Source of the DNA: Prochlorococcus sp. MIT 1314
Lineage (GTDB): Bacteria; Cyanobacteriota; Cyanobacteriia; PCC-6307; Cyanobiaceae
Direction of reading: 5' to 3'
Assembly: GCF_034093315.1 (NCBI RefSeq)
Contig: NZ_CP139300.1
Location: forward strand, 310,001-374,000
Length of the DNA: 64,000 nucleotides
Position numbers and translations under genes: made by a program. Positions 1 through 64,000 of this stretch are shown piece by piece; position 1 is the stretch's first letter; every line of letters begins with the position of its first letter. The notes under the pieces are model-generated. The model was not told the DNA's origin. It made no database searches and saw only the letters and a program-made list of their open reading frames with translations.

Positions 1-473
1 AAGCAAAAAAAATCTTATTAAGAAAAATACCTCACGGATTATTTATTTGTGGCGTTAGAGACGAGGAAAAAAATGAAGTGAATGGATTTACTGCAAGTTG
101 GGTGACTCAAGGTTCTTTCACCCCACCATTAGTTGTAATGGCTGTTAGAGCAGAGGGTTCTAGTCATGAAATAATAAAGTCCACCAATAAGTTCTCATTA
201 AATGTGCTCAAAAGTGATCAAAAGGATCTAGCAGCTGTTTTCTTTAAACCTCAAAAAGCATTAGGAGGTAGATTTGAATCTGTTGAATTTAATTTAGGTG
301 AGCTTGGATTGCCTATTTTAGTTGATAGTGTTGGGGGAGTTGAATGTAATGTTGTTGGAAGTGTTATGCATGGAGACCATACCGTTTTTGTAGGAGAGGT
401 TCACTCTGCTTATCTGAATAATGATGTTGACTCACTAAATTTATCTTCAACTGGCTGGAATTATGGAGGGTAA
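1..473 (+). CDS. Flavin reductase-like domain protein (5' end outside window)
   Basis: The reading frame is open from base 3 to the stop at 471-473, so the window starts inside the gene; the ATG at 78 is internal. The visible part begins with an RKIPHGLFICG segment followed by NGFTASWVTQGSF and PPLVVMAVR, which is the FMN-binding core of the flavin reductase-like fold. The same fold forms the C-terminal module of cyanobacterial flavodiiron proteins. The protein stops soon after that module (end TGWNYGG). Whether it is a stand-alone reductase or the tail of a longer flavoprotein cannot be told from this end alone, though a stand-alone enzyme of about 170 residues seems likelier. uvrC starts nine bases downstream on the same strand, so the two may be co-transcribed. 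Confidence 0.8.
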   Translation, partial: AKKILLRKIPHGLFICGVRDEEKNEVNGFTASWVTQGSFTPPLVVMAVRAEGSSHEIIKSTNKFSLNVLKSDQKDLAAVFFKPQKALGGRFESVEFNLGELGLPILVDSVGGVECNVVGSVMHGDHTVFVGEVHSAYLNNDVDSLNLSSTGWNYGG

Positions 474-482
474 TCATTATAA

Positions 483-2441
483 ATGAGTAATTCCTCTATT
501 GAAAAAATAGATAACAAATATAATTTTAAAATTGAATATGAATTAATTAATAATAAGGAGTTATTAAAATCAAGATTATCCGAAATTCCAAAGTCATCTG
601 GTTGTTATCTTTTTAAAGATATTGATAATAACTTACTTTATATCGGTAAATCTAAAAAACTACGCAGTAGAGTAAGTAGTTATTTCAATAATTATTCAGA
701 TTTAACTCCCCGATTAAGTTTGATGGTTCGTCAAATAACTGAAATAGAAATAATAGTTACAGATAGCGAATATGAAGCATTAAATTTAGAGTCAAATTTA
801 ATTAAAACAAACAAACCATACTTTAATATTCTTTTAAAGGATGATAAGAAATATCCATATCTTTGTATAACTTGGAGTGAAAAATATCCTCGAATATTTA
901 TTACAAGAAGAAGAAGAAATAGAAATAATTTAGATAGATATTATGGACCTTATGTTGATGTTGGATTATTAAGGAGAACATTATTTACGATAAAAAAAAT
1001 ATTTCCACTTAGACAAAGACCAAGGCCAGTATATAAAGATAGAACTTGTTTGAATTACTCAATAGGAAGATGCCCAGGTGTTTGCCAAGAAGTTATATCA
1101 TCTGAAGATTATAAAAAAATAATGAAACAAGTATCTATGATATTTCAGGGAAGAAATGATGACTTAGAAATATTTTTACAAAAAAAAATGCTGCAACTTT
1201 CAAATGATTTAGATTATGAGAATGCAGCAAAAATAAGGGATCAAATTTCAGGTTTAAAATTATTAACTGAATCACAAAAAATATCAATACCAGATTCTTC
1301 AATTAATAGAGATATCTTTGGAATAGTTTCAGAAAAAAATGTAGCTAGTATACAAATTTTTCAAATGAGATCTGGTAAGCTTATTGGGAGAATTGGCTAT
1401 AGTCAAAAATTAAATAATGAAGATGACAATCTTATTCTACAAAAGATATTAGAAGAGCATTATATGAATGTTGAAGCTGTAGAAATACCATCAGAAATTC
1501 TTATTCAATATAAACTTCCAAAACAAGCAACCATAGAGGATTGGTTAACGGAGCTAAGAAAAAAGAAAGTAAAAATCTTAATCCCAAAAAGAAATAAAAA
1601 ACATGAAACTGTAGAAATGGTTTTAAAAAATGCGAAATTGGAATTAGATAGAATATTAAATGGGATACAAGATAATGAATCATCAATTGAGGATCTTGCC
1701 CAAATACTTGAATTAAGCGAACAACCTAAAAGAATTGAAGGTTATGATATAAGCCATATTCAAGGTAGTGACCCTGTAGCATCTCAAGTCGTTTTTATTG
1801 ATGGGATTCCTTCTAAACAGCATTATAGGAAATATAAAATTAAGGATCCAAACGTTTTTGTAGGACATAGTGATGATTTTGCTTCTATATATGAAGTAAT
1901 ACATAGAAGGTTTAAAAAATGGTCAAGATTTAAAAAAGGCGGAGGGGATTTTTCAATATTAAATGATAAAACGAATAGTAAATTAGACAATGAACTTCTA
2001 TCTGATTGGCCTGATTTAATAATGATTGATGGAGGAAAAGGACAGTTAAATGCAGCAATTAAAGCATTAAAAGAATTAAATCTTGAGGAAGAAGTAACTA
2101 TATGTTCATTAGCAAAAAAAAATGAAGAAATATTTATTCCAGGCTTTACTAAGTCTCTTGATACTGATAAAAATCAAAAAGGAGTTCTTCTATTAAGAAG
2201 GGTAAGAGATGAAGCACATAGATTTGCATTATCATTTCATAGAGACAAAAGATCTAAGAGAATGAATAGATCTCAATTGTCCCAAATCAGTGGATTAGGA
2301 CCATCAAGAATAAGAGAATTGCTTGAGCATTTTAAATCAATAGACGCAATAAGAATAGCTAGTAAAGAGGATTTATCAAAAGTTAAAGGACTTGGAAAAA
2401 ATTCAGTAAATGATATATATGAATATTTTAACGAGTTATAA
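483..2441 (+). CDS. uvrC: UvrABC excinuclease subunit C
   Basis: UvrC makes both incisions flanking a DNA lesion during nucleotide excision repair, acting after UvrA and UvrB. The 652-aa length is normal for the family. The N-terminal GIY-YIG nuclease is visible as GCYLFKDIDNN then LLYIGKSKKLRSRV (about residues 40-66). It is followed by the cysteine-bearing region (CLNYSIGRCPGVC), a UVR UvrB-interaction motif with LDYENAAKIRDQI, an RNase H-like C-terminal nuclease (YDISHIQGSDPVAS, MIDGGKGQLNAA) and C-terminal helix-hairpin-helix repeats (ISGLGPSRIRELLEHF). The ATG start at 483 lies nine bases after the upstream stop. mfd, the transcription-repair coupling factor of the same pathway, lies elsewhere in the window. 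Confidence 0.97.
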   Translation: MSNSSIEKIDNKYNFKIEYELINNKELLKSRLSEIPKSSGCYLFKDIDNNLLYIGKSKKLRSRVSSYFNNYSDLTPRLSLMVRQITEIEIIVTDSEYEALNLESNLIKTNKPYFNILLKDDKKYPYLCITWSEKYPRIFITRRRRNRNNLDRYYGPYVDVGLLRRTLFTIKKIFPLRQRPRPVYKDRTCLNYSIGRCPGVCQEVISSEDYKKIMKQVSMIFQGRNDDLEIFLQKKMLQLSNDLDYENAAKIRDQISGLKLLTESQKISIPDSSINRDIFGIVSEKNVASIQIFQMRSGKLIGRIGYSQKLNNEDDNLILQKILEEHYMNVEAVEIPSEILIQYKLPKQATIEDWLTELRKKKVKILIPKRNKKHETVEMVLKNAKLELDRILNGIQDNESSIEDLAQILELSEQPKRIEGYDISHIQGSDPVASQVVFIDGIPSKQHYRKYKIKDPNVFVGHSDDFASIYEVIHRRFKKWSRFKKGGGDFSILNDKTNSKLDNELLSDWPDLIMIDGGKGQLNAAIKALKELNLEEEVTICSLAKKNEEIFIPGFTKSLDTDKNQKGVLLLRRVRDEAHRFALSFHRDKRSKRMNRSQLSQISGLGPSRIRELLEHFKSIDAIRIASKEDLSKVKGLGKNSVNDIYEYFNEL

Positions 2442-2529
2442 ATATTAATTAATTTTTGAAAAATAGATTTCTTGATATTGTTAAATATAACTATATTAAA
2501 AATATATATTTTTAAATTAATCTAGTAAT

Positions 2530-3096
2530 TTGGCAGCTGAAGCATATCTCTGGTTTAAATCACTTCACATTATTGGTGTAATCGTTTGGTTCTCGGGACT
2601 TTTTTATTTAGTAAGACTTTTTATCTATCATGAAGAATCTAAAAATATGGATAATGAATTAAAAATTGCCTTTAATAAACAATACACCTTGATGGAAAAA
2701 AGGCTGGCGAATATAATCACAACACCTGGGATGATATTAGCTTTAAGTATGGCTATATGCATGGTTATTATGCAACCAAGTTGGTTAAGTGAGAAGTGGT
2801 TGCAAATTAAAATTTCTTTTGTTTTAGGATTAGTAATTTATCATTCTTATTGTTACAAAATAATGTATTCATTACAAAATGGTACTTCAACCATTTCAGC
2901 AAAAAACCTTAGATTATTAAATGAATTGCCTACTTTATTATTATTTATAATTGTACTTTTAGTTATTTTTAAAAATAATTTTCCAACTAGTGTTGCTACA
3001 TGGAGCGTAGTTGGACTAATTATTTTCATGTTGGCTTCAATACAATTATATGCAAAGATTAGAAAGAAAAATGAGAATTCATTAAGTAATGAATAG
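2530..3096 (+). CDS. hemJ: Protoporphyrinogen IX oxidase, HemJ type
   Basis: HemJ oxidises protoporphyrinogen IX to protoporphyrin IX, the last shared step before haem and chlorophyll, and is the usual oxidase in cyanobacteria. The 188-aa protein is a multi-pass membrane protein with the family N-terminus AYLWFKSLHIIGVIVWFSGL and the following FYLVRLF helix. Later hydrophobic segments lie around residues 60-80, 92-112, 134-152 and 158-175. The only start that keeps this N-terminus is TTG at 2530; no in-frame ATG precedes the conserved block. The 3' end overlaps the downstream PHP-domain gene by eight bases, suggesting translational coupling. acsF and chlH, which act later in chlorophyll synthesis, are elsewhere in the window. 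Confidence 0.9.
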   Translation: MAAEAYLWFKSLHIIGVIVWFSGLFYLVRLFIYHEESKNMDNELKIAFNKQYTLMEKRLANIITTPGMILALSMAICMVIMQPSWLSEKWLQIKISFVLGLVIYHSYCYKIMYSLQNGTSTISAKNLRLLNELPTLLLFIIVLLVIFKNNFPTSVATWSVVGLIIFMLASIQLYAKIRKKNENSLSNE

Positions 3097-3736
3097 GGAA
3101 GACTTAGTAAAATTAACTTCCAATATTAATAAAAATAGTTGTCCTAAAAATATTAATTTTCACTGTCATACAAAATTTAGTGATGGAAGTTTAGAACCAT
3201 ATGAACTTTTAGAACAAGCTTATAAAAATAACTTGAAATTTTTATCAATAACCGATCATCATACAATTAAAGCTCATGAATATATAAAAAAAAATAATAT
3301 ACTAAAAAATTATCCTAAAGATTCTTTTACATTAATTTCGGGAATAGAAATTAATTGTTTAATTCTAGGATGTTTAGTACATGTAATTGGATTGGGAATA
3401 GATATAAAAAGTAAATACCTAAATCCCTACATCCTTGGAGAGTCTCCAATAGGTAATGATTTAAATATTAAATCAGTTATTAAAGCAATAAATTTAGCTG
3501 GTGGTTTATCATTTCTTGCACATCCAGCGAGATACAGGATTCCCTTTTATAAATTAATTCCAGAGGCCAAAATACAAGGTATTGATGGAATAGAGGTTTG
3601 GTACGATTATGAACTTAATGAAGTATGGAATCCTAGTTTATTTGTATGTTCAGAAATAGATAAATTAGCAGATAAATATTCAATGCTAAAAACATGCGGA
3701 ACAGATAGTCATGGACTTTCACTATTAGGCAGATAA
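3089..3736 (+). CDS. PHP-domain metal-dependent phosphoesterase
   Basis: The protein carries the PHP-domain motifs expected of TrpH/YciV-like phosphoesterases: HCHTKFSDGS (about residues 25-34), the second histidine pair in SITDHHT, GIEIN, a middle histidine in FLAHPARYR, and CGTDSHG near the C-terminus. These residues bind the metal cluster that hydrolyses phosphoester bonds, often of short RNAs or nucleotides in this subgroup. At 215 aa it is shorter than many relatives (about 270-290 aa), but all main motifs are present. It overlaps hemJ by eight bases and converges with cobN, whose stop lies one base beyond. The substrate cannot be assigned from sequence. Confidence 0.82.
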   Translation: MNREDLVKLTSNINKNSCPKNINFHCHTKFSDGSLEPYELLEQAYKNNLKFLSITDHHTIKAHEYIKKNNILKNYPKDSFTLISGIEINCLILGCLVHVIGLGIDIKSKYLNPYILGESPIGNDLNIKSVIKAINLAGGLSFLAHPARYRIPFYKLIPEAKIQGIDGIEVWYDYELNEVWNPSLFVCSEIDKLADKYSMLKTCGTDSHGLSLLGR

Positions 3737-3737
3737 T

Positions 3738-6700
3738 TCAGAATTCGTTTTTTTCAATTATTGAATCAGTATTAATAATTATTTTCTTTAAATTTTCAAT
3801 GACATCATAAGAACAATTATTCCACATTTTTCTATTGACAATTTCAAGAAATCTTTGTGCAATATCTCTTAAAGCCCATGGATTATTCTCTAGAAAGAAA
3901 TTCCTTAGATCCCGATCACATAACCATGATTTATAAACTTCCTCATAACACCAATCTGATACTACTTCAGTAGAAGCATCAAAAGCATATAAGTAATCTA
4001 TTGTCGCTGAAAATTCAAACGCACCTTTATAACCATTATCCTTCATTCCATTTATCCATTTAGGATTAAGTATTCTTGATATAACAACTTTATTAATTTC
4101 ATCTTGTAATTTTGAAATTTTAGATAATCCGAATTTAGATAAATCACCATGATACATTTCAGGTAATTTACCGCTCAATTTTTTTACTGCTGAAGATAAT
4201 CCACCCTGAAACTGATAATAATCATCAGAATCTAAAATATCATGTTCCTTATTATCTTGGTTATGAACAACTAACTGCACATTTTTAAGAGCATTTTCTA
4301 ATGATTTTTTATCCTCTATAGGTTCAAGATTATCACTGTAAATCCACTTACTCCAATTAAGAAAAGATTCCCCAAAATCATCAATATTTTCCCAATTAGA
4401 ATTTGAAATTAGTTCTTGCAGACCAGCTCCATATGAACCTGGCGCTGACCCAAATATACGATTAATTGAATCACCATCCCTTAATGCCCCAGCAAGAGGG
4501 TTAAATTTATCATCCTCATTAAGATTAGAAACAAGATTTATTGCTTTTGAAGTTAATTTAACTAACTGTGGAAATGCATCTCTAAACATTCCCGAAATCC
4601 TTAAAGTAACATCAACCCTTGGTCTTTCGAGAACAGATAAAGGAATGATTTCTAGATCTATTACTCTTCTTGAAGGCCCATCCCAAATAGGCTGTACTCC
4701 TAATAAATTTAATATTTGACAAATTTCCTCACCACCATTTCTCATTGTGGATGTTGCCCATACAGATATTGCTATATTTTTTAAATCTTCTCCATTATCT
4801 TGTTTGTATAAATCAAGTATTTGTGAAGCGGATTGGCAGCCAACACTCCATGCTGATTCAGTTGGCAGTCCTCTCGAATCAACTGAAAAGAAATTTTTAC
4901 CAGTGGGTAAAGCTTCAGTTTTCCCTCTCGTAGGGGCTCCAGATGGACCACTCTTTACATATTGTCCATTTAATGAATTAATAAATGATAATTTCTCATT
5001 ATATGAAGAATTAATGATTGGATATAGAATCTCTTTTTTTAATAATAAAAAATACTTATTATGTTTTTTTTCATTAAAGAAATAGTCTATTATTTTCTGA
5101 TTTTTATATTTTTCTAGATTTTTTATATTGTTATTCTTTTTGTAAAAAAATAAATATATTAAATACTTTGCTTGTTCTTCCAAAAAATCAATAGCCATTC
5201 TAAAGTTTAAAATGTTTTTGTTGGAAAAAGTCAATAATATTTTTTTATCCTTTTCACTTAACATCTGATCATATTGATTTGTCCAAGGATTCAAATCTAG
5301 TTTTAAATGTTTTGCTATATATTGAATAACACCAATTCGGTTGGCGTTTGGTACTCTAGCAATACACAAGAATAAATTTATTTCATTAATGTCGTTATGC
5401 CTATTGCCAAAAATATGCAAACCTGTCCTAATTTGAGATTCTTTAATTTTACAAAGAAAGGAATCAATTTCTTCTATTTGATTATTTTTATTCTTTAAAG
5501 TAATTTCGCTAAAATCTTTTTTAATTAATTCATAAATGGATTTTTCTATTATTTCAATCCGATTAGAATTTAATAATTTTGCTTCAAAATATTCGTCTAA
5601 ATAATTTTCTAATATTGAATATTTTCCATATAATTCTGACCTATCCAAAGGAGGGGTTAAATGATCAATAATTGTGGCAGCGGTTCTTCTTTTAGCTTGG
5701 GATCCTTCTCCAGGATCATTTACGATAAAGGGATATATGTTTGGTATTGCTGGACAAATAATATTTGGAAAACATTTATTGCTGAGACCTATAGATTTGC
5801 CAGGTAACCATTCAACAGTCCCATGTTTACCAATATGGCACATAGCATTTGCATCAAAAACTTTTTCAATCCAAAAATATTGTGCTAAATATCTATGGGG
5901 AGGTGGAAGATCGGGAGAATGAATATCTCTATCAGTAAAAGCGTCATAACCTCGTTGAGGTTGAATCAATAATGTTATTTTTCCAAATCTAAGACCATTT
6001 ATTGAGAAGCCTTTATTATCTAGATCGATCGCATCAGATGGTTTACCCCAACGATTAACAATAATATTTTTGGGATCAAGTTCTAAATAATTCCAATATT
6101 TTATATATTCACTAAGTGGTAAGTAATCTAATGGTTTATTATTTTGAGACTCAATATCATTAGTTCTAGTTTTTATAAGCATTGACATTAATTCCGAAGA
6201 ATCCTGAGGATAATTACAAGATCCAAGGTCATAACCTTCTTCTTTTAACCAATTAAGAATATTTATTATTGAAGATGGTGTATTTAGACCAACGCCATTA
6301 CCGATTCTTCCGTTCTTTACTGGATAATTACTTATTACTAAACAAATTCTTTTATCAAAATTATTAAGTTTCTGAAGTTTCACATAATTTGTTGCAAATT
6401 TTGAAATCCATTGAATACCTACTTGATCAGCTTTGTAACTAGTTATTTCACTATATAGTGTATTTTTGGTAGAAATTATTTCCTTAAATGCTGAAGGACA
6501 GGTAGTAATTCTTCCATCAAATTCGGGAATAATTATTTGCATTAATAAATCAGATGAATTCATTCCAATAGATGAATTTAACCACTTTTTCCTTGATCTA
6601 TTAGACGAAAGAAGCTGTAAAATTGGAATTTTAAGAGAAGTAAAAATATTTGTTGTATTTTCAATTAAATCGTTATTTTTGATTTGAGATGAAGAAAATG

Positions 6701-7475
6701 AAGTTGTGGTAATTATTAGTTTAATATCTTCTTTTTTAAAAATGTCTATTAATTTTTTCTGAATAATATGATCTTTTAGTGTTGAAATAAAAAATGTTTT
6801 AGGAGATAGTCCGCATTTTCTTAATTGCAAGTTAAGTTTTTCGTTTACTTCAATTTCATTAGCCAAAAAAAGTGATTTATAGGATATTATTCCTATCTTT
6901 TCGCCTTTTTCATTTTTCCAATCATGTAAATAGGGATCTGCATAAAAAGTAATATTCAAAAACTTATCAGGAATTAATTTTTCATCTAAAACTAAATAAT
7001 TTAAACAATTAAGAAACTTTCTATAATTTTCCAGTCCTCCAGATCTTAGTAATCTAGAAATATTTAATGCAATATTTTTATCTATACTACTTATTTCACA
7101 TAAGGAAATTTCCTGATCAATTGTACCTGATAGGATTACTAACTTCCTTTTTTTATTAACTGCTTGCCAATTTAAAAGTTGTTCAATTCCATAGTTCCAT
7201 GTACCTTTATCTCCAAATATTCTAAGTACGACAACTTTTGCATAATTAATTGTTTTTAATAAATAATTATCTATTTGCGCTGAGGAATTTAAATTTGAAA
7301 TTTCTAAAGCTCTTATATTATTTTTTAATGAAGCAAATTCTTTTTCTAACAATAAATTTGATAATAGATTTAAATCAGCCTTGACACTTGTTATAAAAAT
7401 AAAATCTGCAGCTGGTTGCTCAATTAAATCATCCTTATTCTTTTCATTTCCTGCAATATTTAATATCCTGTGCAT
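3738..7475 (-). CDS. cobN: Cobaltochelatase subunit CobN
   Basis: CobN is the large subunit that inserts cobalt into hydrogenobyrinate a,c-diamide during cobalamin synthesis. The 1245-aa length fits the family. Recognisable blocks include the RKLVILSG and LRSGG region near the N-terminus, GNGVGLNTP, HIGKHGTVEWLPGK, DPGEGSQAKRRTAATIIDHLTPP, a GPSGAPTRGK loop, WATSTMRNGGEEI and the C-terminal ALRDIAQRFLE-type helix. It is a paralogue of the Mg-chelatase subunit ChlH at 51244. No cobS or cobT is visible here. The inference, in line with ideas about cyanobacteria, is that CobN shares the ChlI/ChlD ATPase partners. It is transcribed away from ilvE, with a 72-base divergent intergenic gap. Confidence 0.93.
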   Translation of the reverse strand: MHRILNIAGNEKNKDDLIEQPAADFIFITSVKADLNLLSNLLLEKEFASLKNNIRALEISNLNSSAQIDNYLLKTINYAKVVVLRIFGDKGTWNYGIEQLLNWQAVNKKRKLVILSGTIDQEISLCEISSIDKNIALNISRLLRSGGLENYRKFLNCLNYLVLDEKLIPDKFLNITFYADPYLHDWKNEKGEKIGIISYKSLFLANEIEVNEKLNLQLRKCGLSPKTFFISTLKDHIIQKKLIDIFKKEDIKLIITTTSFSSSQIKNNDLIENTTNIFTSLKIPILQLLSSNRSRKKWLNSSIGMNSSDLLMQIIIPEFDGRITTCPSAFKEIISTKNTLYSEITSYKADQVGIQWISKFATNYVKLQKLNNFDKRICLVISNYPVKNGRIGNGVGLNTPSSIINILNWLKEEGYDLGSCNYPQDSSELMSMLIKTRTNDIESQNNKPLDYLPLSEYIKYWNYLELDPKNIIVNRWGKPSDAIDLDNKGFSINGLRFGKITLLIQPQRGYDAFTDRDIHSPDLPPPHRYLAQYFWIEKVFDANAMCHIGKHGTVEWLPGKSIGLSNKCFPNIICPAIPNIYPFIVNDPGEGSQAKRRTAATIIDHLTPPLDRSELYGKYSILENYLDEYFEAKLLNSNRIEIIEKSIYELIKKDFSEITLKNKNNQIEEIDSFLCKIKESQIRTGLHIFGNRHNDINEINLFLCIARVPNANRIGVIQYIAKHLKLDLNPWTNQYDQMLSEKDKKILLTFSNKNILNFRMAIDFLEEQAKYLIYLFFYKKNNNIKNLEKYKNQKIIDYFFNEKKHNKYFLLLKKEILYPIINSSYNEKLSFINSLNGQYVKSGPSGAPTRGKTEALPTGKNFFSVDSRGLPTESAWSVGCQSASQILDLYKQDNGEDLKNIAISVWATSTMRNGGEEICQILNLLGVQPIWDGPSRRVIDLEIIPLSVLERPRVDVTLRISGMFRDAFPQLVKLTSKAINLVSNLNEDDKFNPLAGALRDGDSINRIFGSAPGSYGAGLQELISNSNWENIDDFGESFLNWSKWIYSDNLEPIEDKKSLENALKNVQLVVHNQDNKEHDILDSDDYYQFQGGLSSAVKKLSGKLPEMYHGDLSKFGLSKISKLQDEINKVVISRILNPKWINGMKDNGYKGAFEFSATIDYLYAFDASTEVVSDWCYEEVYKSWLCDRDLRNFFLENNPWALRDIAQRFLEIVNRKMWNNCSYDVIENLKKIIINTDSIIEKNEF

Positions 7476-7547
7476 TTTTATATATAAATAAGGTTTAGAA
7501 TAGGTAAGTAGGATAAAACAAGTTTACCTTAATTTAATAAATTAAAT

Positions 7548-8462
7548 ATGCATGAATTTCTTCCATACGCCTGGTTCGAAGGTAAATGTATTCCATTTAA
7601 AGAAGCAAAAATATCAATAGCTACTCATGCACTACATTACGGTACCGCTGCATTTGGAGGAATGCGAGCGATACCTAACCCAACAAACAAAGAAGAATTC
7701 CTTTTGTTTAGAACTGATAAACATATAAAAAGATTATCTCAAAGTGCAAAATTACTCTTAACTGAAATTTCTGAAGAATATATTTTTAAAGCCTTAGAAG
7801 AAGTTATAAAAAGAAACAAGCCTGAAAAACCTATTTATATAAGACCATTTGTATATACAAGCGATTTAGGTATAGCTCCAAGGTTACATAATATTGAAAC
7901 AGATTTCTTTATTTATTGTATTGAACTAGGAGATTATCTATCCCCAGATGGTGTTTCTTGTAGAATGAGTAGTTGGACAAGACAAGAAGATAGATCTCTC
8001 CCCTTAAGAGGAAAAATAAGTGGAGCATATATTACTAGTTCATTAGCCAAAACAGAAGCTAGTTTATCGGGTTTTGATGAAGCCTTGCTATTAAATTCAA
8101 GTGGTAAGGTAAGCGAAGCTAGTGGTATGAATTTATTTATTGTAAGGAATGGAGACTTAATCACTCCTGGTGTTGATCAAGATATCCTTGAGGGGATTAC
8201 TAGAGCTAGTGTAATTGAATTAGCAAAATCATTTGGAATAGATGTAATTGAGAGGCCTGTTGATAAAACAGAATTATTAATAGCAGATGAAGTTTTTCTA
8301 ACTGGTACAGCAGCAAAAATTACACCAGTTAAAATAATTGAATCAACTGAATTAAATGTTAAAAGACCAATAATGAATAAATTAAAAAGTAAACTTATAG
8401 AAATAACAGAAGGTCGTTCTCAAGACTATGATAATTGGGTAACAAGAATTTCACTAAAATAA
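7548..8462 (+). CDS. ilvE: Branched-chain amino acid aminotransferase
   Basis: This is a fold-type IV PLP enzyme that transfers the amino group between glutamate and the branched-chain 2-oxo acids (leucine, isoleucine and valine). The 304-aa length is standard. The N-terminus has AWFEGKCIPFKEAKI and THALHYGTAAFGGMRA. The likely PLP lysine is K156 in LRGKISGAY. The later motifs GFDEALLLNSSGKVSEASGMN and GITRASVIELA, and the C-terminal FLTGTAAKITPV, are typical. It starts 72 bases from the divergent cobN start and runs into metH 17 bases downstream, so ilvE-metH is probably one transcript. Confidence 0.95.
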   Translation: MHEFLPYAWFEGKCIPFKEAKISIATHALHYGTAAFGGMRAIPNPTNKEEFLLFRTDKHIKRLSQSAKLLLTEISEEYIFKALEEVIKRNKPEKPIYIRPFVYTSDLGIAPRLHNIETDFFIYCIELGDYLSPDGVSCRMSSWTRQEDRSLPLRGKISGAYITSSLAKTEASLSGFDEALLLNSSGKVSEASGMNLFIVRNGDLITPGVDQDILEGITRASVIELAKSFGIDVIERPVDKTELLIADEVFLTGTAAKITPVKIIESTELNVKRPIMNKLKSKLIEITEGRSQDYDNWVTRISLK

Positions 8463-8479
8463 ATTAATTTTTACCTAAA

Positions 8480-11400
8480 ATGGAATCTTTCAGAACCTAT
8501 CTAAATAGAGATGAAAAACCATTAATTATTTTTGACGGAGGTACTGGAACATCTTTTCAGAACTTAAATATTACTGCAGATGACTTTGGAGGAAAAGAAT
8601 TAGAGGGATGTAATGAAAACCTTGTTTTATCATCGCCAGAGGTTGTTGAGAAGGTTCATAATTCATTTTTAGAAGCAGGTTGTCATGTTATAGAAACTAA
8701 TACATTTGGAGCCTCATCAATAGTTCTTGATGAATATGATATTGCGCATAAGGCTTATGAGATAAATAAAAATGCGGCATTTATAGCAAAAAAAGCTGCT
8801 GCCAAATACTCATCAGTTGATAAACCAAGGTTTGTAGCAGGTTCAATTGGGCCAACAACTAAATTACCTACCTTAGGACATATAGATTTTGATGAATTAA
8901 AGCAATCATATAAAGAACAAATTTATGGTCTTATAGATGGAGGTGTTGATCTTCTTTTGATTGAAACTTGTCAGGATGTTTTACAAATTAAATCTGCCTT
9001 ATTAGCATCAAAAGAAATTCTTGAAAGTAGAAATATTGATATACCTTTAATGGTATCTATAACAATGGAAACAACAGGTACTATGCTTGTTGGATCTGAT
9101 ATTGCATCTGCTTTAACAATATTAGAGCCATTTAATATAGATATCCTTGGACTTAATTGTGCAACTGGTCCAGAGCAAATGAAGGAACATATTAAATATT
9201 TGTCTGAAAATTCTCCCTTCGCTATAAGCTGTATTCCCAATGCAGGTCTTCCTGAAAATATTGGAGGTGTGGCTCACTATAGATTAAAACCAATAGAATT
9301 AAAGATGCAATTAATGAATTTTATATATGACTTTAATGTTCAATTAATAGGTGGATGTTGTGGGACAACACCTGAACATATAAAATACCTGTCTTCAATA
9401 ATCGATGAAATTATTGATAATGAAAGGACTACCAACAATGGTAAGAAAAATTCAAGCGGTTTTATTCCATCTGCCTCATCAATATATAACTCTGTTCCAT
9501 ATAAACAAGACAATTCAATTTTGATAGTAGGAGAAAGATTAAATGCAAGTGGATCTAAAAAGGTAAGGGAGTTATTAAATAACGACGATTGGGATGGCTT
9601 AGTTGCAATTGCCAAGCAACAACAAAAAGAAAATGCTCACGTTCTTGATGTAAATGTCGATTATGTAGGAAGAGACGGAGTTAAAGATATGAAAGAAATA
9701 ACTTCAAGACTTGTTACCAATATAAATTTACCATTAATGATTGACTCTACAGATGCTGACAAAATGGAAAGTGGATTAAAGTCAGCTGGTGGTAAATGTA
9801 TTATAAATTCAACCAATTACGAAGATGGCAATGAAAGGTTTGATCAAGTTCTAAATTTAGCCTTAGGGTATGGTTCAGGTCTTGTTGTCGGAACAATTGA
9901 TGAAGATGGAATGGCAAGGAATTCAGAAAAAAAATATAAGATTGTCAAACGAGCGATTAATAGAACAAGAGAATGTGGTTTGTCAGATTATGAGCTATTT
10001 TTTGATCCATTAGCTTTGCCAATATCTACAGGGATAGAAGAAGATAGATTAAACGCTAAAGAAACTATTAGTGCTATATTAAAAATTCGTGAAAATTTCC
10101 CAGATATTCATATCATACTTGGGATATCAAACATTAGTTTTGGTCTTTCACCATTATCAAGAATTAATCTAAATTCAATATTTTTAGATGAATGCATTAA
10201 AGCAGGATTAGATTCTGCTATCATCGCACCAAATAAAATTTTGCCATTATCAAAAATATCTGAAGAAACTAAAAAGCTTTGCTTAGATTTGATTTATGAT
10301 AAAAGAGAATTTGAGGATGATATTTGTATTTATGATCCATTAGTAGAATTAACAAAGGCTTTTCAAGATTTATCTATTCAAGATTTCAAAAAAGCATCTT
10401 CAGAAAATAAAAACCTAACTCTTGAAGAAAGTCTGAAGAATCATATTATTGATGGAGAAAAAATAGGATTAGAGGATCAATTAATTAAAGCGTTAAAAAA
10501 ATATAAACCTCTTGAAATAATTAATACCTATTTACTAGATGGGATGAAAGTTGTAGGAGATTTATTTGGCTCAGGTCAAATGCAATTGCCATTTGTACTC
10601 CAATCCGCTGAAACAATGAAATTTGCTGTTTCAATTTTAGAACCATATATGGAAACTGTAGATGAAAAAATATCAAATGGAAAACTCTTAATTGCAACTG
10701 TCAAAGGCGATGTACATGATATTGGAAAAAATTTGGTAGATATAATACTTACAAATAATGGTTATGACGTAATAAATCTAGGAATAAAGCAAGATGTTTC
10801 AGCAATTATAGATGCACAAAAAAAACACAATGCAGATTGCATCGCTATGAGCGGATTACTTGTTAAATCAACTGCTTTTATGAAAGATAATTTAGAGGCT
10901 TTTAACAATGAAAATATTAGTGTACCAGTAATATTAGGAGGTGCAGCCTTAACCCCAAAATTTGTAAATGAGGACTGCAGCAAAATATATAAAGGGAAAA
11001 TATTGTACGGAAAAGATGCGTTCACTGATCTTAAATTCATGAATGAATATATGGATAATAAGAAAAAGGGTAATTGGTCAAATACAGAGGGTTTCATTAA
11101 CAATAAGGGTATAAATATTAATTTAGCCTCATCAAAATCCAACTCTCAGGCTCTTAAAAAATCAATATCTATACGTACCGAGACTTCCAAATTAAATTTA
11201 AAAGAAAATTTTATAAGATCTAAATTTATAAGTGAAGAAGATCCAATTCAAGCCCCTTTCTTGGGAACGAAAGTCTTGAACGATGTTGATATAGATTTAA
11301 ATAAGTTAATATTTTATTTAGATACAAAAGCTCTATTTAGCGGGCAATGGCAAATAAAAAAAGGAAAAAACCAAAGCGTAGATGAATACAATAACTATTT

Positions 11401-12046
11401 GGATTCATATGCTAAACCATTGTTAGATAAATGGTTAGAGATAATTATAGAGAAAAAACTTATATCACCCAAAGCAGTTTATGGATATTTCAGATGCGGG
11501 AGAAAAGATAATAGTATTTTCTTATTTGATGAGAAATCATTAAATAAAATTTCCCAATTTAATTTTCCACGACAAAAATCTGGCAATAATTTATGCATAG
11601 CTGATTTTTATTGTGATTTAAAAAATGATAAACCCATAGATATATTTCCTATGCAGGCAGTAACCATGGGCGATATTGCTAGTGAATATTCTCAAAAATT
11701 ATTTAAACAAGATAAATATAGCGATTATTTGTTATTCCATGGACTTACAGTGCAATTAGCAGAAGCTCTAGCTGAGTATGTCCATGCATTAATTCGTATT
11801 GAGTGTGGTTTTAGGTCTGAAGAACCAGACAAAAATAGAGAAGTACTAGCTCAAAAATATAGAGGAGCTAGATATTCTTTTGGTTATCCTGCATGTCCAA
11901 AAGTATCTGATTCAAACATACAATTATCATTGTTGGATGCAAAAAGAATAAACTTGACCATGGATGAATCTGAACAACTTCATCCAGAACAAAGTACTAC
12001 AGCTATCATTTCACTACACTCAAAAGCTAAATATTTCAGCGCTTAA
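8480..12046 (+). CDS. metH: Cobalamin-dependent methionine synthase
   Basis: MetH moves the methyl group from 5-methyltetrahydrofolate to homocysteine through protein-bound methylcobalamin. The four modules appear in order over 1188 aa. The homocysteine/zinc barrel has cysteines in GLNCATGP (about 225) and GGCCGTTPEH (about 291-300). The folate barrel begins near GERLNASGSKKVRELL. The B12 cap and Rossmann domain have DVHDIGKN at 744-751, where H746 is the lower cobalt ligand. The AdoMet-reactivation domain has RYSFGYPACPKVSD near 1135. The length is close to E. coli MetH (1227). The gene implies a need for a corrinoid, which the cobN and cobU genes in the window would help supply. It converges on the next minus-strand gene with a nine-base gap. 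Confidence 0.97.
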   Translation: MESFRTYLNRDEKPLIIFDGGTGTSFQNLNITADDFGGKELEGCNENLVLSSPEVVEKVHNSFLEAGCHVIETNTFGASSIVLDEYDIAHKAYEINKNAAFIAKKAAAKYSSVDKPRFVAGSIGPTTKLPTLGHIDFDELKQSYKEQIYGLIDGGVDLLLIETCQDVLQIKSALLASKEILESRNIDIPLMVSITMETTGTMLVGSDIASALTILEPFNIDILGLNCATGPEQMKEHIKYLSENSPFAISCIPNAGLPENIGGVAHYRLKPIELKMQLMNFIYDFNVQLIGGCCGTTPEHIKYLSSIIDEIIDNERTTNNGKKNSSGFIPSASSIYNSVPYKQDNSILIVGERLNASGSKKVRELLNNDDWDGLVAIAKQQQKENAHVLDVNVDYVGRDGVKDMKEITSRLVTNINLPLMIDSTDADKMESGLKSAGGKCIINSTNYEDGNERFDQVLNLALGYGSGLVVGTIDEDGMARNSEKKYKIVKRAINRTRECGLSDYELFFDPLALPISTGIEEDRLNAKETISAILKIRENFPDIHIILGISNISFGLSPLSRINLNSIFLDECIKAGLDSAIIAPNKILPLSKISEETKKLCLDLIYDKREFEDDICIYDPLVELTKAFQDLSIQDFKKASSENKNLTLEESLKNHIIDGEKIGLEDQLIKALKKYKPLEIINTYLLDGMKVVGDLFGSGQMQLPFVLQSAETMKFAVSILEPYMETVDEKISNGKLLIATVKGDVHDIGKNLVDIILTNNGYDVINLGIKQDVSAIIDAQKKHNADCIAMSGLLVKSTAFMKDNLEAFNNENISVPVILGGAALTPKFVNEDCSKIYKGKILYGKDAFTDLKFMNEYMDNKKKGNWSNTEGFINNKGININLASSKSNSQALKKSISIRTETSKLNLKENFIRSKFISEEDPIQAPFLGTKVLNDVDIDLNKLIFYLDTKALFSGQWQIKKGKNQSVDEYNNYLDSYAKPLLDKWLEIIIEKKLISPKAVYGYFRCGRKDNSIFLFDEKSLNKISQFNFPRQKSGNNLCIADFYCDLKNDKPIDIFPMQAVTMGDIASEYSQKLFKQDKYSDYLLFHGLTVQLAEALAEYVHALIRIECGFRSEEPDKNREVLAQKYRGARYSFGYPACPKVSDSNIQLSLLDAKRINLTMDESEQLHPEQSTTAIISLHSKAKYFSA

Positions 12047-12055
12047 GCTAAATTT

Positions 12056-12274
12056 TTAGTTGTTTTCTAAATATTCAATAATTTCTTCCTGTAGTTCTTC
12101 CATCGTTTCATTATCACCCAGATCAAGTCCCTCACCTGCGGCATCCTGTGTTAACTCAAGATAATATGAAGCACCATCACTAGATAAAAATTCTAATGCG
12201 GAAGTTTCATCACTATTTTTAAAAGCTTCATAAAGAGCTTTAAATGCTATGTTTTCAGTAAAGTCCCAATCCAT
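12056..12274 (-). CDS. Small acidic hypothetical protein
   Basis: The 72-aa protein is strongly acidic (runs such as DLGDNETMEELQEEIIEYLENN at its end) and has no signal peptide or membrane segment. It looks like a small conserved protein of marine picocyanobacteria, but I cannot assign a function. It opens with MDWDFTENIAFKALYEAF from an ATG. It faces the end of metH and is divergent from the DUF2237 gene. The 99-base gap between the two starts holds two short cytosine-rich tracts, which on the minus strand would be purine-rich, but no clear promoter. Confidence 0.7.
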   Translation of the reverse strand: MDWDFTENIAFKALYEAFKNSDETSALEFLSSDGASYYLELTQDAAGEGLDLGDNETMEELQEEIIEYLENN

Positions 12275-12373
12275 AATGAAAAAAACCTTATTAGAATTAT
12301 TACCTCCTTACCCCCCATACTCGTCAACCTTTTTTAAAGAAATGTTGGTGTTTTATTATTATTAAAAAAGTCT

Positions 12374-12757
12374 ATGACCATAAATAATCAAAATCAGTTA
12401 AATGTCCTTGGAGAAGAAATTGAAATTTGTAGTTGCGCACCTATGACAGGGTGGTTCAGGGATGGATTTTGCAACTATGACAAAAATGATGGAGGGAATC
12501 ATTCCATATGTTGTGTAATGGATGATAATTTCCTGAAATATAGTAAATCACAAGGTAATGATTTAATAACTCCCATGCCTATTTATTCCTTCCCAGGACT
12601 AAAGGATGGTGATCATTGGTGTATTTGTCTTGATAGGTGGAAGCAAGCATTATTAGACGGTCTTGCACCAAAAGTCATATTAGAATCAACGAATATTGTA
12701 GTCTTAGAATCAGTACCTCTGGAAAAATTGAAAGAATATCAATTTAATAAAAAGTAA
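12374..12757 (+). CDS. DUF2237 family protein
   Basis: The 127-aa protein matches the bacterial DUF2237 family, of unknown function. Family features are NVLGEEIEICSCAPMTGWFRDGFC near the N-terminus and the later block GDHWCICLDRWKQAL with LAPKVILESTN. Conserved cysteines (the C-x-C pair in EICSCAP, a later CC in SICCVM, and C-x-C in WCIC) suggest metal binding or redox chemistry, which is inference. It is soluble, with no signal peptide. The gene stands 48 bases upstream of the Ap4A phosphorylase on the same strand. Confidence 0.85.
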   Translation: MTINNQNQLNVLGEEIEICSCAPMTGWFRDGFCNYDKNDGGNHSICCVMDDNFLKYSKSQGNDLITPMPIYSFPGLKDGDHWCICLDRWKQALLDGLAPKVILESTNIVVLESVPLEKLKEYQFNKK

Positions 12758-12805
12758 TTACAAGTTTATTTTTTTTTTTAAAATGATAATGATAAATTTT
12801 TTTAA

Positions 12806-13636
12806 ATGAGTTTAGAAATATATTGGAAAAAAGCCCTAGAACAAACTCGATTATCAATTGATGATGAATCATTATATCCTCTCAAAACTGATATTATTAC
12901 AAGAGATTTATATGAAAAAGACGACTTCATAATTAGGAAACTCGATACTTCAAAATTTAATAAAAGAAAAATTTATGGTCCTAAGCAAAATCCATTTTGT
13001 CCTTGGGAAAAGATACTAGAAATTGATAAAATTGGTGATAATCATCAATTAATATTAAATAAGTACCCTGTACAAAAAGGTCATATTTTACTTATTACAA
13101 ATGAATGGAAACCTCAAAATGGATGGTTAGATATTAAAGATTGGAGAGCGATCCAACAAGTTAATAAAGATACTAGTGGATTATGGTTTTTCAATAGTTC
13201 TCCAATTGCGGGAGCAAGTCAACCTCACAGGCATTTTCAACTTCTGCGTAGATCGAAAGGTGAGAAATCATGCCCTAGAGAAAAGTGGTTTTTAGAGATG
13301 AACTCATATCAAGATCTAGATAGTAAGCTTAAAAAAAATATTGTTGTATCCAAATTTAATTTTTTAGAAAATCCATCATGTCTTTTTGAATATTACTTAG
13401 AATTATGCAAGAAATTAGGACTTGGGGACCCTATTAGTGATAAGAAACCGATATATCCTTACAACATTTTAATAACTAATAAATGGATCGCCATTATAAA
13501 AAGAAAAAATGATCATATTCATGGTTTCAGTATTAATGGTTTAGGATTTGCAGGATATTTATTAGTAACTGAAAATTCAAATATTAATTATTTAAAGAAA
13601 TTTGGCCCTGAAAAACTTCTAGAAAGTTTTGTTTGA
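12806..13636 (+). CDS. ATP adenylyltransferase (Ap4A phosphorylase)
   Basis: This is a member of the HIT/GalT superfamily that phosphorolyses diadenosine tetraphosphate to ATP and ADP. The 276-aa protein has the N-terminal FIIRKLD and PFCPWEKILEI region, the KGHILLITNEWKPQNGWL block, and the nucleotidyl-transfer site in AGASQPHRHFQLLRR, where the histidine of QPHRH is the expected nucleophile. The PYNILITNKWIAIIKR segment near the end is also typical. The product clears a stress-associated dinucleotide. It converges on the minus-strand microprotein gene, with stops only three bases apart. Confidence 0.88.
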   Translation: MSLEIYWKKALEQTRLSIDDESLYPLKTDIITRDLYEKDDFIIRKLDTSKFNKRKIYGPKQNPFCPWEKILEIDKIGDNHQLILNKYPVQKGHILLITNEWKPQNGWLDIKDWRAIQQVNKDTSGLWFFNSSPIAGASQPHRHFQLLRRSKGEKSCPREKWFLEMNSYQDLDSKLKKNIVVSKFNFLENPSCLFEYYLELCKKLGLGDPISDKKPIYPYNILITNKWIAIIKRKNDHIHGFSINGLGFAGYLLVTENSNINYLKKFGPEKLLESFV

Positions 13637-13639
13637 ATA

Positions 13640-13819
13640 CTAGTTAGTTACTTCAACATCCTTATCCCTGCTTATTTGGCTTTCAAGAACTTCTATAGAT
13701 GCTGTTACGGAGGCAATTTTACGTTCAAGTGAATCCTTAATATAATTGAGCATTTCTAATTTCTTATGTTGATAAAAACTCTTTTTCTCTTTAGATGACT
13801 TGAAATAACAATTAAACAT
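13640..13819 (-). CDS. 59-aa microprotein, predicted helical
   Basis: A 59-codon minus-strand frame starts at the ATG complementary to 13817-13819 and ends with TAG at 13640-13642, three bases from the convergent Ap4A phosphorylase stop. The product begins MFNCYFKSSKEKKSFYQHKK and continues with a regular heptad-like helix (MLNYIKDSLERKIASVTAS then IEVLESQ), so a coiled coil is likely. Basic residues dominate the first half and acidic residues the end. The gene fills an otherwise unexplained gap and has the codon bias of its neighbours. The function is unknown. Confidence 0.65.
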   Translation of the reverse strand: MFNCYFKSSKEKKSFYQHKKLEMLNYIKDSLERKIASVTASIEVLESQISRDKDVEVTN

Positions 13820-13966
13820 TTTTTTTATTTTTATTATAAAAAGAGACTTAATTGACTTGTGACAAAAAAAATAAATTGGTTTTAATTTAAAAACAATATT
13901 CCGTATGGACTTTCAATTTTTTTTGAATAAAATTAAATAAATTCCATACTATTCAAGAAAGTATTA

Positions 13967-14977
13967 TTGAATATTTCTGAAAATTCAAATACAAAAAGAA
14001 TTTCAATTGATTTACCTGAGGAACTAATTTCCAGGTTTGATCAATTACGAAAAGAGTGGGGATTTAGAGCAAGAGGACCTGTAATAGAAAAGATACTTAA
14101 AGAACTTCTTCAAGAAGATGATTTACTACCTAAGAACCAACAGCAAGAAATAGACTTTAACGAGAATAATAATAATGAAAATTTAAATATTGATGAAGAT
14201 ACTGCATTGGTATTAATTAAATCAGACGTAAAAAAAGAAGTTAATGAGATATCTTTGAATAAAAGATTTACAAATAACAATCAATATAATAAAAAAGCCA
14301 ACTTAAACATAAGCCTTCCGAATTTTGTTGAAAAAAAAGTAAAGAATCTAAGAAGAAGTATTAATAGTGAAAAATTAAAAGAGAATATTAATGATATACA
14401 AATTAATACAATTAAAGAAACTGAATTAATAAAATGTCGAATTGAGTTAATTAGTCATTGGAAAACATTATATGGATCAGTTCCTAATGATCATGTAGTA
14501 GAAGCTTCGATTGATTGGTTTGAAAGGGATATATGGCCAAATCTTGATGGAACTGAAAATCTACCCTTTACGTGGAGTGCAGCCAATAAATTAATGTCAG
14601 AATTATGCCCATTTTGGATAAAGAAAAATCCATCTCTTGAAATTGTTTTATTAATGATTGGCGTTTTAGAAGACCCTTTTGCTACTTCAGATCTGATAAA
14701 AAGAATACCAACACTTATGAGAAGGTTTGTAAGTAGATTTAAGCGAAATAATAGATCAAATTCATTTGAAACTTTAGACTCAACAATGACAGTACATGGA
14801 GCACTTAAATTATTGAATTTATCAACATCCGCAGGATCCGCACATACGTTCCGTAAAATAAGGGATGCCTATAAATCAATAGCTTTAAAGACGCATCCTG
14901 ATGCTGGAGGATCAACAGATCAAATGAGAAAATTAAATGAAGCGTATCAATTGCTAAAAAATCTATATAGAAATTAG
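13967..14977 (+). CDS. Ribbon-helix-helix / J-domain fusion protein
   Basis: The 336-aa protein has a likely ribbon-helix-helix N-terminus (residues 9-50: TKRISIDLPEELISRFDQL, then RARGPVIEKILKELL). Next come a low-complexity Asn/Glu-rich linker (about 55-150), a globular middle (about 155-265, with HWKTLYGSVPNDHVVEASIDW) and a C-terminal J domain (about 273-336). The J-domain HPD tripeptide is intact at 310-312. J domains stimulate DnaK-type Hsp70 ATPases, while RHH segments usually bind DNA or drive dimerisation. The start is TTG at 13967. It is not a classical DnaJ: there is no G/F region and no zinc fingers. The role is unknown; Hsp70 recruitment to a DNA-bound complex is one possibility. 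Confidence 0.75.
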   Translation: MNISENSNTKRISIDLPEELISRFDQLRKEWGFRARGPVIEKILKELLQEDDLLPKNQQQEIDFNENNNNENLNIDEDTALVLIKSDVKKEVNEISLNKRFTNNNQYNKKANLNISLPNFVEKKVKNLRRSINSEKLKENINDIQINTIKETELIKCRIELISHWKTLYGSVPNDHVVEASIDWFERDIWPNLDGTENLPFTWSAANKLMSELCPFWIKKNPSLEIVLLMIGVLEDPFATSDLIKRIPTLMRRFVSRFKRNNRSNSFETLDSTMTVHGALKLLNLSTSAGSAHTFRKIRDAYKSIALKTHPDAGGSTDQMRKLNEAYQLLKNLYRN

Positions 14978-14991
14978 TATACTAATTCTCA

Positions 14992-15028
14992 AATAAGACT
15001 ATTTATAAGTCTAGTTAATAGTCTCATA
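14992..15028. repeat. TAGTCTCATA dyad element, copy A
   Basis: First of three related elements around the secreted-protein gene. It reads as a loose inverted repeat: AAGACT on the left, an inner AAGTCTAG, then TAGTCTCATA at 15019-15028. It is the weakest copy, since the left arm lacks the TATGAG part. It lies directly after the J-domain gene stop, so it could act as that transcript's 3' structure. The 418-base gap from 14978 to 15395 holds this element, copy B and a short hairpin; the rest is featureless AT-rich sequence with no credible reading frame. Confidence 0.4.
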
Positions 15029-15161
15029 CAAGACAGATGTTAAGAATTAAATTTTAATTTTCCTCAATTATTTTTATTCAAATTAATGGAAAAAATAATT
15101 ATGTATAAATGAAATTAAAATAGAATTACTTTTAAAAAATAAAAATTTTAATGTATAGTCC

Positions 15162-15210
15162 ATCTTATATGAGACTTACCATAAGTCTACTATATAGTCT
15201 CATAATAGAT
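15162..15210. repeat. TAGTCTCATA dyad element, copy B
   Basis: Best copy of the family. The left arm at 15162-15176 ends TATGAGACT and the right arm at 15196-15210 starts AGTCTCATA. The inner nine bases of each arm pair perfectly, and the full 15-base arms match at 13 positions around a 19-base spacer. The spacer contains AAGTCTA, echoing copies A and C. It could be a protein-binding site or an RNA hairpin; there is no poly-T tract, so a simple terminator is unlikely. Confidence 0.5.
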
Positions 15211-15375
15211 AAGCAAGATAAATTAATTTTTCAATTTGGATAAATCACACTCAATCTATTTATTACCCAAGAAAATTAAAATTTGAATAATAAATCATTA
15301 AACCATGTCCTTTCGATGTCCAAGAAATTAATAAGGCCTAGAAAGTCTTGCTATTAAAGAGTTTTATATCTATAT

Positions 15376-15396
15376 GTACTGCCTTAAAGACAGTAC
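15376..15396. other. Short hairpin at the 3' end of the secreted-protein gene
   Basis: GTACTG at 15376-15381 and CAGTAC at 15391-15396 form a perfect six-base stem with a nine-base loop. The right arm touches the first base of the minus-strand stop codon. It may protect the 3' end of the transcript or mark termination, but there is no clear T tract downstream on the minus strand. Confidence 0.35.
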
Positions 15397-15644
15397 TACT
15401 TACTCTGGAGCTTCTGAATAGCAGTTTGCTTATCAATGCTGGGAACATCACTTAATCCATTTGCGTCAAACCAAGGAGCACTAGCCCAATCAAACCCTTC
15501 TCCAAAAGTGTTATCAGGTGCAGTTATGTACCAATGACATGAAGCATCAGGAACATCTACAGAACATTTTGACCAATCGTCTGACCATTGGGGAACCTGT
15601 ACCCATAACACTGAAGATAACAATAATGAGAGTAGATAGATCAT
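15396..15644 (-). CDS. Small predicted secreted protein
   Basis: The 82-aa product starts with a hydrophobic signal segment (MIYLLSLLLSSVLWVQVP), followed by a Trp/Asp-rich mature part with two cysteines (SKCSVDVPDASCHW) that could form a disulphide in the periplasm. It ends IQKLQSK. No family is recognised, and no catalytic motif is visible. It lies downstream of pheT on the same strand, separated by about 100 bases of nested hairpins. Its gap from the J-domain gene contains related dyads, so it is the centre of a structured region. Confidence 0.65.
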   Translation of the reverse strand: MIYLLSLLLSSVLWVQVPQWSDDWSKCSVDVPDASCHWYITAPDNTFGEGFDWASAPWFDANGLSDVPSIDKQTAIQKLQSK

Positions 15645-15674
15645 ATAGTTTATATTACAACATTAATTAGTTTT

Positions 15675-15734
15675 ATAGGATTATTAATTATCCTATATGA
15701 GAATTATAACTAGACTAGTTTCTAGTCTCATATA
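15675..15734. repeat. Nested inverted repeats including TAGTCTCATA copy C
   Basis: Three symmetric structures lie in 60 bases. ATAGGAT (15675-15681) pairs with ATCCTAT (15690-15696). TATATGAGA (15694-15702) pairs with TCTCATATA (15726-15734). Between those arms sits AACTAGACTAGTT (15708-15720), a perfect 6+1+6 palindrome. The outer arms are the same sequence family as copies A and B. The block lies between the pheT stop and the secreted-protein start on the minus strand, so it may form the pheT 3' end, an operator for the small gene, or both. Confidence 0.5.
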
Positions 15735-15749
15735 AGATTATGTATACAA

Positions 15750-18194
15750 TCAATTCCTCAATTTGGTGTTAAAACATTTTTCTATATTAGAAATAATATT
15801 TGAATGTATTGATGTAATATCTGATTCCAGTAATGTTCTATCTTTATTTCTATAAGTTAATCTAAATGTATAACTTATATGATCATTACCAAGTTTAATA
15901 TCTTCAAAAACATCAATTAAACTTACATCCTCAAGGAGATTTTTACCTGTTTTTCTTATCTGTGATTTTATATTGCTAATTAAAAATTTCTTATTAAAAA
16001 CAAAATTTATATCTCTTTCTATTTTCGGAACAATTGGGTATTGCTTAAATATTGGAATCCATTTATTTTTTCTTGTACTAGCTCCCAAAAGGTTAACTAC
16101 ATTTATGCTAAATAAATAAACTTTTTTTAATGACTTCTTCTCTAGTATTAATTTGGGATGAATTTCACCAAAATAACCTACATCTTTCCCTTCAATAATT
16201 AATTTTGCTGTTCTTCCTGGATGTAGGAAATCTATTGCATCAGTTGGTTTATCATCAATTTTTATATTCAAACATGATAAGGCTTCCTTTAACTTTCCTC
16301 TAGCCTGATAATAATTAAGATCATTATCTTTACCAGAATTTGCCCATTTTCCAAATTCTCTATTGCCATAAATTGCACCATTCAGAATTTCTTCTTGAAT
16401 GAACTCAGTATTCTTATGAAAAATATTTCCAATTTCAAATATAAAACAACTTGTTTGTCCAGCTTTTATATTACGGTTTACAATTTCCAAATGTTCTTTC
16501 CAGATATTATCTCTTAGGCAGCTAGTTTCTAGTAACAAAGGATTAGAAATCTTTATAAGTGTTTCTTTATCTTCTGGAACAAGAGAGTAGGTAAGTACTT
16601 CGTTAAAACCATTGTCAGTAAAACCATTTTTTACTTTTCTCAATGCCAACTGTTCTGGCGACAATTTTCCAGGCTTAATTGGATTAGGAAGGTTCAAGTC
16701 GAATCTGTCATAACCTATTAATCTCGCAATTTCCTCAATTAAATCTATTTCTCTTATTAAATCTTGTGATCTATGAGGAATTACTGCTACATCCCATCCA
16801 TATTCTTTACTCTTTAAAGTACAACCTATAAGTGTTAATTTATCAACTATTTCAGAATCAGATAAATTTCTTTTTTCTAATTGATCGTTAATGATTAATG
16901 GACCAAGAATCTTATGTATTCGACTTCTCCTTAATTTAACAAAAATATCCTCATCATTTTTTAAATTCGAAGCATTTATGATTGGTAAATTAATAGAAAA
17001 ATATTCTTCTAATAGATTAATTGCTCTGGTAACTGCACTTAATGTATTTTTTGATGAAATACCTTTTTCATATCTGCTGCTAGATTCTGTTCTAATTCCA
17101 AGAGCCTTTGAAGATTTTCTTATAATAACTGGATTAAAAACAGCGCCTTCAAGATAAATAGAAGAGGTAGTATTGGTTACAGAAGACTCTAAACCACCTA
17201 TAACCCCAGCAATAGCAACAGGTTTGTCGCAACAAGTAACTACTGTAATATTTTCATTTAAATCATATTTTTTACCATCTAAACATACAAGGCTTTCGTT
17301 ATCTTTGGCTTTTCGTACAGAGAAGTCTTCTGGAGAAACTTCTTTCCCAATTAATTTTGATAGTTTGTCTTTATCAAATGCATGCAAAGGTTGTCCTTGT
17401 TCTAAAAGAATATAGTTTGTTAAATCAACTAAGAGATTAATCGAATTTATTCCTGATTTTTCTATACGGTCTTTAAGCCATGTTGGCGAAAATATATCTC
17501 CATTAACTCCATCAATACAGCTTATTGTATAAATGCAATCAGATGTTATAGCTTCTGGGCAAAGTTTATTTCCTTTAAGTAAATGAATATTGTATTTATG
17601 GTTTAATTCTGGAAAATTTAATGTGGATTCTAAAAGGGCTGAAATTTCGCGGGCTATCCCCATAACCGACATTCCGTCAGGTCTATTAGCAGTAATTGCT
17701 AAATCATAAATAAAATCATTTAATTGAAGTAATTCAGCCCCTGGAGTGCCCAATTCATATTTTATGGCTAAATCTTCATCAATGATCTCTATCCCTTCGC
17801 TAGAGTCTTGTAATCCTAGTTCCTGCAGAGAGCATATCATTCCTTCACTCATAACACCTCTAATTTCACTTCTTTTAATAGTTAAATTAACTGCTTTTAA
17901 TTTCGCACCGACAGTAGCAACATAAACATAAATATTTGGTTTAATATTGCGCGCTCCACAGATAATTTGTAAATTTTTTTTAGTACCAATATCGACTTGG
18001 CAAATTGATAGTTTGTCAGATCCTTCGTGTTTTACAACAGATAAGACCTTACCTAAAACAACACCATTTACATTTTCTGAACAATCTTCTAATGATTCAA
18101 CCTCAAAACCACCAATTGACAATTTCTCAGAGAGATCTTCAGGAGTAGAAGAAATTTCTACTAAATTTTTCAACCAATTTTGAGAAACTTTCAT
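15750..18194 (-). CDS. pheT: Phenylalanyl-tRNA synthetase beta subunit
   Basis: PheT forms the alpha2-beta2 enzyme that charges tRNA-Phe; the beta chain carries tRNA recognition and the editing site. The 814-aa length is usual. The N-terminus MKVSQNWLKNLVEI leads into a tRNA-binding EMAP-like domain (KVLSVVKHEGSDKLSICQVD, then IICGARNI), the B3/B4 editing core (AITANRPDGMSVMGIAREIS), the B5 domain (LRRSRIHKILG), the catalytic-like core (GYDRFDLNLPNP) and the C-terminal anticodon-binding ferredoxin fold (FKQYPIVPKIERDINFVF). pheS is not adjacent in this window. It is divergent from rpmG, with about 100 bases between starts. Confidence 0.97.
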   Translation of the reverse strand: MKVSQNWLKNLVEISSTPEDLSEKLSIGGFEVESLEDCSENVNGVVLGKVLSVVKHEGSDKLSICQVDIGTKKNLQIICGARNIKPNIYVYVATVGAKLKAVNLTIKRSEIRGVMSEGMICSLQELGLQDSSEGIEIIDEDLAIKYELGTPGAELLQLNDFIYDLAITANRPDGMSVMGIAREISALLESTLNFPELNHKYNIHLLKGNKLCPEAITSDCIYTISCIDGVNGDIFSPTWLKDRIEKSGINSINLLVDLTNYILLEQGQPLHAFDKDKLSKLIGKEVSPEDFSVRKAKDNESLVCLDGKKYDLNENITVVTCCDKPVAIAGVIGGLESSVTNTTSSIYLEGAVFNPVIIRKSSKALGIRTESSSRYEKGISSKNTLSAVTRAINLLEEYFSINLPIINASNLKNDEDIFVKLRRSRIHKILGPLIINDQLEKRNLSDSEIVDKLTLIGCTLKSKEYGWDVAVIPHRSQDLIREIDLIEEIARLIGYDRFDLNLPNPIKPGKLSPEQLALRKVKNGFTDNGFNEVLTYSLVPEDKETLIKISNPLLLETSCLRDNIWKEHLEIVNRNIKAGQTSCFIFEIGNIFHKNTEFIQEEILNGAIYGNREFGKWANSGKDNDLNYYQARGKLKEALSCLNIKIDDKPTDAIDFLHPGRTAKLIIEGKDVGYFGEIHPKLILEKKSLKKVYLFSINVVNLLGASTRKNKWIPIFKQYPIVPKIERDINFVFNKKFLISNIKSQIRKTGKNLLEDVSLIDVFEDIKLGNDHISYTFRLTYRNKDRTLLESDITSIHSNIISNIEKCFNTKLRN

Positions 18195-18295
18195 ATATAT
18201 TTTTTAATCAATGATGATAAAACAATTGGATATATCTTCAAAAAAGTTTGTTGAAGATGTACAATAGAAAATTATACAATAAAGTATTAATTAAA

Positions 18296-18490
18296 ATGGC
18301 CAAAAAAGGGACAAGAGTTGTAGTGACCCTTGAATGTACTGAAGCTAGGACAAGCACAGATCCTAAGAGATCAAATGGTGTCTCAAGATATACTACTGAA
18401 AAGAATCGTAGAAATACAACTGAAAGATTAGAACTAAAAAAGTTTAATCCTCATTTAAACAGAATGACAATTCACAAAGAAATAAAGTAA
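18296..18490 (+). CDS. rpmG: 50S ribosomal protein L33
   Basis: A 64-aa basic ribosomal protein. The start is the ATG at 18296, giving [19 protein letters not shown], which matches the family N-terminus. An upstream in-frame ATG at 18248 would add 16 non-conserved residues and is rejected. Only one cysteine is left, so this is the zinc-free (C-minus) form of L33. rpsR follows after 37 bases; the pair are transcribed together as is common in bacteria. Confidence 0.96.
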
Positions 18491-18527
18491 TTAAATTAAA
18501 TTAAATCAAATTAAATCAAATTTAATC
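18487..18527. repeat. AAATTAAATC-type short tandem repeat
   Basis: The rpmG-rpsR spacer is made of repeated AATTAAAT and AAATCAAATT units with slight drift. It is low in complexity and probably arose by slippage. No start-codon-proximal Shine-Dalgarno is seen within it. Confidence 0.5.
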
Positions 18528-18749
18528 ATGCCTAATTCAATTTTTAAAAAACAATTATCACCTATTAAACCTGGAGATCCTATTGACTATAAGGATGTAG
18601 AACTACTAAAGAAATTCATAACTGAGAGGGGTAAAATCCTACCAAGAAGGATGACAGGTTTAACCTCTAAGCAACAAAGAGATCTTACATTAGCTGTAAA
18701 AAGAGCCAGAATTGTAGCTCTTTTACCCTTCGTAAATCCTGAAGGTTAA
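18528..18749 (+). CDS. rpsR: 30S ribosomal protein S18
   Basis: The 73-aa protein has the S18 core [19 protein letters not shown], then ILPRRMTGL, and [21 protein letters not shown]. It binds 16S rRNA next to S6 on the platform. It follows rpmG by 37 bases and precedes the RNase II-like gene by 45 bases on the same strand. Confidence 0.97.
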
Positions 18750-18794
18750 TTTCATATTGAGTATAGTTGGCACTATAATTAATATCTCAATTAT

Positions 18795-19979
18795 TTGAAA
18801 GACTTAACTAATTTAAAAACATATATTATTGACTCTGATAATCCACATGAGGTTGATGACGCTATTTCATTAGAAATAAAAGAAGGAAATATAAAAAATT
18901 TATGGATACATATTAGTAATCCTTGCAAGTTATTTTTGCATGACTCTAATGTTGATTTAGATGCAAGAAAAAGAAATAGCAGTTTATATTTAATTGATCA
19001 ATATGTCCCAATGCTACCTAAAGATATTCTTGAAAAGGCAAATTTAGCTCAAAATAAAATTTCGGAAACTATTAGTGCAGCAATAGAATTCAATGACGAT
19101 GGATCAATAAATAATTATGAAATTACAGAAGCAATAATCAAACCAAAATATCAATTAACATATGAAGATGCAAATGAAATATTAGAATTAGAACCTAAAG
19201 AAGAAATAGAATTAATTGAGATTAAAAAGTTATTAGAAAAAAGTATTACATTTAGAAAGAAACAAGGAGCAATTATTTTCGAAAGTCCTAATAGTAAAAT
19301 TGAATTATATAAGGATAAAGTTGTACTAAATAAATTAGAGAAAACGATATCACAAATTATTGTTGCAGAATCAATGATATTAATGGGTTATGTAACAAGT
19401 TTATTTTTAGATAAATATACTTTAGCGGCTGCATTTAGGATTCAGAAATTAAATTGTAATCCATCTGAAATACTTAATAGATACAATGATAGTGAAATTA
19501 AATATATAATATTAAAACAATATATGGGTAGAAGTTATATAACAACTAAGCCCGGAGTCCATGAATCATTAGCTCTTAATATGTATGTACAATGTACTTC
19601 GCCATTAAGAAGATACCTTGATTTGATTATTCAAAGACAAGTATATAATAAAATTAATAATTACGAACCTCTAAGTATAAATTCAATCTCTAAGATTATT
19701 GATTATTCAAAAAATAGACAAACAGAAAATAATAATATTTTTAAAAATGATAAATTTAAGTATTTAACATTATTTTTTATGAATGAAAGAAAATCTTGTT
19801 ATAAAATAATCTTCGTCAAGTGGATTAATCATAAAAGAAATATTGCTTTGGTTTATTTTCCAGATTATTCACTAGAAATACTTATTACTCTTTTTATATC
19901 AATAGAAATATATAGTAATAAAATATATAAAGTTAAATATAATAAAAATGATAGTAATCTTTTAGAGTTTATTTATTAA
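18795..19979 (+). CDS. Catalytic-only RNase II/R (RNB) family exoribonuclease
   Basis: RNB enzymes degrade RNA from the 3' end. The catalytic acidic cluster lies at the very N-terminus (IDSDNPHEVDDAI, with D13, E19, D21 and D22 at the four metal-binding positions; the second is Glu instead of the usual Asp). The later YLIDQYVPMLPKDI, AAFRIQ and QCTSPLRRYLDLIIQRQ (about 267-281) are also intact. At 394 aa it is much shorter than RNase II or R (640-810 aa). It starts directly at the RNB domain, so the cold-shock OB domains are missing, and no clear S1 domain follows. The start is TTG at 18795. It lies between rpsR and metG. A second RNB homologue at 33739 has the reverse pattern. Confidence 0.88.
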   Translation: MKDLTNLKTYIIDSDNPHEVDDAISLEIKEGNIKNLWIHISNPCKLFLHDSNVDLDARKRNSSLYLIDQYVPMLPKDILEKANLAQNKISETISAAIEFNDDGSINNYEITEAIIKPKYQLTYEDANEILELEPKEEIELIEIKKLLEKSITFRKKQGAIIFESPNSKIELYKDKVVLNKLEKTISQIIVAESMILMGYVTSLFLDKYTLAAAFRIQKLNCNPSEILNRYNDSEIKYIILKQYMGRSYITTKPGVHESLALNMYVQCTSPLRRYLDLIIQRQVYNKINNYEPLSINSISKIIDYSKNRQTENNNIFKNDKFKYLTLFFMNERKSCYKIIFVKWINHKRNIALVYFPDYSLEILITLFISIEIYSNKIYKVKYNKNDSNLLEFIY

Positions 19980-20047
19980 TAATATTATAAATATAATAGG
20001 TTGTTATTAGTTTAAAAAATATCTGTTAGTATTAATAAAAAAGCTTT

Positions 20048-21583
20048 ATGACTTTTGTCATTACTACACCTTTATACTATGTTAATGATAAACCACATTT
20101 AGGAAGTGTATATACAACAATAATTTGTGACGCAATCGCTAGGTATAAAAGGCTTATAGGTGAAGATGTTATTTTCATCACAGGTGTTGATGAACATGGT
20201 TTGAAAATACAAAGAACAGCTAATGAAAAGGGTATTGAACCAAAATCACATTGTGACGAAATCTCAGAAGTTTTTAATATTAATTGGAAAAATTGGAATA
20301 TATCCTTTGATAAATTTATAAGGACAAGTTCAAAAAATCATGAATTTGTTGTTAATGAATTTTATGAAAGAGTAAAAGCATCAGATGATATCTATATGGG
20401 AGTTCAAAAAGGATGGTATTGTGTCGGTTGTGAGGAATTTAAAGATAATCCAGAAAACTCATCAACATATAAGTGCCCCATACATCAAAAAAATCTAGAA
20501 TGGAAAAATGAAGAGAATCTCTTTTTTAGGCTCTCGAAATATCAAAAAGAAATTGAAAACATAATCAACGAACCTTCTTTTATAGAGCCAATAGAAAGAA
20601 AGAATGAGATTATAAATTTTGTTTCTAGAGGTTTAAAGGATTTTTCAATTTCAAGAACAAATGTCACATGGGGAATTCCTGTCCCTGATTACGATAACCA
20701 TACCTTTTATGTATGGTTTGATGCTTTACTTGGATATGTAAGTGCCATCAGTTCTGATTCGACAGAACATTCATTGGAAAAATCAATTAATGGAGGATGG
20801 CCAGCTGATATTCATTTAATTGGTAAAGATATACTTAGATTTCATGCCGTCTATTGGCCTGCAATGCTCATTTCCGCTGGTATGAAAGTTCCTAAAAAAG
20901 TTTTAGGACATGGGTTCCTTACCAGAGAAGGTAAAAAAATGGGTAAAAGTTTAGGAAATGTACTCGACCCTGACCTATTGCTCTCTAAGTATGGAAATGA
21001 TCCTGTAAGGTGGTACCTGATTAAAGATATAGCACTTGGTAATGATGGAGATTTTCAAGATAAAAGATTTGTTGACATTATCAATAATGACTTAGCCAAT
21101 ACAATTGGCAACTTACTAAATAGAACATCATCTATGTCTAGAAAATGGTTTGATAATAAAGTGCCTAATAATGAAAAGACATTAAGTGAAAAAAAATTAG
21201 AGAATTTTGCTAAAAATGCGGTAGAAAATTATATTCATAAATTTGATAAATACAATTTAGATCTAGCCGCTAATGAAGCGCTTAGCCTAGCTATTAATAC
21301 AAATTTATATTTAAATGATAATCAACCATGGTTATTAATAAAAGAGAAAGATAAATTGCCTATTGTTAAAGAAATTATTTACAACGTATTAGAAAGTACA
21401 CGAATAATAGGATTATTATTACTACCTTTATTACCAGAATTATCATCAAAAATAAATGAACAACTAGGTTCTTTATACAAAGAAGAAATTCCTTGGAAAC
21501 AACAATTAAAATGGGGATTATTAATTAGTAACTCTAGCCTTCCTAAACCCACTCCAATAATAAATAAGCTTGAGTATGAATAA
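20048..21583 (+). CDS. metG: Methionyl-tRNA synthetase
   Basis: A class I synthetase charging tRNA-Met. The N-terminus [19 protein letters not shown] holds the HIGH-like PHLG motif. The zinc knuckle is visible as YCVGCEEF with a later CPIHQ. The KMSKS-type loop is [11 protein letters not shown] (about 298-308). The 511-aa length fits the form without a C-terminal tRNA-binding domain. The gene overlaps the LptC-like gene by eight bases. fmt (at 41143) and tRNA-Met(CAU) (at 24330) are related genes in the window. Confidence 0.97.
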
Positions 21584-22199
21584 CATAAATAGATTAATAA
21601 TTTTCTTTCCATTTGTTATTCTTGGATGTGCTCCTAATGTAATTGAAGAATATAAAGTAATCCAGAAAATAGACAGTTTAGATATGAATATTTTCTCTAA
21701 GAGAGGAGATAAAATATTTTCTATAACAAGTCCATACTCAAGTTATGATAATAATGACTTAAAATTCGAACTAAAGAACACTACAATAGATATTTTTAAC
21801 GGTGAGGAAACTAAATATATTATTTATTCAGATGAATCTACATTATCAGAGAAAAATAAACTCCTGCAATTAAATGGAAATGTAAAATTAAAAACTCTTA
21901 AGTTAGATGAGGATATTTTATATGCAGATAATTTTTCCTGGAATATAGAAGGCTCTAACTATCTTTTAGAAGGAAATATAAGATTTGAAAATAAAAACAT
22001 TATCTTAAGTTCAGCCAAAGCCATATTGGATTCAGATAACATAATAGAATTTTTTAATCCAGTAAAATATATAATTAAAGATGATAGTAATGAGAATAAA
22101 TATGAAATAAAATCAGAGAATGCCTACTATAATCTTGAAACAGAATCAGTAACTTTTAAAGCAAAGGATAAAAGAGTTCGCTCAACAATCTATTTTTAA
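21576..22199 (+). CDS. LptC-like lipoprotein
   Basis: The 207-aa protein has a short signal ending in a lipobox (FVILGC, Cys at about residue 18), so it is probably a lipoprotein. The rest is a run of beta strands typical of the OstA/LptC fold (for example [19 protein letters not shown], then [13 protein letters not shown] and [18 protein letters not shown]). LptC normally links the inner-membrane LPS exporter to the periplasmic bridge and is anchored by a helix rather than a lipid. The start is ATG at 21576, inside the metG stop region (eight-base overlap); an earlier TTG at 21570 is less likely. It overlaps the next minus-strand gene by four bases. Confidence 0.65.
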
Positions 22200-22822
22200 A
22201 TATTATTTTTTGAAAAAATATTATTAATTTTCTTTGACCAGTTATTTATCCATTTTTCATCAGACCTAGTAAAACATTTTGGGCTCCAACCTCCTATCAA
22301 GATAAAAGCCTTAGTATTTATCGGGACAACTAAAATAGATGGAATATCGGGACAGAAATTATAAAATTCATCTCTTCCAGGATAGAATTTAGTATTTGCT
22401 AATGATATTAATTTCATATCTTTTATTGATCTTAGACATGTTACTCCGGGTTTAAACTCATTACTTGAAATAATTCCTCTTCTCAATATATTTACTCCAT
22501 CGTTATGAATTAATATTGCTGCTGCGGCAGTAGAAGTTAATATCGCTTCAGATCCCCATGCAAGTTCATCAATAACTTCAGCCGGGATGTTTTTGTCGTA
22601 GAAAAACTTATTTTCTCCTTTAAGATCTGATTTCTCACCAGCTAAAGGTTCAAATTGTTTAAATAAGAAACCTATCAAGATAATAATCAATGAAGCTATT
22701 GCAGCTAGTACTTGTGCTCTTTCAAGCTCAGGTGTAACTGTTTCTATTGAAAAGAAATTTGCTATTTGAAAAATAAAAAGTATTATCCCGATTAATATTA
22801 AAGACTTACCGTTGAATACCAT
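22196..22822 (-). CDS. CCB2/CCB4-type cofactor assembly of complex C subunit B
   Basis: The 208-aa membrane protein resembles the CCB2/CCB4 family, needed in plants and algae for covalent attachment of haem c-i to cytochrome b6. Two hydrophobic helices (about 8-26 and 38-54) are followed by a soluble domain with DELAWGSEAILTSTAAAAIL, then ILRRGI and FIPINTK-like strands (here LVVPINTKAFILIGGWSPKCF). The start is ATG at 22820-22822. It converges with the LptC-like gene, overlapping by four bases. The assignment rests on recalled family motifs. Confidence 0.7.
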   Translation of the reverse strand: MVFNGKSLILIGIILFIFQIANFFSIETVTPELERAQVLAAIASLIIILIGFLFKQFEPLAGEKSDLKGENKFFYDKNIPAEVIDELAWGSEAILTSTAAAAILIHNDGVNILRRGIISSNEFKPGVTCLRSIKDMKLISLANTKFYPGRDEFYNFCPDIPSILVVPINTKAFILIGGWSPKCFTRSDEKWINNWSKKINNIFSKNNI

Positions 22823-22932
22823 ATATAAGATATGTGAATTCTATTTAATTTATGCAATTATTATATTGTTTAGTAAGTTTTAAAATACTCAAAAATATAG
22901 TTTTTAATATATAATTAATCAAAACTCTTAAA

Positions 22933-23244
22933 ATGAAACTAAACATAAATAAATATCTACTTTCTTCTATCATTACTGGTTTAATATTTATCCTTAATCC
23001 TCTAACAGCATTTGCAGATAGTATTAGCAATATAAATAGACTATTTGTTGTCACTGAACAAAAGAATATCATCAACTACGAAAAAAGTCAGCCTTCATCT
23101 ATTGATAACCCAGTAGTTGATCCAAATTTTAACGTCATGAGATCAAATGATACTGCAAGTTCAACAGCTACTTATATAGTTATTGGTCTATTAATTGCTG
23201 CTACGATTATTCCTTTAGCAACTTGGTGGTACTTCTCTAAATAA
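22933..23244 (+). CDS. Secreted/anchored small hypothetical protein
   Basis: The 103-aa product has a signal peptide ending near LTAFADS and a C-terminal membrane helix (TYIVIGLLIAATIIPLATWW). Most of it should therefore lie in the periplasm or thylakoid lumen, held by the helix. The middle has NPVVDPNFNVMRSNDT. No family is recognised. It sits ten bases upstream of cobU on the same strand and is divergent from the CCB-type gene, which might point to a role at the photosynthetic membrane; that is only neighbour inference. Confidence 0.7.
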   Translation: MKLNINKYLLSSIITGLIFILNPLTAFADSISNINRLFVVTEQKNIINYEKSQPSSIDNPVVDPNFNVMRSNDTASSTATYIVIGLLIAATIIPLATWWYFSK

Positions 23245-23254
23245 AAGAGAATTA

Positions 23255-23815
23255 ATGAATGCCAAGGATTCAACTCTTAGCGATAATTTATCTAATATCA
23301 TCTTTATTACAGGAGGAACAAAGAGTGGAAAGAGTGAATTTGCAGAATATTTAGCAAAGGAAGTCAAGAAATTATCATATGTTGCCTTATCAGAAAACAA
23401 TCTCAATGATAAAGAATGGCAAGAAAAAATTAATTCACATCGAAAAAGAAGGCCAAAAGATTGGCAATTAATTGAGACAACAGATCTATTAAATACATTA
23501 ATCAAAGAAGATGGTCCATTATTAATAGACTCTATTGGTGGATTTATTATGGAAAGTATTGAATGTGAACATAATGAATGGTTAACCAAAATGCAATCAC
23601 TAATAATTTTGTTAAAGAAAAGAAAAAGCATAACGTTTATTGTTGGAGAGCAAGTAGGTTGGAGTCTGGTCTCAGAATATAAAATTGGTAATACTTATAT
23701 TGAAAGAATCGGCGAGCTGCAAAAGAGAATAACTAAAATATCAAAAGATAATTGGCTTGCAATAAACGGCAGAGCAATCAAAATAGATGACATAAGTTTA
23801 GAAATACCTACTTAA
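23255..23815 (+). CDS. cobU: Adenosylcobinamide kinase / guanylyltransferase
   Basis: CobU (CobP) phosphorylates adenosylcobinamide and then transfers GMP to it, preparing attachment of the lower ligand of B12. The P-loop is GGTKSGKS (residues 20-27). HRKRRPKDWQLIET (about 67-80) carries the family histidine that takes the guanylyl group, and GEQVGWSLV follows. The 186-aa length is normal. It is the second corrinoid synthesis gene in the window after cobN, and it abuts trmL with two bases between. Confidence 0.92.
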   Translation: MNAKDSTLSDNLSNIIFITGGTKSGKSEFAEYLAKEVKKLSYVALSENNLNDKEWQEKINSHRKRRPKDWQLIETTDLLNTLIKEDGPLLIDSIGGFIMESIECEHNEWLTKMQSLIILLKKRKSITFIVGEQVGWSLVSEYKIGNTYIERIGELQKRITKISKDNWLAINGRAIKIDDISLEIPT

Positions 23816-23817
23816 AA

Positions 23818-24300
23818 TTGGAAGTCACGCTCTTTGAACCCAGAATCCCACAAAATACAGGTAATATTGCCCGATCATGTGCTGCTTTTAACATTCCATT
23901 AAATCTTATAGAGCCCTTAGGTTTTAAACTAGAAGATAAATATTTAAAAAGAGCAGGATTAGACTACTGGCCTCTAGTTACTGTTAATAAGTACGGAAAT
24001 TTTGATAAGTATTTAGATTCAAAATCAACAAAAAGAATAATTTCTTTTAGTAAAAAAAATGGGATTTATTTGAAGGATTTTAAATTTGAGGAAGATGATA
24101 TTTTGCTATTTGGAAGAGAAGATTCAGGCTTGCCAGATTATGTTATTAATAAAAGCGACTTTTTAATATCAATATTTATGCCAAATTTACAAACTGGAAA
24201 AAATGATCAGAAAGGTGTTAGGAGTTTAAATCTGTCTGTTGCATGCGGGATTGCTATATATGAGGCTCATAAACAAATAAATTCTCAAAATGGTAATTAA
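23818..24300 (+). CDS. trmL: tRNA (cytidine/uridine-34-2'-O)-methyltransferase, SPOUT
   Basis: A SPOUT-fold enzyme that methylates the wobble ribose of certain leucine tRNAs. The typical order is visible: EPRIPQNTGNIARSCAAF at the N-terminus, then LLFGREDSGLPD (about 99-110, with the AdoMet-knot FGRE) and the C-terminal knot block GVRSLNLSVACGIAIYEA. The 160-aa length is standard. The start is TTG at 23818, giving MEVTLFEPRIPQ, which is the usual N-terminus; no ATG is available. It directly precedes tRNA-Met. Confidence 0.93.
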   Translation: MEVTLFEPRIPQNTGNIARSCAAFNIPLNLIEPLGFKLEDKYLKRAGLDYWPLVTVNKYGNFDKYLDSKSTKRIISFSKKNGIYLKDFKFEEDDILLFGREDSGLPDYVINKSDFLISIFMPNLQTGKNDQKGVRSLNLSVACGIAIYEAHKQINSQNGN

Positions 24301-24329
24301 GTACAAACAATGTTTTACAATATTTTCAT

Positions 24330-24403
<74 letters not shown>

Positions 24404-24474
24404 TTACCATATACTTTGAGATGAAGGTGCCTAAGCGTAATTTATAAAATACTCTATAAAGCAAAACAATTATT

Positions 24475-24762
24475 ATGTTCAGTTCACCTAGTACAGTCTT
24501 AGAACCAAAGAAAGCAAAAGCAGATTATCCAGAAGCAAGGTTAATAGTTCTTGATGATAGTTTTAACACTTTTCAACATGTCGTTAATTGTCTTCTGAAG
24601 ATAATCCCAGGTATGAATGAAAAAAAAGCATGGGATCTAACCATAAAAGTTGACAAGTTAGGTTCTGCGGAAGTATGGAGAGGGAATCTTGAACAGGCAG
24701 AGCTATATCATGAGCAACTTGTGAGCAAAGGTTTAAATATGGCACCTATTGAGAAAACATAA
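24475..24762 (+). CDS. clpS: ATP-dependent Clp protease adaptor ClpS
   Basis: ClpS binds N-degron substrates and hands them to ClpA/ClpC. The 95-aa protein has the core LIVLDDSFNTFQHVVNCLLK, with the D-D-x-x-N-T loop used for N-end residue binding. Helix WDLTIKVDKLGSAEVWRGN and the AELYHEQLVSKGL end also fit. The usual MEVVH-type helix is replaced by KVDKLGSAEVW, so it may be the divergent second cyanobacterial type (ClpS2). It closes the core-gene block; the accessory stretch of microgenes begins after it. Confidence 0.9.
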   Translation: MFSSPSTVLEPKKAKADYPEARLIVLDDSFNTFQHVVNCLLKIIPGMNEKKAWDLTIKVDKLGSAEVWRGNLEQAELYHEQLVSKGLNMAPIEKT

Positions 24763-24869
24763 AAATATTTTAGAGTTACAGAATATTTCTTTTAAATTTG
24801 AAAAATTTAGGGGTCAAAAGATTTACAAAAATAAGCAAAATAAAGAATTCTTCACTTTGATTAAGATAA

Positions 24870-25049
24870 TCAGGAAACTAAAATGCAAATATTTAACTTC
24901 TTAATTATCTTTAAGGTATTTTCAAACGAGATAAATTCTTTAGTACTTTCTGACGTAACTATAAGTTTTCGCTGATTATTTGAATTAGAGCAATAGACAA
25001 CAGTTGGTAAAGAAAGAACACCAAATAGTAGGATTAAAAAACATTTCAT
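24870..25049 (-). CDS. 59-aa putative secreted microprotein
   Basis: The minus-strand frame starts at the ATG complementary to 25047-25049. The product has a hydrophobic signal-like N-terminus (MKCFLILLFGVLSLPTVVYC) followed by a polar part (NSNNQRKLIVTSESTKEF) and ends ICILVS. A cysteine at position 20 might be a lipobox (VVYC), which would make it a small lipoprotein, but the match is poor. No family is recognised. The start overlaps the preceding micro-ORF stop as ATGA, suggesting coupled translation. Confidence 0.4.
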   Translation of the reverse strand: MKCFLILLFGVLSLPTVVYCSNSNNQRKLIVTSESTKEFISFENTLKIIKKLNICILVS

Positions 25050-25156
25050 TTAGTTATTATTTCTTCTCCATACTGTCTAACTATTTTATCTAGCAAAATA
25101 CTCATATCATTATTCCTAAGTTTCTCTTTATAACAGCAGATTTTCAAGAAGATCAC
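25046..25156 (-). CDS. Micro-ORF coupled to the 59-aa secreted candidate
   Basis: A short open frame of 36 codons from a GTG at 25154-25156, or of 19 codons from an ATG at 25103-25105 (MSILLDKIVRQYGEEIITK). Its TGA overlaps the next ATG by the ATGA pattern. The C-terminal half looks like a helical microprotein. The start is uncertain and the gene may be a remnant. The 702-base stretch from 24763 to 25464 otherwise contains only the neighbouring micro-ORF and a hairpin. Confidence 0.3.
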   Translation of the reverse strand: MIFLKICCYKEKLRNNDMSILLDKIVRQYGEEIITK

Positions 25157-25294
25157 ATATTTGATCCTGTATTTCTTAATTTAATTCAGATACTGGCATT
25201 AAAGAAGATGCTTTTAAACTTACAATTTAAGATCGAAAGGAAATATAAATCTAAATATTTAATTGGCTTAATATTATTTTCTTGCTATTTTTTT

Positions 25295-25338
25295 AAAGCG
25301 GACTAAAGTCTATTTCTCCACGAGGATTTAGTCCGTTT
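25295..25338. terminator. Stable hairpin, possible intrinsic terminator
   Basis: CGGACTAAA (25299-25307) pairs perfectly with TTTAGTCCG (25327-25335) over nine bases, with flanking A and T bases extending the stem past one bulged G; the loop is 19 bases. It is unusually GC-containing for this AT-rich gap and is followed on the plus strand by TTTAATTTT, so termination of a plus-strand transcript is plausible. The left arm overlaps the stop of a doubtful 32-codon frame (25208-25306). Confidence 0.45.
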
Positions 25339-25453
25339 AATTTTAAAGATTCATTCAATAGTGGGATCGCATTTTTTAGCAATTGTTTAGAAATATTTTC
25401 AAAATACTTTACTTAATTCCCACATAAAAAAAGCTAATGCATAAGAGAATTAA

Positions 25454-25466
25454 AAGTGTGACACTT
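25454..25466. promoter_or_regulatory. 13-bp palindrome at the 3' end of the RHH gene
   Basis: AAGTGTGACACTT is a perfect 6+1+6 palindrome. It overlaps the stop codon of the RHH gene and is the exact reverse complement of the palindrome upstream of that gene's start. A site of this quality at both ends of one regulator gene suggests binding by the product itself, perhaps with looping. Confidence 0.55.
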
Positions 25467-25833
25467 AATTTCCTAAAATATCCTTATTTTGCTTCATGAT
25501 TTTTTTAAAGTACTTAAACTCTATATATTCATGCATCAATTTAATATCATAGGAAAATAATTCTTTATTTACTGTATAAGAATCACTATTACTTGGTGAT
25601 TTATTATTTTCATAAAAATGTTTTTGTTCAAAGGAATCATTAAAGAAATCCAATTTATAACTTGTTTTAGAAGAACTTGACTCGCTTAATACTCCTCTAG
25701 ACCTTAATGCTTCTTCAACCAATAATCCAGTAACTTTTGACTGACTAAATTCATTAGCGCTACATAATTTATCAATAATACTGTGAACTTCTTCACTCGG
25801 CAAAAACCCAATTCTTTTTCTCTGAGAGGGCAT
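25465..25833 (-). CDS. Ribbon-helix-helix (CopG/Arc-type) regulator candidate
   Basis: The 122-aa protein starts MPSQRKRIGFLPSEEVHSII, with a strand (RKRIGFL) followed by two helices (SEEVHSIIDKLCSANEF and SQSKVTGLLVEEALRSRGV). This is the ribbon-helix-helix layout of small DNA-binding repressors and antitoxins, usually dimeric with the strand in the major groove. The C-terminal 70 residues are polar and not recognised. Perfect 13-bp palindromes lie just upstream of the start and over the stop codon, and a partial third site overlaps the likely -10 region, so autoregulation is likely. No toxin gene is evident, but the divergent 50-aa gene at 25912 would share the control region. Confidence 0.65.
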   Translation of the reverse strand: MPSQRKRIGFLPSEEVHSIIDKLCSANEFSQSKVTGLLVEEALRSRGVLSESSSSKTSYKLDFFNDSFEQKHFYENNKSPSNSDSYTVNKELFSYDIKLMHEYIEFKYFKKIMKQNKDILGN

Positions 25834-25847
25834 AATAAATAAATTTT

Positions 25848-25860
25848 AAGTGTCACACTT
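25848..25860. promoter_or_regulatory. Operator-like 13-bp palindrome upstream of the RHH gene
   Basis: AAGTGTCACACTT, a perfect palindrome around one central base, lies 15 bases before the RHH start and just downstream of a minus-strand TATAAT (complement of 25865-25870). A repressor bound here would cover the transcription start. Confidence 0.6.
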
Positions 25861-25864
25861 GCAC

Positions 25865-25882
25865 ATTATAAGTGTTGCACTA
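25865..25882 (-). promoter_or_regulatory. Likely -10 box of the RHH gene with partial operator
   Basis: TATAAT reads on the minus strand at 25865-25870 with no good -35, as is common in cyanobacteria. A third, imperfect site (AAGTGT, then GCACTA; 25870-25882) abuts it. Its centre is 22 bases from the centre of the perfect site, close to two helical turns, which would put bound dimers on the same DNA face. Confidence 0.45.
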
Positions 25883-25911
25883 TATTTGATTTAAGTCAAC
25901 TAATTTAAGTT

Positions 25912-26064
25912 ATGCATATTTTGATATTGCCTGCAGGATTTATTCTCTGGTATTTAGCTTATGAAGCCAAGCCAATAATTAATGATGAAGTAACACTTCG
26001 TTGGGAAGAGAACAACATAAATAAAAGAAACAAACTTTTAGATATAATTAATAACAGCTTTTAA
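25912..26064 (+). CDS. 50-aa microprotein with hydrophobic N-terminus
   Basis: An ATG frame of 50 codons, divergent from the RHH gene. The product begins MHILILPAGFILWYLAYEAK (one short membrane helix) and continues with a charged tail (EVTLRWEENNINKRNKLLDI). It could be a membrane microprotein. It shares the 78-base control region carrying the RHH operator sites, so it may be a target of that regulator. It is not a recognised toxin. Confidence 0.5.
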   Translation: MHILILPAGFILWYLAYEAKPIINDEVTLRWEENNINKRNKLLDIINNSF

Positions 26065-26066
26065 AA

Positions 26067-26240
26067 CTAACCTTCAACAAATTTTGACCATTCCTTGTGC
26101 TTATTATCTAGATCAGAGATCAACTGTTTTTGATAAGTATATTTGAGCTGATTTTCGTTAAGAGATTTTTTTGTAATAATCATCTCTTTGGAGAAAAAAT
26201 TAGGATTGTTAGAACTATCAATATTCTTTTTGATATCCAT
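26067..26240 (-). CDS. 57-aa soluble microprotein
   Basis: A minus-strand frame from the ATG at 26238-26240 to TAG at 26067-26069, converging on the 50-aa gene with only two bases between stops. The product (start MDIKKNIDSSNNPNFFSKEM, end HKEWSKFVEG) is charged, mostly helical and has no membrane segment. The tight end-to-end packing with its neighbour supports it being real. The function is unknown. Confidence 0.5.
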   Translation of the reverse strand: MDIKKNIDSSNNPNFFSKEMIITKKSLNENQLKYTYQKQLISDLDNKHKEWSKFVEG

Positions 26241-26334
26241 CTAAAAAAATTATTAATCTATTATTCTTATATGATTTAACAACCTTTAGTCTTAATTTTT
26301 TCATATTTTTTTTATATTTCCTTAATACTTCTTT

Positions 26335-26379
26335 TAGCCAGTTTGTAAAAATTATTTATTTAATAATTAAAACAGGCTA
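26335..26379. other. Inverted repeat upstream of the MNLKERG gene
   Basis: TAGCCAGTTT (26335-26344) and AAACAGGCTA (26370-26379) pair over ten bases with one A-A mismatch around a 25-base AT-rich loop. It ends 25 bases before the start of the next gene, so it may be a 5'-leader hairpin or a protein site. Confidence 0.35.
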
Positions 26380-26404
26380 TATTAAAGAAAATATAAACTT
26401 AACT

Positions 26405-26578
26405 ATGAATCTTAAGGAGAGAGGCATAACTGTTGGAGATTTACTAATCATATTAATAATAATTCTGACTACTACAATATTAATTAAAACATTTAACAAG
26501 GATAAGAAAACAACACTTAATCAAAGTAATCAAGAAAGAATATCTTATATCGAAACTTTGTCATCAAAAATTTATTAA
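26405..26578 (+). CDS. 57-aa single-pass membrane microprotein
   Basis: The product begins MNLKERGITVGDLLIILIII, passes a single membrane helix (about residues 10-30) and ends in a Lys/Asn/Gln-rich tail (KTFNKDKKTTLNQSNQERI). The positive charges after the helix predict a cytoplasmic C-terminus. The protein looks like a small conserved Prochlorococcus membrane protein (recognised from memory, not searched). The function is unknown. Confidence 0.6.
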   Translation: MNLKERGITVGDLLIILIIILTTTILIKTFNKDKKTTLNQSNQERISYIETLSSKIY

Positions 26579-26709
26579 AGCAACTTGCCTTTAAAATAAT
26601 GTCTAATTTTTTATACGTAGTTATTATTTAGAACAATTAATTAATTTATTTAACTATTACTTAACGTCTTTTTTTAATTTCAAATAACGACATTTATACA
26701 AAAAGTTAC

Positions 26710-26877
26710 TTAAAGAAATGTATTGGAACTTTCCCACATTAAATTATCTTTTAAATCATTTATGTCATTTGATAAAGAAACTAAATTGACCATCTGGAGA
26801 ATTTGACTTTTATTTAGCCTTTCTATCGCTATAAGTTTATTAAGCATTTCTAAAACATATTTATCATTAATATTCAT
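26710..26877 (-). CDS. 55-aa helical microprotein
   Basis: The minus-strand frame starts at the ATG complementary to 26875-26877 and ends with TAA at 26710-26712. The product (MNINDKYVLEMLNKLIAIER, then LNKSQILQMVNLVSLSNDI) is a regular amphipathic helix with leucine-type heptads, so self-association is likely. The function is unknown. Confidence 0.45.
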   Translation of the reverse strand: MNINDKYVLEMLNKLIAIERLNKSQILQMVNLVSLSNDINDLKDNLMWESSNTFL

Positions 26878-27063
26878 TATTAGTATTGCAAAAAATATTA
26901 TGTTTTATTTCTCTTATTCTATCTTAGAAATTAAAAACCCTAAAAATTTTTTATATATTTAATACTGAATATTAAAATCAATCAAATTCAAAATCTTAAG
27001 TAATTAGTAAAAATCAGTAACTCACTTTCTTATAAATTCGTTTATCTTAAAAGAAAAAATCAA

Positions 27064-27234
27064 ATGAAAAAAGATTCTAGTAAAGAATACCTTAATAAAG
27101 AGGAGGTAAATGAGATGATTGAATCAGCAATTAGGAGACACAATAGAAGATCTACAATAATTTCAAGTATACTTGGCTGGATCTTAATAGGGGGCTATTC
27201 ATTTGGCCTTTTTCAAGCTGTACAAAACGTCTAA
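27064..27234 (+). CDS. 56-aa single-pass membrane microprotein
   Basis: An ATG frame giving MKKDSSKEYLNKEEVNEMIE, then a basic RRHNRRS segment and one membrane helix (TIISSILGWILIGGYSFGLF). The charge pattern suggests a cytoplasmic N-terminus. An AAGAGGAGG-like purine tract occurs inside the gene and is not its ribosome site. It is the kind of small membrane protein common in accessory stretches of Prochlorococcus. Confidence 0.55.
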   Translation: MKKDSSKEYLNKEEVNEMIESAIRRHNRRSTIISSILGWILIGGYSFGLFQAVQNV

Positions 27235-27301
27235 ACAAAGATCACCCTAAAAACAGAGTAACTGAGATGATAGATTAATATTTAATTTAGGATTTACTAT
27301 T

Positions 27302-27523
27302 ATGAGGGAGTATATTGAAGAAAATTTAACTGTTATTAGACAACATTTAAAAAAAAGAAAAAAGCTTATCTCAAAGTTGAATAAAAAATCAATAATGGAA
27401 GAATTCAAAGAGTGGAGTAAGGATCCTATTCCAAAAACAGAATCAATATGGACTTTACCTGATTTGACAAGAAATGAAAGATTAAAAAATTTTTGTCGCT
27501 CGATTAATAAAGAAATAAGATAA
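27302..27523 (+). CDS. 73-aa basic hypothetical protein
   Basis: The product is rich in Lys/Arg and helix-formers (QHLKKRKKLISKLNKKS) and ends with TESIWTLPDLTRNERLKNFC and INKEIR. It is soluble and basic, so nucleic-acid contact is possible but not shown. It converges on the next minus-strand gene with four bases between stops. An antisense frame of similar length on the other strand (27247-27531) lacks comparable support. Confidence 0.6.
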   Translation: MREYIEENLTVIRQHLKKRKKLISKLNKKSIMEEFKEWSKDPIPKTESIWTLPDLTRNERLKNFCRSINKEIR

Positions 27524-27527
27524 TTTA

Positions 27528-27686
27528 TCAACTATTTAGTTGAATATTATTTATTTTTAAGTAAAAATAGCCAGCAAAACCAACTATATTTAACAATGCA
27601 ACAAAAATCCAAGCTCCAATTGGCTGCTCAGAATCGAACTTTTTTATTTTAATTTTATTCTTTAGCCTTTCAATGTAATTAGCCAT
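27528..27686 (-). CDS. 52-aa single-pass membrane microprotein
   Basis: The start is the ATG at 27684-27686, giving MANYIERLKNKIKIKKFDSE followed by QPIGAWIFVALLNIVGFAGY, one membrane helix. A longer in-frame start at 27791 would add a low-complexity Phe/Lys/Ile segment and is rejected. The basic N-terminus predicts a cytoplasmic amino end. The function is unknown. Confidence 0.6.
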   Translation of the reverse strand: MANYIERLKNKIKIKKFDSEQPIGAWIFVALLNIVGFAGYFYLKINNIQLNS

Positions 27687-27909
27687 ATTAAAAATAATTG
27701 AAAAAAAAGAATAATACCTATTATAAAGATTTGAATTTAAAGGAATCTTAAATAAAAAAAAATTTCCTTTAATTTGAATTTTTATTTTCAAGCCTATTAA
27801 TAGGATATTTAATTAATTCCTTTTTGAGATTTTTTAAAAGTTTATTATGATTGAATATTGTAAACTTCCTAGTGAAGGAATAATGCCATTTCATTGAATT
27901 TTAAAAAAC

Positions 27910-27939
27910 TTGCTAATTTATTGTTATTAAAATTATAAT
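27910..27939 (+). promoter_or_regulatory. Sigma-70-type promoter of the peroxiredoxin gene
   Basis: TTGCTA (27910-27915) and TATAAT (27934-27939) lie 18 bases apart upstream of the peroxiredoxin start, predicting a leader of about 45 bases. A small GGTC-AATTA-GACC dyad lies within the leader region. The remaining bases from 27792 to 27909 show nothing else. Confidence 0.5.
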
Positions 27940-27992
27940 AGGAATTACGGTCAATTAGACCATACATAATTCAAATAAGGACAAATTTTTTC

Positions 27993-28577
27993 ATGAGCTT
28001 ACGAGTTGGACAAGAAGCACCAAATTTCAGTGCTACAGCAGTATATGATCAAGAGTTTAAGGAGATTACACTTTCAGATCTAAGAGGTAAGTGGGTTGTT
28101 TTATTCTTTTACCCATTAGACTTTACATTTGTATGTCCAACCGAGATAACTGCATTTAGTGATAGATATAATGATTTCTCATCACTTAATACAGAAATAC
28201 TTGGAGTATCAGTTGATAGCAAACACTGCCATTTGGCTTGGATACAAACTCCGCGAAATGAGGGTGGAATAGGTGATATTAACTATCCATTAGTTTCTGA
28301 TTTAAAAAGAGAAATTTGCCAGGCATACAATGTATTAAATGATGATGGAGAGGCAGATAGAGGTTTATTTCTCATCAACCCAGAAGGAGTAATTATGCAT
28401 ACAACTGTAAATAAAGCACCTGTAGGCAGAAATGTGGATGAAACACTTAGAATCCTACAAGGATATCAATACGTGGCAGCAAACCCAGATGAAGTTTGTC
28501 CGGCGAACTGGACACCTGGTGAAAAAACAATGCTAGAAGACCCAAAAGGTAGTAAAGAATATTTTTCAGCGCTATAA
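27993..28577 (+). CDS. 2-Cys peroxiredoxin
   Basis: A thioredoxin-dependent peroxidase that removes hydrogen peroxide and alkyl hydroperoxides. The peroxidatic cysteine is C48 in [13 protein letters not shown], and the resolving cysteine is C169 in [26 protein letters not shown] and the C-terminal EYF (near [10 protein letters not shown], the overoxidation-sensitive type) are as in plant chloroplast and cyanobacterial typical 2-Cys enzymes. The 194-aa length is standard. It is expected in the cytoplasm, where it protects the photosynthetic cell against oxidants. A good promoter lies upstream. Confidence 0.97.
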
Positions 28578-28592
28578 AAAGATTTATAATTT

Positions 28593-29345
28593 TTAAGCGA
28601 GTGCGGAGTAGTAAACAATTATAAAAAAATAAAAAAATAAAATTTTCAAAATTGGACTAAAGTTTCCCACTTGGGGTATGTGAATTAACCAATCGCTCAG
28701 ATTGCTTTTATAGGATAGAAAAGACCAAATAAAATAAGATATTTCTATTGTGATTAGGATAAAAACATTAATTAAATTAATATTATCTAATGCATAATAT
28801 TTATAGATATAAAACTGATCATCTAATTTAATATTATTAATTTGTAGATACCAAATAAAGAAAGAAATTAAAATAAAATTTACTAATATCAATTTCTTAA
28901 ATAAAAGCCTAGATTTCTTGAATATTAATAATAGAGATATAAAAAACATGAAAATGCTCAACTGAATAACATCAGGTTGTTTTAATTTAATATCTTTGAT
29001 AAATAAATTAGTTAGAAGATCAAAATTTATATAAAAATAATCAGCTATTAAGTACGAGAGAAATATCAAAATTACCGCTACTAAAAATAATAAAGCTTTC
29101 CCTTTTATTATTTTTTTTGTATTAATTTCATTCTTATTAAACTTATAGTACGTAAAGTTATTTAATGAGTTTAAACATATCAGCGATGGGCAGATAGTCC
29201 CGCTCAGATAATAAAGAATTGAATAAAAAGAAATATTATTAATATTAAATAAATACAAATTAAACCACTGCTTTTGAACAAATGGGAGAATAAGCAAAAA
29301 AGTAAGAGTAATTATTAACGTTGTGGAGTTGTTTTTAATTATCAA
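28593..29345 (-). CDS. Multi-pass membrane protein of unknown function
   Basis: The 250-aa product is extremely hydrophobic, with about seven predicted membrane helices and little soluble sequence. No catalytic motif or family is recognised; it ends LKILFFYFFIIVYYSALA. It follows the FtsH-like gene on the same strand after 39 bases, so the two are probably co-transcribed. Since FtsH proteins act on membrane proteins, a functional link is possible but is inference only. Confidence 0.7.
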   Translation of the reverse strand: MIIKNNSTTLIITLTFLLILPFVQKQWFNLYLFNINNISFYSILYYLSGTICPSLICLNSLNNFTYYKFNKNEINTKKIIKGKALLFLVAVILIFLSYLIADYFYINFDLLTNLFIKDIKLKQPDVIQLSIFMFFISLLLIFKKSRLLFKKLILVNFILISFFIWYLQINNIKLDDQFYIYKYYALDNINLINVFILITIEISYFIWSFLSYKSNLSDWLIHIPQVGNFSPILKILFFYFFIIVYYSALA

Positions 29346-29384
29346 GAATAATATTTTATTTTTATTTAATTTAAAACAATTAAA

Positions 29385-31139
29385 TCAAACTTTCAACAAA
29401 TCAGAAGTTATCAATTTAAATAATTGTTTATCTATAGTTTCTTCGTTTAAAAGTGTATCAACTAATTTATCAAGTAAAATTCTATTTTTTTTCAATATTT
29501 CTATTGAATTATTTAACGAAATCTTAGAAATATTCATGATTTCTCTATCAATCCTAGAACTAGTATTCTCAGCTATTAAAGACTTTCTTCTAAATAATCC
29601 TTCTCCCATAAAAATATCACTATTTTCAGGGTTCATTGAAATTGGACCAATAATTGAAAATCCATATTTTGTAACCATTTCTCTTATGATATTTGTCGCA
29701 TAAGAAATGTCGTTTATAGAGCATTGTGTAATTTCACTTTTACCAAAAACTATTATTTCCGCAGCACGTCCTGCAAGAGAAATTTCAATTTTTGAAAATA
29801 AGAATTTTTTTGAAATCAAGCCACTTGAAATTGCATCTTCATCTGGACAAATTTTTGTATAGCCTCCTAGAGAACCAGATCTAGGTAAAATAGTAATTTT
29901 ATCTACTGATTCAATTCCATTTCTCACAGCTGAGACAATAGCTCTCCCTATTTCATTATAAGCAATAATTTTTTTCATATTAGGAGAAGTTATTAATGAT
30001 GTTCTAAGTCCAATAGTAATTTTATCTAGAGCGTTTTCTATATGAAAATCACTTATAAATTTGGATTCATTTCTTGCACAATGAATAGCACTCTCATTCA
30101 TCAAGTTTGCAAGATCTGCTCCAGAAAAACCAACCGTTCTAGTAGCCCAATATCCTAAGTCAACCTCGCTTGAAAGCGGTTTTGAAAGAGAATGAACTGA
30201 AAGAATTTTTTTTCTACCATTTAAATCTGGAAGCATTACTTCTATTTTTCTATCAAATCTTCCTGGTCTTAATAACGCTGCATCTAATATATCTGGTCTA
30301 TTTGTGGCTGCTAAAACAATAATCCCTGAATTATCAGCAAAACCATCTAATTCAGTTAAAAGCTGATTAAGAGTTTGCTCTCTTTCATCATTTCCACCTC
30401 CTATCCCAGAGCCTCTTTGTCTACCAATTGAATCAATTTCATCAATGAAGATTATACAAGGAGATTTTTCTTTTGCCTTAGCGAAAAGATCTCGTACACG
30501 ACTTGCACCAACACCAACAAAAAGTTCTACAAACTCTGATGCTGCTATTGAGAGAAAAGGCACTCCCGATTCACCAGCAATAGCTTTAGCCAATAATGTT
30601 TTACCAGTTCCAGGTGGGCCAATTAAAAGAACTCCTTTAGGAACTTTTGCTCCAAGATTTTCAAACCTTTTTGGTTCCTTCAAGAAGGTTATTACCTCTT
30701 TTAATTCTTCAGCGGCTTCAGGAACACCAGCTACATCATCAAATCTCGTATCAACATCATCAATAGTTATAAATTTAGCTTGATTTTTGCTAAAACCAAA
30801 AGCTCTAGAAGCTAATTTTGATGTACTCCTGAAAATTAAAACTATTGATAATATAAAAATAAGGAAAAGACTAATTGAGGCAAATGAATTAGCTGCAACA
30901 GATTCTTTTTTACTATTGTTAATGGTAAGTTCTACTTTATTTTCAGTAGCCTTTTCAAGGATTAATTGATCATTATAAAGTATAGGGATTTTGAATTTAT
31001 CACCATTTTTATACAAAACATCTATTTCTCTCTGTCTAGGGTAGAAAAATATAGATTCTATATTTCCCGTTTCTATATCTTCTAGAAGATCTGAATAACT
31101 TGATTTAGATTTTGAATATGAGAATTTTGGTCTAAACAC
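29385..31139 (-). CDS. FtsH-like AAA+ protein lacking the zinc-protease motif
   Basis: FtsH proteins are membrane AAA+ unfoldases with a C-terminal zinc protease. This 584-aa member keeps the ATPase: Walker A GPPGTGKT (174-181), Walker [10 protein letters not shown] (228-236), and the second region of homology [20 protein letters not shown]. The HExxH zinc site is replaced by N395-E-I-G-R399 (in [12 protein letters not shown]), so both zinc histidines are lost, while the third-ligand Asp (D477) remains. It begins at GTG with [12 protein letters not shown], equivalent to the segment after the first membrane helix of other FtsH proteins. Only one membrane helix (about 85-103) is present, and an in-frame stop three codons upstream excludes an extension. 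It should unfold or hold substrates but not cut them. Confidence 0.9.
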
Positions 31140-31268
31140 TAATCTTTATAAGTGATTTATAAAGCATATAAGCTTATTTAAAAAATTGAGGTATATACAA
31201 AATATACTCAAATATTTTGGAGATAACCACTTAAAGGTTATATTATTATATGTAGATATAGAAGATGA

Positions 31269-31439
31269 ATGGCTGTACCAAAGAAGAAAAAATCAAAGAG
31301 CAAAAGAAATCAGAGACATGCTGTCTGGAAGGGGAAAGCAGCATTAGCGGCTCAAAAGGCTATTTCTTTAGGCAAATCAGTCTTAACTGGGAAAGCTCAA
31401 GGTTTTGTTTACCCTATTGAAGAAGAGGAAGAAGAATAA
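31269..31439 (+). CDS. rpmF: 50S ribosomal protein L32
   Basis: The 56-aa protein begins [20 protein letters not shown], the L32 signature, and ends in an acidic run of six glutamates. It has no zinc-binding cysteines. It starts at the ATG at 31269, 129 bases from the divergent FtsH-like gene, and stops three bases before the convergent ycf20. A TATATTATTAT tract about 25 bases upstream may be its -10 region. Confidence 0.95.
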
Positions 31440-31442
31440 TTA

Positions 31443-31769
31443 TTATGATCCTAATTTAAATGCCTCAAGGATAACAGCATAGACTGCACCGATTCGTAAT
31501 TTGTCAACTACGGACCAAAGATTATAAAATTTTGAACTTGAGGAAGGCTTAATTCTTATAATAATTTCAATAATCAGAATAATTATTGGTACCATAATTA
31601 ACTCATTTTTACCTTCAGATATAAATTTTGTAAGAAAATTTGCAAACAAAAAATAACCTGTTAAAACAGAAATTAAACCAATAGATTTTGACCTCCAAGT
31701 ATCACTTAGAAAACCAAATAATAAATTATTTAATTGATAAGTAATTCTTGAAAAATTAGTTTTTTGCAT
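31443..31769 (-). CDS. ycf20: Ycf20-like membrane protein
   Basis: The 108-aa protein matches the Ycf20 family of cyanobacteria and algal plastids, reported in a green alga to affect photoprotective quenching. Features: an N-terminal LLFGFLSDTWRSKSIGLISV, two hydrophobic helices (about 28-48 and 56-72), and a C-terminal WSVVDKLRIGAVYAVILEAFKLG block typical of Ycf20. It overlaps the HAD gene by 14 bases on the same strand, so the two are co-transcribed. Confidence 0.8.
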   Translation of the reverse strand: MQKTNFSRITYQLNNLLFGFLSDTWRSKSIGLISVLTGYFLFANFLTKFISEGKNELIMVPIIILIIEIIIRIKPSSSSKFYNLWSVVDKLRIGAVYAVILEAFKLGS

Positions 31770-32520
31770 CGCTAATTTTCATTAAATAATCATTGAGAAA
31801 ACTATAGTCAACATATGGTGTTTTAAGTTTAGGACCTTTAATTACATTTGCCACATTGTTCTCATCACCTAGACTGTCTAAAATACAATCTAATTTAATA
31901 TTTTCCTCAAGAACTATTGGGATATTAGAAGGAACAAAAATTGTCGGCAGGTTAGCTGCTAAGGCAGATATCAATCCTGGATTGGAGTCTTCAAAAACTA
32001 TTGAGTTATTTTTTTTAATGCCACTTAATTTAACTGCCTTTAAATAAGGTAATGGATTTGGTTTCTTTAATTCAACGTCCTCACTTGAAATAATGAACTC
32101 AAATGGATTGAAACCATTAAATAAGTATTTAATAAGTAAATCAACTTGCTTTCTAGAACTTGAAGTAACAATAAATTGCCTTATTTTTTTGCTATGTAAT
32201 TCATTTATTAATCTAAAAACTCCAGTTTTAAAGTTAACGCAATTTTTTTTTATAATTTCTAAATAGTGAAACTGTTTCTTTTCATGGATTTTGATAATTA
32301 AATCATCTGATAAATCATCATCGTTTGATTTAGAATAGTAGGCAATTCTATTTTTGCCTCCGTTAATTCTCAAAAGCTGGATATATTTATTAGTTTCCCA
32401 ATTCCAATTTAAACCAAAGTCCTTAAAAGCTAGATTAAAAGCAGGTAAATGAGCTTCTAATTCTGTATTTGCGATAGTACCATCTAAATCCCAATAAACA
32501 CCCTCGAGATTAGTATTCAC
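31756..32520 (-). CDS. HAD-superfamily phosphatase, CbbY-like
   Basis: A haloacid-dehalogenase fold hydrolase. The catalytic motif DLDGTIANTE lies at residues 11-20, with nucleophile D11 and acid D13. The conserved threonine/serine is in FIVTSSSRKQ, the lysine motif in VELKKPNPLPYLKA and the acidic motif in IVFEDSNPGLISALAA. A helical cap domain lies between motifs I and II. CbbY-type enzymes dephosphorylate sugar phosphates such as xylulose-1,5-bisphosphate; the exact substrate here is not determined. The 254-aa length is typical. It overlaps ycf20 and is followed upstream by the Psb30-like microgene. Confidence 0.88.
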   Translation of the reverse strand: MNTNLEGVYWDLDGTIANTELEAHLPAFNLAFKDFGLNWNWETNKYIQLLRINGGKNRIAYYSKSNDDDLSDDLIIKIHEKKQFHYLEIIKKNCVNFKTGVFRLINELHSKKIRQFIVTSSSRKQVDLLIKYLFNGFNPFEFIISSEDVELKKPNPLPYLKAVKLSGIKKNNSIVFEDSNPGLISALAANLPTIFVPSNIPIVLEENIKLDCILDSLGDENNVANVIKGPKLKTPYVDYSFLNDYLMKISDAKN

Positions 32521-32528
32521 AAAGGAGA

Positions 32529-32609
32529 TTATTTATTTCTAAAAAATACTAGAGCAATTATTGCTGGTCCTGATAGCGCAACTACGCCTAATACAATAAG
32601 ATTTGCCAT
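32529..32609 (-). CDS. Psb30 (Ycf12)-like photosystem II microprotein
   Basis: A 26-codon minus-strand gene (ATG at 32607-32609) encoding one membrane helix with a GPAIIALVFFRNK end. This small hydrophobic protein with a Gly-Pro mid-helix and a C-terminal Arg resembles Psb30/Ycf12, a peripheral photosystem II subunit. At this length the assignment is tentative; other photosynthetic small subunits were considered and fit less well. It is eight bases upstream of the HAD gene on the same strand. Confidence 0.6.
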   Translation of the reverse strand: MANLIVLGVVALSGPAIIALVFFRNK

Positions 32610-32690
32610 GATAATGAATATGTTTTGTGATACTATTTTTACAAATAAATGAAAGAACTGTACCGATACGTTACAAGATTGAATTAAATT

Positions 32691-33038
32691 ATGAAATCAT
32701 GGACATGTATAGAAAATTGTGGAGCTTGTTGTAAATTCGACTTGAACGAAAGAAGCGACTTGGCTGACAAACTTAACAAAGAAGATATTGCTTTGATAAA
32801 TTCAATGACTGCTAAAGACGGATGGTGTAAAAATTTGGACAGAGAAAATAAAAAATGCTTAATTTACGAAACTAGACCCCACTTTTGCAGGGTGAATCAA
32901 TTCTCAATTGCATTTAAAGGATATTTGAATTCTGGTGATAAATTTCTTATAGATTGTTGCAAACAGCATATTTCTTCAAATTATGGATACAAAAGTAAAG
33001 AGATGAAAAGTTTTAAAATGGCAATTTCAGGTAAATGA
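32691..33038 (+). CDS. YkgJ-family cysteine-cluster protein
   Basis: The 115-aa protein has the cysteine pattern of the YkgJ (UPF0153) family: CIENCGACCKF near the N-terminus, WCKN at about 46, and CLIYETRPHFCRVNQF in the middle, with a further CC (residues 84-85) in FLIDCCKQH. These cysteines probably bind a zinc or iron-sulphur cluster. The biochemical role of the family is unclear. It overlaps the first UPF0016 gene by four bases (ATGA), so the two are probably coupled. Confidence 0.85.
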   Translation: MKSWTCIENCGACCKFDLNERSDLADKLNKEDIALINSMTAKDGWCKNLDRENKKCLIYETRPHFCRVNQFSIAFKGYLNSGDKFLIDCCKQHISSNYGYKSKEMKSFKMAISGK

Positions 33039-33361
33039 ATAGTAAATCAGAAAAAAAAGAGAGCAAAATAGAAAAAAGTTTCTTATCTATATTTATTACA
33101 ACATTTACAACAATTTTTATTGCTGAACTTGGCGATAAAACTCAGATAGCTACTTTAATGCTTTCTGCTGAATCGGGTAAGCCAATAATTGTTTTTCTTG
33201 GAAGTTCTCTTGCTTTGATAAGCTCTAGTTTGGTAGGAGTTCTTATTGGTAAATGGTTGTCAAAAAAAATATCTCCAAGCAAATTTGCTTTATTTACAGG
33301 TGCTTTAATGATAATAATAAGTTTGTTTTTGACCTATGATACATTCAGAAATTATTTATAA
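33035..33361 (+). CDS. UPF0016 (GDT1) half-transporter, first subunit
   Basis: The UPF0016/GDT1 family moves Mn2+ or Ca2+; in cyanobacteria the studied member exports manganese. The protein is 108 aa with three predicted membrane helices and the signature ELGDKTQIATLML (about 31-43). Full-length homologues contain two such halves; this protein has one, and the next gene encodes the other. It begins with a polar Lys/Ser-rich tail of about 15 residues. The next gene follows with no gap, so the halves would be made together and could form a heterodimer. Confidence 0.85.
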   Translation: MNSKSEKKESKIEKSFLSIFITTFTTIFIAELGDKTQIATLMLSAESGKPIIVFLGSSLALISSSLVGVLIGKWLSKKISPSKFALFTGALMIIISLFLTYDTFRNYL

Positions 33362-33664
33362 ATGGTTTTAAGTTTATTACTATCAACATTTCTAACCATT
33401 TTTATAGCTGAATTAGGTGACAAAACACAACTAGCTACTTTAACTATAAGCGGCACTTCAAATAAACCATTGGCAGTATTTTTAGGTTCTTCTTCAGCTC
33501 TTATCATTGCAAGTTTACTTGGAGCTTTGACAGGTGGTTCTATGTCAAGTTTTTTACCCGAGGTGGTTCTTAAATCAATAGCTGCCATTACATTTTTTAT
33601 TATTGGTATAAAGCTTTTTATAAACTCATTCACAATCGACAAAGAAGACAAAGAAAATAATTAG
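33362..33664 (+). CDS. UPF0016 (GDT1) half-transporter, second subunit
   Basis: The 100-aa partner has the same E-x-G-D-K-T signature (ELGDKTQLATLTI) and three helices. It starts on the ATG immediately after the stop of the first half. The pairwise arrangement suggests that a heteromeric transporter replaces the single fused protein. Manganese export would suit a phototroph that needs Mn for photosystem II; the metal is inferred from family data. Confidence 0.85.
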   Translation: MVLSLLLSTFLTIFIAELGDKTQLATLTISGTSNKPLAVFLGSSSALIIASLLGALTGGSMSSFLPEVVLKSIAAITFFIIGIKLFINSFTIDKEDKENN

Positions 33665-33738
33665 GTTTAAGCTTGGATAATAAGGTGTAATAATGGAGAG
33701 TATACAATCTAATTAATTTATAATTTTCCATCTATACT

Positions 33739-35964
33739 ATGTTCACAACATCGTCAATAATTGATAATCTAAATCAGTCAGAGGGATTAGAATATAAAAA
33801 ATTATGCAGATCATTAAAAATAACAAAGAAATCCGATAAAGATAAATTAGATATCGCTTTAACAGCTCTTGAGAAACTTGAAATAATAAATAAAAATGCA
33901 GATAATGAATATACCTGCACAAAAGATAGCAATCATATTGTCGCCAAAATAAGGTGTAGTAGCAAAGGTTATTGCTTTGCCGTAAGGGAGAAAAATAAAG
34001 AAGATATCTACATTAAAGAAAATCTACTTAATTATGCATGGAATGGAGACAAAGTTTTAGTAAGGATAATAAAGGAGGGATATAGAAGAAGATCCCCTGA
34101 AGGAATAGTTGATTGTATTCTTGAAAGATCAAATCAAATACTTCTTTCTAAAGTTGAAAAAATAAATAATGATGTATATGCCATTCCTATCGATGATAGG
34201 ATTCTCTCTAAAATAAAACTTCCAAAAGAGGATAAGAAATACATCTATAAGCCAGAGAATAAGAATATAGTTAAAGTTGAGATCGAAAGATTCCCCATAG
34301 GTCAAGACGAAGGATTAGGCCATGTTATACAAGAACTACAACTAAATAATAATGAGGAATTAGATACAGATTTTGTTTTATCAAAAAGCAATATCTTCAA
34401 GTTAGGCAATGAAAACCTTATTGAATCTAAGAAGATAGAAAAAAGGGAAAGAATAGACTTATCAGATAAAAATTCTTACTTGTTCAAAAGTTGGAATTCT
34501 GATAATTCCCCAATGCTCCCAATGATTCAAATAGAGCCGGGAAAAGATAGAAGTAATAAATTATGGTTACATACAAATAATCTTGCAGAAAGAGTAGAGC
34601 TAAATGGTAGAAAATCCTTAGAACTATTCTTTAATGGCTTTGAATCACTACCCTTGTTGAATAATTGGCAAAACTACATTAGTGAAAACATAAGAAAATC
34701 TTGTGAATTTAACTTAGGCGAAAAGAATGAAGCAATAAGCCTCTGTTTGCATCTAAATAGTGATAATGAAATAACTAAATGGTCATTTCATCTTACATTA
34801 GTAAAATGCTCTCTTATTGTTGGAAGTGATCATACTGACGCCCTCCTTTCCAGAAAAAGTAAAACCAGAATAACCTCAAGGTTATTAAAACCTATAAAGG
34901 AATATGTAGAGGATTTAGATAAAATACTGGAAATTTCAACTTCATTCAGAGAAAGACATCTCTTAGAAGGCAAGGTTGAAATCCCTATGCCACTAAATAA
35001 AATAGAATCATTAGATGAATTTTTTATTCATAACCCAGTTGATTATTCAAAAGGATATTTTGAACCTTTAAATAAACAAGATTGCCAAACATACCTTTCC
35101 CCAATACTGCATGAAGCGAATTTAATATGGTTTAAACATTCAAATCAATATGGCTTAAAAAGTGCTGGATACTTATCTAAGGGATTAGATTACATTAATA
35201 CAAATGAAATTATCAAATATTCAGAATTTGTCGATAAAGATATAGAGCTAAATGAAGATGGCAATTTATCATTTAGTCAAGTAATTAAGTCATGCGGCGA
35301 TGATGATGATAAAAAAAGAATCTTACATAAACTTTTAATTAATGAATTTAAGGAATATGAATTAAGCCTGATTTCTAAAAATACAGATAATGATGAATCA
35401 GAAAAACAATATATTTCTCCATGGACAATGCCTGGATATGAATTCACTAACCTTATCAACCAGTACTGTATTTTCAATATGATAATAAATGGGAAGAAAT
35501 CAAAGAAAAATAATATTAAAAATATAAATATAGTTGAAAGTAATTCATGGAAGTTAGTAAATTGGGATATATTTAATTCATCAATTTCAAAAAATATAGA
35601 TACATTATTTAATAAGTTTGTAATAGATAAAGTTAATGAATATAAGGATAAAGTAAACCAATATAAATCTAATATGATAAGTCTAAAAAAAGTAAGAAAG
35701 GCAGAAAAATTATTAGGCAATATTTATAGTGGGTTTATTTTGTCAGTACAAAGTTATGGATTTTTTGTAGATTTATCAGAACTAAATGTTGAAGGCCTTG
35801 TTCACGTAAGCACTCTTAATAATGATTGGTATGAATATAGATCAAGACAAAATCTTTTAATTGGAAGGAAATCCAAGAAATCATATAAGGTGGGTGATGA
35901 AATAAAAGTTAAAATTATAAAGGTCGATATTCTTAAATATCAAATTGATTTAGAATTAACATAA
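33739..35964 (+). CDS. RNase R/Zam-like protein with degenerate catalytic centre
   Basis: The 741-aa protein has an N-terminal winged-helix-like part (1-60), a cold-shock OB domain (about 65-130: AKIRCSSKGYCFAVREKN), a further OB-like region to about 230, a divergent RNB domain (about 240-585), and a C-terminal S1 domain (about 658-741: YSGFILSVQSYGFFVDLSEL). The RNB catalytic Asp cluster is missing: the position is occupied by PMIQIEPGKDRSNK-type sequence (about 261-274), and the SPLRRYxDL motif reads SPWTMPGYEFTNL. It probably binds RNA but does not cut it. It may correspond to the cyanobacterial Zam (acetazolamide-resistance) protein; that name is recalled and not verified. Confidence 0.75.
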   Translation: MFTTSSIIDNLNQSEGLEYKKLCRSLKITKKSDKDKLDIALTALEKLEIINKNADNEYTCTKDSNHIVAKIRCSSKGYCFAVREKNKEDIYIKENLLNYAWNGDKVLVRIIKEGYRRRSPEGIVDCILERSNQILLSKVEKINNDVYAIPIDDRILSKIKLPKEDKKYIYKPENKNIVKVEIERFPIGQDEGLGHVIQELQLNNNEELDTDFVLSKSNIFKLGNENLIESKKIEKRERIDLSDKNSYLFKSWNSDNSPMLPMIQIEPGKDRSNKLWLHTNNLAERVELNGRKSLELFFNGFESLPLLNNWQNYISENIRKSCEFNLGEKNEAISLCLHLNSDNEITKWSFHLTLVKCSLIVGSDHTDALLSRKSKTRITSRLLKPIKEYVEDLDKILEISTSFRERHLLEGKVEIPMPLNKIESLDEFFIHNPVDYSKGYFEPLNKQDCQTYLSPILHEANLIWFKHSNQYGLKSAGYLSKGLDYINTNEIIKYSEFVDKDIELNEDGNLSFSQVIKSCGDDDDKKRILHKLLINEFKEYELSLISKNTDNDESEKQYISPWTMPGYEFTNLINQYCIFNMIINGKKSKKNNIKNINIVESNSWKLVNWDIFNSSISKNIDTLFNKFVIDKVNEYKDKVNQYKSNMISLKKVRKAEKLLGNIYSGFILSVQSYGFFVDLSELNVEGLVHVSTLNNDWYEYRSRQNLLIGRKSKKSYKVGDEIKVKIIKVDILKYQIDLELT

Positions 35965-36023
35965 ATAAATTTCACTTTACAGTATGAAAATATTAACCAA
36001 AAAAATGAAGATAACTTTTTAGT

Positions 36024-36467
36024 ATGATTTTCAAGAAAAATTTTTTATTATTAACTTTTTTTTTAATAATAATCTTTCAAACTTTTTTATATACGAATAA
36101 TAATCATAAGACAACATTTAGATACTTTAAATGGACTGTCCAAGAAGTAAGTATAGGTAAGTTAATCAGTATTTCATTTTTTTCTGGTTTATTTATAAGC
36201 ACGTTATTAAATACTACAATTAATAGTCCTAAAAAAAATACTTTCGAAAATATTGAAGAAAATTATAAACCTCTAAATAATGATGAAGATTTGAAATCTA
36301 ATATTGATATGCCACCACAAAGGGACATTAGAGATGCTCAACCAACAATATCTGTTAATTATAGGGTAGTAAAAAATATTGAAGAAAATAATTTAAAAAG
36401 GGATAAAAATTATTCAAATGAGCCCAATAATAATGACGACTGGGATAATGATGATAATGATTGGTAG
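36024..36467 (+). CDS. Membrane protein with acidic C-terminal tail
   Basis: The 147-aa product has two hydrophobic helices (about 5-25 and 42-62) and a long polar tail that ends in DDWDNDDNDW. The first part has an FRYFKWTVQEVSIGKLISISFF-like segment reminiscent of LapA-type membrane proteins, but the match is weak. The tail is probably disordered and cytoplasmic. It follows the RNase R-like gene by 59 bases on the same strand. The function is unknown. Confidence 0.65.
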   Translation: MIFKKNFLLLTFFLIIIFQTFLYTNNNHKTTFRYFKWTVQEVSIGKLISISFFSGLFISTLLNTTINSPKKNTFENIEENYKPLNNDEDLKSNIDMPPQRDIRDAQPTISVNYRVVKNIEENNLKRDKNYSNEPNNNDDWDNDDNDW

Positions 36468-36535
36468 AAATCTACATGATTTAAGTAATAAAAAATGGTT
36501 TTTTAATTTATAATAAGTATATATTGTGTTTTTTT

Positions 36536-37081
36536 ATGGAAGAAAATTTAGAAAAAAATAATGAAATATCTAACAATAATAATAAATCTAACTCTGAGGA
36601 AATAAAAGAATGTACCTCAGAGAAAGTTATCAATATGAACGAAAATAATTCTTCTAAAGTTGATAAAAAAAATGAAAATGATACACCCACTAAAACTATT
36701 CCTAAACCCAAAAAAGAACTTCCTATAGAGAAAAAGCCATTCCAAGAATTTATTAATATTCATTTGATTCCTGCTTTAATAGAAGAAATTAATCATAGGG
36801 GTTTAGAAATAAACAATATCAATCTCAAAAACACCAATAGACCTATTGCTGGAGATAAATGTTGGGTAATAAATTGTGAAATTAAAGATACTTGCAGCTT
36901 TTGGCTATCTTTTGAAAAGGAGGACATAAGTTCATTAAAAAGTATTTCTTTATCAAAACCAAATCAAGAACCTAGCATTATTGAATCATTCCTTATTGAT
37001 GAAAAAAGAATAACCCTTAAATTAATTATTTCAAGAGTATTGCAGAGGTTAAATGGACAAAAATTAATAGGGGTTAATTAA
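36536..37081 (+). CDS. DUF2996 family protein
   Basis: The 181-aa protein (start ATG at 36536; a non-ATG start at 36524 is less likely) opens with a 65-residue polar, low-complexity region rich in Asn/Glu/Lys. It continues into a DUF2996-type domain: PFQEFINIHLIPALIEEI, WVINCEIKD, CSFWLSFEKEDIS and LISRVLQRLNGQ. DUF2996 is almost restricted to cyanobacteria and has no agreed function. It lies 80 bases before acsF on the same strand. Confidence 0.75.
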   Translation: MEENLEKNNEISNNNNKSNSEEIKECTSEKVINMNENNSSKVDKKNENDTPTKTIPKPKKELPIEKKPFQEFINIHLIPALIEEINHRGLEINNINLKNTNRPIAGDKCWVINCEIKDTCSFWLSFEKEDISSLKSISLSKPNQEPSIIESFLIDEKRITLKLIISRVLQRLNGQKLIGVN

Positions 37082-37161
37082 AGAAACAATAACACCTAGT
37101 TAACTTTTCCCTCGAAAATACAAATCATAGTAAATAATAGTATTAATAAATAAAATCAAAG

Positions 37162-38334
37162 ATGACTCAATCAACTATTGAATCAAAAAATAAAAAAGAA
37201 ATTAATAATGGAAAGGTACCTGCAAAGGAAACTATTTTGTCTCCAAGGTTCTACACAACAGACTTTGAGGCAATGGAAAATATGGATTTATCAATAAACG
37301 AGGAGGAATTGGAAGCTATATGTGAGGAATTTAGGAAAGATTACAATAGGCATCATTTTGTAAGAAATAGTGAATTTGAAGGTGCTGCAGAAAAATTAGA
37401 TCCTGAAACGAGAGAGCTTTTTGTTGATTTTCTCGAGGGAAGTTGTACATCAGAATTCTCAGGTTTTTTACTTTATAAGGAACTTAGCAAGAGGATTAAA
37501 GACAAAAACCCTCTTCTTGCTGAATGTTTTGCTCATATGGCCAGAGATGAAGCTAGACATGCAGGATTTTTGAATAAATCAATGAGTGACTTTGGACTGC
37601 AGTTAGATTTAGGTTTTTTAACAGCCAATAAAGATTACACTTACTTCCCACCAAGAAGTATTTTTTACGCCACTTATTTATCTGAAAAAATAGGCTATTG
37701 GAGATACATAGCAATTTATAGGCATCTCGAAAAGAATCCAGATAGCAAGATTTTTCCACTATTTAATTACTTTGAGAATTGGTGTCAAGATGAAAATAGG
37801 CATGGTGATTTCTTTGACGCCTTAATGAAAGCACAACCACGTACCGTTAAATCATTAAGCCAAAAAATTACTATTGGGGGCTCTACCTTTACACATCCAC
37901 TATTTGACTATTTCCATAGATTTAGATACTTTTTGAACAATCTTCCATTAACATCCAAGTTATGGTCGAGGTTTTTCCTACTTGCTGTGTTTGCAACTAT
38001 GTATGCAAGGGATCTGGGAATCAAAAAGGATTTCTACGCATCTTTAGGATTAGATGCTAAAGATTACGACCAGTATGTTATTAATAAAACAAATGAAACT
38101 TCTGCTAGAGTTTTTCCTGTAGTACTAGACGTTTATGATAAATCTTTTTATGGAAGATTAGATAAAATAGTAGAAAATAATAAGGTTCTTTCCGATATTG
38201 CAAACAGTGATGGAAATAAAGTATCTAAAACTTTTAAAAAATTACCTAAATATTTATCAAACGGTTACCATTTATTAAGACTATACTTATTAAAACCTCT
38301 TGATAGTAAAGATTTCCAACCTTCGATTAGATAA
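37162..38334 (+). CDS. acsF: Mg-protoporphyrin IX monomethyl ester oxidative cyclase
   Basis: AcsF forms the fifth ring of chlorophyll using molecular oxygen and a diiron centre. The 390-aa length is typical of cyanobacteria. The two diiron E-x-x-H motifs are visible in [12 protein letters not shown] (near residue 130) and [12 protein letters not shown] (near 212). The conserved regions [20 protein letters not shown] and [23 protein letters not shown] are also present. The enzyme is membrane-associated, near the thylakoid. chlH and hemJ are elsewhere in the window. Confidence 0.97.
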
Positions 38335-38365
38335 TCTTTTATACAGAGAAGATTTATAACCTCAA

Positions 38366-39790
38366 ATGCTTTCGTCACAAATCAAATCAAATGAAATAGT
38401 TTTTGGAAGTTGCAATAAAGATTTATTAGAAGAAATTATTTTCTATGGGATTGGACTTGGGGCTGATTTTGTAGAAATATTCATAGAGAATACAGACAAC
38501 TCAAGTGTATTAGCTGAAGAAGATTTTATTACAAGTGTAAGTCCATCATTTGGAAGGGGTGCTGGTATTAGAATCTTTAAAGAAGAAAAGGATGGATTTG
38601 TAAGTACAAATGATTTAACAAAGCACGGCTTGATGAGATCGGTATCTCAGGCTATTGAAATGTTAGACATAACAGACAACAAAAAAGGAGAAGTATTTAA
38701 CGGTTTAAATAAACATAGGGACTATAGTTTATCCAAGAAAAAATGGATTAATGAGATACCATCGATATATGAGATAAGTGAAAAACTATTAGTCAGCACA
38801 AAGTCTCTTAAAAAGAATAATAAAATAATAACTAGAAAAGGAAGTTACTCAAGAAATCTGCAAGAGGTTATTATAGCTTCCAGCGATGGAACCTATGTTT
38901 CAGATATTAGGTTGCATCAAACAGTTGGACTCAACGTAATTGCTAGTGATGCCCAATATAGATCTAGTGGAAGTAGAAGATTTGGATCGTCAGGAATGCC
39001 TAATGAATTCAGATTATGGGATCACGAAAAAGCAGCTAATGATGTATTTGAAAGTTCAATGAATATGTTGTATGCAGATTATGTTGATGCGGGACAAATG
39101 CCTGTTGTATTAGCTAATAAGTTTGGTGGCGTTATATTCCACGAAGCCTGCGGTCACTTACTTGAAACTACTCAAATAGAGAGAGGAACAACACCATTTG
39201 CGAATAAATTGAATGAAAAAATTGCACATGAATCTGTAACAGCAATTGATGAAGGGATTTCAGAAGGATCCTTTGGTTCATTATCAGTAGATGATGAAGG
39301 TATGGAACCAGAAAAATCAGTTCTGATAAAAAATGGAATTTTAAAAAAATTTATATCAGACAGGGCGGGTGAATTAAGAACTGGCCATAAAAGGACAGGG
39401 AGTGGAAGAAGACAAAATTATTCTTTTGCTGCAGCTTCAAGAATGAGAAATACTTATATAGCTAAAGGTGAGCACTCCAAAGAAGATTTAATAAATAGTA
39501 TTAGTGATGGCCTTTACTGCAAATCAATGGGTGGCGGCAGTGTAGGCGCCACAGGACAATTTAATTTTGCGGTAGAAGAAGGATATCTTATTAAAAATGG
39601 GAAATTAACTAATCCAGTAAAGGGAGCAACTTTGATTGGTGAGGCTAAAGAAGTTATGCCAAAAATATCAATGTGCGGAAATGATCTGGAATTAGCTCCT
39701 GGATTCTGTGGATCCATTAGTGGAAGTGTCAACGTAACTGTTGGCCAACCTCATATTAAGGTTGATTCAATCACTGTTGGAGGAAGATAG
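38366..39790 (+). CDS. tldD: TldD-type metalloprotease
   Basis: TldD with TldE forms a heterodimeric zinc protease that trims unfolded peptides; in some bacteria it matures peptide antibiotics. The zinc-site HEACGHLLE begins at H259 (H259-E260 and H264). The 474-aa length and GGGSVGATGQFNF, GFCGSISGSVNVTVGQP near the C-terminus fit the family. It is followed three bases later by the partner gene, so the two are co-expressed. Confidence 0.93.
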   Translation: MLSSQIKSNEIVFGSCNKDLLEEIIFYGIGLGADFVEIFIENTDNSSVLAEEDFITSVSPSFGRGAGIRIFKEEKDGFVSTNDLTKHGLMRSVSQAIEMLDITDNKKGEVFNGLNKHRDYSLSKKKWINEIPSIYEISEKLLVSTKSLKKNNKIITRKGSYSRNLQEVIIASSDGTYVSDIRLHQTVGLNVIASDAQYRSSGSRRFGSSGMPNEFRLWDHEKAANDVFESSMNMLYADYVDAGQMPVVLANKFGGVIFHEACGHLLETTQIERGTTPFANKLNEKIAHESVTAIDEGISEGSFGSLSVDDEGMEPEKSVLIKNGILKKFISDRAGELRTGHKRTGSGRRQNYSFAAASRMRNTYIAKGEHSKEDLINSISDGLYCKSMGGGSVGATGQFNFAVEEGYLIKNGKLTNPVKGATLIGEAKEVMPKISMCGNDLELAPGFCGSISGSVNVTVGQPHIKVDSITVGGR

Positions 39791-39793
39791 GAT

Positions 39794-41146
39794 ATGAATT
39801 CAAAAGAAATTACAACACAAATCTCCAAAGCTGCAGATTTCCTAAATCTTAAAAAATGGGATTATGGGGCAAGCTTTTCTAATGATTATTCTGTGCAAGT
39901 AGATAAAGGTGAGGCTAAACAACTTAAGGCATCACAAAAGCAAATTTTAACTTTAAGAGTTTGGAACGAATCTAATTTAGTTGGTATTACAACAACAAGT
40001 GATATCAGTGAATCTGGTATTAAAAAGGCTCTAAATCAAGCAAATATTGCATCTGATTTTGGCAACAAGAATGAAAGAACGGAATTCTCACCACTAGCCA
40101 AGGATCCTATTGAAGTTAAGGATGCAAAAAAAAGAAATCCTGTTGGAATTAAAAAATTACTTACGCTTTTAAGAGAAGCAGAAGTAAAACTATTAGAAAG
40201 TCATGAATCCATAAAATCTGTTCCATATAATGGTCTATCTGAGAGTTTTTATGAAAGAGTTTATGCAAATAGTGATGGTGCCTTTCGGAGTTATACCAAA
40301 AGTCAAGCTGCACTTTATCTATATGCAAGAGCAGAGGAGAAAGATAAGAAACCTCGTAGCTCAGGTTCCGTAAAACTTGGATATGGAGTTGAAGATATTG
40401 ATATAGAGTCGTGTATTAAAGACGCTTCTAATAAAACAATTTCTCATTTAAATTATTCATCTATTAAAACTGATAAATATTTAATATGTTTTTCCCCAGA
40501 GTCTTTTTTAACGATTATTAATGCCTTTAGTTCAATGTTTAATGCTAGAAGCATTTTAGATGGAGTTAGCTTATCTAATAAAAATTCTATTGGAGAGAAA
40601 CTATCTACAGAAGCACTTAATATTTATGATGATGGTCTTCACGAAAAGAATATTTCTTCATCACCATTTGATGGAGAGGGAACTCCTACCAAAAGACTAT
40701 GTATAATTAACAAAGGGCGAATTGAAAATTTTATACATTCTGAATCAACTGCAAGAATATTTAAAACAATCCCCACAGGCCACGCTGGACTAGGATCAAA
40801 AGTTTCAGTATCTCCTGATTGGATAGTAGTTGAGAAATCAGAGGAAAACATTGATCTCAAAACATCATTAAATCACTCTACTTATGAGGGAGAATTTGTT
40901 TATATTGAAGAACTAAATGCAATCCATGCAGGTGTCCGAGCGAGTCAAGGTTCATTCTCTCTTCCATTTGATGGATGGCTTTATAAAAACGGTACAAAAA
41001 TTTCAATAGAATCTGCAACTGTCGCAGGTGATATTAAATATCTTTTGAAAAATATCGTAAATATCGAATCAAACCAAGAGGTAACAACAAATGGGATTTC
41101 TCCACATATATGGGTAGATGAATTATCAATAACTGGTGACGCGTGA
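39794..41146 (+). CDS. tldE: TldE/PmbA-type protease partner
   Basis: The 450-aa partner of TldD belongs to the PmbA family. It lacks the HExxxH zinc motif, as expected of the non-catalytic half. Conserved parts include FDGEGTPTKRLCIINKGRIE, TARIFKTIPTGHAGLGSK and IHAGVRASQGSFSLPFDGWL. It starts three bases after tldD and its stop overlaps the fmt start. Confidence 0.88.
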   Translation: MNSKEITTQISKAADFLNLKKWDYGASFSNDYSVQVDKGEAKQLKASQKQILTLRVWNESNLVGITTTSDISESGIKKALNQANIASDFGNKNERTEFSPLAKDPIEVKDAKKRNPVGIKKLLTLLREAEVKLLESHESIKSVPYNGLSESFYERVYANSDGAFRSYTKSQAALYLYARAEEKDKKPRSSGSVKLGYGVEDIDIESCIKDASNKTISHLNYSSIKTDKYLICFSPESFLTIINAFSSMFNARSILDGVSLSNKNSIGEKLSTEALNIYDDGLHEKNISSSPFDGEGTPTKRLCIINKGRIENFIHSESTARIFKTIPTGHAGLGSKVSVSPDWIVVEKSEENIDLKTSLNHSTYEGEFVYIEELNAIHAGVRASQGSFSLPFDGWLYKNGTKISIESATVAGDIKYLLKNIVNIESNQEVTTNGISPHIWVDELSITGDA

Positions 41147-42129
41147 GAATTGTATTCTGGGGTACACCTGAATATTCACTTGCCAGCCTTGATATTTTTA
41201 TTAAATCTAAACACGAGGTAATTGCAGTAGTTAGCCAACCGGATAAGAAAAGGTCTAGGGGAAATAAATTAATATCTTCACCTGTTAAAAACTTTGCCGA
41301 GCAAGAATCTATAAAAGTTTATACTCCAGACAAAATCAGGGACAATATACATTTTATCAATGAACTTAAATCACTATCTTGTGATTTATTTATTGTTATA
41401 GCTTATGGGAAAATTTTACCCAAAGAGATATTGGAAATTCCAAAACTTGGTTGTTGGAATGCACATGCTTCATTACTTCCAAGATGGCGTGGTGCTGCTC
41501 CAATCCAATGGTCCCTAATGAAAGGCGATGAATCTACTGGAGTAGGAATTATGAAAATGAATGAGGGACTAGATACTGGCGATTTATTGTTGGAAGAAAA
41601 AATTAAAATCGATAATAATGATAATTTAAATACACTTACAGAAAAACTTAGTATTTTATCTGCAAAATTATTTTTAAATGCCACATCTTTACTCGAAGAT
41701 AATATTAATAAAAAAATAAATACTCAATTAACAAAACAAAATACTCTTGGAAGAGAAATATCATACGCAAGAATGATTGAAAAATCAGACTTTAACGTTA
41801 ATTGGGGTAATGAGGCAAATAAAATTTCTAGACAAATAAAAGCTTTATACCCGCGAGCAAATACAACTTTTAGAGGTAAGAACCTAAAAATAATTAAAAT
41901 CAAAGTTTTGAGTAGTGATGAAATTAAGAATGAAAAATACATTTTCATGAACAACTATTCAAAACCAGGTATTATTCTTGCTGTCATAGAAAATAAAGGA
42001 ATAATAATTTCAACTGAAACTGATCCGATTATTTTGTTAGAAGCAAAACTTGAAGGCAAAAACATATCTAGCAAAAATCAATTGATACAACAGTTAAAGC
42101 CATCAGTAGGTGAATATCTCTCAGATTAA
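41143..42129 (+). CDS. fmt: Methionyl-tRNA formyltransferase
   Basis: Fmt formylates initiator Met-tRNA. The start is GTG at 41143, overlapping the TGA of tldE. Conserved blocks: FWGTPEYSLASLD, AYGKILPKEIL, the catalytic WNAHASLLPRWRGAAPIQW (Asn and His) and TGVGIMKMNEGLDTGDLL. A C-terminal OB-like domain follows. The 328-aa length is normal. It overlaps the convergent terC-like gene by four bases. Confidence 0.95.
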   Translation: MRIVFWGTPEYSLASLDIFIKSKHEVIAVVSQPDKKRSRGNKLISSPVKNFAEQESIKVYTPDKIRDNIHFINELKSLSCDLFIVIAYGKILPKEILEIPKLGCWNAHASLLPRWRGAAPIQWSLMKGDESTGVGIMKMNEGLDTGDLLLEEKIKIDNNDNLNTLTEKLSILSAKLFLNATSLLEDNINKKINTQLTKQNTLGREISYARMIEKSDFNVNWGNEANKISRQIKALYPRANTTFRGKNLKIIKIKVLSSDEIKNEKYIFMNNYSKPGIILAVIENKGIIISTETDPIILLEAKLEGKNISSKNQLIQQLKPSVGEYLSD

Positions 42130-42839
42130 GTTTTAGATTCTTTTTTAGAGAATCCCCAAATGAAAGCAAAAAGAATCAAGATATAAAAATAATAGTCTGG
42201 AAGAATAGACTCTTTAATTAAAGTATTTAGTAAAAGCTTAATCCCAACAATTAAAATTGCTACGTAACCGGCTTTTTCTAATCTAGAAAATATATCCAAA
42301 AGTTTTAGAAAAATCCCCGATGTAAATCTTAATGCTAATACTCCAATTACTGCTCCAAATATAATTAATATGTATTGATCGCTGATAGCTACCGCTGTAG
42401 TAATACTGTCTATGGAAAATGCAAAATCAGTAATTGAAAGAAGAGCAACAACCCTTAAGAACCTAAAATTTTTTTTATTATTATCTGTGCCATTTTCAGC
42501 GTTTTCTATATCTGAATTTAAAAAAACATTAGAGAAAAATAAGTATATTAAATAAAAACCAGCAAAAACCCTAATAAGGGTAAACTTTAGAAGAACATTA
42601 GATAATATGATGAGAATAATTCTAAATAATAAAGATATTGTTATACCAATATTTAGGGCTCTTGACCTTAATTCTGAACTGTCGAGGGATTTAGTAAGAG
42701 AAGCTAGTGCCACAGCATTATCAGCCGATAATAATAATTCCAGAGCAATTAATATTGGTAAAAGTGTAATGATTTCGTACCAACTGTCTACTTGATCTAG
42801 TGTGGGTATAAAAGAATTTATTGCAGCTGAATCCATCAA
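42126..42839 (-). CDS. TerC-family membrane protein
   Basis: The 237-aa integral membrane protein has about seven helices and TerC motifs: LELLLSADNAVALASL (the conserved acidic D-N pair) and ITDFAFSIDSITTAVAIS (second D-S-I-D-like pair). TerC proteins are linked to metal handling, including manganese, and to insertion of thylakoid membrane proteins in plants. Which applies here is not decided by sequence; the UPF0016 pair in the window makes manganese an attractive guess. Confidence 0.85.
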   Translation of the reverse strand: MMDSAAINSFIPTLDQVDSWYEIITLLPILIALELLLSADNAVALASLTKSLDSSELRSRALNIGITISLLFRIILIILSNVLLKFTLIRVFAGFYLIYLFFSNVFLNSDIENAENGTDNNKKNFRFLRVVALLSITDFAFSIDSITTAVAISDQYILIIFGAVIGVLALRFTSGIFLKLLDIFSRLEKAGYVAILIVGIKLLLNTLIKESILPDYYFYILILFAFIWGFSKKESKT

Positions 42840-42910
42840 ATATTATTCACAATCAGTATAAAATCTAATATAATGGATCGGTTATTTGTAATCAAGATTG
42901 ATAACTATAA

Positions 42911-45900
42911 ATGAGTTTAAATACTTTAGTTGATTATATTTCGAACTCACAAATTACATCTGAATTAATAAAAAGAATTTCAAAAAATAAAGAATTAAAT
43001 ATTGTTGGTTCAAGTAGATATGCAAAATCAATAATCTTAGATAGCATCGCAAAAAAAGAGAAAAAGAATATATTATTAATTTGTCCTAATGTAGAAATTG
43101 CATACAAATGGATTGGATATTTTGAAAGTATAAATGCTAGAGAAGTTTTATATTATCCACCAACAGAGCATCTACCATACGCCACAATTAATAAATCCAA
43201 AGAGATTGAATTTACCCAGCTTACTGTTTTATCCAAATTAATAAAAAAAGAGAAAAAGGAACTTAATATTGTTATCTCTACAGAGAGGTCACTACAACCT
43301 CATCTAATAAATAAAAACTTAGTAATTGAAAACAAATTAGATTTGCAAAAAGGGGTTCAAATTGAGATTCAAGAATTAGCAAATAAACTTACTATGCTGG
43401 GATATACAAAAGAAAATATAACTTCTTCAGAAGGATTTTGGAGTAGGAGAGGGGAAATAATAGATATTTATCCTGTCAATAATGAGTTTCCTATAAGAAT
43501 AGAATTTTTTGATAATGTAATTGAAAAGATAAGAGAATATGATCCAAATACACAAAAAACACTAGAAAGTATCAATAATATTGAAATAATACAGGCTGGA
43601 TTTGATTTACTAATAAAAGATAAGTTAAATAATTTATCCGAGAACAGTGTTTTTAATTCAAAAGAAATAAATAAAAATAATCTTGATCGTTATTTAGGAG
43701 TAATTGAAAAAGAGCCCTCAAATATAATAGATTTCATTAATAAGGAGACAATTATCGTAATTGATGAAATAGAGGATTGTAAAAAATTTGCAAATAATTG
43801 GTATCTAGATTCAGAAAATAATTTTGATAATTGTAAAAACGAATTAAACGAAAATTTAAAAAATAATAGTATTTATTTCGAAGCCACACCTAATTTGCAT
43901 TTAAAGTTTGAAGAAGTATTAAATTCACTTCGAAATTTAAAATTAATCAAATTATATGAATTTGAATCAAAAGAAAATATTAATAATAGATTTCTATTAA
44001 ACGATAAAAGATTAAATTCATATTCTAAAAACATAGGAAAATTATCTAATGATATAAATAAAAATATAGAAAATAAAGATAAAGTATGGATATTATCTGC
44101 TCAACCATTAAGGACTAGAACATTACTTTTTGAGCACGAATGTAATACAAATTTTTTAAATAATCCTAATGATATTGATGAAGCATTTAAGTCAATTAAT
44201 AAGTCCACTCCATTAATTATAAAAAATAAGAATAATTATGAAATCGAGGGTTTTTATCTTCCAATATGGAAAATTGTCCTAATAACAGATAAAGAAATAT
44301 TTTCACAACAATCTCTTTTTAATAATGTATTCATAAGAAGAAAGAAAAGAAGTGTCAACTCAAATATAAATGTTAATAAGATTAGTCCGGGAGATTTTAT
44401 AGTTCATAAGAATCACGGAATAGGACAATTTATAAAAATAGAAAAAATTAATATAACTGGAGATTCAAGAGATTATTTAGTTATTCAGTATCAAGATGGG
44501 AAAATAAGTGTTGCAGCTGATCAACTCGGTAGTGTTAATAGATATAGATCAAGCGGAAATATAAAGCCAAAAATAAATAAATTAGGAGGAACAGAGTGGG
44601 TAAGAATAAAAGATAAAAACAAGAAGCTAATCAAAAAAGTTGCTATCGATATTTTAAAACTTTATGCGAAGAGAGAGAAACTTAAGGGACATATTTATCC
44701 AGAAGATGGACCATGGCAAAACGAATTAGAGGAATCATTCCCTTATCAACCAACGCCTGATCAAATTACTGCTGTAAAAGAAATTAAATCAGATATGGAA
44801 AGCGATAAGCCAATGGATAGATTAGTCTGTGGAGATGTTGGCTTTGGAAAAACAGAGGTTGCTGTTAGAGCTATTTTCAAGGCTATAACATCAGGCAAAC
44901 AGGCAATATTATTAGCTCCTACAACAATCCTAGCTCAGCAACATTGGAGAACAATAAATAATAGATTTTCACCTTACCCAATAAAAGTTTCATTACTCAA
45001 TAGATTCAAAACCCTTAATGAGAGAAAGGAGATCTATGCAGGATTAAAAAATAACAAAATTGATTTAGTAGTTGCAACACACCAAATATTAGGAAAAGAA
45101 ATAGAAATTAAAAATTTAGGACTACTCGTTATTGATGAAGAACAAAGATTTGGAGTAAAGCAAAAAGAGAAAATTAAAAAAATTAAAAACAATATTGACG
45201 TTTTAACTCTTTCTGCAACTCCTATTCCAAGAACTCTTTATATGAGCTTATCTGGACTTAGACAAATGAGCTTACTAAATACTCCTCCTCCATCACGAAG
45301 ATCGATTAAAACATATTTATCTGAAATAGATATGGACGTAATACGAACAGCAATAAGTCAAGAACTTGATAGGGGAGGTCAAATATTTTATGTTCTTCCA
45401 AGGATTTCTGATATTGAACAGGCTGTAAGTAAATTAAGAAACATGTTTTCGAACTTAAAATTTATTGTTGCACATGGACAAATGAATGAAACAGAGCTTG
45501 AGAATGCAATGATCGCTTTCAATAATGGCGAAGTAGATCTTATGATATGCACAACAATAATTGAAAGTGGATTAGACATCCCGAAAGTAAATACAATTAT
45601 TATTGAGGACTCTCATAAATTTGGACTTTCACAACTATATCAACTAAGAGGAAGAGTTGGAAGAAGCGGAGTACAAGCTCATGCCTGGTTATTCTATCCA
45701 AATATAAATAAAATCAATGATGCTGCAAAACAAAGATTAAAAGCGATAAAAGACTTTTCGGAACTAGGAAGTGGATACCAACTTGCAATGAAAGATATGG
45801 AAATAAGAGGAGTTGGAAGTTTACTAGGAGAAGAACAAAGTGGGAAAGTTAATGCTATTGGCTATGATTTGTACATTGAAATGCTCCACGAGGCTATTTC

Positions 45901-46423
45901 AGAAATAAGTGGACAAGAAATACCAGAAGTTAGTGACACACAAATTGATCTCCCAATAAATGCATTTATACCTGCAACATGGATATTAAACCGAGAAGAA
46001 AAGCTTGACGCTTATAAATCTGCTACTGAATGTTCTAATAGTAATGAATTAACTGAATTAGCTACAGACTGGTTAAATAGATATGGAACCTTGCCCAAAC
46101 CTGTTGAAGCATTAATTATGTTAATGAGACTGAAATTACTAGCTAAAAGATGCGGTTTTAACAAAATAAAACTTAAAAAACCAAACATACTTATAGAGAC
46201 AAAATTAAAGAAATCTACTTTCTTAACACTTAAAAATTCATTACCAAGTAGTGTTCAAAATAAATTTAATTTTGATGAAGGTGAACTAATTTCAATAATA
46301 ACTATAAGGGGTTTAGGAGTTACTGAAATTCAAAATCAAATAGATCAATTAATGTTTTGGTTTGGGTTATTTGTAAAAGAAATAAATAATTTTGACAAAG
46401 ATCTTCTAAGTAAAAAAGAATAA
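42911..46423 (+). CDS. mfd: Transcription-repair coupling factor Mfd
   Basis: Mfd removes stalled RNA polymerase and recruits UvrA to the lesion. The 1170-aa protein has the UvrB-like N-terminal module, the RNA-polymerase-interacting CarD-like domain (SPGDFIVHKNHGIGQF), and helicase motifs: Walker A in CGDVGFGKTEVAVRA (near 643), the DEEQ box in LLVIDEEQRFG (near 740), SATPIPRTLYMSLSG and QLRGRVGRSG. The C-terminal TRCF domain is present. uvrC at 483 acts later in the same pathway. Confidence 0.97.
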   Translation: MSLNTLVDYISNSQITSELIKRISKNKELNIVGSSRYAKSIILDSIAKKEKKNILLICPNVEIAYKWIGYFESINAREVLYYPPTEHLPYATINKSKEIEFTQLTVLSKLIKKEKKELNIVISTERSLQPHLINKNLVIENKLDLQKGVQIEIQELANKLTMLGYTKENITSSEGFWSRRGEIIDIYPVNNEFPIRIEFFDNVIEKIREYDPNTQKTLESINNIEIIQAGFDLLIKDKLNNLSENSVFNSKEINKNNLDRYLGVIEKEPSNIIDFINKETIIVIDEIEDCKKFANNWYLDSENNFDNCKNELNENLKNNSIYFEATPNLHLKFEEVLNSLRNLKLIKLYEFESKENINNRFLLNDKRLNSYSKNIGKLSNDINKNIENKDKVWILSAQPLRTRTLLFEHECNTNFLNNPNDIDEAFKSINKSTPLIIKNKNNYEIEGFYLPIWKIVLITDKEIFSQQSLFNNVFIRRKKRSVNSNINVNKISPGDFIVHKNHGIGQFIKIEKINITGDSRDYLVIQYQDGKISVAADQLGSVNRYRSSGNIKPKINKLGGTEWVRIKDKNKKLIKKVAIDILKLYAKREKLKGHIYPEDGPWQNELEESFPYQPTPDQITAVKEIKSDMESDKPMDRLVCGDVGFGKTEVAVRAIFKAITSGKQAILLAPTTILAQQHWRTINNRFSPYPIKVSLLNRFKTLNERKEIYAGLKNNKIDLVVATHQILGKEIEIKNLGLLVIDEEQRFGVKQKEKIKKIKNNIDVLTLSATPIPRTLYMSLSGLRQMSLLNTPPPSRRSIKTYLSEIDMDVIRTAISQELDRGGQIFYVLPRISDIEQAVSKLRNMFSNLKFIVAHGQMNETELENAMIAFNNGEVDLMICTTIIESGLDIPKVNTIIIEDSHKFGLSQLYQLRGRVGRSGVQAHAWLFYPNINKINDAAKQRLKAIKDFSELGSGYQLAMKDMEIRGVGSLLGEEQSGKVNAIGYDLYIEMLHEAISEISGQEIPEVSDTQIDLPINAFIPATWILNREEKLDAYKSATECSNSNELTELATDWLNRYGTLPKPVEALIMLMRLKLLAKRCGFNKIKLKKPNILIETKLKKSTFLTLKNSLPSSVQNKFNFDEGELISIITIRGLGVTEIQNQIDQLMFWFGLFVKEINNFDKDLLSKKE

Positions 46424-46494
46424 ATTATTAAATAATTAATTAAAATCCGCGAAAGAGTTTAATTTCGGTTAGGTTTAAAAAAAATTTTTATTAA

Positions 46495-46656
46495 ATGGGT
46501 GAATATATAGACGTCGGAATTCAAAATTCTATTTTACCATTATCAATAATCTTGTCATCAATTGTACTTGGTCTTTACGCTCTGTTGGGAGTAGAAACAG
46601 AAAATGACGATGATGATTCTGATTCAGGAAGTGGCGGTCTAATGCAGCCTATCTGA
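46495..46656 (+). CDS. 53-aa membrane microprotein with acidic tail
   Basis: The product begins MGEYIDVGIQNSILPLSIIL, crosses the membrane once (about 13-32) and ends with an acidic, Gly/Ser-rich tail (ENDDDDSDSGSGGLMQPI). The ATG start and reading frame are clear. It overlaps the next minus-strand gene by eight bases at their 3' ends. Its shape is like small photosynthetic-complex subunits, but no family is assigned. Confidence 0.6.
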   Translation: MGEYIDVGIQNSILPLSIILSSIVLGLYALLGVETENDDDDSDSGSGGLMQPI

Positions 46657-47026
46657 AATTACTTATAACTGATTGCACTTTTTTTCTTTTAGCGATCCTA
46701 AATATTCTATAAAAAGATCCTATCAATAAAAACACAGTAATCACCGAAGAAATAAAAATAAAAACAACCAAAAATATTTGGTAGAGATTGAAAGTAAGAT
46801 CAATAAACAACAAAAAAGATTTATTAAAAGTATTAGGGAGATTCTGTAAAAGTTGATTCTTATTAGGTATTAAATAATTTAAATAAACTAAAAAAAGACT
46901 CAAAATGAACATAAAAGCAGATTCAATAATTAGTCTTCTTTTAGATTTTCTTCTTAAACTTAATTTCTTCTTAAAAATGTATTTATCAGTCTTCATATTT
47001 AAATTTGGGATACTTAAATCTGCCAT
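46649..47026 (-). CDS. Hypothetical protein with two membrane helices
   Basis: The 125-aa product has a basic N-terminal part (FKKKLSLRRKSKRRL), two hydrophobic helices (about 33-50 and 78-102) and a basic C-terminal part (IFRIAKRKKVQ). The positive-inside rule puts both ends in the cytoplasm. No family is recognised. It precedes the DUF4335 gene on the same strand only loosely (89-base gap). Confidence 0.6.
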   Translation of the reverse strand: MADLSIPNLNMKTDKYIFKKKLSLRRKSKRRLIIESAFMFILSLFLVYLNYLIPNKNQLLQNLPNTFNKSFLLFIDLTFNLYQIFLVVFIFISSVITVFLLIGSFYRIFRIAKRKKVQSVISNFR

Positions 47027-47115
47027 ACATCAAAGATATAAGAATAAATTAATAATTATTCTGAAATAAAATTATCCTATAGTATCGTGTTAGCAATTAA
47101 GATGCTATTAAGTAT

Positions 47116-47706
47116 TCATTTTGAATTTATGAATTCATTATTATTTTTATCTTCAATGGGATTATAAAAATAAATAAAAGTAGAGGAGAATAGAATTAAA
47201 GAACAAATTGCAATAAGCGGGGGCAAAAAGAAATTAAAATATTTAACTTTGTTATGAAAGCCAAATCTTGTTTTTTTAGGAATATTATTAAAAACTACAG
47301 ATTTTTTTATCCTGACTTTTGATGATTCATTTAATTGGTCAAAACAATTTATGGTGTCTGCCAGCAATGAATTGCCAATTTTTATAATAAGTGGTTTAAC
47401 ATTTACCTTAGAGCTCTTGAGAGCAATATTATGTATGTGAAGATTGTCTGCTTTTATATCAATCAATTTCGACTCATATAATGGAGTTTCGTTATTTATA
47501 AGTAGATTTGAATAAATATAAAATGCATCCATAATTGGCCCTAAATGTTCAAATTTACCTTCAATAAGTGGTTTATCAATTATGCTTAATTTCCATTGTG
47601 AAATTATTGAAATTTGATCATTATTTTCATTATTTGAATAATCTGGTAATCCGATTATTTCGAGACTAACTGAAGATTGATGAAATGATAATTTATTCTG
47701 CATCAT
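47116..47706 (-). CDS. DUF4335 family protein
   Basis: The 196-aa protein resembles the cyanobacterial DUF4335 family: an N-terminal SVSLEIIGLPDYSN region, a middle domain of strands, and a C-terminal membrane helix (about 164-185: FFLPPLIAICSLILFSSTF). The bulk should face the cytoplasm or the lumen, anchored by that helix. It is the immediate downstream neighbour of a DUF3038 gene, an arrangement I recall as conserved in cyanobacteria. The function is unknown. Confidence 0.75.
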   Translation of the reverse strand: MMQNKLSFHQSSVSLEIIGLPDYSNNENNDQISIISQWKLSIIDKPLIEGKFEHLGPIMDAFYIYSNLLINNETPLYESKLIDIKADNLHIHNIALKSSKVNVKPLIIKIGNSLLADTINCFDQLNESSKVRIKKSVVFNNIPKKTRFGFHNKVKYFNFFLPPLIAICSLILFSSTFIYFYNPIEDKNNNEFINSK

Positions 47707-47713
47707 CTTAAAA

Positions 47714-48232
47714 TTATAATAAAAAATTCTTCAACTTTTGATAACCCTGGTTAGAGATACAAAGGGATAAGGTAAGCAATGACATTATAAGAATCTCATC
47801 ATTTCCATTATTATTTAAAAGCTTTTTAACTCTCATACTATTTATATTTAACCTCTCGTTAAGTAACTCTTTGAATCTATTATTAAAATCATTCCAAATA
47901 ACTGTATTCTTTTTAGGATCTTCTTTAGATTGAAGTATCTCTCTGATGTAAGGATATAAATATCTAGCCATTTCAACAGTAATTTGAATTAAGGCATCAA
48001 ATTCCTCTAATTTAATATTGTTTTTCACATAAGATTTCCTTAATGGATTATTATTCCTTAGTTTCCAAATAGTAACTTTATTTGGCAAAACATCATTTAA
48101 TTTAAGTCTGTTTGAGAAAGCGTATAGAGATTGAATACCATTTAAATCTATGGTCTCTAGAATTAATAATAAAAAATCAAGCTTCTCTATAGATTGCCTT
48201 GATACCTGATTTCCTTTTGTTAAAACAGTAAT
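47714..48232 (-). CDS. DUF3038 family protein, apparent ATT start
   Basis: The DUF3038 core is recognisable as LDFLLLILETIDLNGIQSLY, then LPNKVTIWKLRNNNPLRKSY, with EEFDALIQITVEMARYLYPY. The first of these lies upstream of the only normal start (TTG at 48086-48088), which would cut off about 48 residues of conserved sequence. The frame stays open back to a stop at 48242-48244, with no ATG, GTG, TTG or CTG between. ATT at 48230-48232 is the best start candidate, preceded by a purine-rich AAAAAAGAACA and a TATAAT box. Length from ATT is 172 aa. It lies eight bases before the DUF4335 gene. Alternatives are a start lost by mutation, or a sequence error. Confidence 0.7.
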   Translation of the reverse strand: MTVLTKGNQVSRQSIEKLDFLLLILETIDLNGIQSLYAFSNRLKLNDVLPNKVTIWKLRNNNPLRKSYVKNNIKLEEFDALIQITVEMARYLYPYIREILQSKEDPKKNTVIWNDFNNRFKELLNERLNINSMRVKKLLNNNGNDEILIMSLLTLSLCISNQGYQKLKNFLL

Positions 48233-48256
48233 TGTTCTTTTTTACGCTATAGGTAG

Positions 48257-48262
48257 ATTATA
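48257..48262 (-). promoter_or_regulatory. -10 box upstream of the DUF3038 gene
   Basis: A perfect TATAAT reads on the minus strand 24 bases before the proposed ATT start, implying a leader of about 18 bases. The position supports translation starting at or near ATT, since the TTG alternative would leave a leader of about 160 bases. Confidence 0.45.
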
Positions 48263-48271
48263 ACAGAATAA

Positions 48272-48469
48272 TTATTCCACTTTTTGAAATAAAAATGAAT
48301 ATAACTTATCAAGTTCTTCAATAGATAACATTCCATAACTCCATAATAAGATTGGTAATGGAGTGTTATTTCTAATTGATAATTTTAGACCAAGCTCAAT
48401 TGATGACTCTTCCAAACCAATATCATTAATTAAAAAAATTATCATATTTTTATATAAATAATTATTCAT
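48272..48469 (-). CDS. DUF2949 family small protein
   Basis: The 65-aa product has IFLINDIGLEESSIELGLKL and PLPILLWSYGMLSIEELDKL, the two blocks I recall for the cyanobacterial DUF2949 family, of unknown function. It is soluble, with a mildly hydrophobic core. It starts five bases after the upstream FAD monooxygenase gene on the same strand, so it is probably part of that transcript. Its 3' end lies just upstream of the DUF3038 promoter. Confidence 0.7.
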   Translation of the reverse strand: MNNYLYKNMIIFLINDIGLEESSIELGLKLSIRNNTPLPILLWSYGMLSIEELDKLYSFLFQKVE

Positions 48470-48474
48470 GGATT

Positions 48475-49629
48475 TTATTTAATTCTTGAATAAATGAAAG
48501 ATTTAGTCATTTGATTAAGTACTAATTTTCTTATAAAAAGAAAATTATTTAAAAGCAAAAATGACACCTTCCTTATTGGAAATAAGAACAGTTTTTTATT
48601 TGCAAAAATTGATATTAAAGAGTCAGTTATGAACATAGTAAAAATAATATCTAAAATTCTGCTTGAAAAATATTTAAATTTAAATAAACTCAAATGCATG
48701 TTAGTAATAACAATATTTTTATTAAAAAGATCAAAAATAGTATTAACATCTCTCCAACAAATATTTAGACCCTGACCACCAACAGGGTGAAATGTGTGAA
48801 ATGCATCACCTACAAATACTAATTTTTTAAAATTAAAAGCTTGAAAATTAAGTGATAATGAGACAGGAAAAATATTAAATTCGCCAATTATTTGATCTAA
48901 CTTAAATTCATCAGGCAGGATAGTTGATAAATTATCCATTAAAAAATTCTTATCAGAATTTAATCTTTCAATAGCCTTTAATGTACTAGATGTCCAAATC
49001 ACTTGATATAAGTTTTTTTCTAAAGGAAGTAATGCTAGTGGGCCTTCTTTTCTAAAAATTTCATAAGCACGCTTTTCACAATTACCTCTAAGAGAGACCT
49101 TAAAAGTTAAACATGACTGATTATAAGATTTTTTTATATCTACAAAATCAAACAACTTTTTATCAAGTGAGTTTGCTCCTGTTGAAAGGAATTGATAATC
49201 AAATATTATTTTTTTACGTAACAATCTTTGCGGTGTCATAAAAAAAATATTTTCATAATTATCAATCTCTTGAAAAAATACGGTCATAAGATCTGAATGT
49301 TTAACTACCCAGCCAATAGCTTTTGCAGAACTTATATCATCATCTAAATCAAATATAGATAAGTTTGTCATAGAAGAAGTTACGCTATCTGAAATTGAAA
49401 GGGAATCAAAGGCAAATAAGTATGGTTCTAATTTTTCCCAAAGTCTGAATTTCGATAAAATTTTTCTTGTTGAGTGAGTAATTGCATAAGTTTTTTCTTT
49501 ATCAATTAATCTATCTTTTGTTAATAAATCAGTTAAAAAAATATTGCAATCAAATTTTGAAAGTGCAATTGAAAGAAATAAACCTGTTGGACCTGAACCA
49601 AGAATTTTAAAATTGAATTTATTTTTCAT
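48475..49629 (-). CDS. UbiH/COQ6-family FAD-dependent monooxygenase
   Basis: A group A flavoprotein hydroxylase. The N-terminal dinucleotide fold is ILGSGPTGLFLSIALSKF, and the second FAD motif is LVFVGDAFHTFHPVGGQGLN (about 274-293), which includes GD and the P-x-G-Q-G-L-N loop. The family hydroxylates aromatic rings in ubiquinone synthesis; since cyanobacteria make plastoquinone, the substrate here is uncertain. The 384-aa length is normal. The C-terminal part is hydrophobic, suggesting membrane association. It follows the membrane gene at 49649 by 19 bases. Confidence 0.8.
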   Translation of the reverse strand: MKNKFNFKILGSGPTGLFLSIALSKFDCNIFLTDLLTKDRLIDKEKTYAITHSTRKILSKFRLWEKLEPYLFAFDSLSISDSVTSSMTNLSIFDLDDDISSAKAIGWVVKHSDLMTVFFQEIDNYENIFFMTPQRLLRKKIIFDYQFLSTGANSLDKKLFDFVDIKKSYNQSCLTFKVSLRGNCEKRAYEIFRKEGPLALLPLEKNLYQVIWTSSTLKAIERLNSDKNFLMDNLSTILPDEFKLDQIIGEFNIFPVSLSLNFQAFNFKKLVFVGDAFHTFHPVGGQGLNICWRDVNTIFDLFNKNIVITNMHLSLFKFKYFSSRILDIIFTMFITDSLISIFANKKLFLFPIRKVSFLLLNNFLFIRKLVLNQMTKSFIYSRIK

Positions 49630-49648
49630 CAGATAATATAAACATCAA

Positions 49649-50290
49649 CTATCTATTCAAATAAATATAGCAAATTTCCTCAAATGCTGGTCTTAATAAA
49701 TAAGGGTATTCCCCAACCCATAAGTTAATTTCTGGCAGCCATGCATCGGTCAAATAAAAATCTCTGTCAAATTTACGGTTATTAGATGTTAATAAACATC
49801 TAATACTCGAACCCACCCTAATTTGACTGTGCTTATTTTCCATGGGGAAACTTAACTTTTCCAAATAACCATCTTCATCTTCTAATTCAAGTACTAACCA
49901 AGTCCTTTTGTTTTCTATAACTTCTAAACGACCTTGCCTATTAGATTGTTCTCTTGAACTTTCAATCTTTTCTGTTTTATAGATATCTGATACATAACCA
50001 TCAAATATAGAAAAAAATTTATATTTTCTTAATTGCAAATTTTTTCTGCTTGATTCAAGAATTGGGCCCCATATGATAAACAAAAAGAAACCTACACATA
50101 GCAATAACCAAAAATTATTTGTTTGATCTCCAGTCGAACTAATGATTAATGAGATAAATCCACCAATTGAAGAAACTATTACTCTTTGAAGAATTTTTCT
50201 TGGATTACCCAAAGTGTACTTAAATTGACTTCCGGTACCCACTGCAGGAATAAGTTTTGAAATTTGATTTGAATTAATTGGAATTATCAT
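49649..50290 (-). CDS. Conserved cyanobacterial membrane protein
   Basis: The 213-aa product has two hydrophobic helices near the N-terminus (about 35-50 and 58-76), then a soluble beta-rich domain (FFSIFDGYVSDIYKTEKIE, NKRTWLVLELEDEDGYLEKL) ending PYLLRPAFEEICYIYLNR. I recognise it only as a conserved cyanobacterial hypothetical protein. It starts one base after dapB ends, so the two are co-transcribed. Confidence 0.65.
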   Translation of the reverse strand: MIIPINSNQISKLIPAVGTGSQFKYTLGNPRKILQRVIVSSIGGFISLIISSTGDQTNNFWLLLCVGFFLFIIWGPILESSRKNLQLRKYKFFSIFDGYVSDIYKTEKIESSREQSNRQGRLEVIENKRTWLVLELEDEDGYLEKLSFPMENKHSQIRVGSSIRCLLTSNNRKFDRDFYLTDAWLPEINLWVGEYPYLLRPAFEEICYIYLNR

Positions 50291-50291
50291 T

Positions 50292-51140
50292 TTAAAAAAT
50301 CAATTTTTCAAGTCCGTAAACTAAAGTTTCATAATTACCTATTTTTTTAATAGCCTGTAAAACACCTGGCATATATGCCTTTCTATCAATAGTGTCATGC
50401 TTAATTGTGTAAGTTTCACCTGGAGATCCCATAATCACTAACTGATGGGCTAATAATCCTGGTAATCTTACAGAATGTATATTAATTCCTGAATCTCTGA
50501 CCCCTCCTCGCACACCTTTCAATGACTCGGACTCTTTTACTAAATTCTGATTAAATTTCTTTGGATATTCTTCAATCATTTCTGCAGTTTTTATACACGT
50601 TCCACTAGGAGAATCAGCTTTTTGATTATGATGCATCTCTATTAATTCTATATTGTCATAAAATCTTGCTGCTACAGATGCAGCCTGCTGAAGAAGAACC
50701 ATCCCTACTGAAAAATTAGGAATTATTGCACAACCAACAGATGCTTTCTTAGCAAAAAGAGACAAGTCTTTTATTTGCGAAGGGCTTAGACCTGTAGTTC
50801 CTACGACTGGTGATATACCATATGCGATAGCTGATCTGGTATTTTCATATACAGAATCAGGATGAGTAAAATCGACCAGAACAGGTTTGATATTTTCATT
50901 TCTGTAATTTTGACTAACAGAACATAAAGTTCCTTCAAAATCATTTGAAACAAAAACATCACAATTTTTAACCTTCAATAATTCAGAAATATTTGAGCCA
51001 TTGTTCTTTTCGTTTATGTCGATTGCGGCAACAAGTTCACAATCTGTAGAATTTAATACAGTATTCACAACTTCACTTCCCATTCTACCTAAAGCTCCGG
51101 AAACTAGTACTGGTATGGTTTTTTTAGAATTTTGAATCAT
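50292..51140 (-). CDS. dapB: 4-hydroxy-tetrahydrodipicolinate reductase
   Basis: DapB carries out the second step of the lysine/diaminopimelate branch. The NAD(P)H loop is [13 protein letters not shown] near the N-terminus. The catalytic region is [17 protein letters not shown], with the active histidine pair and lysine. [15 protein letters not shown] and [11 protein letters not shown] are typical. The 282-aa length is slightly above E. coli (273). It leads a minus-strand transcript with the membrane gene, the UbiH-like gene and DUF2949, and diverges from chlH with a 103-base gap. Confidence 0.95.
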
Positions 51141-51243
51141 TTTTTTTGTAAAAAATTTTTTTAAAGGTTGTTACACGCTATTTATATTGCACACAATAAC
51201 GTCTTTTCATTCGTAGGCTGGTAGTAATACTTAAAGAAAATCA

Positions 51244-54200
51244 ATGTTTACGCAGGTCCGCTCAGCAAACCGCAGAGTATCTCCTGTTGAGGATAACAAA
51301 CACAAAGTTGTAATAAAAGCAGTTTATGTTGTCCTTGAGCCACAATACCAAAATTCCTTAACGGAAGCTGCAAAGTCAATAAATAAGATGAATGGGCCAA
51401 TAGGTATTGACCTTAGCGGCTATCTTATAGAAGAACTCAGAAATGATAGTAATTTTGAAGATTTCAAAAAAGATATAGCTAATGCAGATATATTTGTTGC
51501 TTCTCTAATTTTCATCGAAGATCTTGCTCAAAAAGTAGTTGATGCAGTATCTCCATATAAAGACAAACTTAAAGCATCAATTATTTTCCCCTCTATGCCA
51601 GAGGTAATGAGATTAAATAAGTTAGGTTCATTTAGTATGGCCCAACTTGGTCAATCTAAAAGTATTATTGGAGATTTAATAAAAAAGAAAAAAGAATCTG
51701 ATGGTGCAAGTTTCCAAGATTCAATGTTGAAATTACTAAATACACTACCGTCAATACTTAAATATCTACCAGTTGAAAAAGCTCAAGATGCAAGAACATT
51801 TATTTTAAGTTTTCAGTACTGGTTAGGTGGTACTACTGAGAACTTAAAAAACTTCTTGTTAATGATTTCTGAAAAGTACGCTGTTTCAGAGAACATTAAG
51901 GATCAAATAGAAGAATTCAAAATTCAAGACCCTGAAACATTTCCAGATTTGGGAATTTGGCATCCTATAGCGCCCTGTATGTTTGAAAGTCTCAAAGAAT
52001 ATCAAAATTGGGAAAATAATAGGAAAGATATAAAGCCGAAAGATGACAAAACACCAACAATAGGTTTAGTGCTTCAAAGGAGTCATATAGTTACTGGAGA
52101 TGATGCTCATTACGTTGCTGTTATTCAAGAATTGGAATACAGAGGTGCGAGAGTACTTCCTATCTTCTGTGGGGGTCTAGATTTTTCTAAACCAGTAAAT
52201 GAATTCTATTATGATTCAATAAATAAAGATCAACCTATAGTTGATGGAGTTGTATCTCTAACTGGATTTGCACTAGTTGGTGGGCCAGCGAGACAAGATC
52301 ATCCTAGAGCTATTGAAGCTCTAAAAAGGCTAAACAGACCCTATATGGTTGCACTTCCATTAGTCTTCCAAACAACACAAGAATGGGAAGATAGTGATCT
52401 AGGGTTACACCCAGTTCAGGTAGCACTTCAGATTGCAATCCCAGAGCTTGATGGTGCTATTGAACCTATTATTCTCTCAGGTCGTGATGATGCCACAGGT
52501 AAGGCGCATACGCTCCAAGATAGAGTTGATGTAATCGCTGAAAGAGCCATAAAATGGTCAACCTTAAGGGTTAAGAAAAGAAAGGACAAAAAATTAGCTA
52601 TTACAGTATTTAGTTTCCCACCAGACAAAGGAAATGTTGGTACGGCAGCATACTTGAATGTTTTCGGTTCAATTTATAGAGTACTTCTTGAAATGAAATC
52701 GAAAGGATATCAAATTGATGACCTTCCAAGTAATTCAAAAGAATTAATGGAAAAAGTAATTAACAACCCTGAAGCAATGGATGGTTCTCCGGAGTTAAAT
52801 ATTGCTCATAAGATGTCAGTAAAAGAATATGAAGAGTTCACACCATATTCACAAAGACTTGAAGAGAATTGGGGTAAACCTCCTGGCAATCTAAATAGTG
52901 ACGGACAAAATCTTCTAATCTATGGAAAACATTTTGGAAATGTTTTTATAGGAGTTCAACCTACATTCGGTTATGAAGGTGATCCAATGAGATTACTTTA
53001 TTCAAGAAGTGCGAGTCCTCACCACGGTTTTGCTGCTTATTACACCTATGTAGAAAAAATCTGGGGTGCTGATGCTGTTCTTCATTTTGGAACTCACGGC
53101 TCACTTGAATTTATGCCAGGGAAACAGATGGGTATGAGTGAAACATGCTATCCGGATTCCCTGATTGGATCATTACCTAATTTGTATTACTATGCTGCGA
53201 ATAATCCTTCTGAAGCAACAATTGCGAAGAGAAGAGGGTATGCTTCAACCATAAGCTATTTAACTCCTCCTGCAGAAAATGCAGGACTCTACAAAGGACT
53301 TAAAGAACTAAGTGAACTCGTTGGTTCTTATCAACAACTAAGAGAAAATAGTAGGGGTATTCAAATTGTTAATGCAATAGTTGAGACTTCTAAACAATGC
53401 AACCTTGACAAAGATGTAGAGCTCCCTTCAAAAGACATAGAAGAACTTTCTTTAGATGAAAGAGATTTATTTGTGGGTAATGTCTATAAACAATTGATGG
53501 AAATTGAAAGTAGATTATTACCTTGCGGTCTTCATACTATTGGAGAAGCCCCAACAGCAGAAGAAGCTGTTGCAACACTTGTAAATATTGCCTCTTTAGA
53601 AAGAGAACAAGAGGGATTAAGATCTCTTCCTGGACTACTTGCAGAATCCATAGGTCTAACTATTGAACAAATTTATGATGGTAATAATAAAGGTGAACTT
53701 AAATTTGTAGAGTTAAATGAAAAAATTATAAAGACAGCAAGAGAATCGATTTTTGCGATGGTCAACTCTTTAAAAATAGTTGATGGCAGAGTTTATTTAG
53801 AGAAATCACTTCTTTCTAAACTTTTTGACTTACTTAAAGTATTTGGTCTAAATTTACCAACCGCTTGGCTTAGAGTCTGTCGATTAAATGGCTTTAATGA
53901 AGTTAATCAGAAGGAATTAAATAAATTATTTGACTACTTACTTTTCTGTTTAGAACAAGTCTGTGCAGACAAAGAAATGGATAGTCTCATTAAAGCTTTA
54001 GATGGAAATTATGTTTTACCTGGACCAGGGGGAGATCCTATAAGAAATCCAGGTGTTTTGCCCAGTGGTAAAAATATCCATGCACTTGATCCTCAATCAA
54101 TTCCAACTACTGCAGCAGTGGCTGCAGCAAAGTCTGTTGTTGATAAATTGATTGAAAGACAAAAGGAAGAACAAGGAACGTGGCCTGAAACAATTGCTTG

Positions 54201-55254
54201 CGTTTTATGGGGTACTGACAACATCAAAACTTATGGAGAATCGTTAGCACAAATCCTATGGTTTGTTGGTGTAAAACCAAAGCCAGACTCTGTTGGGAGA
54301 ATTAACAAATTAGAATTAATACCATTAGAAGAATTAGGGAGACCAAGAATAGATGTAGTAGTTAACTGTTCTGGGGTATTTAGAGACCTATTTATAAATC
54401 AAATGGCATTAATAGATCAGGCAGTCAAATTAGCGGCTGAGGCTGATGAACCTTTGGAGTCTAACTTTGTAAGAAAGCATTCATTAGAACAAGCAGAAAA
54501 AGAAGGCACCTCTGTAAGAGAGGCTTCATCAAGAGTATTCTCTAATGCAAGTGGAAGTTACAGTTCCAACGTTAATTTAGCCGTAGAAAATTCAACTTGG
54601 GAGGAAGAAAATGAATTACAAGAAATGTATTTATCCCGCAAGACGTATGCTTTTAATGCTGATAATCCTGGTGAAATGAATCAAAAAAGAGATGTATTTG
54701 AATCTGTTATGAAAACAGCAGATGTCACATTCCAAAACCTTGATTCTTCAGAGATTTCTCTTACAGATGTGAGTCATTATTTTGATTCAGATCCAACTAA
54801 ATTAATTAAAACACTAAGAGATGACGGCAAAGAACCTAGTAGTTATATAGCAGATACTACCACTTCTAATGCTCAAGTTAGAACACTTGGAGAGACTATC
54901 AGATTAGACTCAAGGACAAAACTTTTAAATCCTAAGTGGTACGAAGGTATGCTCAAATCTGGATATGAAGGAGTTAGAGAGCTTTCTAACAGACTTAATT
55001 ACACTCTTGGTTGGAGTGCGACAAGTGGTCAAGTAGATAATTTCGTGTATGAAGAAACTAATGAAACATTTATAAATGACGCAGAGATGAGAAAAAGATT
55101 AATGGATCTAAACCCTAATAGTTTTAGAAGAATAGTTGGTACTTTACTAGAAGTTAATGGAAGAGGTTATTGGGAAACATCAGATGAAAATATTGAACAG
55201 TTGAAGGAACTTTATCAAGAGGTAGAGGATAAGATAGAAGGTGTAAAAGAATAA
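51244..55254 (+). CDS. chlH: Magnesium chelatase subunit H
   Basis: ChlH binds protoporphyrin IX and inserts magnesium with the ChlI/ChlD ATPase. The 1336-aa length is typical. Blocks: the N-terminal domain with [13 protein letters not shown] and [38 protein letters not shown], then [19 protein letters not shown] (equivalent to CobN HIGKHGTVEWLPGK), [20 protein letters not shown] and the C-terminal [20 protein letters not shown]. It is the first committed step to chlorophyll. The ATG at 51244 begins [12 protein letters not shown], the usual start. Confidence 0.98.
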
Positions 55255-55262
55255 ATTCTTTA

Positions 55263-56117
55263 TTATTTTCTATAAATCCTATCGGCAACTTTTAGAATTT
55301 GATAATTCATTTTCACATTATGAACTCTCACTATATCAATATGTAATTGAGAACAGAGACAACTTACTGCAAGTGTGCCTATATCTCTTTCTTTAGGATT
55401 TACTTCATTTAAGATTTCCCCTATAAATCTTTTTCTTGATGCACCAATTAAAATTGGCAATTTTAAATTTTTAAAAACATCTAAGTTTTTTAAAATTTCC
55501 AGATTTTGATTTAAATCCTTTGAAAAACCAATACCTGGATCGATAATAATACTTTTTTTAGATATATTTTTCTCTAAAGCATTTTTTATTAAACTTTCAA
55601 GAGACAACTTAACCTCACTCAATAAATTATCATATTTGGAAAGTTTATTCATATTTTGACTATTTCCACGACTATGGGTAATGACAAATGGGCAGTTAAA
55701 TTTTGAAACGACCTCCAAAATTTCTTTATCTCTCCTTCCTCCAGTGATATCATTTATCCAATTAGCCCCATTTAAAAGTGCTTCGTAAGCTACCTCAGAA
55801 TTAAAAGTATCAATAGAAATTAAAATATCTGGATATTCAGATTTTATTAATTTCAAATATGGTATTAACCTTTTTATTTCCACATTAGGTCCAACTTCTT
55901 CAGCCCCAGGCCTCGTACTCTGGGCACCAAGATCAATAATATCTGCACCATTGCACAAAAATTGATTAACTTGGTCTAAAACTTTTTTTGCTGAATTTAA
56001 ATCTCCACCATCACTAAATGAATCAGGAGTTAAATTAATAACTCCCATAATTGAAGTTTTGTCTCCCCAGCCTTGTGGCCATGGGTTTGTCTTATTGATA
56101 ATTTGCAATTCTGGCAA
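55263..56117 (-). CDS. folP: Dihydropteroate synthase
   Basis: FolP joins p-aminobenzoate to the pterin diphosphate in folate synthesis. Motifs: [16 protein letters not shown] near the N-terminus, [15 protein letters not shown], a central [27 protein letters not shown] and [14 protein letters not shown]. The 284-aa length is normal. It overlaps the end of tpiA by 26 bases, so the two are translated from one transcript. It converges on chlH, with eight bases between stops. Confidence 0.95.
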
Positions 56118-56817
56118 AACTATTAGGATCTAATGAAGCTCCTCCCACTAAAACTCCATCTATGTCACTCATTGACATAATTTCGTCAATATTATTAGGT
56201 TTAACAGATCCTCCATATTGAATAATCACTTCTTCAAAGCCTATTAATTTTCTAATCAATGCACATATTTTATTAGCGTCTTTAGGCTCACAAGTTTTAC
56301 CTGTTCCAATAGCCCATATTGGTTCGTAGGCTACTATAAGATTTGATGGATCTGTATTTTCTAACCCTTGTTCAACTTGTCTAGTAATAACTCTATCTGC
56401 TTCCCCTCTTTCTCTTTGCTCTAATGTTTCTCCAACGCAAACTATGGGAGTAAGTCCACTATATTGAGCAAAAACGGCTCTTTTATTAATTTGTTCATCA
56501 CTTTCACTAAAATATTTCCTGGGTTCACTATGACCAACTATTGCATATGAGACTCGATGTTCAAGAAGCATTTTTGGAGATATTTCCGCCGTAAATGCTC
56601 CTTCATCTTCCCAATGAATATTTTGACTTGCAATATCTAAATAATCAAAATCAGAATAATTAGAAAAGGTTGAAATAGCTGTAAAAGGGGGAGCAATAAC
56701 AACTTTACGATCATTTTTTATATTTTTTATTAAAGGGATAAACTCTTCTAAATAAGACTTTGTCCCAGCACAAGTCATGTGCATTTTCCAATTACCAGCA
56801 ATAACAGATTTTCTCAA
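56092..56817 (-). CDS. tpiA: Triosephosphate isomerase
   Basis: TpiA interconverts dihydroxyacetone phosphate and glyceraldehyde 3-phosphate in glycolysis and the Calvin cycle. Visible motifs: [12 protein letters not shown], the catalytic His in [13 protein letters not shown], the catalytic Glu in [15 protein letters not shown], and the phosphate loops [12 protein letters not shown] and [14 protein letters not shown]. The 241-aa length is slightly short but complete. It overlaps folP by 26 bases. Confidence 0.97.
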
Positions 56818-56869
56818 AATACTATCTCCAAGAAAATCATATTAATATAAACTGAGCTGAATAGGTCGA

Positions 56870-57046
56870 CTAATCAAAAATTAATTCATTTTTTAGAAAC
56901 ATAACTTTATCTCCCTTATTTAACTTTCTTCCCCTTCTAGTTTCAATCAAACCATTAACTTTAACTGATCCAGATTTAATGAAAATTTTTGCCTCTCCAC
57001 CAGAAGTTACCAAATTTTTCCATTTTAAGAATTGATCTAATTTCAT
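56870..57046 (-). CDS. S4-domain RNA-binding protein
   Basis: A 58-aa protein that is almost entirely an S4 domain: MKLDQFLKWKNLVTSGGEAK, then IKSGSVKVNGLIETRRGRK. The start is the ATG at 57044-57046; a longer frame from 57097 adds hydrophobic residues not seen in the family. It resembles YaaA/YbcJ-type small S4 proteins, which bind structured RNA. It lies 52 bases upstream of tpiA on the same strand and is divergent from the ABC transporter gene. Confidence 0.88.
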   Translation of the reverse strand: MKLDQFLKWKNLVTSGGEAKIFIKSGSVKVNGLIETRRGRKLNKGDKVMFLKNELIFD

Positions 57047-57103
57047 TGTTTTGTGTATCAAATAATATTGATAAAGTAGGATAAATAATAAATACATAAT
57101 ATC

Positions 57104-58810
57104 TTGCGATTAATACCTCCAGTCAGACCATATTCAAATAGGTTTATTAAGGGTTTTATATGCATGCTTATTTATGTAGCTTGTTGGCCTTTGTTAGCTT
57201 ATTTAGCTGGAAACTTAATCCCAGCAATTGGATCTGGTGATCTCTCAAAAGTTTCTAACATAATACTTAATTCATTATTAGTATTTTTAATTCAAAAAAT
57301 TGCTCAATTTGGACAGGATGTTTTTATAGCAAAACCATCTTTAGAAATTAGCGAAATAATGAGAGGTAATTTATTTAGCAAAATTCAAAAAATTGATATG
57401 AATTCTGTTGAAAAGCTATCAGCGGGGGATATCACATATAGACTTACAGAAGATGCCGACAGAGTAAGCGAAGTCATTTATAAAACAGCTCAGGATACTA
57501 TTCCATGTACCTTACAATTATTAGCGGTAATAATATATATGTTTTATTTAGATTGGTCACTCACTTTGTCAACGTTTGTATTGGCCCCATTGATTATTCT
57601 TTCAGTTAATAGTTTTGGAAGAAAAGTTTTATTAGCATCTGAAAAAAGTCAAGAATCAACTAGTAACTTAGCAGGATTAATAGGAGAATCTATTAATGGA
57701 ATCTCAACGATAAGAGCTTTTGCTGCCGAAAATTGGATTGAGAATAGATTTTATAAAAGATTAAGTGCAAATAAAAAAGCAAAATATAAAACATTAAAAT
57801 TACTAGCATTTCAGCATCCTGTTGTAGGTTTTGTAGAAGCATTTGGAATATTAGCAATATTAGGATTAGGAGCCGCAAGAATTAATCTAGGCCTTCTGAC
57901 TAGTGAAGAATTTAGTAGTTTTTTTGCTGCAATATTGATGCTTATCGATCCAATAAGCCATGTGAGTACGAATTTTAATGACTATAAACAGGCAGAAGCA
58001 TCAATAAAAAGGTTAAAAAAAATAAATCTAGAACCCATCGAAGATGATAAAGAAAATTTAAAACGTATATCAAATATTGAAGGCAAAATAAGTTTCAAGA
58101 AAGTAGATTTTGAATACAAAAGAGATAATCAAGTTCTTAAAAATATAAATTTAGAAATTAAAAAAGGTGAAGTTACAGCTTTTGTTGGAGCATCAGGGGC
58201 TGGTAAGAGTACAATGATGGCCTTAATATTAAAATTTCTAACCCCAAATAAAGGAGAAATCTTTATTGATGATAAAAATCTTAAATTATTAAATACAAAA
58301 GATATAAGAAAAAATATTGCATTAGTTCAACAACAGCCTTTCTTATTTTCTGGAAGGATTATTGATGTAATAAGAATGGGAAGGAATTATACCAAAGAAG
58401 AAGTTATAGAATCAGCAAAAAAATCAAATGCTCACTGCTTCATTCAAAAGCTGCCAAATAAATATGAAACAAATATAACTGAAAGAGGGTCAAATTTTTC
58501 AGGTGGTCAGATACAGAGGATAGCAATTGCAAGAGCAATATTAGGAAATCCATCCATTCTTCTCCTAGATGAGGCAACAAGTGCATTAGATGCAGAATCA
58601 GAATCAGAAGTTCAAGAAGGTCTTAATAGAGCCATGAAAAATAGAACTGTTATTGTAATTGCTCATAGATTAGCTACTACTCAGGAAGCAGATAAAATAG
58701 TTGTCTTCGATAAGGGAGAAATTATTGAGGTTGGGAAACATATTGATTTACTTAATGAAAATGGAATTTATAAAGAATTATGTGAAAAACAATTGATTAA
58801 GAAATTATAA
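57104..58810 (+). CDS. ABC exporter half-transporter (MsbA/LmrA-like)
   Basis: The 568-aa protein fuses a six-helix membrane domain (about 15-285) with a nucleotide-binding domain. Walker A is AFVGASGAGKSTMM, the Q loop follows in LVQQQPFLFSG, the signature is NFSGGQIQRIAIARAI, Walker B is ILLLDEATSALDA, and the H loop is VIVIAHRLAT. It must dimerise to work. The fold is that of lipid and multidrug exporters; the substrate is unknown. The start is TTG at 57104, since no earlier start lies in frame before a stop. Confidence 0.92.
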   Translation: MRLIPPVRPYSNRFIKGFICMLIYVACWPLLAYLAGNLIPAIGSGDLSKVSNIILNSLLVFLIQKIAQFGQDVFIAKPSLEISEIMRGNLFSKIQKIDMNSVEKLSAGDITYRLTEDADRVSEVIYKTAQDTIPCTLQLLAVIIYMFYLDWSLTLSTFVLAPLIILSVNSFGRKVLLASEKSQESTSNLAGLIGESINGISTIRAFAAENWIENRFYKRLSANKKAKYKTLKLLAFQHPVVGFVEAFGILAILGLGAARINLGLLTSEEFSSFFAAILMLIDPISHVSTNFNDYKQAEASIKRLKKINLEPIEDDKENLKRISNIEGKISFKKVDFEYKRDNQVLKNINLEIKKGEVTAFVGASGAGKSTMMALILKFLTPNKGEIFIDDKNLKLLNTKDIRKNIALVQQQPFLFSGRIIDVIRMGRNYTKEEVIESAKKSNAHCFIQKLPNKYETNITERGSNFSGGQIQRIAIARAILGNPSILLLDEATSALDAESESEVQEGLNRAMKNRTVIVIAHRLATTQEADKIVVFDKGEIIEVGKHIDLLNENGIYKELCEKQLIKKL

Positions 58811-58839
58811 TAATAACTTATTAATAAAAAGTTAAATCC

Positions 58840-59058
58840 ATGAGTGAAAGCACAAATGAATCTGGCAATCCAGTTTTAACCTTTGAAGGTAAGAAGTATC
58901 TGATAAATGAACTTTCTAAAGATATAAAAGAATCAATAAAAGGGTTACAAATAGCTGAAACACAACTTAAAATGCATGAAGATACATTGAAATTACTTTC
59001 AATAAGTAGAAACTCTCTAGCTAATCAATTGAGAGAAAAACTAAAAAACATAGATTAA
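58840..59058 (+). CDS. DUF6447 family small protein
   Basis: The 72-aa product has VLTFEGKKYLINELSKDIKE followed by a helix (LQIAETQLKMHEDTLKLLSI) with heptad-like spacing, so it may dimerise. The pattern is that of DUF6447, a small bacterial family of unknown function. The N-terminal ten residues are polar and probably flexible. It lies 29 bases after the ABC transporter gene on the same strand and converges on carB, with four bases between stops. Confidence 0.75.
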   Translation: MSESTNESGNPVLTFEGKKYLINELSKDIKESIKGLQIAETQLKMHEDTLKLLSISRNSLANQLREKLKNID

Positions 59059-59062
59059 AGTT

Positions 59063-62000
59063 TTAATAATTATGGATTTCTTGTAATGAGTAGGTATCAA
59101 TTTTATTACTTCGCAAAGCTTTTATTGCTTTAATGGCTGCCTTTGCTCCAGGGATGGTTGTAAAGGTTGGAATATTATATTCTAAAGCAGCTCGTCTTAA
59201 ATATGCGTCATCATGTAGAGCCTGGGATCCTATTGGAGTATTAATTATTAATTGAACAAGTCCAGAACGAATTAGGTCTTCTATATTTGGTCTACCTTCA
59301 TGTACTTTTAAAACCTCTTCAACTTGAATGCCTAAATTAACCAAATATGAGGCTGTACCTTTTGTCGCAATTAATTTAAAACCTAAAATTAACAATTCCT
59401 TTGCAATTTCTTCAAGATTCTTTTTATCTAAGTCATTAGTGGACAAAAAAGCTACTCCATCAGAAGGGACACCATTTCCTGCTGCCAATTCAGACTTAGC
59501 ATAAGCAATTCCAAAATCTTTAGCTAAACCCATTACTTCACCTGTTGATCTCATTTCTGGACCAAGGAGTGTATCAGATCCAGGAAATCTTTTAAAAGGC
59601 AAAACAGCTTCTTTTACTGCCTGATATTTTGGAGAAAATTCCTTGGTAAAATCAATCTCTTGTAATGTAAAGCCTAGCATTAACTGGGTAGCTAATTTTG
59701 CAACTGGTTTTCCTATGGCCTTTGAAACAAATGGGACAGTTCTAGAAGCTCTTGGATTTGCCTCAAGAATAAATAACTTGTGTTCTTTGTTATTTAAATT
59801 TGTCACTGCAAATTGCAAATTTATTAAACCAACAACTTTTAGTCTTTTTGCAATTAATGTAGTCCACTTCTTTACAGTATCTAAAGTCGGTTTTGAGAGA
59901 GAAATGGAAGGTAAACAGCAAGCTGAATCTCCAGAATGAATTCCTGCAGGTTCCACATGTTCCATTAGACCAGCAATTACAACAGAACCTTCTGAATCAC
60001 ATAAAGCATCTACATCTATCTCAATAGCATTATTCAAATATTGATCAAGAAGAATTGGATGATCAGGGGATACCTTAACTGCTTCAGAGATATATCTAGA
60101 TAATTCATTCTCATCTTTAACAATTTCCATTGCCCTGCCTCCTAAAACATAAGAGGGCCTTACAACCAAAGGGAATCCTATATTTTTTGCAACAGTCTGA
60201 GCTTCATTTTGATTACGTGCCATACCATTTAAAGGTTGCCTAATACTTAATTCATTAAGTATTTTTGTAAACTCCTCTCTATCTTCTGCTAAATCGATTG
60301 AGGTTGGAGAAGTCCCAAGAATTTTTGATCCAGTTCTGACACCATCATTAGATTTAAGCCATTCAAATAAAGGTAATGATAATTTTAGTGGAGTTTGACC
60401 TCCGAATTGAACAATCAAACCATAGGGGTTTTCGGCCTCTATTATGTTGATAACATCCTCAAAAGTTACAGGCTCAAAATATAAAATATCGCTAGTATCG
60501 TAATCGGTAGATACAGTTTCAGGGTTACTATTGACAATTATTGTTTGGTATTTATTTGTAGAAGCTTGATAGGAAGCATGACAACAACAATAATCAAATT
60601 CTATTCCCTGACCAATTCTGTTGGGGCCCCCCCCAAGAATCATAATTTTTTTTGATTTATTATCTTTTGAAATCTCGCTATCAAAAATTTGAGAATTTAA
60701 ATTAACAAAAGACTCTTCATAAGTTGAATAATGATAAGGAGTTGAGGATGAGAATTCTGCAGAACATGTATCAACAGTTTTATAAATTGGTATTACATTC
60801 ATGTCTTTTCTATATCTTCTTACTTCAAAAAACTCTGAATTAGTTAACTTTGCTATTTGTTGATCTGAGAACCCTAATTGTTTAGCATTTAGCATCAAAT
60901 CTCTATCCAAATCAAAAAGTTCTTTTTCTTTCAAAAAATCATTTTCAAAATTAAAGATATTACGCAATTTTTCGATAAACCATGAATCTATATTAGTTAC
61001 TTCTTGAATATAAGAATTAGATTTCCCCAGCTGCATAGCTTTTTTAATTATAAGAATTCTTTCAGATGTAGGGTTTCTTAAACTGTTCTTTAAGTCATTC
61101 TCGTTCTTAGATTCATCTAGTAAATCACATTCCCATCCACAAATACCAACTTCTAAGGACCTTAATGCTTTCTGAAATGATTCTTCAAAAGAACGACCGA
61201 TTGCCATTGACTCACCAACTGACTTCATAGCTGTGCTTAAGGTATTTGATGTCCCTTTAAATTTTTCAAAAGCAAACCTAGGAATTTTGGTGACAACGTA
61301 ATCAATTGACGGTTCAAAACATGCAGGTGTCTTTTTTGTGATGTCGTTAATAATCTCATCAAGTTTATATCCAACAGATAATAAAGCTGCAATCTTAGCT
61401 ATGGGGAATCCAGTTGCTTTACTTGCCAAAGCAGAGGATCTACTTACGCGAGGGTTCATTTCTATGACAATTACTTCTCCATTAGTTGGATTTATTGCAA
61501 ATTGAATATTACTTCCCCCAGTTTCAACTCCTACTTCTCTGATGATTTTCAATGACAAATCCCTCAATCTCTGATATTCCTTATCTGTTAAGGTCTGTGC
61601 GGGAGCTACTGTAATTGAATCTCCAGTGTGGACACCCATTGGATCTAAATTCTCAATACTGCAAACTATTACAACGTTGTCTGCATTATCTCTCATGACC
61701 TCTAATTCAAACTCTTTCCACCCAATAAGTGATTTCTCAATCAATATCTGATTACTAGGACTTTCTTCTAAACCTGTTTTACATAATTCGATAAATTCTT
61801 CAAGGTTATATGCGATTCCGCCTCCAACACCACCTAAAGTAAATGCCGGCCTTATTATAAGAGGATAAGAATTAATTTTTTTTGATACCTCCTTTGCTTC
61901 ATTTAAATTAGATGCTATCCCAGATGGGCATACATTTACATTTATTTTTTCCATCGATTCCTTAAACAACTTTCTATCTTCAGCCTTTTTAATAGCTTGC

Positions 62001-62359
62001 AAATCAGCTCCAATTAATTCAACATTATTTTTTTTCAAAAAATCTAAATCTGATAATTTAACCGCAAGATTCAAAGCGGTTTGACCTCCCATCGTGGGTA
62101 GTATTGCATCTGGTTTTTCTCTTAGAATGATCTGAGAAACAATTTCAGGAGTTAATGGTTCAATATATGTTTTGCTTGCGATCTCAGGATCAGTCATTAT
62201 TGATGCCGGATTTGAATTTATCAATATGATTTCATAACCAGCTTTTCTTAAAGCTTTGCAAGCTTGAGTACCAGAATAATCAAATTCGCAAGCTTGTCCT
62301 ATAACAATTGGTCCTGAACCTAAAATAAGAATTTTCTTAAGATCACCTCTTTGAGGCAT
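59063..62359 (-). CDS. carB: Carbamoyl-phosphate synthase large subunit
   Basis: CarB makes carbamoyl phosphate for arginine and pyrimidines from ammonia supplied by CarA. The 1098-aa protein shows the tandem ATP-grasp repeat: [20 protein letters not shown] near the N-terminus and its second copy [20 protein letters not shown] in the middle, NPASIMTD and [22 protein letters not shown], and a C-terminal regulatory domain ([17 protein letters not shown]). It stands divergent from the DUF3318 gene across 107 bases. Confidence 0.97.
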
Positions 62360-62466
62360 AATTTAAACCTTTATTTATTTCATGCTACTTATAAATCATC
62401 AGATGTTAATCAAGTTACTTGAAAAGCAACATTTGTTTCTATAGTATTGAAAGAAAATAATTTTTT

Positions 62467-63105
62467 ATGAGCGAACTTCAGCGACTTAAAAGTTTGTTGC
62501 CTCCAGAGAATGAAAGTTGGGTATTTGTTGAAGCTGCTGCCGCTATAGACCCACCTTTGATAATGCTTGAGGAGATTGGTCGTGACGAAGTAGAAATTCA
62601 AATAGATTTAGATGAATGGGATAACTTTGCTATTGACCACAGAAATTTGTTATTTTGGCACGAGGTAGGAAAAATTCAAAATGACGCTATTCCAAGAGAT
62701 GGATGGGAAATGGCCGCTCTTGCAATTGGTCTTGGAGGAGCAATTGGGGAATTATGGGTACAAGATGGATTGCTTTTATTACTGGCGCTTGGTTTATCAA
62801 GTTTTGCAGGGTATAGATTATATTTAAAGAATAATTCTGAAAAGAAACTCCAAGATGCTATTTTTGCAGATGAAAGAGCTATAGACCTTGCTTGTAGATT
62901 TGGATACAGCATACCAAATGCTTACAAAAGTCTTGGGGGAGCATTAAAGGAGCTAATTGAGAAAACCAGGAAAAAGAAAAAACGAAGTTTCTTTGAGGAT
63001 AGATTAGATGCCCTAAGAAAAAGTGCTGAAAAAGCCAGATCAGAGTTATCCCAGCAAGAAGGATCAGAAAAATCAGTATCAAGTGAAAATGTATATGGAC
63101 AATAA
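62467..63105 (+). CDS. DUF3318 family membrane protein
   Basis: The 212-aa product starts MSELQRLKSLLPPENESWVF and has the block PPLIMLEEIGRDEVEIQIDLDEWDN, which I associate with DUF3318 of cyanobacteria. One or two hydrophobic helices (about 78-115) are followed by a charged coiled-coil-like C-terminus (RKKKKRSFFEDRLDALRKSA). The function is unknown. The gene overlaps the rsfS start by 11 bases. Confidence 0.78.
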   Translation: MSELQRLKSLLPPENESWVFVEAAAAIDPPLIMLEEIGRDEVEIQIDLDEWDNFAIDHRNLLFWHEVGKIQNDAIPRDGWEMAALAIGLGGAIGELWVQDGLLLLLALGLSSFAGYRLYLKNNSEKKLQDAIFADERAIDLACRFGYSIPNAYKSLGGALKELIEKTRKKKKRSFFEDRLDALRKSAEKARSELSQQEGSEKSVSSENVYGQ

Positions 63106-63439
63106 AAGTTTGGTTTTAATGGCAGCTAAAGCCTGTGATGAAAAAAAGGCAAAAGATATAAAACTTATAAAAATTGATAAAGTCTCTTTCATAAGTGAAT
63201 GGATATTAATTGCAGAGGGATTATCTGATGTACAAGTTAGATCGATAACTAATTCTGTAGAGGGAGATTTGAGAGAGAAGGCTAAAATAGAACCTATAAG
63301 GAAAGAAGGTGTTACAGAGGCAAAATGGGCTCTACTTGATTATGGTGATTTGATTGTAAATATTTTTCAACCAGAAATAAGAAAATATTATGATCTTGAA
63401 TCATTCTGGAGTAATGGAGATAATCTTAAATTCCCATAA
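63095..63439 (+). CDS. rsfS: Ribosomal silencing factor RsfS
   Basis: RsfS (formerly Iojap) binds ribosomal protein L14 on the large subunit and blocks subunit joining during starvation. The preferred start is ATG at 63095, giving MDNKSLVLMAAKACDEKKAK; an ATG six bases upstream is also possible. Conserved parts are KISF-like strands (KIDKVSFISEWILIAEG), LSDVQVRSITNSVE and WALLDYGDLIVNIFQPEIRKYYDLE. The 114-aa length is standard. It overlaps the DUF3318 gene and precedes the CGLD27-like gene by nine bases. Confidence 0.93.
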   Translation: MDNKSLVLMAAKACDEKKAKDIKLIKIDKVSFISEWILIAEGLSDVQVRSITNSVEGDLREKAKIEPIRKEGVTEAKWALLDYGDLIVNIFQPEIRKYYDLESFWSNGDNLKFP

Positions 63440-63448
63440 TTGGTATTT

Positions 63449-63943
63449 ATGAAAGAAACAAAATGTCCTGTACCTAGGGAGCAACAACCGACAAATGAAT
63501 TTATTGAATTATCAAAATCTAAAATTTTTTCATGGCCAAAAACAAAAAAATCACTGATTCTAATATTGATTAAATTTTGGGTTGGTGCTTTTGTTTTATT
63601 TCTTGTTATTTCGTCTGGAAGTATATATTTCAAAACAAAAATTTTAAAATATATTCTATTAAGTTTTTTTAGTAGCTTATCAATACCTCTATTGATTTCA
63701 TTAAGATTATACATTGGTTGGAATCATGTATTTAAAAGATTGATTTCTGAAAGAGTTGAGTACGAAGAGTCTGGTTGGTATGACGGTCAAGTATGGATAA
63801 AGCCATTAGTTTTAAAAGAAAAAGAATCACTTATTGCCTCAATTGAGGTAAAGCCTATTTTAAAAAATTTAATTCAAATTTTATCTATAATTTCAGTTTT
63901 AGTTTTAGTAGGATTTTTGCTTTTTCAATATTACAATTTCTAA
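63449..63943 (+). CDS. CGLD27-like (DUF1230) membrane protein
   Basis: The 164-aa protein has an N-terminal CPVPREQQPTNEFIELSKSK block, a membrane helix (about 42-62), a second one (about 68-88), the soluble stretch ERVEYEESGWYDGQVW with the invariant-looking W-Y-D-G-Q, and a final helix (about 142-160). This is the CGLD27/DUF1230 family of cyanobacteria and plastids, linked in plants to thylakoid/iron functions. The start is the ATG at 63449 rather than the TTG at 63440. Confidence 0.82.
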   Translation: MKETKCPVPREQQPTNEFIELSKSKIFSWPKTKKSLILILIKFWVGAFVLFLVISSGSIYFKTKILKYILLSFFSSLSIPLLISLRLYIGWNHVFKRLISERVEYEESGWYDGQVWIKPLVLKEKESLIASIEVKPILKNLIQILSIISVLVLVGFLLFQYYNF

Positions 63944-64000
63944 ATGAGTACAAACTTCAAAAACCTATACACATCAAATAATCCACCTTTACAAGCAACC
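63944..64000 (+). CDS. 5' end of next gene, cut by the window
   Basis: An ATG directly follows the TAA of the CGLD27-like gene and the frame stays open to the window end (19 codons, MSTNFKNLYTSNNPPLQAT). The PPLQAT ending would suit the N-terminus of an L-asparaginase II-type protein, but so few residues cannot prove it. Confidence 0.45.
   Translation, partial: MSTNFKNLYTSNNPPLQAT

Follow-up and report, generated by a model that had tools for sequence, protein, structure and literature searches.

What does an FtsH homologue do once its zinc-protease site is gone? Many bacteria depend on FtsH for survival, and in cyanobacteria it drives the repair of photosystems. The question is raised by a gene, ftsH4, in a 64,000-nt stretch of the Prochlorococcus sp. 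MIT 1314 genome (GCF_034093315.1, NZ_CP139300.1, positions 310,001-374,000 of the forward strand), which we call the window and to which all coordinates refer. The gene and its features are as follows.

29385..31139, minus strand: protease-dead ftsH4 (orthologue of cyanobacterial FtsH1), open reading frame of 584 aa with a GTG start
29943..29957, minus strand: destroyed HExxH, N395-E-I-G-R399 (NEIGR), from the translation and alignment
29709..29711, minus strand: D477, third zinc-ligand position by alignment; D here, D/E/N/Q/H across the dead clade
30597..30620, minus strand: Walker A GPPGTGKT, residues 174-181, motif intact
30507..30521, minus strand: pore loop FVGVG, residues 207-211, motif intact
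30432..30455, minus strand: Walker B IIFIDEID, residues 229-236, motif intact
30252..30308, minus strand: second region of homology (SRH), arginine-finger region, residues 278-296, motif intact
30831..30890, minus strand: only transmembrane helix, at about residues 84-103 and corresponding to TM2, by hydropathy; model helix 81-113
30924..31103, minus strand: FtsH_ext-like N-terminal domain, residues 13-72 (Pfam PF06480, E 6.9e-6)
31146..31148, minus strand: in-frame TAA barring upstream extension, three codons ahead of the GTG

The ftsH4 product keeps the AAA and M41 domains without the zinc site

The product matches Pfam AAA, AAA_lid_3, Peptidase_M41 (PF01434, 1e-42) and FtsH_ext. The AAA domain, with Walker A, Walker B and SRH, and the M41 fold domain C-terminal to it are both present. 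The HExxH of the expected HExxH-plus-Asp zinc site reads NEIGR, and the protein is therefore no zinc protease by its own site; of the two N-terminal membrane helices expected of an FtsH, only one strong segment is found. The initial annotation had read both zinc histidines as gone, and the translation agrees exactly on 29957-29943. In an alignment with the solved FtsH chain 7tdo, residues N395, R399 and D477 lie opposite Y, H and D, respectively, 7tdo itself being YEAGH at this site. With 643.9 bits, the ftsH4 product clears the 600-bit cut-off of NCBIfam TIGR01241 (zinc metalloprotease FtsH) and would be labelled a protease by family-based annotation; L317, a far more diverged dead copy, falls below the cut-off at 511.4 bits. 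The MIT 1314 genome (1,704,447 bp, one contig) contains four M41 matches, and the three other FtsH genes keep HEAGH, HEVGH and HEVGH.

Around the gene, a 250-aa hydrophobic open reading frame (28593-29345, minus strand) lies directly downstream and matches no Pfam or NCBIfam family at E 0.001. Upstream and divergent is an open reading frame at 31269-31439 (plus strand) that we take from its sequence to be rpmF; the same layout was seen in 8 of 9 other loci examined.

The zinc site is lost in every orthologue read from five genera

HExxH is absent from all 78 orthologues read from the genus of the window (g1, n = 53) and four related genera (g22, n = 2; g7, n = 10; g32, n = 11; g2, n = 2), a count that leaves out L111, which comes from the same genome as L014. 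Aligning the orthologues at this position, as the initial annotation had proposed, thus brought up no intact copy within the dead clade (0/78), and a sequencing error or recent loss in MIT 1314 is rejected. Among the 78, position 395 is N in 59, Q in 12, H in 5, Y in 1 and R in 1, and position 396 is E in 64, I in 11, and T, Q and N in 1 each. Position 399 is Arg in 60, Lys in 17 and Ile in 1, i.e., Lys/Arg in 77. The third ligand position reads D in 60, E, N and Q in 5 each and H in 3; the earlier statement that D477 is intact alongside Walker A, Walker B and the arginine-finger region thus holds for the window protein and does not extend to the clade, where D477 is missing in 18 sequences, nine of them from g7. 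The most diverged dead FtsH is L317, from genome G151, which has SYRNASKAL at the site and an end branch of 2.13; its ATPase residues are still kept.

Outside the dead genera, HE..H together with D477 was found in 46/46 rows (40 from Cyanobiaceae and 6 from other cyanobacterial families) and HExGH in 20/20 additional Cyanobiaceae, bringing the intact orthologues read from other Cyanobiaceae genera to 60 of 60. These readings cover 77 of the 138 family genomes outside the window's genus (60 intact, 17 dead); the 61 unread ones include three in which no orthologue was found, and eight further dead rows came from separate searches. Searches of g7, g22 and g2 found the orthologue in 10 of 14, 2 of 3 and 2 of 3 genomes, respectively, G338 having end-of-contig pieces only. 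In the window's genus, some FtsH match was obtained in 150 of the 151 genomes that were searched, with the orthologue of the window gene at 73-93% identity. A degenerate DNA pattern for AYNExGRA hit 193 of the 266 genomes of the genus; among the 87 with a completeness of 90% or more, it hit 81. A reversed control pattern gave 0 matches in the rows listed. Follow-up of the 73 pattern-less genomes covered the six near-complete ones, drafts of 20-50 contigs, and no ftsH4 orthologue was found in them.

As a baseline, we drew 80 FtsH loci across bacteria with patterns common to all FtsH, mostly from unrelated bacteria (the scan also supplied rows for the fold alignment). HExGH was kept in 79 of them (72 scored by script, 7 by eye), so the lost site is not a matter of chance; the sole exception was another Prochlorococcus orthologue, from Prochlorococcus sp. 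AG-442-M23. A phage origin was rejected: the best 80 of 112 viral-contig relatives are 41-50% identical and keep HExxH in 80/80. ftsH4 is a fixed pseudoprotease and reflects neither an error nor a recent loss.

We take the dead clade to comprise the high-light, LLI and LLII/III Prochlorococcus, and the intact set to comprise MIT9313 (LLIV), several other small-genome genera and Synechococcus. On the same footing, genomes G015, G022, G156, G198 and G218 are presumably MED4, MIT9515, SS120, MIT9211 and NATL2A, respectively, and G192, G289 and G161 are presumably MIT9313, CC9605 and RCC307. If G192 is indeed MIT9313, a strain with chlorophyll b, its intact site makes a link between the lost site and chlorophyll b improbable.

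One loss on the gene tree, probably beginning with the second histidine

We built a tree of 73 rows with the motif columns removed, after setting aside the majority of the rows from the genus and a small number of near-duplicates; its counts exclude L004 and the genomes' own paralogues. On this tree the intact site changes to the lost state once, and the 32 dead rows are monophyletic (SH-aLRT 97). Position 399 requires 2 changes and His395 requires 3. Five sequences retain His395 and Glu396 while carrying Lys/Arg399, and the second zinc ligand was therefore probably lost first, its histidine becoming Lys/Arg before the first histidine went. The first histidine would then have been lost later, and more than once.

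A quick 105-row tree, with a midpoint root and no plant rows, again placed the dead rows in one clade (SH-aLRT 99), adjoining the intact genus g29. It separated the Cyanobiaceae FtsH4 together with other cyanobacterial FtsH1 from the FtsH2, FtsH3 and FtsH4 groups (SH-aLRT 100); its rows carry the customary FtsH1-4 labels. By the gene tree, then, a single loss of the zinc site took place in the common ancestor of g1 and the four related genera. In a tree of FtsH2 and FtsH3 the dead genomes did not come out together, the high-light genomes standing apart from the low-light dead ones, and a constraint joining them was not rejected (p-AU 0.299). The single origin thus rests on the FtsH4 gene tree and on the Prochlorococcus phylogeny.

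The dead gene is under purifying selection

Walker A Lys180/Thr181, Walker B Asp233/Glu234, pore Phe207 and SRH Arg281/291/294 are kept in all 78 dead orthologues. Selection was measured, as the initial annotation had suggested: dN/dS of high-light ftsH4 is 0.092 overall, and 0.113, 0.052 and 0.137 for the N-terminal part, AAA and M41, respectively (1,236 of 1,378 pairs inside the dS limits; the pairs are not independent). Intact genera gave overall/AAA/M41 values of 0.104/0.056/0.116 (g5), 0.075/0.029/0.095 (g12) and 0.133/0.069/0.173 (g4), from 3-6 pairs each, g19 having too few pairs inside the limits. By this comparison, the window's genus shows no release of M41 from constraint relative to AAA. 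A high value, 0.258 (dS about 1.5), was obtained in g7. The gene is under purifying selection and not strongly relaxed.

In the same genomes, FtsH2 and FtsH3 nonetheless evolve several times more slowly than dead ftsH4, with dN/dS of 0.046 and 0.036 versus 0.199 in M41 and 0.020 and 0.017 versus 0.077 in AAA. For M41, path lengths from outside rows are 3.48 in dead rows versus 1.83 in intact low-light ones (1.9x); for AAA they are 1.26 versus 0.82 (1.5x). With thresholds picked without a prior plan, column 399 is the only class switch among 584 columns, being constantly His in 41 intact rows and K/R in 31 of 32 dead rows, and 15 columns are freed in dead rows, 9 of them in M41 and one of them that of the catalytic Glu396.

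The first membrane helix was lost before the active site

The initial annotation had pointed to the missing first helix and to the stop codon that rules out an upstream extension. Both observations stand, the only strong hydrophobic segment of the window protein being at about residues 84-103. None of the Cyanobiaceae orthologues listed, intact or dead, has its own strong hydrophobic segment ahead of the N-terminal domain; upstream open frames gave eleven peaks above 1.2 in nine rows, of which seven overlap the antisense rpmF and four are weak (1.24-1.43). Loss of TM1 as part of the inactivation is rejected, since intact-site Cyanobiaceae relatives lack TM1 as well, and the helix was therefore lost before the active site. 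Among six FtsH1 proteins from other cyanobacterial families, five have an N-terminal segment above 1.3 and L211 has none above it. By eye, most N-terminal segments among L195, L199, L202, L206, L211 and L214 are followed by a PALAQ/GLAQ-like stretch resembling a signal-peptidase site.

Structure model

AlphaFold2 with a 40-row alignment gave a best model of mean pLDDT 81.6 and pTM 0.65 (the other four, 68.2-74.3), and an intact Cyanobium homologue was modeled at 80.8. Within M41 of the window protein, residues 505-518 are below 50 and most others above 70. Of the 50 PDB matches listed, chains of bacterial FtsH are 43-49% identical and chains of the chloroplast Ycf2-FtsHi/Orf2971-FtsHi motors 24-37% identical. 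A salt bridge between Lys/Arg399 and Asp477 in place of the zinc would be attractive, although D477 is absent in 18 of the 78 dead orthologues.

A proposed non-cutting subunit alongside active FtsH3

With moderate confidence, we propose that the ftsH4 product joins the still-active FtsH3 in a mixed hexamer, as a subunit that is driven by ATP and does not cut. Dead FtsH4 would most likely still bind and hydrolyse ATP and would thread substrate, the FtsH3 sites alone would do the cutting, and such an FtsH4/FtsH3 hexamer would have about half its active sites; Lys/Arg399 may have a structural role. The candidate partner is intact: FtsH3 keeps HE[AS]GH in 29/29 loci, 15 of them from dead-clade genomes, and FtsH2 keeps HExGH in 29/29, 16 of them from dead-clade genomes. 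The Synechocystis FtsH1/3 complex is described as an essential heterocomplex with FtsH1 of type B (PMC11287208), and for Arabidopsis PMC6019477, citing Zhang 2010, states that not all catalytic sites are needed. PMC6300248 names picocyanobacterial FtsH4 as the homologue of Synechocystis FtsH1 while calling the homology less obvious. Against this reading stand the fast evolution of the dead gene, its high dN/dS in g7 and the FtsH2 and FtsH3 tree described above; in addition, FtsH4 is not among the main MED4 transcripts named in section 22 of PMC6300248, and a metaproteome figure in PMC11262661 has FtsH1-3 only. A more tentative elaboration, which we consider possible and rather doubtful, is that the fixed Lys/Arg sits at the metal's charge position, was selected after zinc loss and holds the dead M41 together, leaving FtsH1/FtsH3 permanently half-active.

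The initial annotation had suggested an unfoldase or a regulatory subunit mixed into hexamers. A homohexamer working on its own, which would unfold or dislocate membrane proteins or act as their chaperone while leaving them uncut, like the chloroplast Ycf2-FtsHi motors, strikes us as unlikely. ATPase residues kept in 78/78 while the active-site columns drift would fit it equally well, and the model matches both FtsH chains and Ycf2-FtsHi motor chains; set against it are the lower identity of the motor chains among the matches listed and the account of Synechocystis FtsH1 as a heterocomplex subunit with FtsH3 (PMC11287208). Mixing into hexamers with FtsH3 is accordingly the better inference than a lone unfoldase. 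A subunit that lowers or tunes FtsH3 proteolysis, as a brake or substrate-selecting decoy and not as a threading driver, is improbable in our estimate: intact FtsH2 and FtsH3 would leave a dead partner an output to adjust, but a passive decoy would have no need of the pore Phe207 and Walker B Glu234 found in all 78 orthologues.

Slow decay toward gene loss would account for evolution faster than in the paralogues, for the very long branch in G151, and for the failure to find ftsH4 in 6 of 87 near-complete genus genomes and in G163, G194 and G265. Yet dN/dS is about 0.09, no internal stops occur among the genus matches listed, and the orthologue is present in G151 and in the single-contig genomes of the genus and family searches. 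The six near-complete genomes are the fragmented drafts noted above; in G265 just 285 bases separate the neighbour gene from the end of a contig, and from G163 and G194 the neighbour is missing as well, so that these three absences are probably assembly gaps. We regard decay as quite improbable. Least credible of all would be residual or alternative hydrolysis, for example through a metal bound by E396 and D477 together with further residues; these two are kept in 64 and 60 of the 78, respectively, but E396 is lost in 14, both histidines in 73, and Lys/Arg399 stands in 77.

Relation to known systems

With the cutting site gone from one of two presumed partners across an abundant lineage, the number of active sites needed per FtsH hexamer becomes directly testable, and so does the role of the ATPase without cutting sites. 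The findings point to a bacterial pseudoprotease origin apart from chloroplast FtsHi and warn that ftsH4-type genes can wrongly carry a protease label, TIGR01241 being passed. The half-active hexamer, if true, would be a natural, ocean-scale parallel to the dead-site experiment in Arabidopsis; it would also mean that a bacterial FtsH complex contains a pseudoprotease as a regular part.

The ftsH4 of G156, the genome that we take to be SS120, reads NEAGK. One FtsHi has been reported in P. marinus SS120 (passages in PMC6460958 and PMC8197885), very likely the same gene, and none in the chlorophyll a cyanobacteria examined there (PMC6460958); these passages concern one strain, set chlorophyll b against chlorophyll a cyanobacteria, and do not take up orthology, motif history or selection. 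FtsHi in SS120 is thus already briefly in print; we found no account of the clade-wide fixation and the Lys/Arg switch in the open-licence literature searched.

In plants and algae, chloroplast FtsHi (M41) resemble ftsH4 in that AAA+ is kept, HExxH is broken and active FtsH occurs in the same cell. They have been solved as hetero-motors with Ycf2 (by PDB titles). The Arabidopsis motifs are TEVGV, NEAAM, REAAV and WAAGR, with a third ligand of Y/T/S/E, or are missing in FtsHi3 (PMC11266112 Table 2); dead ftsH4, in contrast, is mostly NExGR with D and lies inside cyanobacterial FtsH1. Because it nests there, the likeness to plant FtsHi is probably functional, and dead ftsH4 probably arose separately, on a tree that holds no plant rows. 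The view of the gene as a bacterial FtsHi counterpart holds in the functional sense (AAA kept, HExxH lost, fixed in the clade).

Synechocystis FtsH1, of the FtsH1/3 complex, shares with ftsH4 its place in the cyanobacterial FtsH1 group; ftsH4 differs from it in having neither the active site nor a hydrophobic segment before the N-terminal domain. A more distant likeness is offered by the mitochondrial processing peptidase, whose alpha subunit works with an active partner, has a fold unrelated to FtsH and is not ATP-driven. This M16 subunit, too, is inactive and carries Arg at the second zinc-ligand position, in HxxDR (PMC11266112 Table 2).
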